Below, piece by piece: positions 1 through 44,939 of a stretch of DNA of 44,939 nucleotides (position 1 is the stretch's first letter; every line of letters starts with the position of its first letter). The stretch lies in assembly GCA_026391945.1 (NCBI GenBank), contig JAPLDA010000086.1:14819-59757 (forward strand), written 5' to 3'. The translations under genes were made by a program, and so were the position numbers. Under the pieces are notes generated by a model, which was given only the letters and a program-made list of their open reading frames with translations, searched no databases and was not told the origin of the DNA. This DNA comes from Bacteroidota bacterium (lineage in GTDB: Bacteria > Bacteroidota > Bacteroidia > AKYH767-A > 2013-40CM-41-45).

Positions 1-15
1 GTGACCTAACATTTG

Positions 16-23
16 TATTTTCG
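16..23 (+). promoter_or_regulatory. Possible -7 promoter box of the LiaF-like gene
   Basis: The sequence TATTTTCG matches the Bacteroidota -7 consensus TAnnTTTG at all but one position. It lies about 85-100 bases before the candidate starts of the first gene. No clear -33 element can be judged because the window begins here. Confidence 0.3.
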
Positions 24-106
24 CACCGATTCATATTCGTTGATTCCTTTTTTTAAGCCTGCATTTTTTTCTTACTATTGTGATACCATTTCCAACAAGT
101 CATCAC

Positions 107-658
107 ATGTCAAAACATCAAACCATGAGTTTCATTTCATCAGGTGTATTCTGGGGAGGAATCATCATCCTTTTCGGATTGTCCATTATCCTCCGGGAAA
201 TCTTTCATGTACACATTCCATTCGTCCGCATTATTTTCGGATGCATCCTCATCTATTGGGGAATTAAAATGATCAGCGGTGGTTTTGGAAGAAACCACTG
301 GGGAAGGAATGCCGCCGTTTTCAACGAAGCCAAAATGAATTACGACGACGCACAAAAAGAATACAACACCGTTTTCGGAAGCAGCACCATCGATCTTTTC
401 AAGATGGAGAACAAAGGCGACCGGAAAATCGAAGTGAATATCGTTTTCGGAAACTGTGCCTTGATACTGAACGACAGCATTCCCATCAAAGTGGAAATCT
501 CATCTGCTTTTGCCTCAGCCACCACGCCTGATAAAAACATGAGTGCATTGGGTAAGTCAACGTATTATACTTCCGCCTATAAAGAAAACCAGCCATATAT
601 ATTCATTGAAGCCAACGTTGTGTTTGGTAAGCTGGATATTGAGAGTAAGAAGTGGTAG
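107..658 (+). CDS. LiaF-like membrane protein (two-TM N-terminus plus cell-wall-response domain)
   Basis: Small membrane protein of about 183 residues. The N-terminal third holds two hydrophobic segments (around GGIIILFGLSIIL and IIFGCILIYWGI). The C-terminal half is a soluble beta-rich domain with repeated IVFG/VVFG motifs (NTVFGSS, NIVFGNC, NVVFGKL), as in the C-terminal domain of LiaF-type 'cell wall-active antibiotics response' proteins. That architecture suggests an envelope-stress sensor or modulator; the partner is not visible, since no histidine kinase gene lies nearby. Start codons at 80, 107 and 125 are all possible. I prefer 107 because the first nine residues of the longest form add nothing recognisable, but 125 is almost as good. 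It converges with the TerB-like gene, with only 18 bases between the stops. Confidence 0.65.
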   Translation: MSKHQTMSFISSGVFWGGIIILFGLSIILREIFHVHIPFVRIIFGCILIYWGIKMISGGFGRNHWGRNAAVFNEAKMNYDDAQKEYNTVFGSSTIDLFKMENKGDRKIEVNIVFGNCALILNDSIPIKVEISSAFASATTPDKNMSALGKSTYYTSAYKENQPYIFIEANVVFGKLDIESKKW

Positions 659-676
659 GGGCTAATCATCAAATGA

Positions 677-1063
677 TCACATCATCAAATCGTTTATTTC
701 TATTATCAGTTTTCTTTCTTCCTGCCCGATACCATTACTGGCACGTGCAGTTTTTCTGATCAGCGCCAATGCGGACTCTTTCATGGAACTGCTGATGTGA
801 TTTCCGTACTGCTGCAGGAAAAGTTTAAAAGATTCCTGTGATTTCCGGAAGGTGATGTGTTCCCTTAACGCCGTTGAAAAACTAAGGCCCGTCAGGATGA
901 TATCTTTGTATTCCGGCTTCTCATGAAAATGTTTGTGCCGGCTTATTTCATGATGAACCAAACGTTCAATCGTCCGTATTTCCTTTTCCTGTAACTTGCC
1001 ATCCGCTTTGCATATAGCATATAGAAACTTTCCAAGCTCAGAATAAAATTTCTGATAAATCAT
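677..1063 (-). CDS. TerB-like protein, paralogue 1
   Basis: A 128-residue, mostly helical cytosolic protein without signal peptide. It opens with YQKFYSELGKFLYAICKADG followed by acidic and charged helices, a pattern typical of the TerB-like (tellurite-resistance B) fold, in which a conserved Asp-rich turn (here KADGK) is thought to bind metal. The same opening occurs in the gene at 6634, so the two are paralogues. Its ATG begins three bases after the stop of the PEP synthase gene, so it is almost certainly co-transcribed and translationally coupled with it. Function is unknown; TerB-like domains often accompany stress and envelope genes. The gene is certain as a coding region, the family assignment is moderate. 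Confidence 0.7.
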   Translation of the reverse strand: MIYQKFYSELGKFLYAICKADGKLQEKEIRTIERLVHHEISRHKHFHEKPEYKDIILTGLSFSTALREHITFRKSQESFKLFLQQYGNHISSSMKESALALIRKTARASNGIGQEERKLIIEINDLMM

Positions 1064-1066
1064 TTT

Positions 1067-3502
1067 TCAGTTGTGATGAAAAGCAGGTTTTATTTTTTTG
1101 TCATCTTCCGCCTTGTTGATGTTTTCAATTCCTTTCAGCAAAGCATCGGGATTAAACGAAATGCTGTTGATGCCTTGTTCAACGAGGAAGGAAGCGAACT
1201 CCGGGAAATCACTCGGTGCCTGTCCGCATAATCCGATGGTGGTTCCCGTTTTCTTTGCCTTCCGAATAACCATTGCCATCAGTTGTTTGGCGGCATCGTT
1301 TTTCTCATCAAACAAACTGCTGATGATGCTCGAGTCACGGTCGATTCCCAGTGTGAGCTGCGTGAGATCGTTGGAGCCGATGGAAAAGCCATCAAAGTAT
1401 TTTGCAAATTCTTCCGCCAGCAAAACGTTGGAAGGAATTTCTGTCATCATGTAAATCTCCAATCCGTTCACTTTTCTTTTCAAACCGAATTGTGCCATCA
1501 GTTCCACCACTTTTTTCCCTTCTTCAACGGTCCGGCAAAAAGGAATCATCAGTTTCACATTCGTTAAACCCATTTCATTGCGCACACGTTTCATCGCTTC
1601 ACATTCGAGCCGGAAGCCTTCTTTGTATCGCGCGTTGTAATACCTCGAGGCTCCACGGAAACCGATCATCGGGTTTTCTTCCTTCGGTTCAAATTCTTTT
1701 CCGCCAACGAGGTTAGCGTATTCATTCGTTTTGAAATCACTCATCCTCACGATCACATCCTTCGGATAAAAAGCCGCAGCAATGGTCGCAACTGCCTGCG
1801 ACAACTTATCAATGAAGTATTCTTTCTTGTCAGGGTAATGATGCGTGAGCTCTTCAATTTTATTTTTAGCGTTGTCATCTTTCAGTTCATCAAACCTGAC
1901 CAAAGCCATGGGATGTATCCGGATGGCATTGCTGATGATGAATTCGAGCCGCATCAACCCGATTCCGTTGTTGGGGTAGAATGAATACCGGAAAGCTTTT
2001 TCCGGATCGCCGAGAATTAACATGACATGGGTTTTTGGCATCCTGATTTTTGAAAAATCAATATCCGTTTCTTTCCATTTTAATTTCCCTTCGTAAGCGA
2101 AACCGGTTTTTCCTTCGGCACAGGAGACCGTAATGATTTCTCCTTCTTTAATTTTTGTTGTTGCTTCATTCGTGCCTACAATGGCTGCAACGCCAAGTTC
2201 GCGTGCAACAATGGATGCGTGGCTGGTTCTTCCGCCTTTATCGGTGACGATGGCCGCCGCTTTTTTCAGGATCGGATCCCAGTCGGGATTGGTGATTTCA
2301 GTGACGAGAATTTCTCCAGGCTGAAGTTTTTCTGAGTCAGAAGGAGAATGTAAAATTCTTGCTTTCCCGGATGCGATTGAACTTCCAACAGCAATGCCTT
2401 CAGCAATCACGTTTCCTTTTTCTTTCAGCTCAAACATTTTAAAAGAGAAAAGATCTTTTGCCGAGTGAGTTGTCTCCGGTCTCGCCTGCACGATAAACAG
2501 TTCTCCGCTCAATCCGTCTTTGGCCCATTCGATATCCATCGGGTGTTGGTAATGTTGTTCAATCATCAGCGACCACTGCGCAAGCTGGTTGATCTCCTCA
2601 TCATCCAATACAAATTCATTTTGCTTGTCAGCAGGAGTCGCCACGTTCACAATGGTTTTTCCCAACTCATGATCGGTGCCTTCCGAATAAATCATCATCA
2701 TCTGTTTTGATCCTGCTTTCCTGCTGATGATTCCGTTTTTGCCATCGGTAAAAGTGGGTTTGAAAACAAAGTACTCATCAGGATTCACCGTTCCCTGCAC
2801 AACATTTTCGCCAAGTCCCCAGCTTCCTGCAATGTGGATGATGTCGCGGAAACCTGACTCGGGCTCCAGTGTAAAACAAACTCCGGAGCAGGAGCAATCG
2901 GATCGTACCATTTTTTGCACTCCGACAGATAATGCTACGCTCATGTGATCAAAGCCATGATCCTCGCGGTATTTGATAGCACGGTCGGTGAACAGCGAAG
3001 CATAACATTCATGGCAAGCCGCCAATACGGTTTCTTCACCCCTGATATGAAGGAAGGATTGATGCTGTCCGGCGAAACTGGCCGAAGGAAGGTCTTCAGC
3101 CGTGGCGCTGGATCGAACGGCTACATCAGCAATTCCGTCGTACTCAACGCATAATTTTTTATAACCTTCTTTTACCTGTGCAATGAGTTCAGCCGGCAAA
3201 GCAGCATTCAGAACGAGTTGACGGGCTTCCGCACCGACATCACGAAGATTGGAAAAACTTTTCCTGTCGAGCTTCGCCAACACTTGCTGCATCGGTTCTT
3301 TCAGCTTGTTTGAATAAATAAAATCCCAGTAGGCAAACGTAGTGGTGGCAAATCCTCCGGGTACATGGATTCCCTTCGGGAGTAGGGTGGACAGCAACTC
3401 TCCCATGGAAGCATTTTTTCCTCCTACGAGCGAAACATCTTTCATGCTCACATTTTTCAGATCCACCACGAAGGCATCTGTTTTTGCTGAATTATTTTTC
3501 AC
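1067..3502 (-). CDS. ppsA: Phosphoenolpyruvate synthase (pyruvate, water dikinase)
   Basis: Cytosolic enzyme converting pyruvate, ATP and water to phosphoenolpyruvate, AMP and phosphate, the entry to gluconeogenesis. The 811 residues show the usual order. An N-terminal ATP-grasp-like nucleotide-binding domain contains VGGKNASMGEL and RSSATAEDLPSASFAGQ near residues 27-145. The central swivelling phosphohistidine domain contains GGRTSHAS, with the catalytic His at 428. A C-terminal PEP/pyruvate-binding TIM barrel contains SIGSNDLTQL and a GLCGQAPSD segment with the catalytic Cys. Length is normal. Residues 201-209 (SDCSCSGVC) carry three cysteines, which is richer than I expect here. It follows the bacterioferritin gene by 51 bases and is followed three bases later by the TerB-like gene, so it is the third gene of a four-gene minus-strand unit. 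Confidence 0.95.
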   Translation of the reverse strand: MKNNSAKTDAFVVDLKNVSMKDVSLVGGKNASMGELLSTLLPKGIHVPGGFATTTFAYWDFIYSNKLKEPMQQVLAKLDRKSFSNLRDVGAEARQLVLNAALPAELIAQVKEGYKKLCVEYDGIADVAVRSSATAEDLPSASFAGQHQSFLHIRGEETVLAACHECYASLFTDRAIKYREDHGFDHMSVALSVGVQKMVRSDCSCSGVCFTLEPESGFRDIIHIAGSWGLGENVVQGTVNPDEYFVFKPTFTDGKNGIISRKAGSKQMMMIYSEGTDHELGKTIVNVATPADKQNEFVLDDEEINQLAQWSLMIEQHYQHPMDIEWAKDGLSGELFIVQARPETTHSAKDLFSFKMFELKEKGNVIAEGIAVGSSIASGKARILHSPSDSEKLQPGEILVTEITNPDWDPILKKAAAIVTDKGGRTSHASIVARELGVAAIVGTNEATTKIKEGEIITVSCAEGKTGFAYEGKLKWKETDIDFSKIRMPKTHVMLILGDPEKAFRYSFYPNNGIGLMRLEFIISNAIRIHPMALVRFDELKDDNAKNKIEELTHHYPDKKEYFIDKLSQAVATIAAAFYPKDVIVRMSDFKTNEYANLVGGKEFEPKEENPMIGFRGASRYYNARYKEGFRLECEAMKRVRNEMGLTNVKLMIPFCRTVEEGKKVVELMAQFGLKRKVNGLEIYMMTEIPSNVLLAEEFAKYFDGFSIGSNDLTQLTLGIDRDSSIISSLFDEKNDAAKQLMAMVIRKAKKTGTTIGLCGQAPSDFPEFASFLVEQGINSISFNPDALLKGIENINKAEDDKKIKPAFHHN

Positions 3503-3553
3503 TGTGATTTTAGTTTTGAACTCGGTTTGTCTTTACCTTATGAATGTTTTTAT

Positions 3554-4015
3554 CTATACATCGATTGAAGTGCCTGATAATGTTTTGTCCCTCTCTTCAA
3601 TGCTTTTTAACTCTTTGTCAAATTGATTGAAATGTTTTTCTTCGTCTGCTTTCAGCTCTTCAAATAATTTTTTTGATAACATGTCTGAACAGGAAGAACA
3701 TTCATCGGCGGAGTTTTTATATTGTTTCATTCCGTCTTCTTCCATGGCCCGGGCAATGCGGAGCATTTCGTTCACCGACTTGGTATTTCTAATGACAAGG
3801 TTTATGTTCATGTTGATGTCTCCTTTGAGGGCGAGTGCCCGTTCAGAAATTTTTTCGACATGTCCCATCTCTGCAATCGCAGTTCGTTTAAAAAGTTCCG
3901 CCAGCAAATTCAAACCCTGGTCGTTGCAGTGAAAATGAAAATACATATACTGGTTTACAGCTGTCAACTCTTCGGCTACTGCTTTGTTTAATAAGGTGAT
4001 GCTTTTCTCATTCAT
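3554..4015 (-). CDS. bfr: Bacterioferritin-type iron storage protein
   Basis: Four-helix-bundle ferritin-like protein of about 153 residues that should oxidise and store iron in a 24-subunit shell. All six expected ferroxidase ligands are visible: Glu in AEELTAVNQY, Glu and His in AEMGHVEK, Glu in AMEEDGMKQY, and Glu and His in ADEEKHFNQF. The residue between the Glu and His of the second motif is Met, in the position of the haem-ligating Met52 of E. coli Bfr, which supports bacterioferritin over plain ferritin. I chose the ATG at 4015 because it places the first ligand Glu near residue 16, as in E. coli. Starts at 4042 and 4060 are also open, but the latter would overlap the upstream SDR gene. 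It sits 29 bases downstream of that gene and 51 upstream of ppsA. Confidence 0.88.
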   Translation of the reverse strand: MNEKSITLLNKAVAEELTAVNQYMYFHFHCNDQGLNLLAELFKRTAIAEMGHVEKISERALALKGDINMNINLVIRNTKSVNEMLRIARAMEEDGMKQYKNSADECSSCSDMLSKKLFEELKADEEKHFNQFDKELKSIEERDKTLSGTSIDV

Positions 4016-4044
4016 GATTTTAAGTTTTATGGATTCATTCATTT

Positions 4045-4800
4045 TTATTGAGCGATCCATCCGCCATCAACAGCAAGAGCGGCACCGGTTACGAATGAAG
4101 CTGCGTCGGAGCATAACCAAACGACTGCTTCAGCCACTTCACCGGGTTCTCCCAATCTGCCGACAGGTTCCAGGTTCTCAAATTGTTTTTCAATTTCTTT
4201 ATTTTTTCCTGTGAAGCGATCGATCATCGGAGTTTTGATCACACCCGGACAAACGGAATTCACCCTGATTCCGGTTTTCGCATATTCAAGAGCGGCGGTT
4301 TTGGTAAGCCCGATGAGTCCGTGCTTGGAAGCAGTATAAGCGGGAATGTTCTGGAAGCCCACCAAACCCGCCACGGAAGAGGTGTTCACGATTGAACCCT
4401 TTTTCTGTTTCAACAGGTGAGGGATTTCATACTTCATGCACAGCCATGCACCTTTCAGGTTTACGCTCAGCACATGATCCCAGTTTTCCGTTGTGCATTC
4501 ATGAGTGATGGCCGAATGTCCCTCGATGCCGGCATTGTTGAATGCAAAATCAATCCTGCCAAATGCAGTGATCGCTTTTTCCACCATCATCTGTACTTCT
4601 GTTTCATTGGCCACATCACACTTCACAAAAATGGCATCACCGCCCATTGACTTTATTGCATTCATGGTTTCATCGTCTTCTATGCAGTCAGCAACTACCA
4701 CTTTGGCGCCTTTGGCTGCGAACAGAATCGCGGTGGCGCGGCCAATTCCAAAACTGCCACCGGTAACAATAGCCACACGATTTTTAAATACCTGGTCCAT
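4045..4800 (-). CDS. Short-chain dehydrogenase/reductase (classical SDR)
   Basis: A 251-residue NAD(P)-dependent oxidoreductase with every landmark of classical SDRs: the cofactor-binding TGGSFGIG near residue 14, NNAG near 88, the catalytic Ser in NTSSVAG, the catalytic YTASK, and the PG turn after the active site (CPGVIKTPM). It ends with the usual VDGGW. An Asp at the end of beta-strand 2 (VVVADC) favours NAD(H) over NADP(H). The substrate cannot be read from sequence; glucose 1-dehydrogenase-like and dihydrodiol dehydrogenase-like enzymes share this pattern. It is the first gene of the minus-strand unit SDR > bfr > ppsA > TerB-like. A degenerate -7 box (TAACTTTA, minus strand, 4825-4832) lies about 25 bases upstream. 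Confidence 0.9.
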   Translation of the reverse strand: MDQVFKNRVAIVTGGSFGIGRATAILFAAKGAKVVVADCIEDDETMNAIKSMGGDAIFVKCDVANETEVQMMVEKAITAFGRIDFAFNNAGIEGHSAITHECTTENWDHVLSVNLKGAWLCMKYEIPHLLKQKKGSIVNTSSVAGLVGFQNIPAYTASKHGLIGLTKTAALEYAKTGIRVNSVCPGVIKTPMIDRFTGKNKEIEKQFENLEPVGRLGEPGEVAEAVVWLCSDAASFVTGAALAVDGGWIAQ

Positions 4801-4926
4801 AATTTTTTCTTTAGAATGATCTTCTAAAGTTAGATGGCTCTATAAACAAGTTGAATGATGGCAATCAAAACGAACAGTGATATCAGTCATAAGTTCGCGA
4901 ATGATAGCAGCTTGCTGCGGGGTCAT

Positions 4927-6501
4927 TCATTTGTCCAGTTGATCTTTTTTTCGCGGCCTTGATTCCTGCTTGGGTTCGGGTTGTCGTTGTGGATTTTGCC
5001 TGATCTCTCTGGAAGGTTTCGGCTGCTGATGCATGTTTGAGCGTGGCGTTGGCTGATTTTCTTTCGGTGTTCTGATTTGCGGATTTTCCCGTGGCTGCTC
5101 TGTTGGCCGCGTTCCGGGATTTTTTATGGGCGACGGATTCATCGGGCGCGGAGTTTCATTATTCTTACCGGGTTGTGTATTTGACGGAGTGATGTTCCTG
5201 GTTTTTATCGGCTGGCTTGTTGCCGGCTGCAGATGCGGATACTCGTTTGCATGTTGCTGCAAAAAATCATTCCTGTTCACCGGAGCTTTCGGGTTGTTGC
5301 GGATATGTTCATCGTAGTTCACCTGGAACTGACCATATTCTTTAATCCTGTCGGGACGTTGCGCATCATCCTTCAAAAATCCATGCGGCAGATTATTCCT
5401 GTTGTCGCGCACCCATGAATGAACGACCACGGTGTTGGAAACGACCGCTCTTCGCGGGCCGTGATAATAATGCAGGTAAGAATTGGTGATATGAGGGTAA
5501 TGATAAAAATTAGTATGATGACTGAAATGCCAGTGAAGAAAAAACCAGGACGGCGGACCGATCCAGACGAAGTCATCCTGCCAGTAATAAAATCCCCAAT
5601 GATACCAGTGCGGGTAAGGGTACCAGTACGGTTCCGCATGCCACCATGGATACCCGCACCAATACGGGTACGGCATGTACACATAATGTTCAACGACAAC
5701 TGGATTTACGTTCCGGTAATCGTTTTCAGCATAGCCGTTTTCTTTTGCATATTCTTCGGCTGATTGTTTCAGTTCTTTCTTCGCATCCGGATCTTTGCTG
5801 ATGGTTTCTTTCCATTCTGCCAGGTCTTTCGCTTTTTGCTGAGCGAGTTCAAGGTTTAATTCAGAAAAATAGTTCATCACCATTTCCGGGTTTCTCTTGT
5901 ACAAATCACCGAGTTGAACCGTCATGTGCATGTTGTTGTTGAGAATGGTAATCACTTCCGGCGTCCTGATGATTTCCCGGAAAGCGGATTGTGTTTCCGG
6001 AGAATATTCACGGATGATATTTTCAAAGGAACTGTTGAACTGCGTATTAACTTTTTCAATGTTTTCCAAAAGCTCAAAATGATTGGTTGAATAGTTCACA
6101 GCATCGTCATGAATTTCCTTCGGATAATCTTTCAGGATCGTTTCTGTTTCAGAAGAATTCTTTTTCCCTCCGGCAACCAACTGGCCGGTTAATCCCTGAT
6201 AACGTGTCAGGTTCCATATTTTCTGCTGTTCCTCTTTTGAATAGGAGGAAAGGATGGTTTTAAACTGTTCGTTGCTGTGTTTCTGAATGTCATTCAGCCT
6301 GACAATTCCTTCCGGGTGAGAAGAAATTTCGAAACATGTTTTCCGGTTATTTTCCGGATAGGCAGCCAGTGCATTCACATCGGCACTGTCATACCTGGCC
6401 AGTTGTTCCATCCGGGTTCTATTGTCGTTCTGTGCCTGTGCGGAAATCAAAAAGGAGATCGAAACAAATAAACCTGTAAATAAAAAGGCTTTCGTTTTCA
6501 T
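4927..6501 (-). CDS. Exported protein with Trp/Tyr/His/Phe-rich core and Pro/Asn/Gln/Arg-rich tail
   Basis: I do not recognise a named family. From the ATG at 6501 the protein has 524 residues: a signal peptide (KAFLFTGLFVSISFLISAQAQ), a charged helical region to about residue 265, then a segment (272-347) in which 44 of 76 residues are Tyr, Trp, His or Phe, including ten Trp. A low-complexity basic tail rich in Pro, Asn, Gln and Arg runs from about 400 to the end. The ORF can be extended 21 codons upstream, but those residues precede the signal peptide and are unlikely to be translated. The aromatic and His density could serve metal binding, carbohydrate stacking or aggregation; none is proven. 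It is divergent from the TerB-like paralogue at 6634 and lies 126 bases before the SDR gene on the same strand. Confidence 0.75.
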   Translation of the reverse strand: MKTKAFLFTGLFVSISFLISAQAQNDNRTRMEQLARYDSADVNALAAYPENNRKTCFEISSHPEGIVRLNDIQKHSNEQFKTILSSYSKEEQQKIWNLTRYQGLTGQLVAGGKKNSSETETILKDYPKEIHDDAVNYSTNHFELLENIEKVNTQFNSSFENIIREYSPETQSAFREIIRTPEVITILNNNMHMTVQLGDLYKRNPEMVMNYFSELNLELAQQKAKDLAEWKETISKDPDAKKELKQSAEEYAKENGYAENDYRNVNPVVVEHYVYMPYPYWCGYPWWHAEPYWYPYPHWYHWGFYYWQDDFVWIGPPSWFFLHWHFSHHTNFYHYPHITNSYLHYYHGPRRAVVSNTVVVHSWVRDNRNNLPHGFLKDDAQRPDRIKEYGQFQVNYDEHIRNNPKAPVNRNDFLQQHANEYPHLQPATSQPIKTRNITPSNTQPGKNNETPRPMNPSPIKNPGTRPTEQPRENPQIRTPKENQPTPRSNMHQQPKPSREIRQNPQRQPEPKQESRPRKKDQLDK

Positions 6502-6633
6502 GATTGGTATTTTAGGTTTGTAAAGGTCTGTTCGGGTTAAACGTGTGATAATGATAGCGCTCAAATTTCTTCCTGACTTTTATCAGTTTCAGGAGATGGG
6601 TTGTAAGGTATCTTGCTTCCAAAATTTGACATC

Positions 6634-7059
6634 ATGCTCTACAAACAATTTTATTCTGAGTTGGGAAAATTACTCTATGCAGTGGCCGACGTGGATGGCG
6701 TGATTACACAGGAAGAAAAAAGTGCATTAAAAAAACTGATCCGCAAAGAGCTCGTGCCGGTAGAAAAAAGCACCGATGAATTCGGCACCGATGCCGCCTT
6801 CTATGCGGAATTTGAATTTGACATTCTGGAAGATGCAAAAGCATCTCCACAGGCGGCCTTTAATTCTTTTATCACCTTTGTGGAAAACCATCATTCAGCA
6901 TTCGATCACCGACTGAGAAACGCTACGCTGAAAATTGTGAATGAACTGGCGGAAGCTTTTCATAAAAACAGTGAGAACGAAAAAGTGCTGATTGAAAAAC
7001 TGAAGGCAAAACTTGAGGCGCTGCCGGTGAGGGAGAAAAAATTGAAAATTGAAAATTGA
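6634..7059 (+). CDS. TerB-like protein, paralogue 2
   Basis: A 141-residue soluble helical protein opening with LYKQFYSELGKLLYAVADVDG, clearly related to the protein at 677-1063. An acidic DVDGVITQEEK turn after the first helix resembles the metal-binding loop of TerB-like folds. The middle (about 50-75) differs from paralogue 1. An ATG at 6613 would add seven residues, but the paralogue aligns from the ATG at 6634. The last codons (KLKIEN) are written in a tandem GAAAATT heptamer that runs through the stop codon, so the C-terminal end may vary between strains. No promoter box is clear upstream. The gene is divergent from the aromatic-rich exported protein. Confidence 0.7.
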   Translation: MLYKQFYSELGKLLYAVADVDGVITQEEKSALKKLIRKELVPVEKSTDEFGTDAAFYAEFEFDILEDAKASPQAAFNSFITFVENHHSAFDHRLRNATLKIVNELAEAFHKNSENEKVLIEKLKAKLEALPVREKKLKIEN

Positions 7060-7064
7060 AATTT
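7037..7064 (+). repeat. Tandem 7-bp repeat across a stop codon
   Basis: Four consecutive heptamers, AAAAATT, GAAAATT, GAAAATT and GAAATTT, the outer two degenerate, cover the last codons of the TerB-like gene, with the TGA stop at 7057-7059. Because the unit is 7 bp, gain or loss of one copy would change the reading frame at the C-terminus. Confidence 0.7.
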
Positions 7065-7098
7065 CGACCAGGCTTCTGTGTGGCCGGAATAAACAAAT

Positions 7099-7392
7099 TT
7101 ATAAATAGAAGTTGATCCGGTTTCTAAGTTTTACTTCCATGGCGAGGTCATTGGCCGTGGGAACAACATGGTGAGGATTTACCGTCAGTTCGATCTTGGT
7201 GACGTTTGTAATATTTTCCTTGACAGTCAGTTTTACTTTAAACCGTTTTCCGAAAAAAGAACTTTTCCTCTCAGCAACAATTTCTTTGTCGCTGTGATTG
7301 ACCAGAATATCTTTAAATTTTCTTCCTGACAGGTAGCGCTCTAATCGCCTGACAACTTCCTGTTCGGAAGCCATGATGGAAACCGTTTTCAT
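7099..7392 (-). CDS. Hypothetical 97-residue protein
   Basis: I do not recognise this protein. It has no signal peptide or membrane segment. The N-terminal 45 residues look like an amphipathic helix plus strand (ASEQEVVRRLERYLSGRKFK). The middle is beta-rich and very basic (RKSSFFGKRFKVKLTVKEN), and the end is a short charged helix (NDLAMEVKLRNRINFYL). The alternating beta pattern and the candidate promoter upstream (7448-7455, minus strand) support a real gene. It converges with the TerB-like paralogue, with 39 bases between the stops, and is divergent from bamD. Confidence 0.5.
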   Translation of the reverse strand: MKTVSIMASEQEVVRRLERYLSGRKFKDILVNHSDKEIVAERKSSFFGKRFKVKLTVKENITNVTKIELTVNPHHVVPTANDLAMEVKLRNRINFYL

Positions 7393-7447
7393 AGTGAATG
7401 GTAATGCAACCTACAAATTCTTTTCGAATAGTCCAATATTATCTTTA

Positions 7448-7455
7448 CAAAATTA
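7448..7455 (-). promoter_or_regulatory. -7 promoter box for the 97-residue hypothetical gene
   Basis: On the minus strand this reads TAATTTTG, an exact match to TAnnTTTG, 56 bases before the start codon at 7392. No -33 TTTG is evident at the usual distance. The plus strand directly beside it (7440-7447) reads TATCTTTA, one mismatch from the same consensus. Confidence 0.4.
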
Positions 7456-7675
7456 ATTCCGAACCTGTTTCATGCTGGTGATGTGTTCCTGTAACGTCAT
7501 GAAAAAAGCAAGTCACGGGCATTCTTTCCGGAGCATCGCTTTCGGAAAATAACCGGTTTGCACGTATGCCGCTTGAGGAGAAGTCGGATTGAATAGGTAG
7601 CAAACCTCCTGTCTGACCAGAAATCCCGGCCAGTTTTTAGAAAGAACTTTAGCTTTCAATTCATTAAAATTATCC

Positions 7676-7683
7676 TATCTTTG
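7676..7683 (+). promoter_or_regulatory. -7 promoter box of bamD
   Basis: TATCTTTG matches TAnnTTTG exactly and is only five bases from the ATG at 7689, so the bamD-rpoZ transcript would be leaderless or nearly so. A -33 element is not obvious. Confidence 0.6.
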
Positions 7684-7688
7684 CGCCC

Positions 7689-8519
7689 ATGAGTAAAAAA
7701 ATTGGAAAAACGTTCGTTTTTCTGTGTACTTTATTTGTTTTTACGACAGGCTGCAGCCATTACGGCAAGATGGTGAAGAGCACCAACATGGATGCTAAAC
7801 TGGATTATGCCATTGACCTGTACAACAAGAAACAATACTACAAAGCATTGCCGTTGTTTGAAGAACTGGTGACTGTTTTCCGCGGTACTAAAAAGGCTGA
7901 AAAGACGTATTACTATTACTCTTATACCAATTACAAGCTGGAGGATTACGAGACTGCCGCTTACGATTTCGAGAATTTCGCCCGCACATTTCCAAACAGC
8001 GAATTTGCTGAAGAGTGCGCTTTCATGCATGCTTACTGTTACTACCAGGATTCACCGGAATTTTCACTCGATCAGACGAGTACGATCAAGGCGATGAATG
8101 AGCTTCAGTTGTTTGCTGACCGTTTCCCTCAGAGTTCCAAAGTGGAACAGTGCAATACGGTGATTGATCAGCTTCGCCTGAAACTCGAAAACAAAGCATT
8201 CGAAAATGCAAAGTTGTATTTTCACATGGATGATTTTAAAGCTGCTGTGACTTCTTTCAGGAACATCCTTCATGATTATCCTTCCGGAAAATTCCGTGAA
8301 GAATCATCTTTCATGATCATTCGTTCGTGGTACCAGCTTGCTGAAAACAGTATTGAAACGAAAAAGGCCGAGCGCTACAGTGAATCACTGAAAGCATACG
8401 GTGAGTTCATCGCCAATTTCCCCGCCAGCAAACTGAGAAAAGATGCTGATGATCTCTCCTCGAAGGCTCACAAACGATTGGATAAAATAAATGCAACAGA
8501 AGTAACTTTAAAAAACTAA
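7689..8519 (+). CDS. bamD: Outer-membrane assembly lipoprotein BamD
   Basis: A 276-residue lipoprotein of the BAM complex, which inserts beta-barrel proteins into the outer membrane. The N-terminus is a signal peptide ending in a lipobox (VFTTGC, Cys22), so the mature protein is anchored by lipid. The rest is a chain of TPR-like helical hairpins: LDYAIDLYNKKQYYKALPLF, YETAAYDFENFARTFPNS, and later FKAAVTSFRNILHDYPSGKF. Length and repeat pattern fit the Bacteroidota BamD/YfiO family. Only twelve bases separate it from rpoZ, and the order bamD, rpoZ, coaBC is one I know from other Bacteroidota. Confidence is high. Confidence 0.92.
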   Translation: MSKKIGKTFVFLCTLFVFTTGCSHYGKMVKSTNMDAKLDYAIDLYNKKQYYKALPLFEELVTVFRGTKKAEKTYYYYSYTNYKLEDYETAAYDFENFARTFPNSEFAEECAFMHAYCYYQDSPEFSLDQTSTIKAMNELQLFADRFPQSSKVEQCNTVIDQLRLKLENKAFENAKLYFHMDDFKAAVTSFRNILHDYPSGKFREESSFMIIRSWYQLAENSIETKKAERYSESLKAYGEFIANFPASKLRKDADDLSSKAHKRLDKINATEVTLKN

Positions 8520-8531
8520 ATAAGCCCTATC

Positions 8532-8852
8532 ATGAATTACAAATCAGATGTATTGACAACGGTAACGCGTAACACCTTATCTTTTGAGAAAGGCACGAAT
8601 AACATTTATGAATCGTTGGTGGTTATTTCCAAACGGGCGAACCAGATTTCTGCTGAAATGAAAGAAGAACTGAACGGGAAACTTTCGGAATTCAACCAGC
8701 AGTCTGATAACCTCGAAGAGATTTTCGAAAACCGTGAGCAGATCGAGATTTCAAAATACTACGAACGTCTTCCTAAACCGACCCTGATTGCGCTCCAGGA
8801 ATATGCTGAGGATAAAATATATTACAGGAATCCTGCAAACGAAACATTGTAA
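8532..8852 (+). CDS. rpoZ: RNA polymerase omega subunit (RpoZ/Rpb6 family)
   Basis: A 106-residue cytosolic protein. Its core, TNNIYESLVVISKRANQISAEMK, is the Bacteroidota form of the omega/Rpb6 helix pair that clamps the beta' C-terminus and helps RNA polymerase assemble. The remainder is charged, including an acidic EEIFENREQIE stretch. The family is divergent from E. coli omega, so the call rests on this core and on the bamD-rpoZ-coaBC gene order. It is co-transcribed with bamD (twelve-base gap), and a strong intrinsic terminator follows at 8886. Confidence 0.8.
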   Translation: MNYKSDVLTTVTRNTLSFEKGTNNIYESLVVISKRANQISAEMKEELNGKLSEFNQQSDNLEEIFENREQIEISKYYERLPKPTLIALQEYAEDKIYYRNPANETL

Positions 8853-8885
8853 CCAGGTTCATTGAATAATGAATGACTTTGAAAG

Positions 8886-8918
8886 GAGACTGTCCGGTAA
8901 ACTGGCGGTCTCTTTTTT
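8886..8918 (+). terminator. Intrinsic terminator of bamD-rpoZ
   Basis: The arm GAGACTGTC pairs with the arm ending GGTCTC (8886-8912, two G-U pairs and one inner mismatch, loop of about four bases) and is followed directly by six T. It ends the bamD-rpoZ unit before the coaBC promoter. Confidence 0.8.
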
Positions 8919-8962
8919 GTTTACAATCAAAGCCGGGAATTTCATTACAACCATGCGATTTG

Positions 8963-8970
8963 TATCTTTG
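8963..8970 (+). promoter_or_regulatory. -7 promoter box of coaBC
   Basis: TATCTTTG, an exact TAnnTTTG match, lies 27 bases before the coaBC ATG and just after the rpoZ terminator. No good -33 TTTG is visible at 19-21 bases upstream. Confidence 0.6.
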
Positions 8971-8997
8971 TCAACCAATCCATTTTCAACCAGGTAA

Positions 8998-10200
8998 ATG
9001 CTGAAAGGAAAAAAAATTCTTCTTGGAGTAACCGGTGGCATAGCTGCTTACAAAGCGGCTTTCCTGGTTCGCTTGTTTGTGAAAGAAGAAGCTGAAGTAA
9101 AAGTGGTGATGACCAACTCTGCCAAAGAATTCATCACGCCGTTGACACTTTCTGTACTTTCTAAAAATCCCGTTCAATATGATTTTTCAGTGCCGGGATC
9201 GGGGGAGTGGAATAACCACGTTGAATTGGGAATGTGGGCTGATGTGATGCTCATTGCCCCGGCCACAGCCGATACCATGGCGAAGATGGCACATGGGATT
9301 TGTGATAATCTCCTGCTCGCTGTTTATCTTTCTGCAAAATGCCCGGTGTATGTTGCTCCCGCCATGGATCGCGACATGCTGAAACATCCTTCCACACAGC
9401 AAAATATGAAGCAGCTTGTTTCGTTTGGAAACAAAATCATCAGCCCTTCTTATGGCGAACTGGCAAGCGGGTTGATTGGCGAAGGAAGAATGGAAGAACC
9501 CGAAACTATTTTTGAAACCATCCAAAAACATTTCTCTGCGAAACTTCCGCTGAGTAAAAAAAAAATTCTCGTAACGGCGGGGCCAACCTATGAAAAAATT
9601 GATGCCGTCAGGTTTATCGGCAACCACTCATCCGGAAAAATGGGATTTGCCATTGCTGAAGAACTTGCCTCACAGGGAGCTGATGTGATTCTTGTGACTG
9701 GCCCGTCATCATTGACAATTCAAAACAATTCAATTCTTCGCAGGAATGTGGAAAGTGCTGATGAGATGTACAGGGAATGCATGAAGCACTTTGATGAGGT
9801 GGATGGACTGGTGATGTCAGCCGCCGTTGCGGATTATAAACCGGAAAAAACTCATTCGGGAAAAATAAAGAAGCACGATCAGGAATTACAAGTGAAGCTG
9901 GTTCAAACAAAAGACATCTTATCGGAATTGGGTAAGAAAAAAAAGAAGAACCAGTTTTTAGTGGGCTTCGCTCTTGAAACAGACAATGAGGTTGCCAATG
10001 CAAAAGAAAAAATCAAATCAAAAAACCTCGACCTGGTTGTTCTGAATTCGTTGAAGGATACAGGCGCAGGTTTTGAAAAGGATACGAATAAGATTACCAT
10101 CATCGACAGGAACTTCATCAGTACGGAATATTCACTGAAATCAAAAATGGAAGTTGCCAAAGATATTGTGGCTGCCATGGTTTCTCGGATGAAAAAATAA
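8998..10200 (+). CDS. coaBC: Bifunctional phosphopantothenoylcysteine decarboxylase / phosphopantothenate-cysteine ligase
   Basis: A 400-residue bifunctional enzyme for two steps of coenzyme A synthesis: CoaB ligates cysteine to 4'-phosphopantothenate, and CoaC decarboxylates the product with FMN. The N-terminal CoaC flavoprotein domain has GGIAAYKA (13-20), the catalytic His in NNHVELG (His74) and PAMDRDM (121-127, PAMNxxM in many homologues). The C-terminal CoaB domain begins near residue 180 with TAGPTYEKID and NHSSGKMG and later has AAVADYKPE. At residue 158, where E. coli Dfp has the reductive cysteine (ACG), this protein has Ser (ASGLIGEGRM). I recall the same Ser in other Bacteroidota, so this is probably a lineage trait rather than damage. 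The PorD-like gene follows after 27 bases. Confidence 0.94.
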   Translation: MLKGKKILLGVTGGIAAYKAAFLVRLFVKEEAEVKVVMTNSAKEFITPLTLSVLSKNPVQYDFSVPGSGEWNNHVELGMWADVMLIAPATADTMAKMAHGICDNLLLAVYLSAKCPVYVAPAMDRDMLKHPSTQQNMKQLVSFGNKIISPSYGELASGLIGEGRMEEPETIFETIQKHFSAKLPLSKKKILVTAGPTYEKIDAVRFIGNHSSGKMGFAIAEELASQGADVILVTGPSSLTIQNNSILRRNVESADEMYRECMKHFDEVDGLVMSAAVADYKPEKTHSGKIKKHDQELQVKLVQTKDILSELGKKKKKNQFLVGFALETDNEVANAKEKIKSKNLDLVVLNSLKDTGAGFEKDTNKITIIDRNFISTEYSLKSKMEVAKDIVAAMVSRMKK

Positions 10201-10227
10201 ATTTACACAAACAGCTCAGCATCGACC

Positions 10228-11130
10228 ATGTTTAAAAAAATAGTTGCATTTATCTTTCTTGGATCGCTGGTTTTAACAGCTTCAGCGCAGGAACTCAATT
10301 GTTCCGTTACGGTGATGACCCCTACGATCCAGGCCAGCGACAAGAGTATTTATGAAACACTACAGACGTCGATACGCGAATTTCTGAACAACAGGAAGTG
10401 GACACAGGATCAGTTTCTCAACCAGGAGCGTATTGATTGCAGCATCCAGATCAACATAAAGAACAGGATTTCCACCGATGAATTTGATGCGACGATTCAG
10501 ATAACTTCCGGTAGACCGGTTTATAAAACGTCATACAAAACTCCTGTCATGAATATTCTTGATAAGGATTTTACGTTTAAATATGTGCAGGACCAGGTTC
10601 TTGAATTTGATGAGTCAGCCATCAACTCCAACCTCACCGCGGTGATTGCATTTTATGCCAACCTCGTCGTCGGTTTTGATTACGAATCTTTTTCTCCTGA
10701 CGGAGGATCGGCTTGTTTCGCAAAGGCACAAACGATTGTCAATGCTGCGCAAAGCATACCGGATAAGGGCTGGAAGGCCTTCGAGAGTTCACAGAACAGG
10801 TACTGGCTCATCGAAAACCTGCTGAATGTTTCCTTCAGACCGTTCCGTTCTTCATTTTACAAATACCACCGCCTCGGTTTCGACATTATGGAAGAAAAAA
10901 TCAGCGACGGAAGATCGGCCGTATTGGAAAGCATCAAGGAATTAAAAAAAGTATACCAGGATAAACCCGGATCCTACCTGATGCAGACATTTTTTGATGT
11001 GAAAGCGGATGAAGTAGTCAATCTTTTTTCTGCCGCTACTCCTGACGAAAAAAGCCAGGTTGTACAGGTGCTGAACCTAATTGATCCGGCTCATTCGAAT
11101 AAGTACAATGCGATCACAGGCGGACAATAA
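10228..11130 (+). CDS. porD: DUF4835 exported protein (PorD-like, T9SS-associated)
   Basis: A 300-residue protein with a clear signal peptide (FKKIVAFIFLGSLVLTASAQ) and the layout of DUF4835: ELNCSVTV right after the cleavage site, IYETLQTSIREFLNNRKWT, ERIDCSIQINI, then FYANLVVGFDYESFSPDGG. Some annotations call this family type IX secretion protein PorD. Its position directly behind coaBC and upstream of recN is what I expect in this phylum. The presence of T9SS cargo genes in the same window fits. The family is firm; a direct secretion role is from family knowledge only. Its stop codon abuts, without a spare base, the stop of the convergent MORN-like gene. Confidence 0.8.
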   Translation: MFKKIVAFIFLGSLVLTASAQELNCSVTVMTPTIQASDKSIYETLQTSIREFLNNRKWTQDQFLNQERIDCSIQINIKNRISTDEFDATIQITSGRPVYKTSYKTPVMNILDKDFTFKYVQDQVLEFDESAINSNLTAVIAFYANLVVGFDYESFSPDGGSACFAKAQTIVNAAQSIPDKGWKAFESSQNRYWLIENLLNVSFRPFRSSFYKYHRLGFDIMEEKISDGRSAVLESIKELKKVYQDKPGSYLMQTFFDVKADEVVNLFSAATPDEKSQVVQVLNLIDPAHSNKYNAITGGQ

Positions 11131-11889
11131 CTATTTCTTTACGGGAATTTCTTTCAGAATCAAGCCGTGCCTGTAAATGATTTTTTTTACCAGCAGGGAG
11201 TCATTGTATTCTTTCCATTCTCCTTCTTCATTGTTGACGCGGTAAACACCTTCTTGTTTTAATTTTCCGTTTTCATCAAACACTTTAGCCGGGCCTTCCA
11301 GCGTTCCGTTTTCATAGGTGTATTCCATGGTAGGATTACCATTTTGCCTGTACCACCTCACCAAACCATTACGCTGTCCGTTTTTATAACTTCCTTCTTC
11401 CTGTATTTTGCCATCATCATAGAACATTTTTTTGACGCCATTGAGAACATCGCCTTTGTAGTTCTCCAAAAGCTTTAACCGCCCTCCGAAATTGGCGTAT
11501 GTACTGCGCTGCCCGTTCTTCTTGTCATCAAGGTAAGTTTCATCGGATGTGATGTTACCGGTAGCATTAAAAGTGACAGAAGCCCCGTTCAATTTTCCTT
11601 CTTTGTATTCGATGAGTTTCGACATCACTCCATTCGCATCGAGATACTCCCGCCATACTCCGTCCTTTTTTCCATTCAGCATAAATCCCTGTTCTTTCAA
11701 AACTCCTTTTGAATTATGAATCAGCCGGTATTCCCGTCCAGGGTTGAGCGGATCGACGGTCACAATAGTATCGGCCAGGCTTTCAGCTTTGGTTTCGGAC
11801 TTTTTAACCGGCTGGATGGGCGCTTGTTTTTGTGAATAACAAAACCAGGGAACAAGGCAGGCCAGGAGCAGAATTATTTTTCTCATCAT
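11131..11889 (-). CDS. Exported MORN-variant repeat protein (YwqK-like)
   Basis: From the ATG at 11889 the protein has 252 residues. A signal peptide (RKIILLLACLVPWFCYSQ) is followed by at least six degenerate repeats of the form 'G...E.Y..GK.NG....Y...G', for example GKKDGVWREYLDANG, YKEGKLNGASVTFNATG, YKNGQRNGLVRWYRQNG and YENGTLEGPAKVFDENG. These are MORN-variant repeats as in YwqK-type proteins, whose 'antitoxin' label is doubtful. Here the protein is exported, so a periplasmic or surface role is more likely. The ORF extends a further 76 codons upstream, but that part overlaps the divergent GNAT gene and lacks repeats, so I exclude it. The function is unknown. Confidence 0.8.
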   Translation of the reverse strand: MMRKIILLLACLVPWFCYSQKQAPIQPVKKSETKAESLADTIVTVDPLNPGREYRLIHNSKGVLKEQGFMLNGKKDGVWREYLDANGVMSKLIEYKEGKLNGASVTFNATGNITSDETYLDDKKNGQRSTYANFGGRLKLLENYKGDVLNGVKKMFYDDGKIQEEGSYKNGQRNGLVRWYRQNGNPTMEYTYENGTLEGPAKVFDENGKLKQEGVYRVNNEEGEWKEYNDSLLVKKIIYRHGLILKEIPVKK

Positions 11890-11912
11890 TTGAATGGTTT
11901 GTAATTGTTTGG

Positions 11913-11920
11913 CAAAAATA
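11913..11920 (-). promoter_or_regulatory. -7 promoter box of the MORN-like gene
   Basis: The minus strand reads TATTTTTG, an exact TAnnTTTG match, 23 bases before the ATG at 11889. It supports the short start, because the 76-codon extension would begin upstream of this promoter. Confidence 0.45.
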
Positions 11921-11978
11921 GGTTCTTTACCGAATATTGATGCGTACATCCTGTACCGGAATTTTTCATTGACTTTAT

Positions 11979-12512
11979 ATGAACGGAAAGGTAGAAATAA
12001 AAAATGCAACGCCCGGAGATGCTCCCTCAGTCGCTGAAATCGGCCGCCTGACTTTTTATGAAACATGGAGACCGGTGAATACGGAAGAGGATATGCAGTT
12101 GTATCTTGAATCGTCATTCAATGAAAAACAAATGCTGGCTGAAATTACGGATCAGTCTGCCAACACTTTTTTGCTGGCTGTTCTCGGGGATGAACCCATC
12201 GGCTACGTGAAAATGAGAAGAGACAGAACCTATGACGAATTCAAAAATGAAAAGTCCATAGAGATTGAACGGATCTATGTGAAAAAGAAATTCCAGGATC
12301 AGAAAATCGGCAAACTCCTGATGGATCATTGCATCGAACTGGCTAAATCAGAAAACAGCGTTTGGATATGGCTCGGAGTGAACAATGAAAATGTGAAAGC
12401 CATCGAATTTTATAAGAAGTATGGTTTTGAAATCTTTGGGACAAAAAAATTTATTCTTGGAACGGCCGTTGACGAAGACTTCCTGATGAAACTGAATATT
12501 GAAAATGTGTAG
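11979..12512 (+). CDS. GNAT-family N-acetyltransferase
   Basis: A 177-residue cytosolic acetyl-CoA-dependent acyltransferase. The GNAT motif A is visible as IERIYVKKKFQDQKIGKLLM, with the Q-x2-x-G-K pyrophosphate loop. Motif B follows (VWIWLGVNNENVKAIEFYKKYGFEIFG), with the NxxAIxFYxKxGF signature. The N-terminus (NATPGDAPSVAEIGRLTFYETW) resembles PaiA-like or RimI-like family members. The substrate is unknown. The gene is divergent from the MORN-like gene, with 89 bases between starts, and recN follows 93 bases after its stop. It probably shares neither function nor operon with its neighbours. Confidence 0.85.
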   Translation: MNGKVEIKNATPGDAPSVAEIGRLTFYETWRPVNTEEDMQLYLESSFNEKQMLAEITDQSANTFLLAVLGDEPIGYVKMRRDRTYDEFKNEKSIEIERIYVKKKFQDQKIGKLLMDHCIELAKSENSVWIWLGVNNENVKAIEFYKKYGFEIFGTKKFILGTAVDEDFLMKLNIENV

Positions 12513-12605
12513 ATTTGCAGACGTATGGATTTGAAAACAGGATTATGAAAATAATGCTAAACCTTTTCGATAATTGTTTAACCGATTTTCTAACTTTAAA
12601 ATAAA

Positions 12606-14267
12606 ATGATTCAAAAACTTTTCATTCAGAATTACGCCCTGATCGATCACCTTGAGTTGGAGTTCGACCAGGGCTTGAATATGATTACCGGTGAAACAGG
12701 AGCCGGCAAATCCATTTTGCTTGGAGCGTTAGCCTTGATACTTGGCAACCGTGCCGATACATCTTCGCTGCTCGATAAAACCAAGAAGTGCATCATCGAA
12801 GGGCAATTCAAGGCAGATAAAAAAAAGCTGAAACATTTTTTTGAATCGTACGAACTTGATTTTGAAAATCCGCTGGTGATCCGGAGAGAAATCAGCGTGG
12901 AAGGGAAGTCCAGGTCGTTTATCAACGATACACCGGTCACACTGGGCCAATTGAAAGAACTCGGATTGCTTTTGGTGGATGTTCATTCGCAGCATGAAAC
13001 ACTGTTGCTGAACCAAAGTATTTTCCAGTTGTCGGTGGTGGATGCCTTTGCAAAACACGAGGACCTGCTGTCGGAATACAGAAACCGTTTTCATACGCTT
13101 CAGAAGTTGAAGGCTGAACTTGGACAATTGGTTGAAGTGGAAAAAAAGTCAAAAGCAGATCTTGATTACTATCGTTTTCTTTTTGATGAGCTGGAAGGAG
13201 CAAAACTGGTTCCGGGTGAACCCGAGAAACTGGAAGATGAACTGCAGTCGTTAACGCATGCGGAGGAAATAAAATCGACGCTGGCCACTGTACTGGCTTC
13301 TTTGTCAAATGGCGACGAAAATTTGCTCAGTCGCGTCGGCCAGTTGCAAAATTCTGTCAATGCCATCGCCCGCTTTCATTCCGGGCTTGATGAAATTGTA
13401 TCGAGGATAAAAAGTCTGCATATTGAACTGAAAGACATCGGAAGCGAAATGGATGCGATCAGTGATGGAGTTGTATATGATCCCGATCTCATTGCGGCGA
13501 TACAGGAGCGGCTGAATACGGTGTACCAGTTGCAACAGAAACACCGTGTCGGAAGGGTGGAGGAGTTACTTCTGCTCAAGGATGAGTTCGAAGGAAAACT
13601 GGCTGCTATCAATTCTCTTGATGAACGGATTTTAAGTTTGACGAAAGAGGTGGAGGACTTGCAAAAACAAATCATCGCTTCTGCCCAACTGGTTTCTGCA
13701 AACAGGAACAAGGTGATTCCTCACATTGAAAAAGAAATCGGGAAATTGCTGAAAGAAGTGAGTCTGGAAAATGCTGTTTTTAAAATTGAAAACAATGTGC
13801 TTCCCGAAGATAAATTCAATGCCAATGGAATCGACCAGGTTCGTTTTCTTTTCTCGGCAAACAAAGGCGTGGCCTGTGCCGACATCAGCAAAGTGGCCTC
13901 CGGTGGCGAGTTAAGCCGGTTGATGTTATGCATCAAAGCTTCTGTTGCGAAATTAATTTTCTTACCCACCATCATTTTTGATGAAATCGATACCGGGATT
14001 TCAGGGGAAACTGCCGTCAGTGTGGGAAAGGTGCTGAAAGAATTGTCGGGACGACATCAGCTCATTGCCATCACACACCTTCCGCAAATAGCAGGCAGGG
14101 GAGAGTCGCATTATTTTGTTTACAAGGAAATAACCGGGAAGAAAACATTCACCAAGGTGCGCAAACTCAACGCTGACGAGCGGATTGTTGAAATCGCAAA
14201 AATGCTCAGCGGTGAAAAACCTTCTGCCATCGCCATGGAGAATGCAAAAGAACTGCTGAAGAATTGA
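12606..14267 (+). CDS. recN: DNA repair protein RecN (SMC-like ATPase)
   Basis: A 553-residue SMC-like ATPase that holds DNA ends together in double-strand-break repair. The N-terminal head has Walker A GETGAGKS (29-36). A central coiled coil follows (charged heptads about 150-380, e.g. LEDELQSLTHAEEIKSTL). The C-terminal head holds the ABC signature SGGELSRLML (432-441) and Walker B IIFDEIDTGISG (Asp459, Glu460), then the switch His in ITHLPQIAG. Length is normal for RecN and too short for SMC. A degenerate -7 box (TAACTTTA) lies about 10 bases before the start. I see no LexA-type operator, but the motif in this phylum is not known to me. Confidence 0.95.
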   Translation: MIQKLFIQNYALIDHLELEFDQGLNMITGETGAGKSILLGALALILGNRADTSSLLDKTKKCIIEGQFKADKKKLKHFFESYELDFENPLVIRREISVEGKSRSFINDTPVTLGQLKELGLLLVDVHSQHETLLLNQSIFQLSVVDAFAKHEDLLSEYRNRFHTLQKLKAELGQLVEVEKKSKADLDYYRFLFDELEGAKLVPGEPEKLEDELQSLTHAEEIKSTLATVLASLSNGDENLLSRVGQLQNSVNAIARFHSGLDEIVSRIKSLHIELKDIGSEMDAISDGVVYDPDLIAAIQERLNTVYQLQQKHRVGRVEELLLLKDEFEGKLAAINSLDERILSLTKEVEDLQKQIIASAQLVSANRNKVIPHIEKEIGKLLKEVSLENAVFKIENNVLPEDKFNANGIDQVRFLFSANKGVACADISKVASGGELSRLMLCIKASVAKLIFLPTIIFDEIDTGISGETAVSVGKVLKELSGRHQLIAITHLPQIAGRGESHYFVYKEITGKKTFTKVRKLNADERIVEIAKMLSGEKPSAIAMENAKELLKN

Positions 14268-14368
14268 TTTCAATACCTTGCCTTAGACCTGTATAATTAT
14301 CCGAAAAGTTGATTTGATTTTTCTGTTTTCTTTTTTGAAACTTCAGGTGGTAATTAATTCTTGTAGTT

Positions 14369-16216
14369 ATGAAATGGAACCTGTCGCTTGTGGTTTGTTT
14401 ACTGTCTTTAATTTCTTCCGCTTTTTCAAAGGAGAATGTCAACCAGGCTACTAAACACTCTGTAGCCCGGGTTCAGGCCAATTGTTCTCCATCTACGGCA
14501 ATGACAGACCTGGATATTGGAAACGTGAGGGCAAGAATTCTGATGAACGGTGACATGTGGTGGGATATGGTAGGTAGTTCAAAGTATGAGGTTCCAAAGG
14601 GATCAGGAAAGTATTCCTTGTTTGCTGGGGCTTTATGGATGGGGGGGAAAGATATGGGAGGAAATCTTCCCATGGCAGCCCAGACTTACCGACAATCAGG
14701 AAGCGATTTTTGGCCGGGACCTTTGGATACGATCATAGGAACAACTACTGCAGCTACCTGTAACCAATATAACCAGCACTGGAAAGTTACGCGAACAGAG
14801 GTTTCAAATTTCATCTCCAACGGAACAGTTACACCAGTCATTCAGAATTGGCCTGGCAATGGAAATGCTGCTAACAATGAAGCGCATTTTCTCGCCCCGT
14901 TTGTAGATGTCAATGCCGATGGGATTTACAATCCAGCCAATGGTGATTATCCTGCTTTCGATTTTTCTGCCGGTGGATGTGCACATTGCAATTCCTCTTT
15001 GCATGGTGACCAGGCAATCTGGTGGGTGTTTAATGATGCCGGGAATATTCACACCGAAACAGGTGGGGCATCGCTTGGTATCGAAATCCAGGCGCAGGCT
15101 TTCGCTTTTAATTCCGGTATTACAAATCTCGACAACGCAACTTTTTATGAATATAAAATTATTAACCGCTCCTCTCTAACAAAAACAGAATTCTTTTTTG
15201 GACAATGGGTGGATCCTGATCTTGGAAATTACCTCGACGATTACGTTGGTTGCGATGTGGAAAGAGGAATGGGTTACTGTTACAACGGTGATGCCTTCGA
15301 TGATACTTTATCTGGAGGGTATGGCTATAATCCACCGGCAATCGGCGTTGATTTTTTGGAGGGACCAAACGCAGATGTGGGTGATGGTAAAGATAATGAC
15401 CGGGATAGTTGTGTGGATTGCACATGGGTAACTGATTCTCTTGGAAATGTAATCGCGGTTTCGGATGCCGTTCTTCCTGAGCATATCAAAATGTCAAAAT
15501 TTGTTTATTACAACCTTAATGGTTCAACAACTGGAAACCCGGTTACGGTATTGGATTATTATAACTACATGAAAGGGATCTGGAAGGATGGAACTAAAAT
15601 AACCTATGGCGGTGATGGTCATGGTGGAGGTATAGGAGCCACTTCTGATACATGCGATTTTATGCTTCCCGGAGTTTCTGATCCAAAGAATTGGGGTACA
15701 CGCGGAACACCAGAAGCACCCTGGGATGAAGCCATTGCAGGCAATGCTCCCGGCGACAGGAGGTTTCTTCAATCAACAGGACCATTCACACTTTTACCTG
15801 GTTCTGTAAAGTGTGTAACAACGGCAGTAGTTTGGGCGAGAGCAACAAGCGGAGGGCCTTCGGCATCAGTAGCACTTCTTCAACAAGCTGATGATGAAAT
15901 TCAACAGTACTTTAATTCGTGTTTTACAACGTACCCGATTTCAACCAATGATCTTTCTGTTTCAAATGCAATGAAAATTTTCCCAAATCCATTTCATGAT
16001 TTTACAACCATTCAGTTGCCTGCACTTTTAAATAAGCAATTTCCTCTTGAAGTTGTTTTATATGACGTTTTTGGTAAACCAGTTCGTTCTTATCATAAGA
16101 TTGAATCAAATTCTGCTACAATCAACCGGGATGGTCTGAAAAGCGGAATTTACCTCTTTCGTGTTTTCGGTCGGGGAGGAATGATCAAGACAGGGAAATT
16201 GGTGATTATTGATTAA
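14369..16216 (+). CDS. Large exported protein with T9SS type A sorting domain
   Basis: A 615-residue exported protein. A signal peptide (LSLVVCLLSLISSAFSKE) is followed by a conserved-looking core beginning with ARILMNGDMWWDMVGSSKYE and continuing SLFAGALWMGGKDMGG and FWPGPLDT. I know this opening from many uncharacterised Bacteroidota surface proteins. Asp-rich calcium-binding-like stretches occur (DVNADGIYNPANGDYP; GDGKDNDRDSC). The last 80 residues, with IFPNPFHDFTTIQL, VVLYDVFGKPVRSY and LKSGIYLFRVFGRGG, form a type A T9SS sorting domain, so the protein should cross the outer membrane by T9SS and be attached or released. The enzymatic role, if any, is unknown. It stands alone between recN and fabI. 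Confidence 0.88.
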   Translation: MKWNLSLVVCLLSLISSAFSKENVNQATKHSVARVQANCSPSTAMTDLDIGNVRARILMNGDMWWDMVGSSKYEVPKGSGKYSLFAGALWMGGKDMGGNLPMAAQTYRQSGSDFWPGPLDTIIGTTTAATCNQYNQHWKVTRTEVSNFISNGTVTPVIQNWPGNGNAANNEAHFLAPFVDVNADGIYNPANGDYPAFDFSAGGCAHCNSSLHGDQAIWWVFNDAGNIHTETGGASLGIEIQAQAFAFNSGITNLDNATFYEYKIINRSSLTKTEFFFGQWVDPDLGNYLDDYVGCDVERGMGYCYNGDAFDDTLSGGYGYNPPAIGVDFLEGPNADVGDGKDNDRDSCVDCTWVTDSLGNVIAVSDAVLPEHIKMSKFVYYNLNGSTTGNPVTVLDYYNYMKGIWKDGTKITYGGDGHGGGIGATSDTCDFMLPGVSDPKNWGTRGTPEAPWDEAIAGNAPGDRRFLQSTGPFTLLPGSVKCVTTAVVWARATSGGPSASVALLQQADDEIQQYFNSCFTTYPISTNDLSVSNAMKIFPNPFHDFTTIQLPALLNKQFPLEVVLYDVFGKPVRSYHKIESNSATINRDGLKSGIYLFRVFGRGGMIKTGKLVIID

Positions 16217-16323
16217 ATAGTTTTCGTTTAAGGTGGTGATTAATCAGTCTTTAAAACTTTCGTTTCGTAACACGATTTTTTTTCCTTTATTTCGTTTCCG
16301 GAAACCTTAAACTATTAACCTTA

Positions 16324-17133
16324 ATGTACAACTTACTCAAAGGAAAACGCGGAATCATCTCCGGAGCTCTTGATTCAAATTCCATTGCCTGGAAAGTGGC
16401 GCAACGCTGCCACCAGGAAGGCGCAATCATTACCCTTACCAATGCGCCGATTGCTATGAGGATGGGAGAGATTAAGAAACTTTCAGATGAAACGAAAGCC
16501 GAAGTCATTCCTGCTGATGCCACCAATGTGGATGATCTGACCAATCTTTTTGTAAAGTCACAGGAGATTCTTGGCGGTAAAATCGACTTCCTTCTTCATT
16601 CCATTGGCATGTCGGTGAATATCAGGAAGAACATTCCGTATGTGGAGAGTAACTACGATTACTTCATGAAAGGCATTGACGTTTCCGCGATGTCGCTGCA
16701 TAAAATGCTGAGTGTGGCCATGAAACTCGATGCCATGAATGAAGGCGGAAGCGTGGTGGCGCTGACGTACATGGCGGCTCAAAGAACGTATCCGTTTTAT
16801 ACTGATATGGCTGATATCAAAGCCATGCTTGAATCCATCACCAGAAGCTTTGGTTATCATTACGGGAAAAGCAAAAAAGTACGCGTGAATACGGTGTCTC
16901 AGTCGCCAACGAAAACCACGGCAGGAACCGGTATCAAAGGCTTTGATAATTTTTTCAATTTCGCTGATGCCATCGCCCCACTGGGCAATGCAACTGCTGA
17001 TGACTGCGCTGATTATTGCGTAACTCTTTTTTCAGACCTCACCAAAATGGTTACCATGCAGAATCTCTTTCATGATGGTGGTTATTCTACCACCGGAGTT
17101 AGTCTGGATGTGATGGAAAAATTCGATAAATAA
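16324..17133 (+). CDS. fabI: Enoyl-[acyl-carrier-protein] reductase FabI
   Basis: A 269-residue NAD(P)H-dependent reductase that completes each cycle of fatty-acid elongation. It is an SDR relative with the FabI-specific features: the altered cofactor motif SGALDSNSIAWKVAQ (about 13-27), HSIGM (92-96), and the active-site pair Tyr159 and Lys166 in YTDMADIK (Tyr-x6-Lys, versus Tyr156/Lys163 in E. coli). Tyr149 in LTYM matches E. coli Tyr146. The substrate-loop region reads QSPTKTTAGTGIKGF, versus GPIRTLAASGIK in E. coli. FabI is the target of triclosan-type inhibitors. The gene is single and converges on clpC, with a hairpin between them. Confidence 0.93.
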   Translation: MYNLLKGKRGIISGALDSNSIAWKVAQRCHQEGAIITLTNAPIAMRMGEIKKLSDETKAEVIPADATNVDDLTNLFVKSQEILGGKIDFLLHSIGMSVNIRKNIPYVESNYDYFMKGIDVSAMSLHKMLSVAMKLDAMNEGGSVVALTYMAAQRTYPFYTDMADIKAMLESITRSFGYHYGKSKKVRVNTVSQSPTKTTAGTGIKGFDNFFNFADAIAPLGNATADDCADYCVTLFSDLTKMVTMQNLFHDGGYSTTGVSLDVMEKFDK

Positions 17134-17161
17134 AAAAACGCTCCGGGTTTTCCGAAGCGTT
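17132..17161 (-). terminator. Terminator between fabI and clpC
   Basis: A hairpin with arms AACGCTCCGG and CCGAAGCGTT (one mismatch, loop about five bases, 17137-17161) is flanked by seven A (17132-17138), giving a T-run on the minus strand. It should stop clpC transcription. The plus-strand T-tract (four T at 17167) is weak, so it may act less well for fabI. Confidence 0.65.
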
Positions 17162-17186
17162 GACCATTTTACAAAGGAAGATATTT

Positions 17187-19748
17187 CTATTCTTCCTTTT
17201 TCTTTTTAGAGGTTCCTGTTTTCGCAGGCGGTGGAGGAGAAGCTTTTATAACTAATATTTTAAGTGCATTGCCTTCCTTATCAAAGTTCACTTCGATCAC
17301 ATCGCCTTCTGCCAGTTCGGCTTTGATGATTTCTTCTGCCAGTGGATCCTCCAGGTATTTCTGAATGGATCTTTTTAGCGGACGTGCGCCAAAGTTGGCA
17401 TCGAATCCTTTGTCGGCAATAAAATCTTTTGCTTCCGTGGAAAGTTTCAGTTTGAATCCCAGTTCTTCCACACGTTTGTAAAGATGAACCAGTTCCACAT
17501 CAATGATTTTATGAATGTGCTCCCTGTTGAGTGAATTAAACAACACCACGTCATCAATACGGTTTAAGAATTCAGGTGCAAAGGCCTTCTTCAGCGCATT
17601 CTCAATCACTCCTTTGGTGTTGTCATCAAAAGAAGATTGTTTGGCGATGGTAGAGAAACCAACACCCTGTCCGAAATCTTTCAACTGGCGTGAGCCGATG
17701 TTGGAAGTCATGATCATGATCGTATTCTTGAAATCAACTTTGCGTCCCAGTGAATCCGTCAAGGTTCCTTCATCGAGTACCTGCAGCAACAGGTTGAAAA
17801 TATCAGGATGAGCTTTTTCTATTTCATCAAGCAACACCACGGTATAAGGTTTCCTCCTGACTTTTTCTGTAAGTTGTCCGCCTTCTTCATAACCTACATA
17901 ACCCGGAGGTGCACCGATGAGACGGGAAACAGCAAACTTTTCCATGTACTCACTCATGTCGATTCTCACCAGCGAATCATCGGAATCAAATAAATATCTT
18001 GCAAGTACTTTGGCGAGTTCAGTTTTACCCACACCGGTAGGGCCGAGGAAAATAAAAGTTCCGATTGGTTTGTTAGGATCTTTTAACCCGGCACGGTTAC
18101 GCTGAATGGCACGAACCACCTTGGCAATGGCTTCATCCTGTCCGATAACTTTTCCTCTTAACTCATCGGCCATTTTTACAAGCCTGTTGCCTTCCGTTTG
18201 TGCAATGCGGGTTACCGGTATACCAGTCATCATGGCAACAACTTCCGCCACATCTTTTTCGTTGACCGTGTAACGGTGACTTTTCGTTTCATCTTCCCAT
18301 TGCTTCTTGGCAGCATCCAGTTGTTCGAGTAGTTGTTTCTCAGTGTCGCGGAGTTTTGCGGCTTCCTCGTATTTCTGGCTTCTTACAACTTTGTTTTTTT
18401 CAACCTTGATATCCTGTACTTTGGTTTCCAGATCGAGAATATTTTTGGGGACATGAATGTTTGTAATGTGAACACGGGAACCCGATTCATCCAGTGCATC
18501 AATGGCTTTATCCGGTAAAAAACGATCGGTGATGTAACGGGAAGTAAGGGTGACACAGGCTTTGAGAGCTTCCGGAGTATAATTTACATTATGATGTTCT
18601 TCATAACGGTCTTTGATGTTCTTCAGAATTTCCTGGGTTTCTTCCACGCTGGCCGGTTCAATCAACACCCGTTGAAAACGCCTGTCAAGAGCGCCGTCTT
18701 TCTCGATGTATTGTCTGTATTCATCCAGGGTAGTGGCACCGATGCATTGAATTTCTCCGCGTGCAAGAGCGGGTTTGAACATGTTGGAAGCATCGAGTGA
18801 ACCTGATGCGCCGCCGGCGCCGATGATGGTGTGAATTTCATCAATGAACAAAATGACATCCGGAGATTTTTCCAGTTCATTCATCACTGCTTTCATCCGC
18901 TCTTCAAACTGTCCGCGGTATTTGGTACCCGCAACCAGTGAAGCAAGGTCAAGGGTTACAATTCTCTTATTGAATAAAACACGGGAAACTTTTCGCTGAA
19001 CAATTCTCAATGCAAGTCCTTCTGCAATCGCCGATTTACCAACACCCGGTTCACCGATAAGAATCGGGTTGTTCTTTTTCCGGCGCGAAAGAATTTGTGA
19101 TACGCGTTCAATTTCTTTTTCTCTTCCTACGATCGGGTCGAGCCGTCCGTCTTCTGCAGCTTTGGTGAGATCCCGTCCGAAATTATCGAGCACAGGAGTT
19201 TTGGATTTCGAATCACTTCCCTTTTTCCCACCGGTGATTCCTGTTCCGCCGTCATCTTCCTTTGAATAAGGATCGTCTTCGGCAGGGTTGTGTGGCGCTT
19301 CCGACCTGAAATTCGATTTGATGATATCGAGTTCTTCTTTCACAATTTCATAGGTGATCCCATACTGGTTCAGAATCTGGGTGGCGATGTTATCCTCATC
19401 TTTTAATATCGATAATAAAAGATGTTCCGTTCCGATGACATCACTTTTAAAAACCTTGGCTTCGAGGTAGGTGATCTTCAAAGCCTTTTCAGCTTGTTTC
19501 GTGAGCGGAATGTTGCTGAGATTATTCGCTGAGTTGCTGCTTCCTTTCACGGAATTCTCAACTGATTTCCGGAGTTCAGTCAGGTTTATTCCCAGAGATT
19601 TGAGAATTTTTATTGCCATTCCTTCGCCTTCGCGAATCAAGCCTAACAGGAGATGTTCCGTTCCAATGTAATCATGCCCAAGGCGAAGAGCTTCTTCACG
19701 GCTAAACGTGATTACATCTTTCACGCGGGGAGAGAATTTAGCTTCCAT
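17187..19748 (-). CDS. clpC: ATP-dependent Clp protease ATPase subunit ClpC
   Basis: An 853-residue AAA+ unfoldase feeding substrates to ClpP. The N-terminal double Clp repeat begins [19 protein letters not shown], with [13 protein letters not shown] (29-41) and [16 protein letters not shown]1 has Walker A GEPGVGKS (232-239) and the Walker B region [16 protein letters not shown]-type middle domain contains [19 protein letters not shown], the mark of ClpC rather than ClpB. AAA2 has [15 protein letters not shown] and the motif [12 protein letters not shown]. The C-terminal D2 region ends in a basic Lys-rich tail ([16 protein letters not shown]). Length is normal. It is transcribed alone, divergent from gyrA, with a candidate promoter at 19821-19852. 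Confidence 0.95.
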
Positions 19749-19820
19749 AATTCAAGTCTTTTATTTTGTCTAACGTTAATATGAATAAATAAGTTTAGCT
19801 TATTTCCGTCAACTTTTCAA

Positions 19821-19852
19821 CAAAGTTACATATTCGGGTTCAGAGCGTGCAA
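19821..19852 (-). promoter_or_regulatory. -33/-7 promoter of clpC
   Basis: On the minus strand the box TAACTTTG (19821-19828) matches TAnnTTTG, and a TTG (19850-19852) lies 21 bases upstream of it. The leader to the ATG at 19748 would be about 65-70 bases. The remaining 300-bp clpC-gyrA gap holds nothing else I can name. Confidence 0.5.
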
Positions 19853-20049
19853 TTAACATGCAAAATTAACCTTCCTGTCATTCGGACAGATGGACTTTTC
19901 AACAAAATTATGTCAGCAAAAACTACGGTCGTTTCGGGTCATTTTATTACCTTCGGACTCCCTTTTTTGCTGGTGTTTTCTCATTGGATTATGAATGGAA
20001 AATCAGTTGAGGGATCAATGCTTATCATATAAAATTATTCATTCAAAAA

Positions 20050-22608
20050 ATGTCAGAAGGAGAAAAAATAATTCCGATTAATATCGAAGAGGAAATGAAA
20101 ACTGCCTACATTGATTATTCAATGTCGGTAATCGTTTCGAGAGCTTTGCCAGATGTCCGCGACGGACTCAAACCGGTTCACAGGAGGGTACTTTACGGAA
20201 TGCTTGACCTCGGTCTATTTAGCAACCGTCCGTATAAAAAATCTGCAAGAATCGTCGGGGAAGTGTTGGGTAAGTACCATCCGCATGGCGATTCATCGGT
20301 GTATGATGCCATGGTGAGAATGGCGCAGCCCTGGAGTTTACGGTACCCGTTGGTTGACGGCCAGGGAAACTTCGGATCCATGGATGGCGACAGCCCTGCT
20401 GCCATGCGTTATACCGAAGCCCGGCTAATGAAAATAGCGGAAGAATTACTTTCTGATATCGATAAAGATACCGTTGACTTCGCTCTTAATTTTGACGATT
20501 CGTTACAGGAACCTACCGTTCTGCCTTCAAAAATTCCGAACCTGTTAATCAATGGTTCATCCGGTATCGCCGTAGGGATGGCGACCAACATGCCTCCGCA
20601 TAATCTGACAGAAGTAATTGATGCCATTACAGCTTATATTGAGAACAGGGAAATCACCATTGCCGAGCTCATGAAATTTGTAAAAGCACCTGACTTCCCA
20701 ACGGCCGGAATTATTTATGGATATGCCGGGGTGAAGGAAGCATATGAAACAGGCAGGGGAAGAGTCGTTCTTCGTTCAAGAGCAGTCATCGAGCAATCTG
20801 CCAATGGAAAGGAGAAAATCATCGTCACTGAAATTCCATTCCAGATCAACAAAGCTGAAATGATCAAACGCACGGCTGACCTGATTAATGAGAAAAAGAT
20901 TGATGGCATTACGGATATCCGCGATGAATCGGACCGCGACGGAATCCGGATTGTTTATGATTTAAGAAGAGATGCTATTTCGAATGTGGTTCTGAATAAT
21001 CTCTATAAACAGACCTCCCTTCAGTCTTCATTCAGTGTAAACAACATCGCACTCGTTCATGGGCGCCCGATGATGCTGAACCTGAAAGACATGATTGTTC
21101 ACTATGTGAATCACCGGCACGAAGTGGTGATTCGCCGTACTAAATATGAACTGGCAGAAGCCGAAAAGCGGGCTCATATCCTCGAAGGACTTCTGATTGC
21201 ACTCGATCATCTCGATGAAGTGATTGCATTGATCAGGGCTTCCCAGACACCGGCAATTGCCCAGGATGGTTTGATTAAGCAATTCGGATTATCCGAAATT
21301 CAGGCGAAAGCAATCCTTGATTTACGTTTGCAGAAACTCACCGGGCTTGAACGCGACAAAATCAAAGAGGAATATGCTGAGCTAATGAAACTCATCGAAT
21401 ACTACCGCGATGTGCTGGCGAATGAAAATCTCCGGATGGATATCATCAAAGATGAGATGATGGAAATCAAAGAGAAGTATGGTGATGAACGCAGAACGGA
21501 AATCATGTATACCGGTGATGAGATTTCGATGGAGGATATGATTGCCGATGAAGATGTCGTCATTACCATTTCACACCTCGGATACATCAAGCGGACCGCA
21601 CTTTCAGAATACAGGACACAGGGAAGGGGAGGAAGAGGAGCAAAAGGAAGCGCTACCCGTGATGAAGATTTTGTTGAACACATCTATGTGGCTTCCACTC
21701 ATAATTATATTTTGTTTTTTACTGAACAGGGGAAATGCTACTGGCTGAAAGTCTATGAAATCCCCGATGGCAATAAGACATCAAAAGGCAGGGCGATTCA
21801 AAACCTGATCAGTCTTTCACCTGACGATAAGGTGAAAGCATTTATCAATGTGAAGAGCCTGGCCGATGAAGAGTACATCAACAACAATTTTATTGTGATG
21901 TGTACAAAGAATGGCACGATTAAAAAAACCGCACTCGAAGCGTACTCAAGGCCGAGGCTGAATGGAATCAACGCCATCAATATTGAAGACGGAGATCAGT
22001 TGCTGGAAGCCAGGCTGACGAATGGCTCCAATGAAATCATGATTGCAACTAAGAAAGGCAAGGTCGTCCGCTTCAATGAAATTACCGTGCGGGCAGTTGG
22101 AAGAAATTCCATCGGCGTGAGAGGAGTAACATTGGCCGGTGAGGATGACTGTGTCATCGGTATGGTGTGCGTAAATGATTCCACCAAAGAAAGTGTTTTG
22201 GTCGTTTCAGAAAAAGGATATGGCAAACGTTCGGAAGTGGATGAATACAGGATTACAAACCGTGGCGGAAAAGGTGTAAAGACCATTAACATTACTGATA
22301 AAACCGGTAACCTCATCGCTATAAAAATTGTGGTTGATAACGACGACCTGATGATCATCAATAAATCGGGAGTTACCATACGGATGGATGTGGAAGAACT
22401 AAGGGTGATGGGAAGAGCGACACAGGGAGTTCGTCTCATCCGTCTCGATGATGATGATGAAATTGCTTCCGTTGCCAAAGTAGAAGTGCAGGACGAAGTG
22501 GAAAATCCAGGGAGTGCAGCAGAGAATGTAACGGATTCTGAAAAAGAATCAGGAGATCCCGGCGAATCAACTCAACCGACAGATGAAGGTCAACCTGATT
22601 TGTCATAA
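20050..22608 (+). CDS. gyrA: DNA gyrase subunit A
   Basis: An 852-residue topoisomerase subunit that cleaves and rejoins DNA; with GyrB it introduces negative supercoils. The N-terminal winged-helix/tower domain has [14 protein letters not shown] and the catalytic Tyr121 in [10 protein letters not shown]. The quinolone region reads [19 protein letters not shown]; the residues matching E. coli Ser83 and Asp87 are Ser82 and Asp86, the sensitive-type amino acids. The C-terminal beta-pinwheel carries the GyrA-box-like [11 protein letters not shown], supporting GyrA over ParC. After the last blade there is an acidic, Glu/Asp/Ser-rich tail of about 40 residues ([20 protein letters not shown]), plausibly modulating supercoiling. 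The TPR gene follows after 17 bases. Confidence 0.94.
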
Positions 22609-22625
22609 CCCCAAAAATTACTGCG

Positions 22626-23813
22626 ATGAAAAAAATCGGATTGTTTTTATTGATCAGTTGTTTTTCAGTCACACTGAGTTTTTCCCAAAAAGCCAAAGTG
22701 AGGGCTGCTTACAACTATTATAAAGATCCCTATAATGATTATGAAAAAGCGAAAGATGCCATTGATGCAGCCACTGCTGATGATCAATCAAAAAAGATGG
22801 AACTCACCTGGTATTACCGTGGTTTGATTTACAGTGCGTTGTTCAAAAGCGAGAAGTACGGGTTTCTTTGCGATCATTGTTTGGAAGTGGCTTATGAATC
22901 CTTTCTGAAAGCAATGGAAATTAATCCCAAGAATGAATGGGCTGATGAAATCAATGTCATCAGGGTTCCCTGGCTTACCAACCAGATTTTCGGTTTGGGT
23001 GTGGATCAGTTCAAATCAAAAAAATACAAAGATGCCCTCTCTTCGTTTGAGTATGCTTTAAAAATAAGTCCGGGTGATACTTCTATTATTCTCAACTCCG
23101 CTTATTCGGCTGAGATGGCCGGCAACCAGGAAAAATCAAAACAGTATTACAGCCGGCTCGTCGGTATGAAATACAGGGATGATAAAGTATACCTTGCTTT
23201 ATCGAATCTTTACAAGCAGGAAAAAGATACGGCAAAAGCGTTGGGCATTATTAAAGACGGCCGAAAATTATTTGCTGATTCCCTTAGCCTTCTTCTTGCG
23301 GAAATTAACATTCACCTTGCATCCGGACATAACAGTGAAGCAACAGAAGACCTGGATGCCGCCATTAAAAAGGATCCGAAGAATCAAAGCCTGTATTCAG
23401 CTATGGGAAGCGCTTATGATAATCTCGCCAATCCCAAAGACGCGAATGGAAATGATCTTCCAAAGCCTTCCAATTATTCCGAGTTGATGAATAAGGCCGA
23501 AGAAGTATATAAACAGGGATTAAGCCTTAACCCTGGTAATTTTGAAATCAATTTCAACCTGGGCGCTTTGTATTTCAACCAGGCTGCTGAAATGGCCAAT
23601 GCAGCCAATAATATTAAATCGAATGATGAATTTGCAAAAGCAAAGCTAAGCTATGAGCAGAAATTCAAAGAGGCTGAACCGTTCCTGGAGAAAGCCCTTG
23701 AATTAAGTCCGAATGATAAAAGCACGTTGAATTCATTGAAGCAACTCTATGTACGCACTGCAGAAACAGAAAAATATAACAAGGTTAAAAATACGCTTGA
23801 TGGCCTCAGATAA
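22626..23813 (+). CDS. Exported TPR protein, paralogue 1
   Basis: A 395-residue protein with a signal peptide (KKIGLFLLISCFSVTLSFSQ) and about five TPR motifs, e.g. YKDALSSFEYALKISPGD, NSEATEDLDAAIKKDPKN and FEINFNLGALYFNQAAEMA. TPRs mediate protein contacts; no enzymatic domain is present. The last 90 residues share a long block with the protein at 26910 (AAEMANAANNIKSNDEF and STLNSLKQLYVR), so the two are paralogues. Its start lies 17 bases after gyrA, so it may be co-transcribed with it. An M16 peptidase lies between the two TPR genes. Confidence 0.82.
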   Translation: MKKIGLFLLISCFSVTLSFSQKAKVRAAYNYYKDPYNDYEKAKDAIDAATADDQSKKMELTWYYRGLIYSALFKSEKYGFLCDHCLEVAYESFLKAMEINPKNEWADEINVIRVPWLTNQIFGLGVDQFKSKKYKDALSSFEYALKISPGDTSIILNSAYSAEMAGNQEKSKQYYSRLVGMKYRDDKVYLALSNLYKQEKDTAKALGIIKDGRKLFADSLSLLLAEINIHLASGHNSEATEDLDAAIKKDPKNQSLYSAMGSAYDNLANPKDANGNDLPKPSNYSELMNKAEEVYKQGLSLNPGNFEINFNLGALYFNQAAEMANAANNIKSNDEFAKAKLSYEQKFKEAEPFLEKALELSPNDKSTLNSLKQLYVRTAETEKYNKVKNTLDGLR

Positions 23814-23878
23814 TCTCCTTGTTTTGTTATGATAAAGTTAACAGCCATTGAAATCATTTTAAATCAGATTTAGAAAAA

Positions 23879-23886
23879 TATATTTG
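23879..23886 (+). promoter_or_regulatory. -7 promoter box of the M16 peptidase gene
   Basis: TATATTTG matches TAnnTTTG exactly, about 50 bases before the ATG at 23937, in an A/T-rich gap. No convincing -33 TTTG is present; a TTTT lies about 19 bases upstream. Confidence 0.5.
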
Positions 23887-23936
23887 TAACCACATCCCTA
23901 ACCCGAATTTTCTTAACTCAAATTAAAACTTAATCC

Positions 23937-26873
23937 ATGAAAAGAATTCTCCTGGTCATCTCCTTATTCAGTATTCATTGTTCAGTATTCAATCAGCAAT
24001 CATTCGCGCAGCAACCGGCCGCACCAGCCCAGTCCCAGCTGATTGAAAAAGTGGTTCCAAATTCTTCTCCGACTGAGCCGGCTTCCAGCTCAGGAAAATT
24101 GATCATACCCTATGAAAAATGGAAGTTGCCGAATGGCCTCACGCTTATTATTCATGAAGACCATTCTGACCCTGTTGTAAATGTCAGGATATCCTACCAT
24201 GTTGGTTCTGCAAGGGAGAGCATTGGTAAATCCGGCTTCGCTCACTTTTTCGAACACATGATGTTCGAAGGTTCAGATCACCTGAAGGATAAAGAACACT
24301 TTGCCATTGTGAACAAGGCAGGTGGAAACATGAACGGAAATACGGAGAGAGATGTTACCAATTACTTTGAAACATTGCCAAGCAATTACCTTGAAGTTGC
24401 ATTGTGGCTGGAAGCAGACAGGATGGGTTTCCTGCTTGACTCCGTGACAAAAGAAAAATTTGAAATTCAACGTGAAACGGTAAAGAATGAGAAGTCACAA
24501 AATTTCGAAAACGTACCGTATGCTTTGGCTTTCGAAGAAGTGTTGAACCAGGCCCTCTATCCAAAAGGCCATCCATACAGTTGGCCAACCATCGGGTATA
24601 CGGATGATCTGAACCGGGTTACCGTGGATGACCTGAAGAATTTTTTCCTTCGCTGGTATGGTCCCAACAACGCCGTGCTGTCTGTTTCAGGCGATGTAAA
24701 TTCCAAAGAAGTTCTGGCGTTGACAGAAAAATATTTTGGTTCAATTCCTTCCTGCCCTGAAGTGAAAAAACTTCGTGTTCCGGCTCCGATATTAGCGAAC
24801 GACCAGTATGCAAATTATATCGACAATGTTTACTTTCCTTTGATTTTAATGGTGTACCCGACTGTACCTTCCTATCATAAAGATGAAGCTGCTCTCGATA
24901 TCATGGCCAGCATGATGGGTGAGGGGAACAACTCCATTTTTTATAAGGAGTTTGTAAAAACTGAAAAAGCCATTGAGGCCAGTACCAGCCATTCAACCGG
25001 TGAACTGGCAGGAGAATACGCCATCCAGGTAGTATCGTTTCCTGACCAGGAATTTGATGAGCAACCGACAAGCCAGGAAGATTACAAGAAGAAACTGCAT
25101 GCATTGGTTGAAAAGAATTTCAATGAAACAGAAAAAAAGATTCACGCTACCATTGATGAATTTGAGAAATCCGGAATTACGGATGAAGCTCTGCAGCGTT
25201 CCAAAGCAAAAATCGAATCACAGATTATCGACCAGGGAACCAGTGTTTATGAAAAGGGAGTTTTATTGACCAGGTGGAATACGCTTCTGGGAAAACAATT
25301 TAACCTGTCCGATGAGTACGAGCGGTATGATACCGTGACCACGAAAGATATCATCCGGGTATTTAACAAGTACATCAAAAATAAACACGCAGCCATCGTA
25401 AATGTGTATCCCAAAGACCCGGAATCCAAAGATTCGGTGAAGAGTTTCAACCCGTATGCAAACGCTCCGGTAACCATTGATCCGCAGTACACCGGGTTGA
25501 AATATGTAAAAGCCAAAGATAATTTCGACCGCAGTAAAAAGCCAGCCGAAGGAGCACCGAAAGCACCTGTGGTGCCTGATTATTATACCAGCCAATTGAA
25601 AAACGGAATCAAAGTGATTGGCACACAGGCTGTGGAAGCTCCTAAAATTTTCATCCAGATTGTGATGGAAGGCGGAGACCTGGTTCACGGTACCGATGTG
25701 AAAAAAGTCGGGTTGTCGCAATTGACAGCTGCCATGATGGATGAGGGGACAAAAAATTATACGACCGAACAAATATCCGCTGAACTTGAAAAACTGGGAA
25801 GCGACATTTCAATCAATGGCGGAGCAAGGAGTACGGTGATTTCCGTTAATTGTCTTTCAAAGAATGTAGATGCCACATTGAAACTTCTTGAAGAAAAATT
25901 ATTTCGTCCAAGGTTTGATCCTTCTGATTTTAAACGCATCAAAAAGCAATTGCTTGAATCGATTGAGAATGAGAAAAAAATTGCCCAGGCTACTGCCACT
26001 AAATTATTCAGCAACCTGATGTTTGGCAATACGGTCTTTGGAAGCTACATCAGTTATAAGAATTTTAAAAAACTTTCGCTCGATGATGTTAAAAATTATT
26101 ACCAGCAATATTACTCTCCTTCTGTTGCACAAATTGTCATAGTCGGGGACATCAGTGAAAAGGAAATTATGCCGAAGCTCGAGTTTCTCAATAAATGGGA
26201 AGGCAAAGAAGTGAAGCTTCCCGAATTTGCCGGCTTTGCACCGATCCAACAGACACAAATCTACCTGGCACATAAAGATGATGCAGCGCAATCCATCATC
26301 ACCATTGGAAATCCTGGACTGGCATACAATCCTACTGGAGATTACTTTAAATGCAATGCCATGAATTATTCACTGGGCGGATCATTTAACGGAAGATTGA
26401 ATCTCGACATCCGCGAAAATAAAGCCTGGACGTACGGAATTTATTCCGGGTTCAACGGATCCAAATATCCCGGCACTTTCCAGGTCAGCACCAGCATTAA
26501 AAGAACAGCCACTGATTCTGCCTTGAAAGAAATCATGCAGGATGTCATTGAATTCCGTAACAATGGATTGAAAGAAGAAGAAGTTGCGGTCACAAAAAGT
26601 TCCTTGCTGAACAGTGAAGCACTCCGGTATGAATCTCCGAACCAGAAAGCAGGATTCTTATCACAAATCATCCGGTACAATTTACCTAAAGATTATACGG
26701 CTATGCAGTCACAGGTTTTGAAGGGTATGACTCAAAGTGAAATGAATGAGCTTGCAAAAAAATACATCACTCCGGATAAAATGGTGATCCTGGTGGTCGG
26801 CAACAAATACCTCATCAAGGACAAACTCGAGAAGCTGGGATACGGTAAGGTAAAAGAAATAGAAGTGGACTAA
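23937..26873 (+). CDS. Exported M16-family zinc metallopeptidase (two-domain, pitrilysin-type)
   Basis: A 978-residue protein with a signal peptide (about 1-25, cleavage near SFAQQ) and two M16 halves. The first half carries the inverted zinc motif HxxEH as HFFEH (103-107) and the third ligand Glu185 in TVKNEKSQNFE, so it should be catalytic. The second half (from about 545: LKNGIKVIGTQAVEAPKIFIQIVM) has the M16 fold signature but no HxxEH, as in most two-domain members. Such proteins clamp and cut unfolded peptides in the periplasm. A Pro/Ser/Ala-rich linker (27-52) follows the signal. The second TPR gene starts 36 bases after its stop, suggesting an operon; the first TPR gene is 123 bases upstream. 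Confidence 0.9.
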   Translation: MKRILLVISLFSIHCSVFNQQSFAQQPAAPAQSQLIEKVVPNSSPTEPASSSGKLIIPYEKWKLPNGLTLIIHEDHSDPVVNVRISYHVGSARESIGKSGFAHFFEHMMFEGSDHLKDKEHFAIVNKAGGNMNGNTERDVTNYFETLPSNYLEVALWLEADRMGFLLDSVTKEKFEIQRETVKNEKSQNFENVPYALAFEEVLNQALYPKGHPYSWPTIGYTDDLNRVTVDDLKNFFLRWYGPNNAVLSVSGDVNSKEVLALTEKYFGSIPSCPEVKKLRVPAPILANDQYANYIDNVYFPLILMVYPTVPSYHKDEAALDIMASMMGEGNNSIFYKEFVKTEKAIEASTSHSTGELAGEYAIQVVSFPDQEFDEQPTSQEDYKKKLHALVEKNFNETEKKIHATIDEFEKSGITDEALQRSKAKIESQIIDQGTSVYEKGVLLTRWNTLLGKQFNLSDEYERYDTVTTKDIIRVFNKYIKNKHAAIVNVYPKDPESKDSVKSFNPYANAPVTIDPQYTGLKYVKAKDNFDRSKKPAEGAPKAPVVPDYYTSQLKNGIKVIGTQAVEAPKIFIQIVMEGGDLVHGTDVKKVGLSQLTAAMMDEGTKNYTTEQISAELEKLGSDISINGGARSTVISVNCLSKNVDATLKLLEEKLFRPRFDPSDFKRIKKQLLESIENEKKIAQATATKLFSNLMFGNTVFGSYISYKNFKKLSLDDVKNYYQQYYSPSVAQIVIVGDISEKEIMPKLEFLNKWEGKEVKLPEFAGFAPIQQTQIYLAHKDDAAQSIITIGNPGLAYNPTGDYFKCNAMNYSLGGSFNGRLNLDIRENKAWTYGIYSGFNGSKYPGTFQVSTSIKRTATDSALKEIMQDVIEFRNNGLKEEEVAVTKSSLLNSEALRYESPNQKAGFLSQIIRYNLPKDYTAMQSQVLKGMTQSEMNELAKKYITPDKMVILVVGNKYLIKDKLEKLGYGKVKEIEVD

Positions 26874-26909
26874 TAGTTGCTAAAGCCCGGGATCAAAAAT
26901 CAGAATGTT

Positions 26910-28139
26910 ATGAAGAAAATAATTTCATTGGAAAAAATCGCTTTGATTGTTTTTTTGTTCGTTACCTTGAATGGATATGGACAAAATTTTAATGTACAAA
27001 GCGCGGCGGATTCTTATAAAGACCTTCAATTCACAAAGACCAATCGTTTGAAAGATCTGAGTGATGCAAAAAGGTACATTGACCTGGCTTATGCGAATGA
27101 GCAAACCTCGAATGATCCGAAGATGTGGATTTACCGTGGTAAAATTTATCTTGAAATCGACAGGGATACAAACGAAGTGATCAGGAATCTGGATCCGGAT
27201 GCGATTGAAAAATCAGGAACCAGTTTTATCAATTGTGAAAAAACAGATACGAAGAAGAATTATTCGGAAGACTGTAATAACCTGATATGGGTTTCCGGTA
27301 TCCGGTTATTCAATAAGGCTGTAGCTGGATTGAATAAAGGTGAATTCGAAAAGGCGACACGGTATTTTAATCTCGCCATGGAAATCATTCCGTTTGATAA
27401 GGATAACAACCTGAAGAGGAATACGATTACCCCGGATCTCATCACGTATAATCTGGCAAAAACTGCCATCAAGTCGAAAGATCATGAAAAAGCAAAAAGC
27501 TATTTGCAAAAGCTGATTGATTCAAAGTACAACGACCCGATGATTTATATCTATATGGACAGGGCATGTCTCGAACAAAAGGATACAGCCAAAGCGCTGA
27601 CGTACATTGACCAGGGGAGAAAAGTTTTTGAAGAAAATCCGACTCTGTTGAACGAAGAAATCAGGATTTACAGCCTGCAGGGAAAATTCGATATCCTGAT
27701 CAGCAAATTCACAGATGCGATTGCTATTGACGATACGAGAGAGATGTTGTATTACAACCGGGGACTTTTGTATGAAAATCAAAAGGATGACCAGCATGCC
27801 CAGGCAGATTTTATGAAGGCTATTGAACTAAAACCCGATTATTTTGATGCGAATTATGCACTTGGAACGTTACTTTTTAACCAGGCAGCCGATATGGCCA
27901 ATACAGCCAATACCATAAAGAGCAACGATGAATTTGACAAGGCTAAGAAAAAATATGAACTGAGATTTAAGGAAGCAGAGCCATACCTTGAAAAATCCCT
28001 GGAACTTAATCTGAGAAAGACTGATGAGGAAAAAGGGGTTTATAAATCAAATCTGAATTCGTTGAAGCAACTGTATGTGAGGTTAGGAGAGATGGAAAAA
28101 TCGAATAAGATGAAAGCTGCGCTCCAGGAATTAAACTAG
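26910..28139 (+). CDS. Exported TPR protein, paralogue 2
   Basis: From the ATG at 26910 the protein has 409 residues. A signal peptide (IALIVFLFVTLNGYGQ) is followed by TPR motifs such as FEKATRYFNLAMEIIPFD, KAKSYLQKLIDSKYND and HAQADFMKAIELKPDY. The last third matches the protein at 22626 (AADMANTANTIKSNDEF and LNSLKQLYVR), including the unusual extra loop of charged residues between the final repeats. An ATG at 26877 would add eleven residues in front of the signal peptide and is less likely. It lies 36 bases behind the M16 gene, and a good terminator follows at 28161. Confidence 0.82.
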   Translation: MKKIISLEKIALIVFLFVTLNGYGQNFNVQSAADSYKDLQFTKTNRLKDLSDAKRYIDLAYANEQTSNDPKMWIYRGKIYLEIDRDTNEVIRNLDPDAIEKSGTSFINCEKTDTKKNYSEDCNNLIWVSGIRLFNKAVAGLNKGEFEKATRYFNLAMEIIPFDKDNNLKRNTITPDLITYNLAKTAIKSKDHEKAKSYLQKLIDSKYNDPMIYIYMDRACLEQKDTAKALTYIDQGRKVFEENPTLLNEEIRIYSLQGKFDILISKFTDAIAIDDTREMLYYNRGLLYENQKDDQHAQADFMKAIELKPDYFDANYALGTLLFNQAADMANTANTIKSNDEFDKAKKKYELRFKEAEPYLEKSLELNLRKTDEEKGVYKSNLNSLKQLYVRLGEMEKSNKMKAALQELN

Positions 28140-28160
28140 GAAGTCAGGATGACCAATTGA

Positions 28161-28192
28161 GCAAATGGGAGCTAAGAACTCCCATTGCTTTT
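28161..28192 (+). terminator. Intrinsic terminator after the M16-TPR unit
   Basis: The arms GCAAATGGGAG and CTCCCATTGC (one bulged A, 28161-28188) pair around a seven-base loop and are followed by four T. It ends the M16-TPR2 transcript. Confidence 0.75.
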
Positions 28193-28333
28193 AAATGTTA
28201 TATTTAACATAATATTAATTATAGGACATTGGATAGCCCGTGTTTATTGAGGTTCAGCGGTACGATTGTACTTGCCGACAACTTATTAGATGCCATTGGC
28301 CAAGAAACCTTCCGCCCTGGAACAACTGTCCGC

Positions 28334-28341
28334 TATTTTTG
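28334..28341 (+). promoter_or_regulatory. Possible -7 box of the glucosaminidase gene
   Basis: TATTTTTG matches TAnnTTTG, about 58 bases before the ATG at 28400. No -33 element is evident. The rest of the 260-bp gap (28140-28399) holds the terminator above and no other feature I can support. Confidence 0.35.
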
Positions 28342-28399
28342 ATTTCACACTGACACACAGCCATGACTACCAAACGCACTGGTACAAAAAAACAAAACA

Positions 28400-29053
28400 A
28401 TGAAATCAAGCTGTTGTCATACAGAACTTATTTACACGGAAAAAGATCAGAACATTTGCCTGAACGAATCCTGTGAAAATTATTTGGCGCCGGTTGCCTT
28501 CACATACACTCCCCGGTTTTGGAATAACCTGTTTGCCTTCTTCTTCTTCGTATTTATCTTCCTGTTCACTTTCAACGATTACAGTTATAACAAAAACGCT
28601 ATAACAGATTCGGCTGATGCCTTGTTGAAAATTCAACAATGTGAACCACTTACGAATGATAACCTGAAGTTCGAGTTAAAAAAACTTGAGATAATCTGCC
28701 GGGATGAAGTTTTTGCCCAGTTCCAGATTGAGTCCGGTCATTTAAGCTCTTTTCTGCTCCTGAGAACGAATAATTTATGTGGTATGAGGTACCCGTTTCG
28801 CAGGTCAACTGCAGCCATCGGAATCTTTCTTCCTGATATGGATACCATCATAAAAGGAAACCAGAAAGCGCTGCTCAAGTACAGCCGGCAGAACAATTAT
28901 GCTGTGTATGCTTCCTGGCAGGACTGCCTGAAAGATTACAAACTATGGCAGGACGAATGTTTCAGGCTGAAGGAAAGATACCTTTCATTTCTTGGAAACA
29001 ACTACGCCGAAGATACCGGTTATGTCAAAAAAATTAAGCAGGTAAAAAAATAG
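28400..29053 (+). CDS. Membrane-anchored glucosaminidase with N-terminal Cys cluster
   Basis: A 217-residue protein in three parts. Residues 1-30 hold four Cys (CCHTELIYTEKDQNICLNES, then CENYL), resembling a small zinc ribbon. Residues about 43-60 (LFAFFFFVFIFLFTF) form one membrane helix. The outer part (about 95-210) resembles GH73/FlgJ-type N-acetylglucosaminidase domains: AQFQIESGHLSS (Glu as likely catalytic acid), NNLCGMRYP, the AVYASWQDCLKDYKLWQ segment, and the final ...FLGNNYAEDTGYVKKIKQ. It should cut glycan strands of peptidoglycan from the periplasmic side, with the Cys cluster in the cytoplasm. This topology is inference. Its stop abuts the stop of the convergent YkgJ-like gene with no spacer. 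Confidence 0.75.
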   Translation: MKSSCCHTELIYTEKDQNICLNESCENYLAPVAFTYTPRFWNNLFAFFFFVFIFLFTFNDYSYNKNAITDSADALLKIQQCEPLTNDNLKFELKKLEIICRDEVFAQFQIESGHLSSFLLLRTNNLCGMRYPFRRSTAAIGIFLPDMDTIIKGNQKALLKYSRQNNYAVYASWQDCLKDYKLWQDECFRLKERYLSFLGNNYAEDTGYVKKIKQVKK

Positions 29054-29557
29054 TCAGGATTTCTTTTCCATCACCACCTCATTCAACCTTTCGACAATGT
29101 GGTATGTGATCGGACAGTATTCCAGGTTCTGAATATGAATGTCGCGCTGGTAAACAAAATCTTTTCGCTGAGTATGTGGATACAAGCGGCAATCAGCCGG
29201 GCGAATAGCATAAATGGTGCAGCGGTTGCTCTTGTCGAGAAAATGACAGGGAGTTTTCTGATGAACGATGTCCTTGTTTTCATCCACCACTAAATACTTT
29301 TTCCAGTACTCCTTTTCAGTCATCCCGACATGTTCCGCCACCCGTTTTACATCCGCTTTGGTGTAAGTCGGCGTCATCGTTTTACAGCAGTTGGCGCACT
29401 GTCCGCAATCTATATCCCTGTAAGCTTCCTTATGAAACCGACCGACTTTTGAGATAAGTCCATTCACTTTTCTCCTTGGTAAACCCTTCATGAAAGTCGT
29501 ATACTTTTTCAGGTTCTTTTTCATTTCCCGTTTAAATTGCTGCAATGGCTTATACAT
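29054..29557 (-). CDS. YkgJ-family cysteine-cluster protein
   Basis: A 167-residue protein with the diagnostic CxxCxxCC motif (DCGQCANCCK, about 51-60) and further Cys in TPCHFLDKSNRCTIYAIRPADC, followed by RLYPHTQ. This is the YkgJ / UPF0153 family, which is thought to bind zinc or an iron-sulfur cluster; the biochemical role is unknown. The basic N-terminus (KREMKKNLKKYTTFMKGLPRRK) has no signal, so the protein is cytosolic. ATGs at 29557 and 29524 are possible; I keep the first because residues before the second still look coding. A -7 box (29598-29605, minus strand) lies upstream. Confidence 0.8.
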   Translation of the reverse strand: MYKPLQQFKREMKKNLKKYTTFMKGLPRRKVNGLISKVGRFHKEAYRDIDCGQCANCCKTMTPTYTKADVKRVAEHVGMTEKEYWKKYLVVDENKDIVHQKTPCHFLDKSNRCTIYAIRPADCRLYPHTQRKDFVYQRDIHIQNLEYCPITYHIVERLNEVVMEKKS

Positions 29558-29597
29558 AATATTTTTTTAGTGTTTAAAGTTTATCATTGATTAACTG

Positions 29598-29605
29598 CAA
29601 ATATA
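29598..29605 (-). promoter_or_regulatory. -7 promoter box of the YkgJ-like gene
   Basis: The minus strand reads TATATTTG, an exact TAnnTTTG match, 40 bases before the ATG at 29557 and just past the stop of the DUF5686 gene. It suggests the YkgJ-like gene has its own promoter beside the larger minus-strand operon. Confidence 0.45.
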
Positions 29606-29620
29606 CCAGTACCTGTGAAA

Positions 29621-32080
29621 TCAGAAAATTCCTTTCATGCCTAAAACAAATCCAGTGGCCGCATGCCTGCCATTGGTAAAGGATGTCACGAAATCAATTC
29701 TGAAAAAATTGAGTTTCTCTATTCCGATCGCGAGCTCAACATAATTTTTCAGCTGCCCAGTATGTAAGTAATGAATGCCTGCCACTTCATTCAGTTTCAA
29801 TTTCCGGATGACAGGAATTTTGTTGAGTATCAATCCGCCCAGTTCCTGTTCACCGTGCGCTTCAGTATAAAAATTGGTTGTTGAATACTGATAGTAGTTC
29901 AACAGCTTAAAGCCATTAAGCCGGAATGCTGAAAGAATGGTCTGGTTGCCGTTGAAATGATGCATATCCATGAAATAGAAACTCTTTTCATTCAGGAATT
30001 TGCCGGCAGCGATGTGAAAATGAAACGTCCCGATCAGCCCTAATTTTATCCTGTCAGCAACACTGGCAGAGATAAGATCATAATCCACATCGCTGCCGGC
30101 AATGTCTTTCATTCCCTTTCGATATTGAATTCCAAGTGTGGGGTATTTACTGCCGGAGATGAATTTTCCTTCAGGCCTTGTCATGAATTGTTGTTTTATC
30201 CGGATCCTGGCATTCACATCCAGCGATAACGATTGATTTCTTTTAAAATGAAAATTGTCAGTTGCCGGATTCAAGGGATCATTGGAAGTATATTCATGAC
30301 CGGGTACATGAAAGATCGAATAACCGGATGTATTGACCAATGGCAATCGGTCGGCGTATTCAGCATATAATTCCAAACTGAAACCATTGAAAAGTTCCGA
30401 CTGCCGTTGAAAAGATGCAAATCTTTTTTCATAAATTTTCATGAAATTTTCCTCTGATACCAGGCTGTAAACTGTGTTGATCAACTCGCTGATTGGTTTC
30501 TGATTGTTGAACTGAATGACTTCTGTTCCTGCCGAAACAGTATAGGAAGCCAGCCTGGAAGGATCATATCTTTTATGATAATAAAAATAAGCATTGAAGT
30601 GACTGTTCGAAAAACCATACCTGAGTAATGTCCCGAATGTTATTCCTCTCCATGGATCATCTTTAAAGCGTTTTGAATGGCTGACATCCATTCCAGCCGT
30701 TAAACCTTCCACGGTATTAAACTGCAGATGCCTGGTTAGTGGTGAGAATGAAAAAGATTCATGAGAATAACTCTTATTGTACGTGTAGCCTCCGATCAGC
30801 AGGTCACTCAGCGAGAATTTGTTACTTTTCCTGTCTACCGAATCCCGGTACGATCTTGATTCATGAATTTTAACGGTGCTGTCACGTTTGCTGTAATCTC
30901 TTGTTTCTTCTGAAATCAACGGCACCGGTCTCATCTTTTCCCAATAGGCAGAATCTTTTTTATTGGCTTCCTTTTCGATTTTCATCACCTCTCCGTTAAA
31001 AAAATGAGGAATAAAATCCGGGTGAATATTGTAATGGTTGTTGATTCCAAGCACCACTCCCCTGCCGTGAAAACCAAAAAAACTGAAAACAAAACTCAGC
31101 TGATTGGAAAAATTCATCCATATATTTTTTTCAACCGGGACAAACGACTGGTGAATGCGGAGGGTATCGAGGAATTCAACCTGTTGTTTCTTTGTTACGA
31201 ACAAATCGGTGCTGTGTATTCTCCATGAATCATCGAGAATATAAATATCGCCCTGGAAAACCGGATCGTTCATGCGTCTTGGAACTACATGAATCTTATT
31301 TACCGTTTCTCCGTTCTCCATAAAAGTTCCCTCCAGCGTAAACCGGTAATAGAAAAAAGCAGACGGTGCAAGCGGGGAAATGAATCCGCGTTTGCTCACG
31401 CCGTTGATGTCCACCAGGTTTTCATAAAAATTGAAGAGGACATCGGTAGCCTGGTTAAAACTGAAAGCGCGGTTGTTGCCGCTCACCTTAGAGGACACCA
31501 TGACTTCCTTATACTGATCCGGTTGTTTAAAATACAATTTTGAAACTGATTCACTGAGGTAAACAATTCCTGTTGATGAATCCAGTATTTCAGAAAGGTC
31601 CACATCCTGTCCAAGAATTTTTTTCGGATAGGATGTAATCCGTTGTGTCGATTTTACATAGGCATCACAGGAATAACTCTTCACCTGCTCCAGGTAATAC
31701 TTTCTTTTCTTCTGCGCTTTCCTGATGATATCATAAGCAGGATCTTCTGATGAGGCGCTTACTTTCACTTCTTTCAACAGATAAGATTCAGGGAACAACT
31801 GTACATTCATTCCCAATGAAGTTCCCGGAAGAATAATCCTTTCTGTCCGCTGGCGGTATCCGATCATCCGGAAAACGAGGTTGTATTCCCCTGGTTCCAG
31901 GTCAATGCTGTAGTTCCCATCCACATTAGCGGTTGTTCCGGTTGAAGTTCCCTGGATGAAGACATTTACAAAAGGAAGCGGCTGATTTTTTTCATCCGTA
32001 ATATTCCCATGCACATTCGCCGAAAAACACGGTAGAAAATATCCGGAGAAAAATAAAACCAGCAGCAGCGCCTTTTTCAT
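29621..32080 (-). CDS. DUF5686 outer-membrane protein with carboxypeptidase-regulatory-like domain
   Basis: A protein of 819 residues from the ATG at 32080. A signal peptide (KKALLLVLFFSGYFLPCFS) precedes a carboxypeptidase-regulatory-like beta-sandwich (GNITDEKNQPLPFVNVFIQG to about residue 100). The DUF5686 region then begins at DPAYDIIRKAQKKRKYYLEQ. Many amphipathic beta strands towards the C-terminus suggest an outer-membrane barrel, as in SusC/TonB-receptor-like proteins but without a plug. Role unknown; substrate import or surface-glycan handling are guesses. Its ATG overlaps the TGA of the GT4 gene in a four-base ATGA, so it is translationally coupled. The ORF extends 17 codons further upstream inside the GT4 gene; those residues precede the signal peptide. 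Confidence 0.85.
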   Translation of the reverse strand: MKKALLLVLFFSGYFLPCFSANVHGNITDEKNQPLPFVNVFIQGTSTGTTANVDGNYSIDLEPGEYNLVFRMIGYRQRTERIILPGTSLGMNVQLFPESYLLKEVKVSASSEDPAYDIIRKAQKKRKYYLEQVKSYSCDAYVKSTQRITSYPKKILGQDVDLSEILDSSTGIVYLSESVSKLYFKQPDQYKEVMVSSKVSGNNRAFSFNQATDVLFNFYENLVDINGVSKRGFISPLAPSAFFYYRFTLEGTFMENGETVNKIHVVPRRMNDPVFQGDIYILDDSWRIHSTDLFVTKKQQVEFLDTLRIHQSFVPVEKNIWMNFSNQLSFVFSFFGFHGRGVVLGINNHYNIHPDFIPHFFNGEVMKIEKEANKKDSAYWEKMRPVPLISEETRDYSKRDSTVKIHESRSYRDSVDRKSNKFSLSDLLIGGYTYNKSYSHESFSFSPLTRHLQFNTVEGLTAGMDVSHSKRFKDDPWRGITFGTLLRYGFSNSHFNAYFYYHKRYDPSRLASYTVSAGTEVIQFNNQKPISELINTVYSLVSEENFMKIYEKRFASFQRQSELFNGFSLELYAEYADRLPLVNTSGYSIFHVPGHEYTSNDPLNPATDNFHFKRNQSLSLDVNARIRIKQQFMTRPEGKFISGSKYPTLGIQYRKGMKDIAGSDVDYDLISASVADRIKLGLIGTFHFHIAAGKFLNEKSFYFMDMHHFNGNQTILSAFRLNGFKLLNYYQYSTTNFYTEAHGEQELGGLILNKIPVIRKLKLNEVAGIHYLHTGQLKNYVELAIGIEKLNFFRIDFVTSFTNGRHAATGFVLGMKGIF

Positions 32081-33216
32081 TTCTGTAAATCCTGAAAAAG
32101 TTTTTGCACACCACCAACAAAGCTTTCCCATGTAAATTTAATCTTGTCTTCGCTCACATTTTTTGAAAACTCTTCTTCCCTCCTGTTCTCATAAAAATCA
32201 AGAATGGCGGAAGCAATGGCCCGGGGATCTTTCGGTGTTACATACCCGACTCTTTGGTGAGGAACTATTTCCGACAAACCACCAACATCCGTTACGAGCA
32301 TGGGTTTTTCAAAATGATAGGCAATTTGCGTGATGCCGCTTTGCGTGGCGCTTTTATAAGGCTGAACAACCAAATCAGAAGCACAAAAATAATTCTTCAC
32401 TTCCTCTTTTGGAATATAGGAGGTGCGGAGAATGACATGTTCACCGAGATCATGTTGCTGAATATATTGAAGGTACTTCGACGAATCTTCATAAAATTCC
32501 CCGGCAACAATCAGTTTGAGATTTAATTTTCTCAACCGAAAATCTGAAAATGCTTCGAGGAGCAAGTCAAGTCCTTTGTAATCCCTGATGAATCCGAAAA
32601 ACAAAATGTAATTTTCACCGGCATCCAGGTTCAATTTTCTTTTTGCTTCCTCTTTGGAAATTTTTTCTCCGAAAATGGAATACACCGGATGCGGGCTGAA
32701 CAAGGTATGCGTTGAATCAGTAAATGATTTCAAATCTTCGAGTACTGAATTTGACATAGCCACAAAAGCATCGCATTGCTTAAAAAAAAATCCGGTCAGT
32801 TGCCGGTCGCCCGGTCTTTTTTCGTGAGGGATGACATTGTCGGTGATGGCGATCACTTTGATGTGGGTATTCTTCTTCACCAGTTTTGCAATCATTCCCA
32901 AGGCAGGAGCCATGAAAGGAAGCCAGTACCGGATGATCACATAATCGGGATTCATTGCTTTGATTTTTTTTGCCGTCCTGTACCATGAAAACGGATTCAC
33001 TGAACTGATCAATGATTCAACCTCAAAATCAGTTGGGGCTGATCCCTCAGTGAATTGTGATTTTCCAGGGAAAAGAAAAGACGGGTACTGAAAATAGAAG
33101 GAGATGATGGATGAGGAAATCCCACTCTTGTTAAATGCGATGCAAAGTGCTTCATTAAAGTCAGCGATGCCGCCCCTTAATGGAAAAGCCGGACCGATGA
33201 TGATATTTTTTTTCAT
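32077..33216 (-). CDS. Glycosyltransferase family 4 protein
   Basis: A 379-residue GT-B glycosyltransferase. The N-terminal Rossmann domain starts with the sugar-acceptor loop RGGIADFNEALC. The C-terminal domain has GFIRDYKGLDLLLEAF, the nucleotide-binding SDLVVQPYKSATQSG, and KPMLVTDVGGLSEIV, the usual donor-binding Glu region of GT4. It should transfer a sugar from a nucleotide donor to a lipid or glycan; the sugar cannot be told. No membrane helix is evident. It lies 18 bases behind the GT2 gene and overlaps the DUF5686 gene by four bases, so it is part of one operon. Confidence 0.88.
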   Translation of the reverse strand: MKKNIIIGPAFPLRGGIADFNEALCIAFNKSGISSSIISFYFQYPSFLFPGKSQFTEGSAPTDFEVESLISSVNPFSWYRTAKKIKAMNPDYVIIRYWLPFMAPALGMIAKLVKKNTHIKVIAITDNVIPHEKRPGDRQLTGFFFKQCDAFVAMSNSVLEDLKSFTDSTHTLFSPHPVYSIFGEKISKEEAKRKLNLDAGENYILFFGFIRDYKGLDLLLEAFSDFRLRKLNLKLIVAGEFYEDSSKYLQYIQQHDLGEHVILRTSYIPKEEVKNYFCASDLVVQPYKSATQSGITQIAYHFEKPMLVTDVGGLSEIVPHQRVGYVTPKDPRAIASAILDFYENRREEEFSKNVSEDKIKFTWESFVGGVQKLFQDLQK

Positions 33217-33234
33217 CCGCTAATCGGCCAACAG

Positions 33235-34188
33235 CTAATTAATTGTTTTATCAACCTGGTATTGATTCCTGTCGTGAGATGCACGTGAAATCATTTCGCC
33301 CAGGAAGCCGGCAAGAAACAACATGGAACCGATGATCATGCAGGTGAGTGAAATATAAAACGAAGGGCGCTGCGTCAGCATACGCGCTGGAATTCCATGG
33401 TACACAGAAAGTAGTTTGTTGATGCCGAGGTATGCTGCCGAAAAAAATCCGACGAAAAACATGAGTGTTCCCAGCAACCCGAAAAGATGCATGGGCCTTT
33501 TTCCAAAACGGGAAACAAAAGTGATGGAAAGTAAATCAAGAAATCCGTTGATGAATCTTTCAAGACCAAACTTGGTGATGCCGTATTTCCTGGCCCGGTG
33601 TTCAACGACCTTCTCCTCTATCCTGTCGAAGCCCGCCCATTTTGCAATGACAGGAATGTAACGGTGCATCTCTCCATACACTTCAATGCTTTTTACCACT
33701 TCCTTCCGGTAAGCTTTCAAACCGCAATTGAAGTCGTGAAGATTATTGATCCCCGACATTTTCCTGGTCGTCCAGTTAAAGAATTTACTCGGAATTGTTT
33801 TTGAAATTGGGTCATGCCTTTTTTTCTTCCAGCCAGAAACGAGATCGAGTCTGTCTTCTTTGATCATTTTATACAGGGAAGGAATTTCATCGGGACTGTC
33901 CTGCAAGTCGGCATCCATCGTAATGATTACATCTCCTTTTGTAGCGGCAAAACCCTGGTTGAGCGCAGCACTCTTACCATAATTCCGGCGGAATTTAATT
34001 CCCCGGATGTGACTGTTTGAAGAAGCAATTTTCTCAATGACGCTCCAGGATGAATCTTTGCTTCCATCATCAACCAAAATTATTTCATACGAAAAATGAT
34101 GATCGTTCATGACACGAACAATCCAACTGCACAATTCCGGCAGGGATTCTTCTTCGTTATACAATGGAACTAATACTGAAATATCCAC
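33235..34188 (-). CDS. Glycosyltransferase family 2, DPM1/ArnC-like with two C-terminal membrane helices
   Basis: A 317-residue polyprenyl-phosphate sugar transferase. The GT-A domain shows VPLYNEEESLPEL, VDDGSKDSS (nucleotide-binding Asp pair), the DxD-like MDADLQDSPDEIP, and the NCGLKAYRKEVV and KWAGF segments. Two hydrophobic helices (about 236-262 and 280-305) anchor it. This layout is shared by dolichol-phosphate mannose synthase, ArnC and GtrB-type enzymes that load a sugar on undecaprenyl phosphate at the inner membrane. Specificity is unknown. It follows the DUF4199 gene by 24 bases and precedes GT4 by 18. The GT87-like enzyme at 39367 could use its lipid-linked product, but this is speculation. 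Confidence 0.88.
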   Translation of the reverse strand: MDISVLVPLYNEEESLPELCSWIVRVMNDHHFSYEIILVDDGSKDSSWSVIEKIASSNSHIRGIKFRRNYGKSAALNQGFAATKGDVIITMDADLQDSPDEIPSLYKMIKEDRLDLVSGWKKKRHDPISKTIPSKFFNWTTRKMSGINNLHDFNCGLKAYRKEVVKSIEVYGEMHRYIPVIAKWAGFDRIEEKVVEHRARKYGITKFGLERFINGFLDLLSITFVSRFGKRPMHLFGLLGTLMFFVGFFSAAYLGINKLLSVYHGIPARMLTQRPSFYISLTCMIIGSMLFLAGFLGEMISRASHDRNQYQVDKTIN

Positions 34189-34212
34189 CTTATCATTCCT
34201 GTTTCGAAAGTG

Positions 34213-34752
34213 TTAACTATCCAACGGCCTGCTATCAAAAGGAGTCGCTTCTTTTTTCATAAATACGGATACGATCAATGAAAAAACCATCGCTACGAAA
34301 GCGCTGCCAAGGACAGAAAACAGGAACAGGAAAACCGGTGACATGAGTTTCCTTGTCCAGCTTAAGCCCATCTGAATCTGGTCCTCCGGCATCCCTTTAT
34401 CAATCAATTGTTGCTGCGAGGCCTCCAGTATTTTTTGAACAAGTCCGGGATCGATCACAGTAAACAGCAGCACCGTATATATACCGGTGATGAATCCGCC
34501 AAATACACCTATCAATACTCCTGTTCCCAATGATTTTCCGTAGGAAATGAACCCACCCAAATCCTGGTCACGATAACTTTTGACTCCGAAAATAATAAAG
34601 AGGATCAAAAGAATATAATTAAGATACTGAGGTATTTTTGATTGGAAATCAACGCCGATGAAGAAAAAAATCAGACCAATAACCGATGCCGAAAGTCCAT
34701 ACATGGCTCCGAAAGTCATGGCGACTTTCATTTGAGTTCTTTTATTTTCCAT
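34213..34752 (-). CDS. DUF4199 membrane protein
   Basis: A 179-residue inner-membrane protein with four predicted helices: SASVIGLIFFFIG, YILLILFIIFGV, LIGVFGGFITGIYTVLLFTV and FLFLFSVLGSAFVAMVFSLI. A polar loop (LVQKILEASQQQLIDKGMPEDQIQMG) separates helices 3 and 4. This spacing, with SYGKSLGTGVLIG, matches DUF4199, a family often found upstream of a GT2 gene in Bacteroidota. Function is unknown, perhaps a helper of the polyprenyl-phosphate glycosyltransferase. It is the first gene of the minus-strand operon and has a strong promoter at 34778-34808. Confidence 0.85.
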   Translation of the reverse strand: MENKRTQMKVAMTFGAMYGLSASVIGLIFFFIGVDFQSKIPQYLNYILLILFIIFGVKSYRDQDLGGFISYGKSLGTGVLIGVFGGFITGIYTVLLFTVIDPGLVQKILEASQQQLIDKGMPEDQIQMGLSWTRKLMSPVFLFLFSVLGSAFVAMVFSLIVSVFMKKEATPFDSRPLDS

Positions 34753-34777
34753 TGGATATTTTTTTATGTGATAGATG

Positions 34778-34808
34778 CAAACCTACATGAATTCCTGAAA
34801 TACACAAA
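34778..34808 (-). promoter_or_regulatory. -33/-7 promoter of the DUF4199-GT2-GT4-DUF5686 operon
   Basis: On the minus strand TTTG (34805-34808) is followed after 19 bases by TAGGTTTG (34778-34785), the complete Bacteroidota promoter layout. It is the best promoter match in the window. The -7 box lies 25 bases before the DUF4199 ATG. Confidence 0.65.
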
Positions 34809-34920
34809 AGATTAAATGAAACCTAAACACTGTTTTTGTCAACATCGATTTTGAACAAGCAACCCGGCAATCAGCAGTTTAAAAAAATAAAAAAGTTCAT
34901 GGTGATAACATGGTATTCAT

Positions 34921-34928
34921 TACCTTCG
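34921..34928 (+). promoter_or_regulatory. Possible -7 box of the SRP RNA gene
   Basis: TACCTTCG differs from TAnnTTTG by one base and ends four bases before the outer stem of the SRP RNA, the right distance for its first nucleotide. Confidence 0.4.
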
Positions 34929-34932
34929 CCCC

Positions 34933-35027
34933 GGGTAAGTCCCATACGACCAGCTCCTGCGAACCTCCCCAGGGCAGGAATGCAGCAAGGATAAGCGGTT
35001 GAGCGGTGCGATATGGTGTGCTTACCC
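34933..35027 (+). ncRNA. ffs: Signal recognition particle RNA, small bacterial type
   Basis: The segment folds as a single long hairpin of about 95 bases. The outer stem pairs GGGTAAG (34933-34939) with CTTACCC (35021-35027). The inner part contains the SRP hallmark: a GCA/TGC stem (34974-34983) closing a GGAA tetraloop, followed by AGCAAGG, as in the Ffh-binding domain. The body with CAGCTCCTGCGAACCTCCCC and AAGCGGTTGAGCGGTGCGAT is the form I know from Bacteroidota SRP RNAs. The 3' stem runs into ATTTTTTATTT (35028-35038), which serves as a terminator. With Ffh it targets membrane proteins to the translocon. No protein gene overlaps it. Confidence 0.9.
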
Positions 35028-35052
35028 ATTTTTTATTTCCGGGATTTAATTT

Positions 35053-35466
35053 TTATGCTTCCAGGTTCGCTTCCATAGTAATGGACATGTTCAGAATTTT
35101 GGAAACCGGGCAGTTCACTTTGGCATCGGCTGCACATTCATCAAATTTTTCTTTCGTTATACCGGGAACTTTTGCCTTGACAACCAGGTGCGAATTGGTA
35201 ATCGCTCCATTCTCCAATGTGATGGCTGATGTGGTCACAATGCTGTCAGGTGTAAATCCTGCAGCACCCAGAATAAAACTCAGCTTCATGCTGAAGCAAC
35301 CGGCATGGGCCGCTGCAATTAATTCTTCAGGGTTTGTACCAACACCTTCTTCAAAACGCGAGTGATAGGAATATTGGGTTTTATTAAAAACAGTACTTTG
35401 AGAAGTAAGATGTCCGCTTCCTTCTTTTCCGGAACCGTTCCAGACGGCCGTTGAAGTTCTTTTCAT
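35053..35466 (-). CDS. OsmC/Ohr-family peroxiredoxin
   Basis: A 137-residue cytosolic protein of the OsmC type, which reduces organic hydroperoxides with two cysteines. Both are present in the expected contexts: AAAHAGCFSM (resolving and catalytic segment one) and VNCPVSKIL (segment two). The activating Arg lies in SRFEEGVGTNPEELI. Length is normal for the YhfA/OsmC subgroup. The start is clear (KRTSTAVWNG). A TAnnTTTG box lies about 57 bases upstream on the minus strand (35523-35530). It is transcribed towards the SRP RNA gene; the T-rich tract between them may end both. Confidence 0.88.
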   Translation of the reverse strand: MKRTSTAVWNGSGKEGSGHLTSQSTVFNKTQYSYHSRFEEGVGTNPEELIAAAHAGCFSMKLSFILGAAGFTPDSIVTTSAITLENGAITNSHLVVKAKVPGITKEKFDECAADAKVNCPVSKILNMSITMEANLEA

Positions 35467-35522
35467 AAGAATAAGTTTTTTTAGTAGTGATGCAATGAAC
35501 TGTTCTGTTTAATCAGCGGTGA

Positions 35523-35530
35523 CAAAAGTA
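35523..35530 (-). promoter_or_regulatory. -7 promoter box of the OsmC gene
   Basis: The minus strand reads TACTTTTG, an exact TAnnTTTG match, 57 bases before the OsmC start at 35466. It lies in the 139-base gap behind the EEP-family gene. No -33 element is seen. Confidence 0.45.
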
Positions 35531-35605
35531 ATGAATGTGACGGATAATAAAGCCGGAAAAATACCGGTGATAAAAACAGAAGAAGAAAAAATACGGGATG
35601 CCGGG

Positions 35606-38254
35606 TTAAGGACTGGTAAAATCAAAACTTACAACTGGAGAATTAAAAGTCACAGGGAATTTGCTCCACGTTTCGAGCGACTGCCGGTGCCGTACTACGA
35701 TGTAATATGAATTGCCCGTCACAAATGGTGGAAACACGAAACTGCCATATCCACCGGTAGTAATGGTGCCGGTTACACTCGCTGCAATATTAAATGGTGA
35801 AAAGGACTCGTGCAACTCAACACTGATCGTATCACACAAAGCGGGATGGCCAATCGGATCAGGCACGGCATTCATCATTCTGTTGCCTGCATAGAACCCT
35901 TCAATAAAAATTCTCATGTCCAGCGTCACCGAACAGGTATTCACCGTAACGCCGACGGGTGAAGAGGAAAGACAGTTTTCAGAAACGACATAATTGCCGG
36001 ATGATTTAACGGCAATGCTTTGGGTGGTGTCGCCGGTATTCCATAAATAATTGACACCTGAATTTGCGGTAAGAATAACAGAATCTCCCTGGCAAAGCGT
36101 GGTGCTTCCTGACGGAGTAATGGATGGTGTAATACCGGAATAACTCAGTACGACATCATCTATACGGTATTGCGAAAGCGTGGTATCACTCCTAAACTGT
36201 ATCCTCAGGTTGGGAACTGCAGGAATGGTCCCGCTTGAATTTCTCAAATACCAAATGCCCGTTCCTGTACCGGTTGGCAGTGGCGCAAAAGAAAGATTGG
36301 AATAGGTGACTCCATCGCTGCTCACCATCACTTTAAAATCAGAACCGGTGGAAGCACTGTTGCTTTTAAAAATTCCAAATGATATCTGCAGGTTGGTCAG
36401 GCCACTGGTATTGATTCCTGAAATGATAAAGTTTTTCCCGGCGGCTGTTGTGGTAAAGAAAATGTTGGCTCCGCCTGATGCTCCTGCATAAGCATTCAGA
36501 GATGATTGTGTAATTCTGACATCAGCACTTCCTGACATCGTGTACCCATCGTTATCAAAACCATTCGCTGTTTCGTGAGTTGCAATAGCAGTAGTACCGG
36601 CAACAGTTCCCATGGTCTCTGTAAATACGGTTCCGGAAGCCCGGTTGCCTGATATGCTGACGTTCACGGATGATGAAGTGGATGAACATCCGTTCACAGT
36701 AATGACTGTAACTGAATAATGACCGGAATCAGTGACGGCAATGGATTGCGTGGTAGCACCGTTCGACCAGAGGAAACTGCTTCCTGCACTGGCAGTAAGT
36801 GTAGCAGAAGATCCGGGACAAATGGTTAAAGGTCCGGGCGGCGTAACGGCTGCAACCGGGTTGGCATTCACCACCACGGTTGCCGCAGGCATGGCATTGT
36901 TGGAACTGTTTACATCACCAATCAAATTTGCCGTAGCATTAAAAAGATAAGTACCGGCATTGGTCATGTTATAAGAACTGTCGAAAGCAACAGTCATGAT
37001 GCTACCTGCAGTTAATATTCCCGAAGAAATTGTTTTTGAAAACGACTGTGTCACTGAGGATGGATTGGTAGCCTGCAGTGTGACGAGCATGTTGTTGCTA
37101 AGGAATTTAATGGTATCCGTTCCGTAATTTTTTACCTGCACCTGCAGAACCTGGTTTGCATTGGAGCAGATGGACGACGACGGTGAGAGCAATGACAAAA
37201 CTCCCGCATCGGGAGCAGCAGATGTTCCATACTGAAAATTGAAATTGGCCATCACCGGCAGATGATCTGAAGTATAGTGAAGTGCATTGGCCACATCCAG
37301 GCTGACGGCAGTATTCGGCATGTGGTTGATTGAGTCATTGTAATGATTTCCGTCGTTGCCATAAGCGGTGGTAGAATTCGAAACATAGGTCATACCTCCG
37401 GAAAGGCTGATGGCTTTGGAATACAAAATCAAATCAAAACGATCATCCATTCCTCCTGTTGAGCCGCCGCCAAAGGCGCGCAGTCGTGTGGATTGTGTAT
37501 GATGAATGGCGTATGTCGAATTATTCCATGTGCCTGGCATGGTGATCGGATCGATGAAATAACCTTCATCCGTTGGGTTGATCTGTAACAGTTTCTGGTA
37601 TGCGCTTTCATTCGCACTGTAAAAATTAAAGTCGCCGCAGATAATGAAATTAGAACCCGCCGGCAGTGCATTGGTGACTTTCCTCAAGCTATCCACTTCC
37701 AAAGCACGCTGTGCTTCATTGGCGGTGCCGGAACTTGCTTTCAGGTGAACGGCATAAATCCTCAACGTATCACCGGATAATAAATGAACCAGTTTGAATT
37801 CACTGATGTCTCTTAAATCTGTTTTGACTCTTGTATTGCTTACAAAATGAAATTTGGATGTCTTGTAAAAGATACCGTTGTCGGTATCTGGTCCGTCAAT
37901 AAAAGTTCCGGCAGAATAAGTAGATGTAGAATAGTTCAGCACGTTGGAAAGAAATCCATTCACTCCTACCTGGGAATTCATTTCTTCTACCACGAGGATA
38001 TCCGGAGTTGCAGAGGAAATGGTCACTCTCAGGTAAGCATTCCTGGTTGTTGTGTCCACTGTAAAATTACTTTGATCAGGATAATTTAACAGGTTGTAAG
38101 CCATCAGTTTTACAAGATCCTGTTGCTGTGCTTTCGCGTTGAATGGTAAACTCAAAACAAGCATCATACAGGGGATGATGAAAACCATCCCGGATGCATT
38201 GAATATACGCCTGACAGCAATCGAACATTGCTGTCTCATTTCTGAATTGAACAC
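35606..38254 (-). CDS. Exported endonuclease/exonuclease/phosphatase-family protein with Ig-like repeats, C-terminus apparently cut short
   Basis: An 882-residue multidomain exported protein. After the signal peptide (MVFIIPCMMLVLSLPFNAKAQ within residues 23-43) comes an EEP (DNase I-like) domain: LMAYNLLNYPD, EEMNSQVG, GIFYKTSK, the ICGDFNFYS segment, and the final SDHLPVMANF. Then follow a CARDB-like region (residues about 350-450), two SprB/PKD-like blocks (CPGSSATLTASAGSSFLW and CQGDSVILTANSG), and a lectin-like domain with DVRITQSSLNAYAG. The last 100 residues (RIFIEGFYAGNRMMNAV to SFDFTSP) match the start of a module that in related proteins I recall continues with Asp-rich, dockerin-like repeats. 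Here a TAA follows at once, and no T9SS sorting domain is present. The start could be at 38254 or 38239. Confidence 0.82.
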   Translation of the reverse strand: MFNSEMRQQCSIAVRRIFNASGMVFIIPCMMLVLSLPFNAKAQQQDLVKLMAYNLLNYPDQSNFTVDTTTRNAYLRVTISSATPDILVVEEMNSQVGVNGFLSNVLNYSTSTYSAGTFIDGPDTDNGIFYKTSKFHFVSNTRVKTDLRDISEFKLVHLLSGDTLRIYAVHLKASSGTANEAQRALEVDSLRKVTNALPAGSNFIICGDFNFYSANESAYQKLLQINPTDEGYFIDPITMPGTWNNSTYAIHHTQSTRLRAFGGGSTGGMDDRFDLILYSKAISLSGGMTYVSNSTTAYGNDGNHYNDSINHMPNTAVSLDVANALHYTSDHLPVMANFNFQYGTSAAPDAGVLSLLSPSSSICSNANQVLQVQVKNYGTDTIKFLSNNMLVTLQATNPSSVTQSFSKTISSGILTAGSIMTVAFDSSYNMTNAGTYLFNATANLIGDVNSSNNAMPAATVVVNANPVAAVTPPGPLTICPGSSATLTASAGSSFLWSNGATTQSIAVTDSGHYSVTVITVNGCSSTSSSVNVSISGNRASGTVFTETMGTVAGTTAIATHETANGFDNDGYTMSGSADVRITQSSLNAYAGASGGANIFFTTTAAGKNFIISGINTSGLTNLQISFGIFKSNSASTGSDFKVMVSSDGVTYSNLSFAPLPTGTGTGIWYLRNSSGTIPAVPNLRIQFRSDTTLSQYRIDDVVLSYSGITPSITPSGSTTLCQGDSVILTANSGVNYLWNTGDTTQSIAVKSSGNYVVSENCLSSSPVGVTVNTCSVTLDMRIFIEGFYAGNRMMNAVPDPIGHPALCDTISVELHESFSPFNIAASVTGTITTGGYGSFVFPPFVTGNSYYIVVRHRQSLETWSKFPVTFNSPVVSFDFTSP

Positions 38255-38314
38255 GTTTAAAAATGGTTAGAAAAATTCGCAGTTCTTCTAAAATCCTCTT
38301 GGGGAGAGGATGCA

Positions 38315-38322
38315 CAAAGATA
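38315..38322 (-). promoter_or_regulatory. -7 promoter box of the EEP-family gene
   Basis: The minus strand reads TATCTTTG, an exact TAnnTTTG match, about 60 bases before the start at 38254. A perfect seven-base hairpin (ATCCTCT / AGAGGAT, 38294-38312) sits between box and gene, in the presumed 5' leader. Confidence 0.45.
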
Positions 38323-38508
38323 TCAAAATTCCAAAAGAATGGAAAAGTAATTCCTGAAACGCAGTTTCTTATTGGTAAAACCGCCCGTTGTGATCGTGAA
38401 TGTTTCCGGTAAACATGCCGGTATATTAGTGAAGAAGTGCCGCCGAGTACTTGTGCGGATGGAAAATGTTTCGGAAGTTGCATGGAGATAACCACACTCC
38501 TTCAGCCT

Positions 38509-39282
38509 ATGAAAATCTTTTTACATTTTACGAGACCAATCACAACGTTTGGTTTTATCTGGTCATTATTCATTTCTTCGGGTTTTGCCCAGGCGCCGGG
38601 AGAAGAAATTCAGTTGCGAAAAGATCCTTCAAATCCCGAACTGAACAGCCAGGGAATCAACCTGGCGAAACAGGAAAAGTACGAAGAAGCAAGTCAGCTC
38701 TTCAGCGAAGAAATCAAGAAGAACGAAACGAATCGTGATGCCTATTTTAACCGCGGCGTGGTAAAATGGCAATTGAATGACGTGTCGAATGCCTGCCGCG
38801 ATTGGAGTGCTGTGCTGGCTTTAGGTGATACGGAAACTTTTAAGTTGCTCGACAAAAACTGTCACGGTTCCATGGTGGTTGATGAAGATACCATTCCATC
38901 TGCTCAGTATCATAAAATGTGGGCGAATGAAAAGAAGGATGACAAAACCATGTCGTCGAATGCCAACGCGAAAACCATTGTGGATGAGATGCCTGAATTT
39001 CCCGGAGGAACAGATGCATTGATTGAATATTTTCAAAAAAATATCAAAGCAACTTCAGCGATGAACCCAAAAAACCGGGTTGATGGAAGAGTGTATGTCA
39101 ATTTCATCATCAGCAGGAAAGGGAAAATTCTTTTTCCTTATGTGACAAGAGGAATCGGGAAAGAACAGGATGCAGAAGCCATCCGGGTGATAAAAAATAT
39201 GCCTGCTTGGAAGCCGGGTAAACAAGGCGGCAAACCTGTGCTGGTCAGGTATAATTTACCGGTTCATTTTTCTTCGAGGTAA
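38509..39282 (+). CDS. Exported TPR protein with C-terminal TonB domain
   Basis: From the ATG at 38509 the protein has 257 residues. It has a signal peptide (FTRPITTFGFIWSLFISSGFAQ), a short TPR region (LNSQGINLAKQEKYEEASQL, DAYFNRGVVKWQLND) and a C-terminal TonB-type domain. The TonB domain shows the usual PEFPGGTDALIEYF, VDGRVYVNFIISRKGKIL and RVIKNMPAWKPGKQGGKPV. It lacks the N-terminal membrane helix and Pro-rich spacer of a classical TonB, so it is unlikely to transmit energy from ExbB/D; TonB-like domains of this kind are common in Bacteroidota exported proteins. The ORF continues 24 codons upstream without a signal-like start, so I prefer the internal ATG. Confidence 0.82.
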   Translation: MKIFLHFTRPITTFGFIWSLFISSGFAQAPGEEIQLRKDPSNPELNSQGINLAKQEKYEEASQLFSEEIKKNETNRDAYFNRGVVKWQLNDVSNACRDWSAVLALGDTETFKLLDKNCHGSMVVDEDTIPSAQYHKMWANEKKDDKTMSSNANAKTIVDEMPEFPGGTDALIEYFQKNIKATSAMNPKNRVDGRVYVNFIISRKGKILFPYVTRGIGKEQDAEAIRVIKNMPAWKPGKQGGKPVLVRYNLPVHFSSR

Positions 39283-39366
39283 CAACAACAGGTTTTCAAA
39301 ACGCAGTTTTTTTTATGAATCGAGAAGAAGATCTGAAATAATTAATTTTACCATTCATCTGAATTC

Positions 39367-40539
39367 ATGCTGAAACGTTTTCTATCTTATTTGCTCAAGC
39401 CGGGATTGGTACTCGCTGTTTATGTAATCGCTACGCTTACGATCAGCTATCTTAAATTCTCACGCAGTTATCCGGGTGATCATTATACCAAGTACAACAA
39501 CTACATCATCTTCAGCCGTTCGTTCACGCATTTGATTCAGCATAAAGATTTGTACGATGTTCACCCGGACGATCATTTTGATTATTACAAATACAGTCCG
39601 GCGTTTGCGTTCTTCATGGCACCGTTTAACCTGCTGCCTGATTTCCCCGGACTTGCTTTGTGGAACCTGTTGAATGCACTGGTTCTGTTCTATGCCATAT
39701 TCAAAATGAAACTTCCGGATCGTGACAAGATGATTATCTTATGGCTTATTCTTCCGGAACTAATTAAGAGTACTGAAAATTCTCAGAGCAACGGGTTGAT
39801 TGCAGGGTTGATTGTTGCTGCTTTCAGTTTACTGGGAAAAAAAAATATGTGGACGGCAGCCCTGCTGATTACATTCAGCGGCTTCATAAAAATTTTCGGG
39901 CTGGCAGCGGGAATATTATTTTTAATCCATCCGGAAAAAATAAAATCCATTTCCGCCTATGCCGCGAGTTTTGTTCTCCTTCTGCTGATTCCACTGTGTG
40001 TCATCGATTTTCAGCAACTCATTTTTCTTTACAAAAGCTGGGGACATTTGCTGGCGAACGATTACACGGCATCGTCCGGAATTTCGGTGATGGGGCTTCT
40101 GCAAAGCTGGTTTCATTTTCAACCGGATAAAATAATTCCAGTTCTCACTGGTGCAGTCATCCTGTTTCTTCCTTTGTCCAGGAAAAACAAGTATGCCTCA
40201 CCGGTTTTCCGGATGAAGATGCTGGCATCTGTGCTGATCTGGATGATTATTTTCAATCACAAAACCGAATCCCCTACCCTCGTGATTGCAATCACAGGAA
40301 TAGCCATCTGGTACTTTACGGAAACAAGACATTGGCTGAATAACCTGCTGCTGATCCTGTCCATACTCTTTACCATTTTACCTTCCACCGATATTTACCC
40401 GGCAACTATCAGGGAGAACATCATTGCTCCTTATGCGATACAGGTCGTTCCGTGCATGCTCATTTGGCTGAAAATTTCTTTTGAACTTTTGTTCAGGAAA
40501 GATGATGAACCAGTTTCATCACATGCAATGGCGCAGTAA
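39367..40539 (+). CDS. GT87-like integral membrane glycosyltransferase
   Basis: A 390-residue polytopic protein with about nine hydrophobic helices, beginning LVLAVYVIATLTISYL. The first large periplasmic loop (KFSRSYPGDHYTKYNNYIIF, then HPDDHFDYYKYSPAFAFF) carries the Asp/Tyr-rich pattern of DUF2029/GT87 glycosyltransferases, which use a polyprenyl-phosphate sugar donor. The KYSPAF motif after the loop is typical of the family. The acceptor is unknown. It may act with the lipid-linked-sugar enzymes of the 33-kb operon, but the two sites are 5 kb apart and this is speculation. No other gene is within 80 bases on the same strand. The end (LLFRKDDEPVSSHAMAQ) is cytosolic. Confidence 0.72.
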   Translation: MLKRFLSYLLKPGLVLAVYVIATLTISYLKFSRSYPGDHYTKYNNYIIFSRSFTHLIQHKDLYDVHPDDHFDYYKYSPAFAFFMAPFNLLPDFPGLALWNLLNALVLFYAIFKMKLPDRDKMIILWLILPELIKSTENSQSNGLIAGLIVAAFSLLGKKNMWTAALLITFSGFIKIFGLAAGILFLIHPEKIKSISAYAASFVLLLLIPLCVIDFQQLIFLYKSWGHLLANDYTASSGISVMGLLQSWFHFQPDKIIPVLTGAVILFLPLSRKNKYASPVFRMKMLASVLIWMIIFNHKTESPTLVIAITGIAIWYFTETRHWLNNLLLILSILFTILPSTDIYPATIRENIIAPYAIQVVPCMLIWLKISFELLFRKDDEPVSSHAMAQ

Positions 40540-40725
40540 TTTTTTTTGCCGTAGCCTTATCACCTGATAGTTTTCAGAATATATTTTTTCATACATTTTT
40601 TTTGATCATAGAAATTTTTCTGTAAATAAAAAAGTTAATAAGATTCAGAAGCGGCATGGTTTGTCGCTTGTTTTCCTATCTAACATTGTTGACTGAAAAA
40701 AAACATTCATCAATCAACAGTCATC

Positions 40726-42102
40726 ATGAAAAAAAATTTCATTACCCTCATCGTTGCGGTCATGTTCCTCACTGCCGCTAACGCACAATTACCCAATGCA
40801 TCATTCGAATCATGGAACATCACCCCTTACGATGAACCGAATGGCTGGTTTACCGGAAACCCGTTTTCGTTACAAAGTCATGGAGTTCCTGTAGTAACAA
40901 AGGTCGCAGGAGTTTCTGGTTTTGCAGTGAGAATGGAAACCATGATCATCGGGGCGGATACCTTACAAACGTTTATTAGTAATTCACAGGGCGATCCTAT
41001 TCTCGGACAGGGCGGAATTCCATATTCCCAGCAACCTTCTGTCATCAAAGGATACTGCCGGTACAATCTTCCGGGAAATGATACTGCTCTCCTACTGGTG
41101 ATTTTTAAAAACAACGGTGCAATCATTAGCACTGATGTTGTAAAATTCAGAGGAACCGGAACCCAAAGTAGCTTTGCTTTTTTTAGTTTCCCTCTATCAC
41201 TTGGCTCAGCTCCTGATTCGGTGGTCATTGCCGCCACTTCCAGCAACCTGATTGACAATGTGGGAATAGAGAACGGAAGTTTCCTTGAGTTGGACAGCCT
41301 TTCTTTTGATACCGGCTTCTCCCCGATTCCTGATGGTAATTTTGATAACTGGACTTCCTATACGTATGATCTTCCTTTAAACTGGAACACCGTCGGGAAA
41401 GACATTTCAAGAACCACGGATCATGTGGATGGAACGTATGCCCTCAGCCTGATGACTTCCACGTATGGGAATAACGACATTGCAGTTTCTGCAATAACCA
41501 CCGGCTATTTCCCTCAAAACAGCGGGCCCGTCGGTGGCTTACCTTATTCATTGAACTCGGATACACTAACAGGATACTATAAATTTTCCACGCCGGGCAA
41601 CGACAGTGCTTATCTGCAAATCTTTCTCACCAGCAACAGCAACTTTGTCGGCGGAGCGGGGTATGCTTTTCATCCGGCGGCTTCTTATACTTATTTCGAA
41701 GTTCCGATCGTATCGTTTGCAACTCCCGATACGATGCGGATTGATATTTATTCTTCTTCCTGGCCGTTTACTCCATCTTCCATCGGAAATCATTTGCTTG
41801 TTGACGGTTTGAGTTTGAAATCACAGTCACCAACCGGCATTCATTTAACAGTTGATAAAGGAGATCCCGGTGTAATGGTGTTCCCGAATCCATCATCGGA
41901 TGTGTTGACGGTTGTCATCAAAAACAAAAGTCACGACGATGTAAAACTGGTGGTCAGGGATATTTCGGGAAGGACAATAAAGGAAACTACATTCAATACA
42001 AATTCATTTCAACTTGATGTAAACGAACTTCCGGCTGGAATGTATTTTTTAGAATTGACGAATGCAACTTCATTCGTTAGCAGGAAGTTTGTGAAGAATT
42101 AA
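40726..42102 (+). CDS. Exported protein with two tandem repeats and T9SS sorting domain
   Basis: A 458-residue exported protein. A signal peptide (FITLIVAVMFLTAANAQ) precedes two related domains of about 160 residues: the first starts LPNASFESWNITPYDEPNGW, the second PDGNFDNWTSYTYDLPLNW, and each later has PGNDTALL or PGNDSAYL. Such beta-sandwich domains often bind carbohydrate. The last 75 residues (VFPNPSSDVLTVVI, RDISGRTIKET, LPAGMYFLELTN, FVKN) are a T9SS sorting domain. It should be exported across the outer membrane. Its neighbour is unrelated in sequence. A palindrome-rich stretch follows its stop (42147-42181). Confidence 0.85.
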   Translation: MKKNFITLIVAVMFLTAANAQLPNASFESWNITPYDEPNGWFTGNPFSLQSHGVPVVTKVAGVSGFAVRMETMIIGADTLQTFISNSQGDPILGQGGIPYSQQPSVIKGYCRYNLPGNDTALLLVIFKNNGAIISTDVVKFRGTGTQSSFAFFSFPLSLGSAPDSVVIAATSSNLIDNVGIENGSFLELDSLSFDTGFSPIPDGNFDNWTSYTYDLPLNWNTVGKDISRTTDHVDGTYALSLMTSTYGNNDIAVSAITTGYFPQNSGPVGGLPYSLNSDTLTGYYKFSTPGNDSAYLQIFLTSNSNFVGGAGYAFHPAASYTYFEVPIVSFATPDTMRIDIYSSSWPFTPSSIGNHLLVDGLSLKSQSPTGIHLTVDKGDPGVMVFPNPSSDVLTVVIKNKSHDDVKLVVRDISGRTIKETTFNTNSFQLDVNELPAGMYFLELTNATSFVSRKFVKN

Positions 42103-42146
42103 GTCGGTGGGTGAAGTTTTCGGGCGGGTACTGGCTCACATACACA

Positions 42147-42181
42147 ATTTCGGATTTTAGATTTCGGATTAATCCGAAATT
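42147..42181. repeat. Palindromic element between convergent genes
   Basis: ATTTCGGATT (42161-42170) is followed directly by its exact reverse complement (42171-42180), a perfect 20-bp palindrome. A second copy of AATTTCGGATT lies just before (42147-42157) and can pair with the same right arm (42171-42181) over a 13-base loop. It lies between convergent genes and may act as a terminator for either, although no T-run of usual length follows. Confidence 0.65.
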
Positions 42182-42212
42182 ATTAATACAACGTAGCATC
42201 ATGGTTGACCCA

Positions 42213-42794
42213 TCAACTGATAATAAATCTATAGCCTATCGAAAAGGTAACGGGTAACAAATCATTCTTGAATTCAACTCCATGATTGTTTTTTAAATCA
42301 TTCATGTAAGCACGAACTTCCGGCCCCCTTACGGGTATCAGCAATGCCAATGACCAGTACCCTTTTTTCGCGGGACGGGATTTGTAATCCATCCCCAATC
42401 CGAATGTTACGCCGTAAAATAATTTATCATATATAGCTGCATTCGTTACTGCAATGGCTGCGTTATAGCCATACATGATCAAAGCATAAGGTGAAACCTT
42501 GGCTGTTGAATTTTCTGAAACGATCCGGAGTTTGGTACCCACGTTAAAACCAAGCCCGGCAAAGGCATAACCGGCTCCGCCAAAAATGCCAATATTTTTA
42601 TCCGGATAAATTAACAGGCTTACTCCAAGGCCGCCATAATCCTGTCCTGTACCAATTCCCAAAGAAGCTTTATCAATCTCATTCAGAGCTTTGTTTTTTT
42701 CTCCAAGGCGATTCGCTTTTCCAATCGTATCCTGTGAATAGCCTGTTAATGCTGATAGCATAACGAAGACAGTAGAAAGTAGGATTTTTTTCAT
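42213..42794 (-). CDS. Small exported barrel-like protein, hypothetical
   Basis: A 193-residue exported protein with a signal peptide (KKILLSTVFVMLSALTGYSQ). After a charged stretch (residues 21-43) the body is made of alternating Gly/aromatic/polar beta strands, for example GGLGVSLLIYPDKNIGIFGG, FAGLGFNVGTKLRIV, YALIMYGYNAAIAV and a final FSIGYRFIIS, whose C-terminal aromatic-like residue suits an outer-membrane beta barrel of about eight strands. I do not recognise a named family. It is isolated, with no partner gene nearby, and lies between a T9SS protein (convergent) and the broken BRO gene. Confidence 0.6.
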   Translation of the reverse strand: MKKILLSTVFVMLSALTGYSQDTIGKANRLGEKNKALNEIDKASLGIGTGQDYGGLGVSLLIYPDKNIGIFGGAGYAFAGLGFNVGTKLRIVSENSTAKVSPYALIMYGYNAAIAVTNAAIYDKLFYGVTFGLGMDYKSRPAKKGYWSLALLIPVRGPEVRAYMNDLKNNHGVEFKNDLLPVTFSIGYRFIIS

Positions 42795-42886
42795 GATACA
42801 ATTTTTAGGTTAATTATTTTGATAAGGCTGGCAGATCTGAAAGTCCAGCAGTCGAATTGACCGTAAGCATCGAACTGCTGATTTCC

Positions 42887-43734
42887 TCATTCACCAATCT
42901 TTCGGTTATTCCATTTTTTAAATTCTTTGTTTTTCTTTGCTCCTGGCAAATAATTGTCGGTCGATACAATTTTTTTACCTGTCCTGCTTTCAAGTTCTCT
43001 CCTTGCGTTACCTGCAACTGCACCACCTTGTTTAGCTGCTTTTTTATTTTGCATGAAACCTTTGGGATTTTGTGTTTTTACGATTTCAGTTGTCGAAGCT
43101 TCACCCAGCATTGAAAAAATTAATTCAAGGTCAGTCATATGGTCTCTCAGGTTTTGGCTTTTAAGTCTTTTAATTTTTTTGTATTCAGTGGGTGTTAAAC
43201 CAAAAGTCGCTTTTGAAATTTCTGCAGTAAGTATTGAATATTCAATTGCGCATTTACACCTCGGTTTTTCCATTCTTCCGTCAACTCCTCCCTAATGGCA
43301 ATGCTCCGCATACGCTTTTCAATCCAGTCGTCAGGATAACCTTTAAGCTTGTATAGTTCTCTTGTCCGCTGGGCTGCTAATTCGGGATTTTCAATTTCGT
43401 CTAATCTGTCTGAACCAACCTGTGCCAACCAAAGTTTAAACGGTTCTGCTTTCGGTGATGGAATGGATTGTATAATTCGCAAAAGCCCTTTTGCCTGGGC
43501 ACAATTCAGCTTTTGTTTACCACCAATAGTATCCACCGAAAGGGGGGTGACAAATTGTCCCCACCCTTTGGAAAGCTCCTCATCGCGCTTACGCATTTTC
43601 TTTATGTAATCGCCCGGGTTAGGTGTGTCAGTCAGCACCTGGATAACATCTGCAACAACGAAATACCATTTTTCGTCTGTCTCATTCCAAACAGTTCTGA
43701 TCTGTTTGCTTTCAAATAATTTTATGTTGCTCAT
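42887..43734 (-). pseudogene. BRO-family (phage antirepressor-like) gene broken by a frameshift
   Basis: Two overlapping reading frames on the same strand form one gene. The first (43195-43734, 179 aa) has the BRO-N domain: IKLFESKQIRTVWNETDEKW, YFVVADVIQVLTD, then ELYKLKGYPDDWIEKRMRSI. The second (42887-43273) continues the family's C-terminal part: SILTAEISKATFGLTPTEY, NLRDHMTDLELIFSMLGEAS, then GNARRELESRTGKK. The join lies near 43252-43257, after EEWKNRGV. Adding one base there would restore one frame through the region and yield a protein of about 280 residues, close to related BRO proteins. There is no slippery sequence, so this is a deletion or a sequencing error. BRO proteins often come from phages. 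No other phage gene is in the window. Confidence 0.75.
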
Positions 43735-43829
43735 GTGACGAATTTAATGATTACAGAACCATAAAACCAAACCAGTAAACGATCGGGCCATTAAAACTTT
43801 AAACTTTTGATTACATTTCTCCGGTTCAT

Positions 43830-44939
43830 CTACCGAAGGTTTGGCATACACACAAACTTCTTCACCAATTTTTCTTTTTCCGAAAGCAGTTCTAAATAAT
43901 AAACTCCCTGCGATAAAGAAGATGTATTGACTTCGATGTACTCACCGTTTTTAATAATAGAATAATTCACTGGCATCTCCTGCCCAAACGCATTTAAAAC
44001 TTTTACGTTTTTTATTTTTACTGTTTGATTCAAAGAAGCATAAACCCTTTCCCTTACCGGGTTCGGAAACAACTCCAACGTTGAGCTTTGAACTTGTAAA
44101 TTTTGAACTGATGTAATGGTATCACATAAACTCCCACTCAACGAACCTAAATGATAATTCGGATGATTGGGAATTGTAAAAGCATTGTATGCCGGTAAAT
44201 GAATACAATGTTGGCAAACATTACAACCCAAGCCAAGGGAATCAGGATAGTTTATGACATGCAGATCCAATGTACTATTGGCACAACTCAAATATATTTT
44301 GCCATCCGGAGCTAATTTACATTGGTAAAATATTGTTGCAGCCGGCGGATTCGGTGAATAAGAATTATCCCATACAGCTACGGTGGTTTTAGTAGAGGAA
44401 ATATTAGTATCTGTAAGATCAAATTGGTAAATGTACAACATAGAAGAAGCATACAAAACAAGAGAATTCGGCGAAAAGGCTACTCCCGCTGATACCGCAC
44501 TATCATTAATAGGTACATGCACAGGATTTCTAAACTGGCCCAAACAACGATCAAAATCCATGATCTCCAGATCATTCAAAGCATCATACATGGCAAATTT
44601 ACTCCCATCAGGTGAAAAACATGCCTGGCCCAATGCAAAACTAAGGTTAGGTCCGATGTCTTGACTTGAATGAAAATGAATGCCTAATGTATCAACGAGG
44701 TAAATAAAATACCGGCTCATATGGCCTTTATGAAATACTACCCACCAGTCTCTTCCATTGCCATGCTTAACTGCAGTAATACGTCCGGGAATCAATGTGT
44801 CATTTAACAACACATTGTTTTTTGATGTCACTGCACCCAGGCCACTATTCAAACTCATGTCAATCTCAGAATAGTAAATGTGATAAGCATAAGCCACGCT
44901 ATCATCGACGGTATTATGAAAAAGATAGTATTGAGATGG
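43830..44939 (-). CDS. Exported beta-propeller-like protein with T9SS sorting domain, 5' end beyond the window
   Basis: The reading frame is open to the end of the window (44939), so the N-terminus and signal peptide are missing. At least 369 residues are seen. The visible part has WD/YVTN-like strands: RDWWVVFHKGHMSRYFIYLV, FALGQACFSPDGSKFAMYDA, GVAFSPNSLVLYASSMLYIY and CKLAPDGKIYLSCANSTLDL, which suggests a beta propeller. The end (ELFPNPVRERVYASLN, VKVLNAFGQEMPV, LSQGVYYLELLSEKEKLVKK) is a T9SS sorting domain. The GTG at 44897 is an internal codon, not the real start, because residues upstream of it (YYLFHNTVDDS) fit the same protein. Confidence 0.85.
   Translation of the reverse strand, partial: PSQYYLFHNTVDDSVAYAYHIYYSEIDMSLNSGLGAVTSKNNVLLNDTLIPGRITAVKHGNGRDWWVVFHKGHMSRYFIYLVDTLGIHFHSSQDIGPNLSFALGQACFSPDGSKFAMYDALNDLEIMDFDRCLGQFRNPVHVPINDSAVSAGVAFSPNSLVLYASSMLYIYQFDLTDTNISSTKTTVAVWDNSYSPNPPAATIFYQCKLAPDGKIYLSCANSTLDLHVINYPDSLGLGCNVCQHCIHLPAYNAFTIPNHPNYHLGSLSGSLCDTITSVQNLQVQSSTLELFPNPVRERVYASLNQTVKIKNVKVLNAFGQEMPVNYSIIKNGEYIEVNTSSLSQGVYYLELLSEKEKLVKKFVCMPNLR

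Follow-up and report, generated by a model that had tools for sequence, protein, structure and literature searches.

A Bacteroidota protein with a dense aromatic segment very probably represents a branch of the DUF3300 (YacH) superfamily

DUF3300 (Pfam PF11737) is a protein family of unknown function that spans from E. coli to rhizobia and counts E. coli YacH among its members. Excerpts of one report describe DUF3300 and DUF2950 as signal-peptide-bearing proteins that were induced in two RNA-seq studies, are universally co-localised and have no characterised member, the DUF2950 gene lying directly downstream of DUF3300 in rhizobia (PMC4653623). E. coli yacH is given as CpxR-regulated in the excerpted text of another report, whose abstract states that yacH contributes to cationic peptide resistance and whose text, pointing the opposite way, has the deletion strain outperforming the wild type after protamine (PMC9600279). 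A third, likewise in excerpt, records that a strain with a rob mutation expresses less yacH when stressed with butanol (PMC7537768). No published function for DUF3300 was found in the excerpts of the literature that mentions it, and no study of a Bacteroidota branch was recognised from titles and abstracts.

Here we compare this family with a gene in the window, by which we mean the whole analysed stretch of 44,939 nucleotides from a Bacteroidota bacterium (assembly GCA_026391945.1, contig JAPLDA010000086.1, positions 14,819 to 59,757). The minus strand of window positions 4927-6501 holds an open reading frame of 524 aa, with its ATG at 6501 and its stop at 4927-4929, and stops interrupt the plus strand over the same interval. 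The gene and its parts, in window coordinates, are the following:

4927..6501, minus strand: coding sequence of the Bacteroidota DUF3300-like protein, 524 aa (open frame and full-length relatives)
6433..6501, minus strand: putative signal peptide, residues 1-23, approximate (read from the sequence)
6160..6378, minus strand: DUF3300 helical unit copy 1, residues 42-114 (profile matches to DUF3300 and to copy 2; shuffle control for the DUF3300 match; helical in the model)
5848..6138, minus strand: DUF3300 helical unit copy 2, residues 122-218 (profile matches; helical in the model)
5461..5688, minus strand: aromatic domain, residues 272-347 (composition, conservation in 37 sequences, aromatic-only profile)
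5593..5670, minus strand: Trp ladder, residues 278-303, with W281, W287, W293 and W299 (periodicity analysis)
4930..5361, minus strand: variable basic Pro/Asn/Gln/Arg-rich tail, residues 381-524 (the least conserved part, with a mean top-residue frequency of 0.258)

An earlier, sequence-only reading had described a secreted protein in which a helical domain, a dense aromatic segment and a basic Pro/Asn/Gln/Arg-rich tail follow one another, and this three-part anatomy is borne out. By eye, the N-terminus, MKTKAFLFTGLFVSISFLISAQAQ, has the appearance of a type I signal peptide. Residues 272-347 contain 16 Tyr, 10 Trp, 12 His and 6 Phe, confirming the count of 44 aromatic residues in 76, and are not exceeded in density by any other 76-residue stretch of the protein; the tail holds 24 Pro, 17 Gln, 16 Asn, 14 Arg and 11 Lys in 140 residues (385-524). 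For comparison, related neighbourhoods contain 366 other ORFs of 120 aa or longer, in which the aromatic count per 76 residues peaks at 29 with a median of 14; in 42 relatives the count ranges from 26 to 45 with a median of 37 (L011, which covers the same region as L066, was omitted as a duplicate here and excluded from the neighbourhood counts below). The unusual composition of the window protein is real. Because relatives at 28-46% amino-acid identity keep both frame and motif, and because the aromatic part is the best conserved, the segment is translated, a point on which the earlier reading had allowed for the opposite.

That reading recognised no family, and none is obvious from the sequence alone. 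The window protein scores 21.4 bits (E 1.9e-4) against Pfam DUF3300, below the 25-bit gathering cut-off; otherwise its Pfam scan gave only a chance-level match to DUF4337, and NCBIfam gave no match. For profile comparisons, the DUF3300 set consisted of E. coli K-12 yacH and ten DUF3300 loci from plasmids. The profile of the Bacteroidia family matches that of DUF3300 with a probability of 97 and an E of 1e-10, and the strongest match aligns window residues 172-218 with YacH 135-181 over 47 columns. Copy 1 alone (residues 42-114) matches the DUF3300 profile at E 2.4e-7, and the two copies within the window family match each other at E 1.2e-13 (profile-profile). As a control, 0 of 100 column shuffles did as well in each of four comparisons, all of which took in the helical part, and reversed profiles gave noise. 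When ten relatives were scanned singly, four exceeded the Pfam cut-off (33.7, 32.9, 30.3 and 25.8 bits) with matches covering 117-177 profile positions; one of the remaining six reached 17.9 bits, and five had no DUF3300 match at E up to 0.01. In an earlier scan, two of ten profile-member sequences, one of them the window protein, matched DUF3300 at E up to 0.1, and a PF11737 scan of relatives matched 1 of 41, at 19.6 bits and thus below the cut-off. The proteobacterial DUF3300 profile matched 0 of 395 genomes of the class, the window's own genome being among the unmatched.

Given the profile matches, the shuffle controls and the four relatives above the cut-off, we assign the window family to a Bacteroidota branch of the DUF3300 (YacH) superfamily in which the helical unit is doubled. 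We regard this family assignment as strong and the membership as very probable, and it accounts for what had been the oddest protein of the window. A match to a characterised domain, which the sequence-only reading had considered, is thereby found in part: the whole protein falls in a named family, but no DUF3300 member has been characterised, and the aromatic segment matches no profile significantly.

The likeness to DUF3300 proteins (E. coli K-12 YacH and those of Cupriavidus, Paraburkholderia, Caballeronia, Rhizobium and Rhodobacter) extends over the general layout. Both groups have a signal peptide, a helical unit bearing a YPD...YP...FP...LGD pattern and then, in the same order, a Tyr/Pro-rich stretch, a Gly-containing hydrophobic stretch and a low-complexity basic tail that ends in Arg or Lys. 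The Bacteroidota branch differs in having the helical unit twice, in being patchy within Bacteroidota, and in its aromatic stretch, which is a long Trp ladder with invariant Trp, Gly and Pro. This aromatic region and the Tyr/Pro region of DUF3300 occupy the same place in the protein but do not match each other significantly, 66 of 100 shuffles scoring as well as the real comparison; Pfam matches of single relatives to DUF3300 do extend into the Tyr/Pro-rich region. DUF2950, the partner of DUF3300 in Proteobacteria, follows it in 4 of 4 fetched loci with gene annotation around the gene, whereas DUF2950 was found in 0 of 61 relatives, a search in which control genomes gave no match either.

The window protein does not stand alone. 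Full-length relatives turned up by protein search in 8 of the 61 genomes near the window's own (own genome counted), and a profile built from ten family sequences found them in 30 of 395 genomes and 15 of 197 genera of the class, in 5 of 42 genomes of the order and in 3 of 296 genomes of a phylum-wide draw. Public contigs titled Bacteroidetes supplied three more loci, and some genomes carry up to three copies of the family. Neither plasmids, searched with the window protein by tblastn, nor 26 pattern matches in viral contigs yielded a relative.

To count conservation, 47 loci were collapsed to 37 distinct sequences, in which the commonest residue has a mean frequency of 0.585 over residues 266-350, compared with 0.49 and 0.47 for the helical halves and 0.26 for the tail. 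The conserved residues of the aromatic domain are Trp, Gly, Pro and Tyr: W281, G283, P285, W293, G303 and P317 are invariant in 37 of 37 sequences, and Y278, W287, W299 and W324 are identical in 36, so that half of the window protein's ten Trp are essentially invariant and the other half are not. Tyr is kept at Y278 in 36, at Y335 and Y346 in 34, and at Y284 and Y305 in 33 of the 37. A profile of the aromatic part alone retrieves exactly the same 30 of 395 class genomes as the whole protein, and none of the 395 has the aromatic domain without the helical part. The conservation, together with the identical set of genomes, shows that this is a position-constrained domain specific to this architecture and no compositional accident.

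The Trp residues of this domain are regularly placed. W281, W287, W293 and W299 are spaced by six residues, and over columns 276-305, a range picked after viewing the data and with one gapped column passed over, 164 of 186 Trp share one phase of three. Within that phase Pro occupies 0 of 370 cells and 86% of the cells are aromatic. Column permutation gives P values of 0.004 for period 3 and 0.001 for period 6 of Trp. Period 2 of all aromatics is likewise significant (P 0.004), and since the range was also chosen post hoc, the periodicity favours neither an extended strand nor a polyproline-II helix.

The C-terminal ends are basic in both branches. The last residue is Lys or Arg in 32 of the 37 Bacteroidia sequences, and two basic residues come last in 24, often behind a Gly-rich stretch; among the 366 background ORFs, 78 end in Lys or Arg and 22 in two basic residues. 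All 11 DUF3300 proteins end in Arg and 10 of them in two basic residues, the plasmid-borne ones (L050-L059) having an Arg-Arg end in nine of ten cases and Lys-Arg in the tenth, mostly after long Gly-rich tails. The window protein itself ends in DQLDK, with a single basic residue last. We give no P value for these ends because the related sequences are not independent. Judged from the sequences, the shared basic ends would support common ancestry of the Bacteroidia and DUF3300 proteins, and a role in retention is possible. A separate tail motif, [YF]HxxxW, is present in 18 of the 37 sequences (for example L022 and L016), with a consensus like AQxYHxxxWxQxQP, and is absent from the window protein; the pattern matched 22 times in the last 75 residues, and four matches within the aromatic part were discarded.

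Structure prediction, which the sequence-only reading had proposed, was informative for the helical part and much less so for the aromatic one. An AlphaFold2 model built from a four-sequence alignment shows a helical N-terminal part with pLDDT mostly 70-93 (the model's first 190 residues) and an aromatic part mostly below 50; modelled alone, the aromatic part has a pLDDT of 41. Searching the PDB by sequence returned chance-level rows only, and no solved DUF3300 structure was found. Fold searches gave no match at E up to 0.001, and the best VIA-align fold match has a Z of 3.6 over 53 residues with an rmsd of 2.7; both results are compatible with a known fold.

Around the gene, the window contains the following neighbours:

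4045..4800, minus strand: short-chain dehydrogenase (SDR), 126 bp downstream of the DUF3300-like gene, with a 70% identical counterpart near the L074 relative
3554..4060, minus strand: ferritin-like protein, on the same strand as the DUF3300-like gene
1067..3502, minus strand: PPDK/PEP-synthase-like enzyme, with a 66% identical counterpart near the L074 relative
677..1063, minus strand: TerB-like protein, without a Pfam match alone but similar to the TerB-like gene at 6613
6613..7059, plus strand: TerB-like protein, divergent neighbour (TerB 23.5 bits, cut-off 24.4)

The two TerB-like genes (677-1063 and 6613-7059) flank the cluster on opposite sides, and their products are 42.5% identical over 40 residues. 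Neither they nor the window protein matched the anti-phage defence models of PADLOC at E up to 0.1 (0 matches). The sequence-only reading had asked whether homologues always sit beside TerB-like genes; such neighbours occur at only 2 of 42 loci (the window and L066), so TerB adjacency is not a rule. At the same 42 loci we counted Hsp20 at 4, BON at 3, USP at 4 and PPDK at 2, and a ferritin-like gene and NRAMP at 1 each. Enrichment was evaluated for 40 loci (L009 and L010, on short contigs and with no genome counts, were excluded), the expected numbers being Pfam counts per genome, with each BON domain taken as one gene, and the observed ones coming from blastp with chosen representatives. On these terms, Hsp20 is found at 4 loci against 0.19 genes expected (P 4e-5) and BON at 3 against 0.25 (P 0.002), while USP, with 1.8 genes expected, is not enriched (P 0.11). 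Together the three are present at 9 of 40 loci against 2.25 genes expected (P 5e-4), and 31 of 40 neighbourhoods have none of them. At three loci a co-directional USP gene overlaps the family gene or sits within 13 bp of it. L074, from another family of the class, shares with the window both the co-directional SDR (70% identity) and the PPDK gene (66%). The family thus has genes in common with stress clusters of Hsp20, BON, USP and PEP-synthase, at 9 of 40 loci for the first three and 2 of 42 for PPDK, but differs from a stress-cluster operon in that the association is loose and an operon is not obligatory. The genomic context is stress-like but loose.

The best explanation of these results as a whole is that the window protein is an exported, probably non-enzymatic envelope stress protein that docks through its aromatic domain, a reading to which we give a probability of roughly 45%. 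Its parts differ in strength: we lean towards a stress-linked envelope role for this Bacteroidota DUF3300-like protein, and hold docking by the aromatic domain more tentatively. The CpxR regulation of E. coli yacH and the Hsp20 and BON enrichment speak for the reading as a whole; the 31 neighbourhoods lacking Hsp20, BON and USP and the low-confidence model of the aromatic part speak against it. We infer a mechanism composed of a periplasmic or surface location, docking, polyanion contact and induction under stress. After export, the helical part, with its two head-to-tail DUF3300 units, would form a folded body, and the aromatic domain would display a regular Trp/Tyr stripe, with Trp every six residues and an aromatic residue at nearly every third position, an arrangement that a polyproline-II helix or an extended strand would produce. 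This stripe could dock on an envelope surface, a glycan or a lipid interface, while the basic tail, with two Lys/Arg last in most relatives, may touch polyanions, for instance LPS or surface polysaccharide. The cell would call on this gene during a stress response, alongside Hsp20, BON, universal-stress, ferritin-like and PEP-synthase genes. Linking DUF3300 to Bacteroidota through a doubled unit, a conserved aromatic domain and stress-gene neighbours yields a testable hypothesis and the exact residues to mutate. A bolder version, which we consider fairly unlikely, is that the aromatic segment is a new small type of domain, an invariant Trp-Gly-Tyr-Pro ladder whose specific job is docking to the envelope, while the basic C-terminal end common to both branches would be a retention or targeting feature. 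If true, DUF3300 proteins would be envelope staples linked to stress, a class so far overlooked and widespread across Bacteroidota and Proteobacteria.

Two other roles seem to us improbable, and to the same degree. The tyrosines might be oxidatively cross-linked, or the aromatic segment might self-assemble, into an insoluble surface layer or sheath, and the high conservation of several Tyr (Y278, Y335, Y346, Y284 and Y305) and a low-complexity basic tail suited to assembly would agree with such a structural matrix. However, only Trp, Gly and Pro are strictly invariant, their fixed positions suggest a defined fold, and there is no peroxidase or oxidase gene among the recurrent neighbours. Alternatively, the aromatic, Gly-containing segment might insert into the inner or outer membrane and alter permeability, so that losing the protein would change cationic-peptide sensitivity, as reported for E. 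coli yacH. The pattern GFYYGPGGxIVFFGMPSxYF is hydrophobic, and in the excerpted text of PMC9600279 the yacH deletion strain outlived the wild type under protamine; yet the Trp/Pro/Tyr part has too much Pro and His for a membrane helix, and the YacH data bear on a different aromatic region.

Metal or haem binding, raised in the sequence-only reading, is very unlikely. Chelation of Cu, Ni, Zn or haem would suit a segment with 12 His and 16 Tyr within 76 residues, the ferritin-like neighbour in the window, and the NRAMP-like gene found beside the L060 relative and, by eye, upstream on the window's own contig. But for 11 of the 12 His, no more than 10 of the 37 relatives have His at the same position; H337 alone (25 of 37) is kept by a majority, and the 37 share no conserved Cys. 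This lack of conserved histidines makes a metal site unlikely, and the ferritin-like and NRAMP genes are each confined to a single one of the 42 loci. Least probable of all is that the DUF3300 likeness is a convergence of short helical patterns in an unrelated new family: the sub-cut-off score of the window protein and a strongest profile match only 47 columns long would fit, but the DUF3300 matches come from two parts independently and in order, scores drop far lower once profiles are shuffled or reversed, and four relatives score above the curated cut-off across 117-177 profile positions.

A few further features of the surroundings were seen. Just upstream of the window, by eye, lies a MlaE/MlaF/MlaD-like lipid transport operon with the NRAMP-like gene (L099 12188-14753), followed at window positions 80-658 by a LiaF-like envelope gene (Pfam); genes of a similar Mla type (clusters 4, 16 and 17) are again present close to the relatives in L066 and L087. 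L074 and L066 have the same upstream gene pair (clusters 14 and 15), by eye glycosyltransferase- and glycoside phosphorylase-like, which perhaps belongs to the same stress cluster. In L080 (G381), two copies of the family lie less than 10 kb apart, with Hsp20 and BON genes in between.
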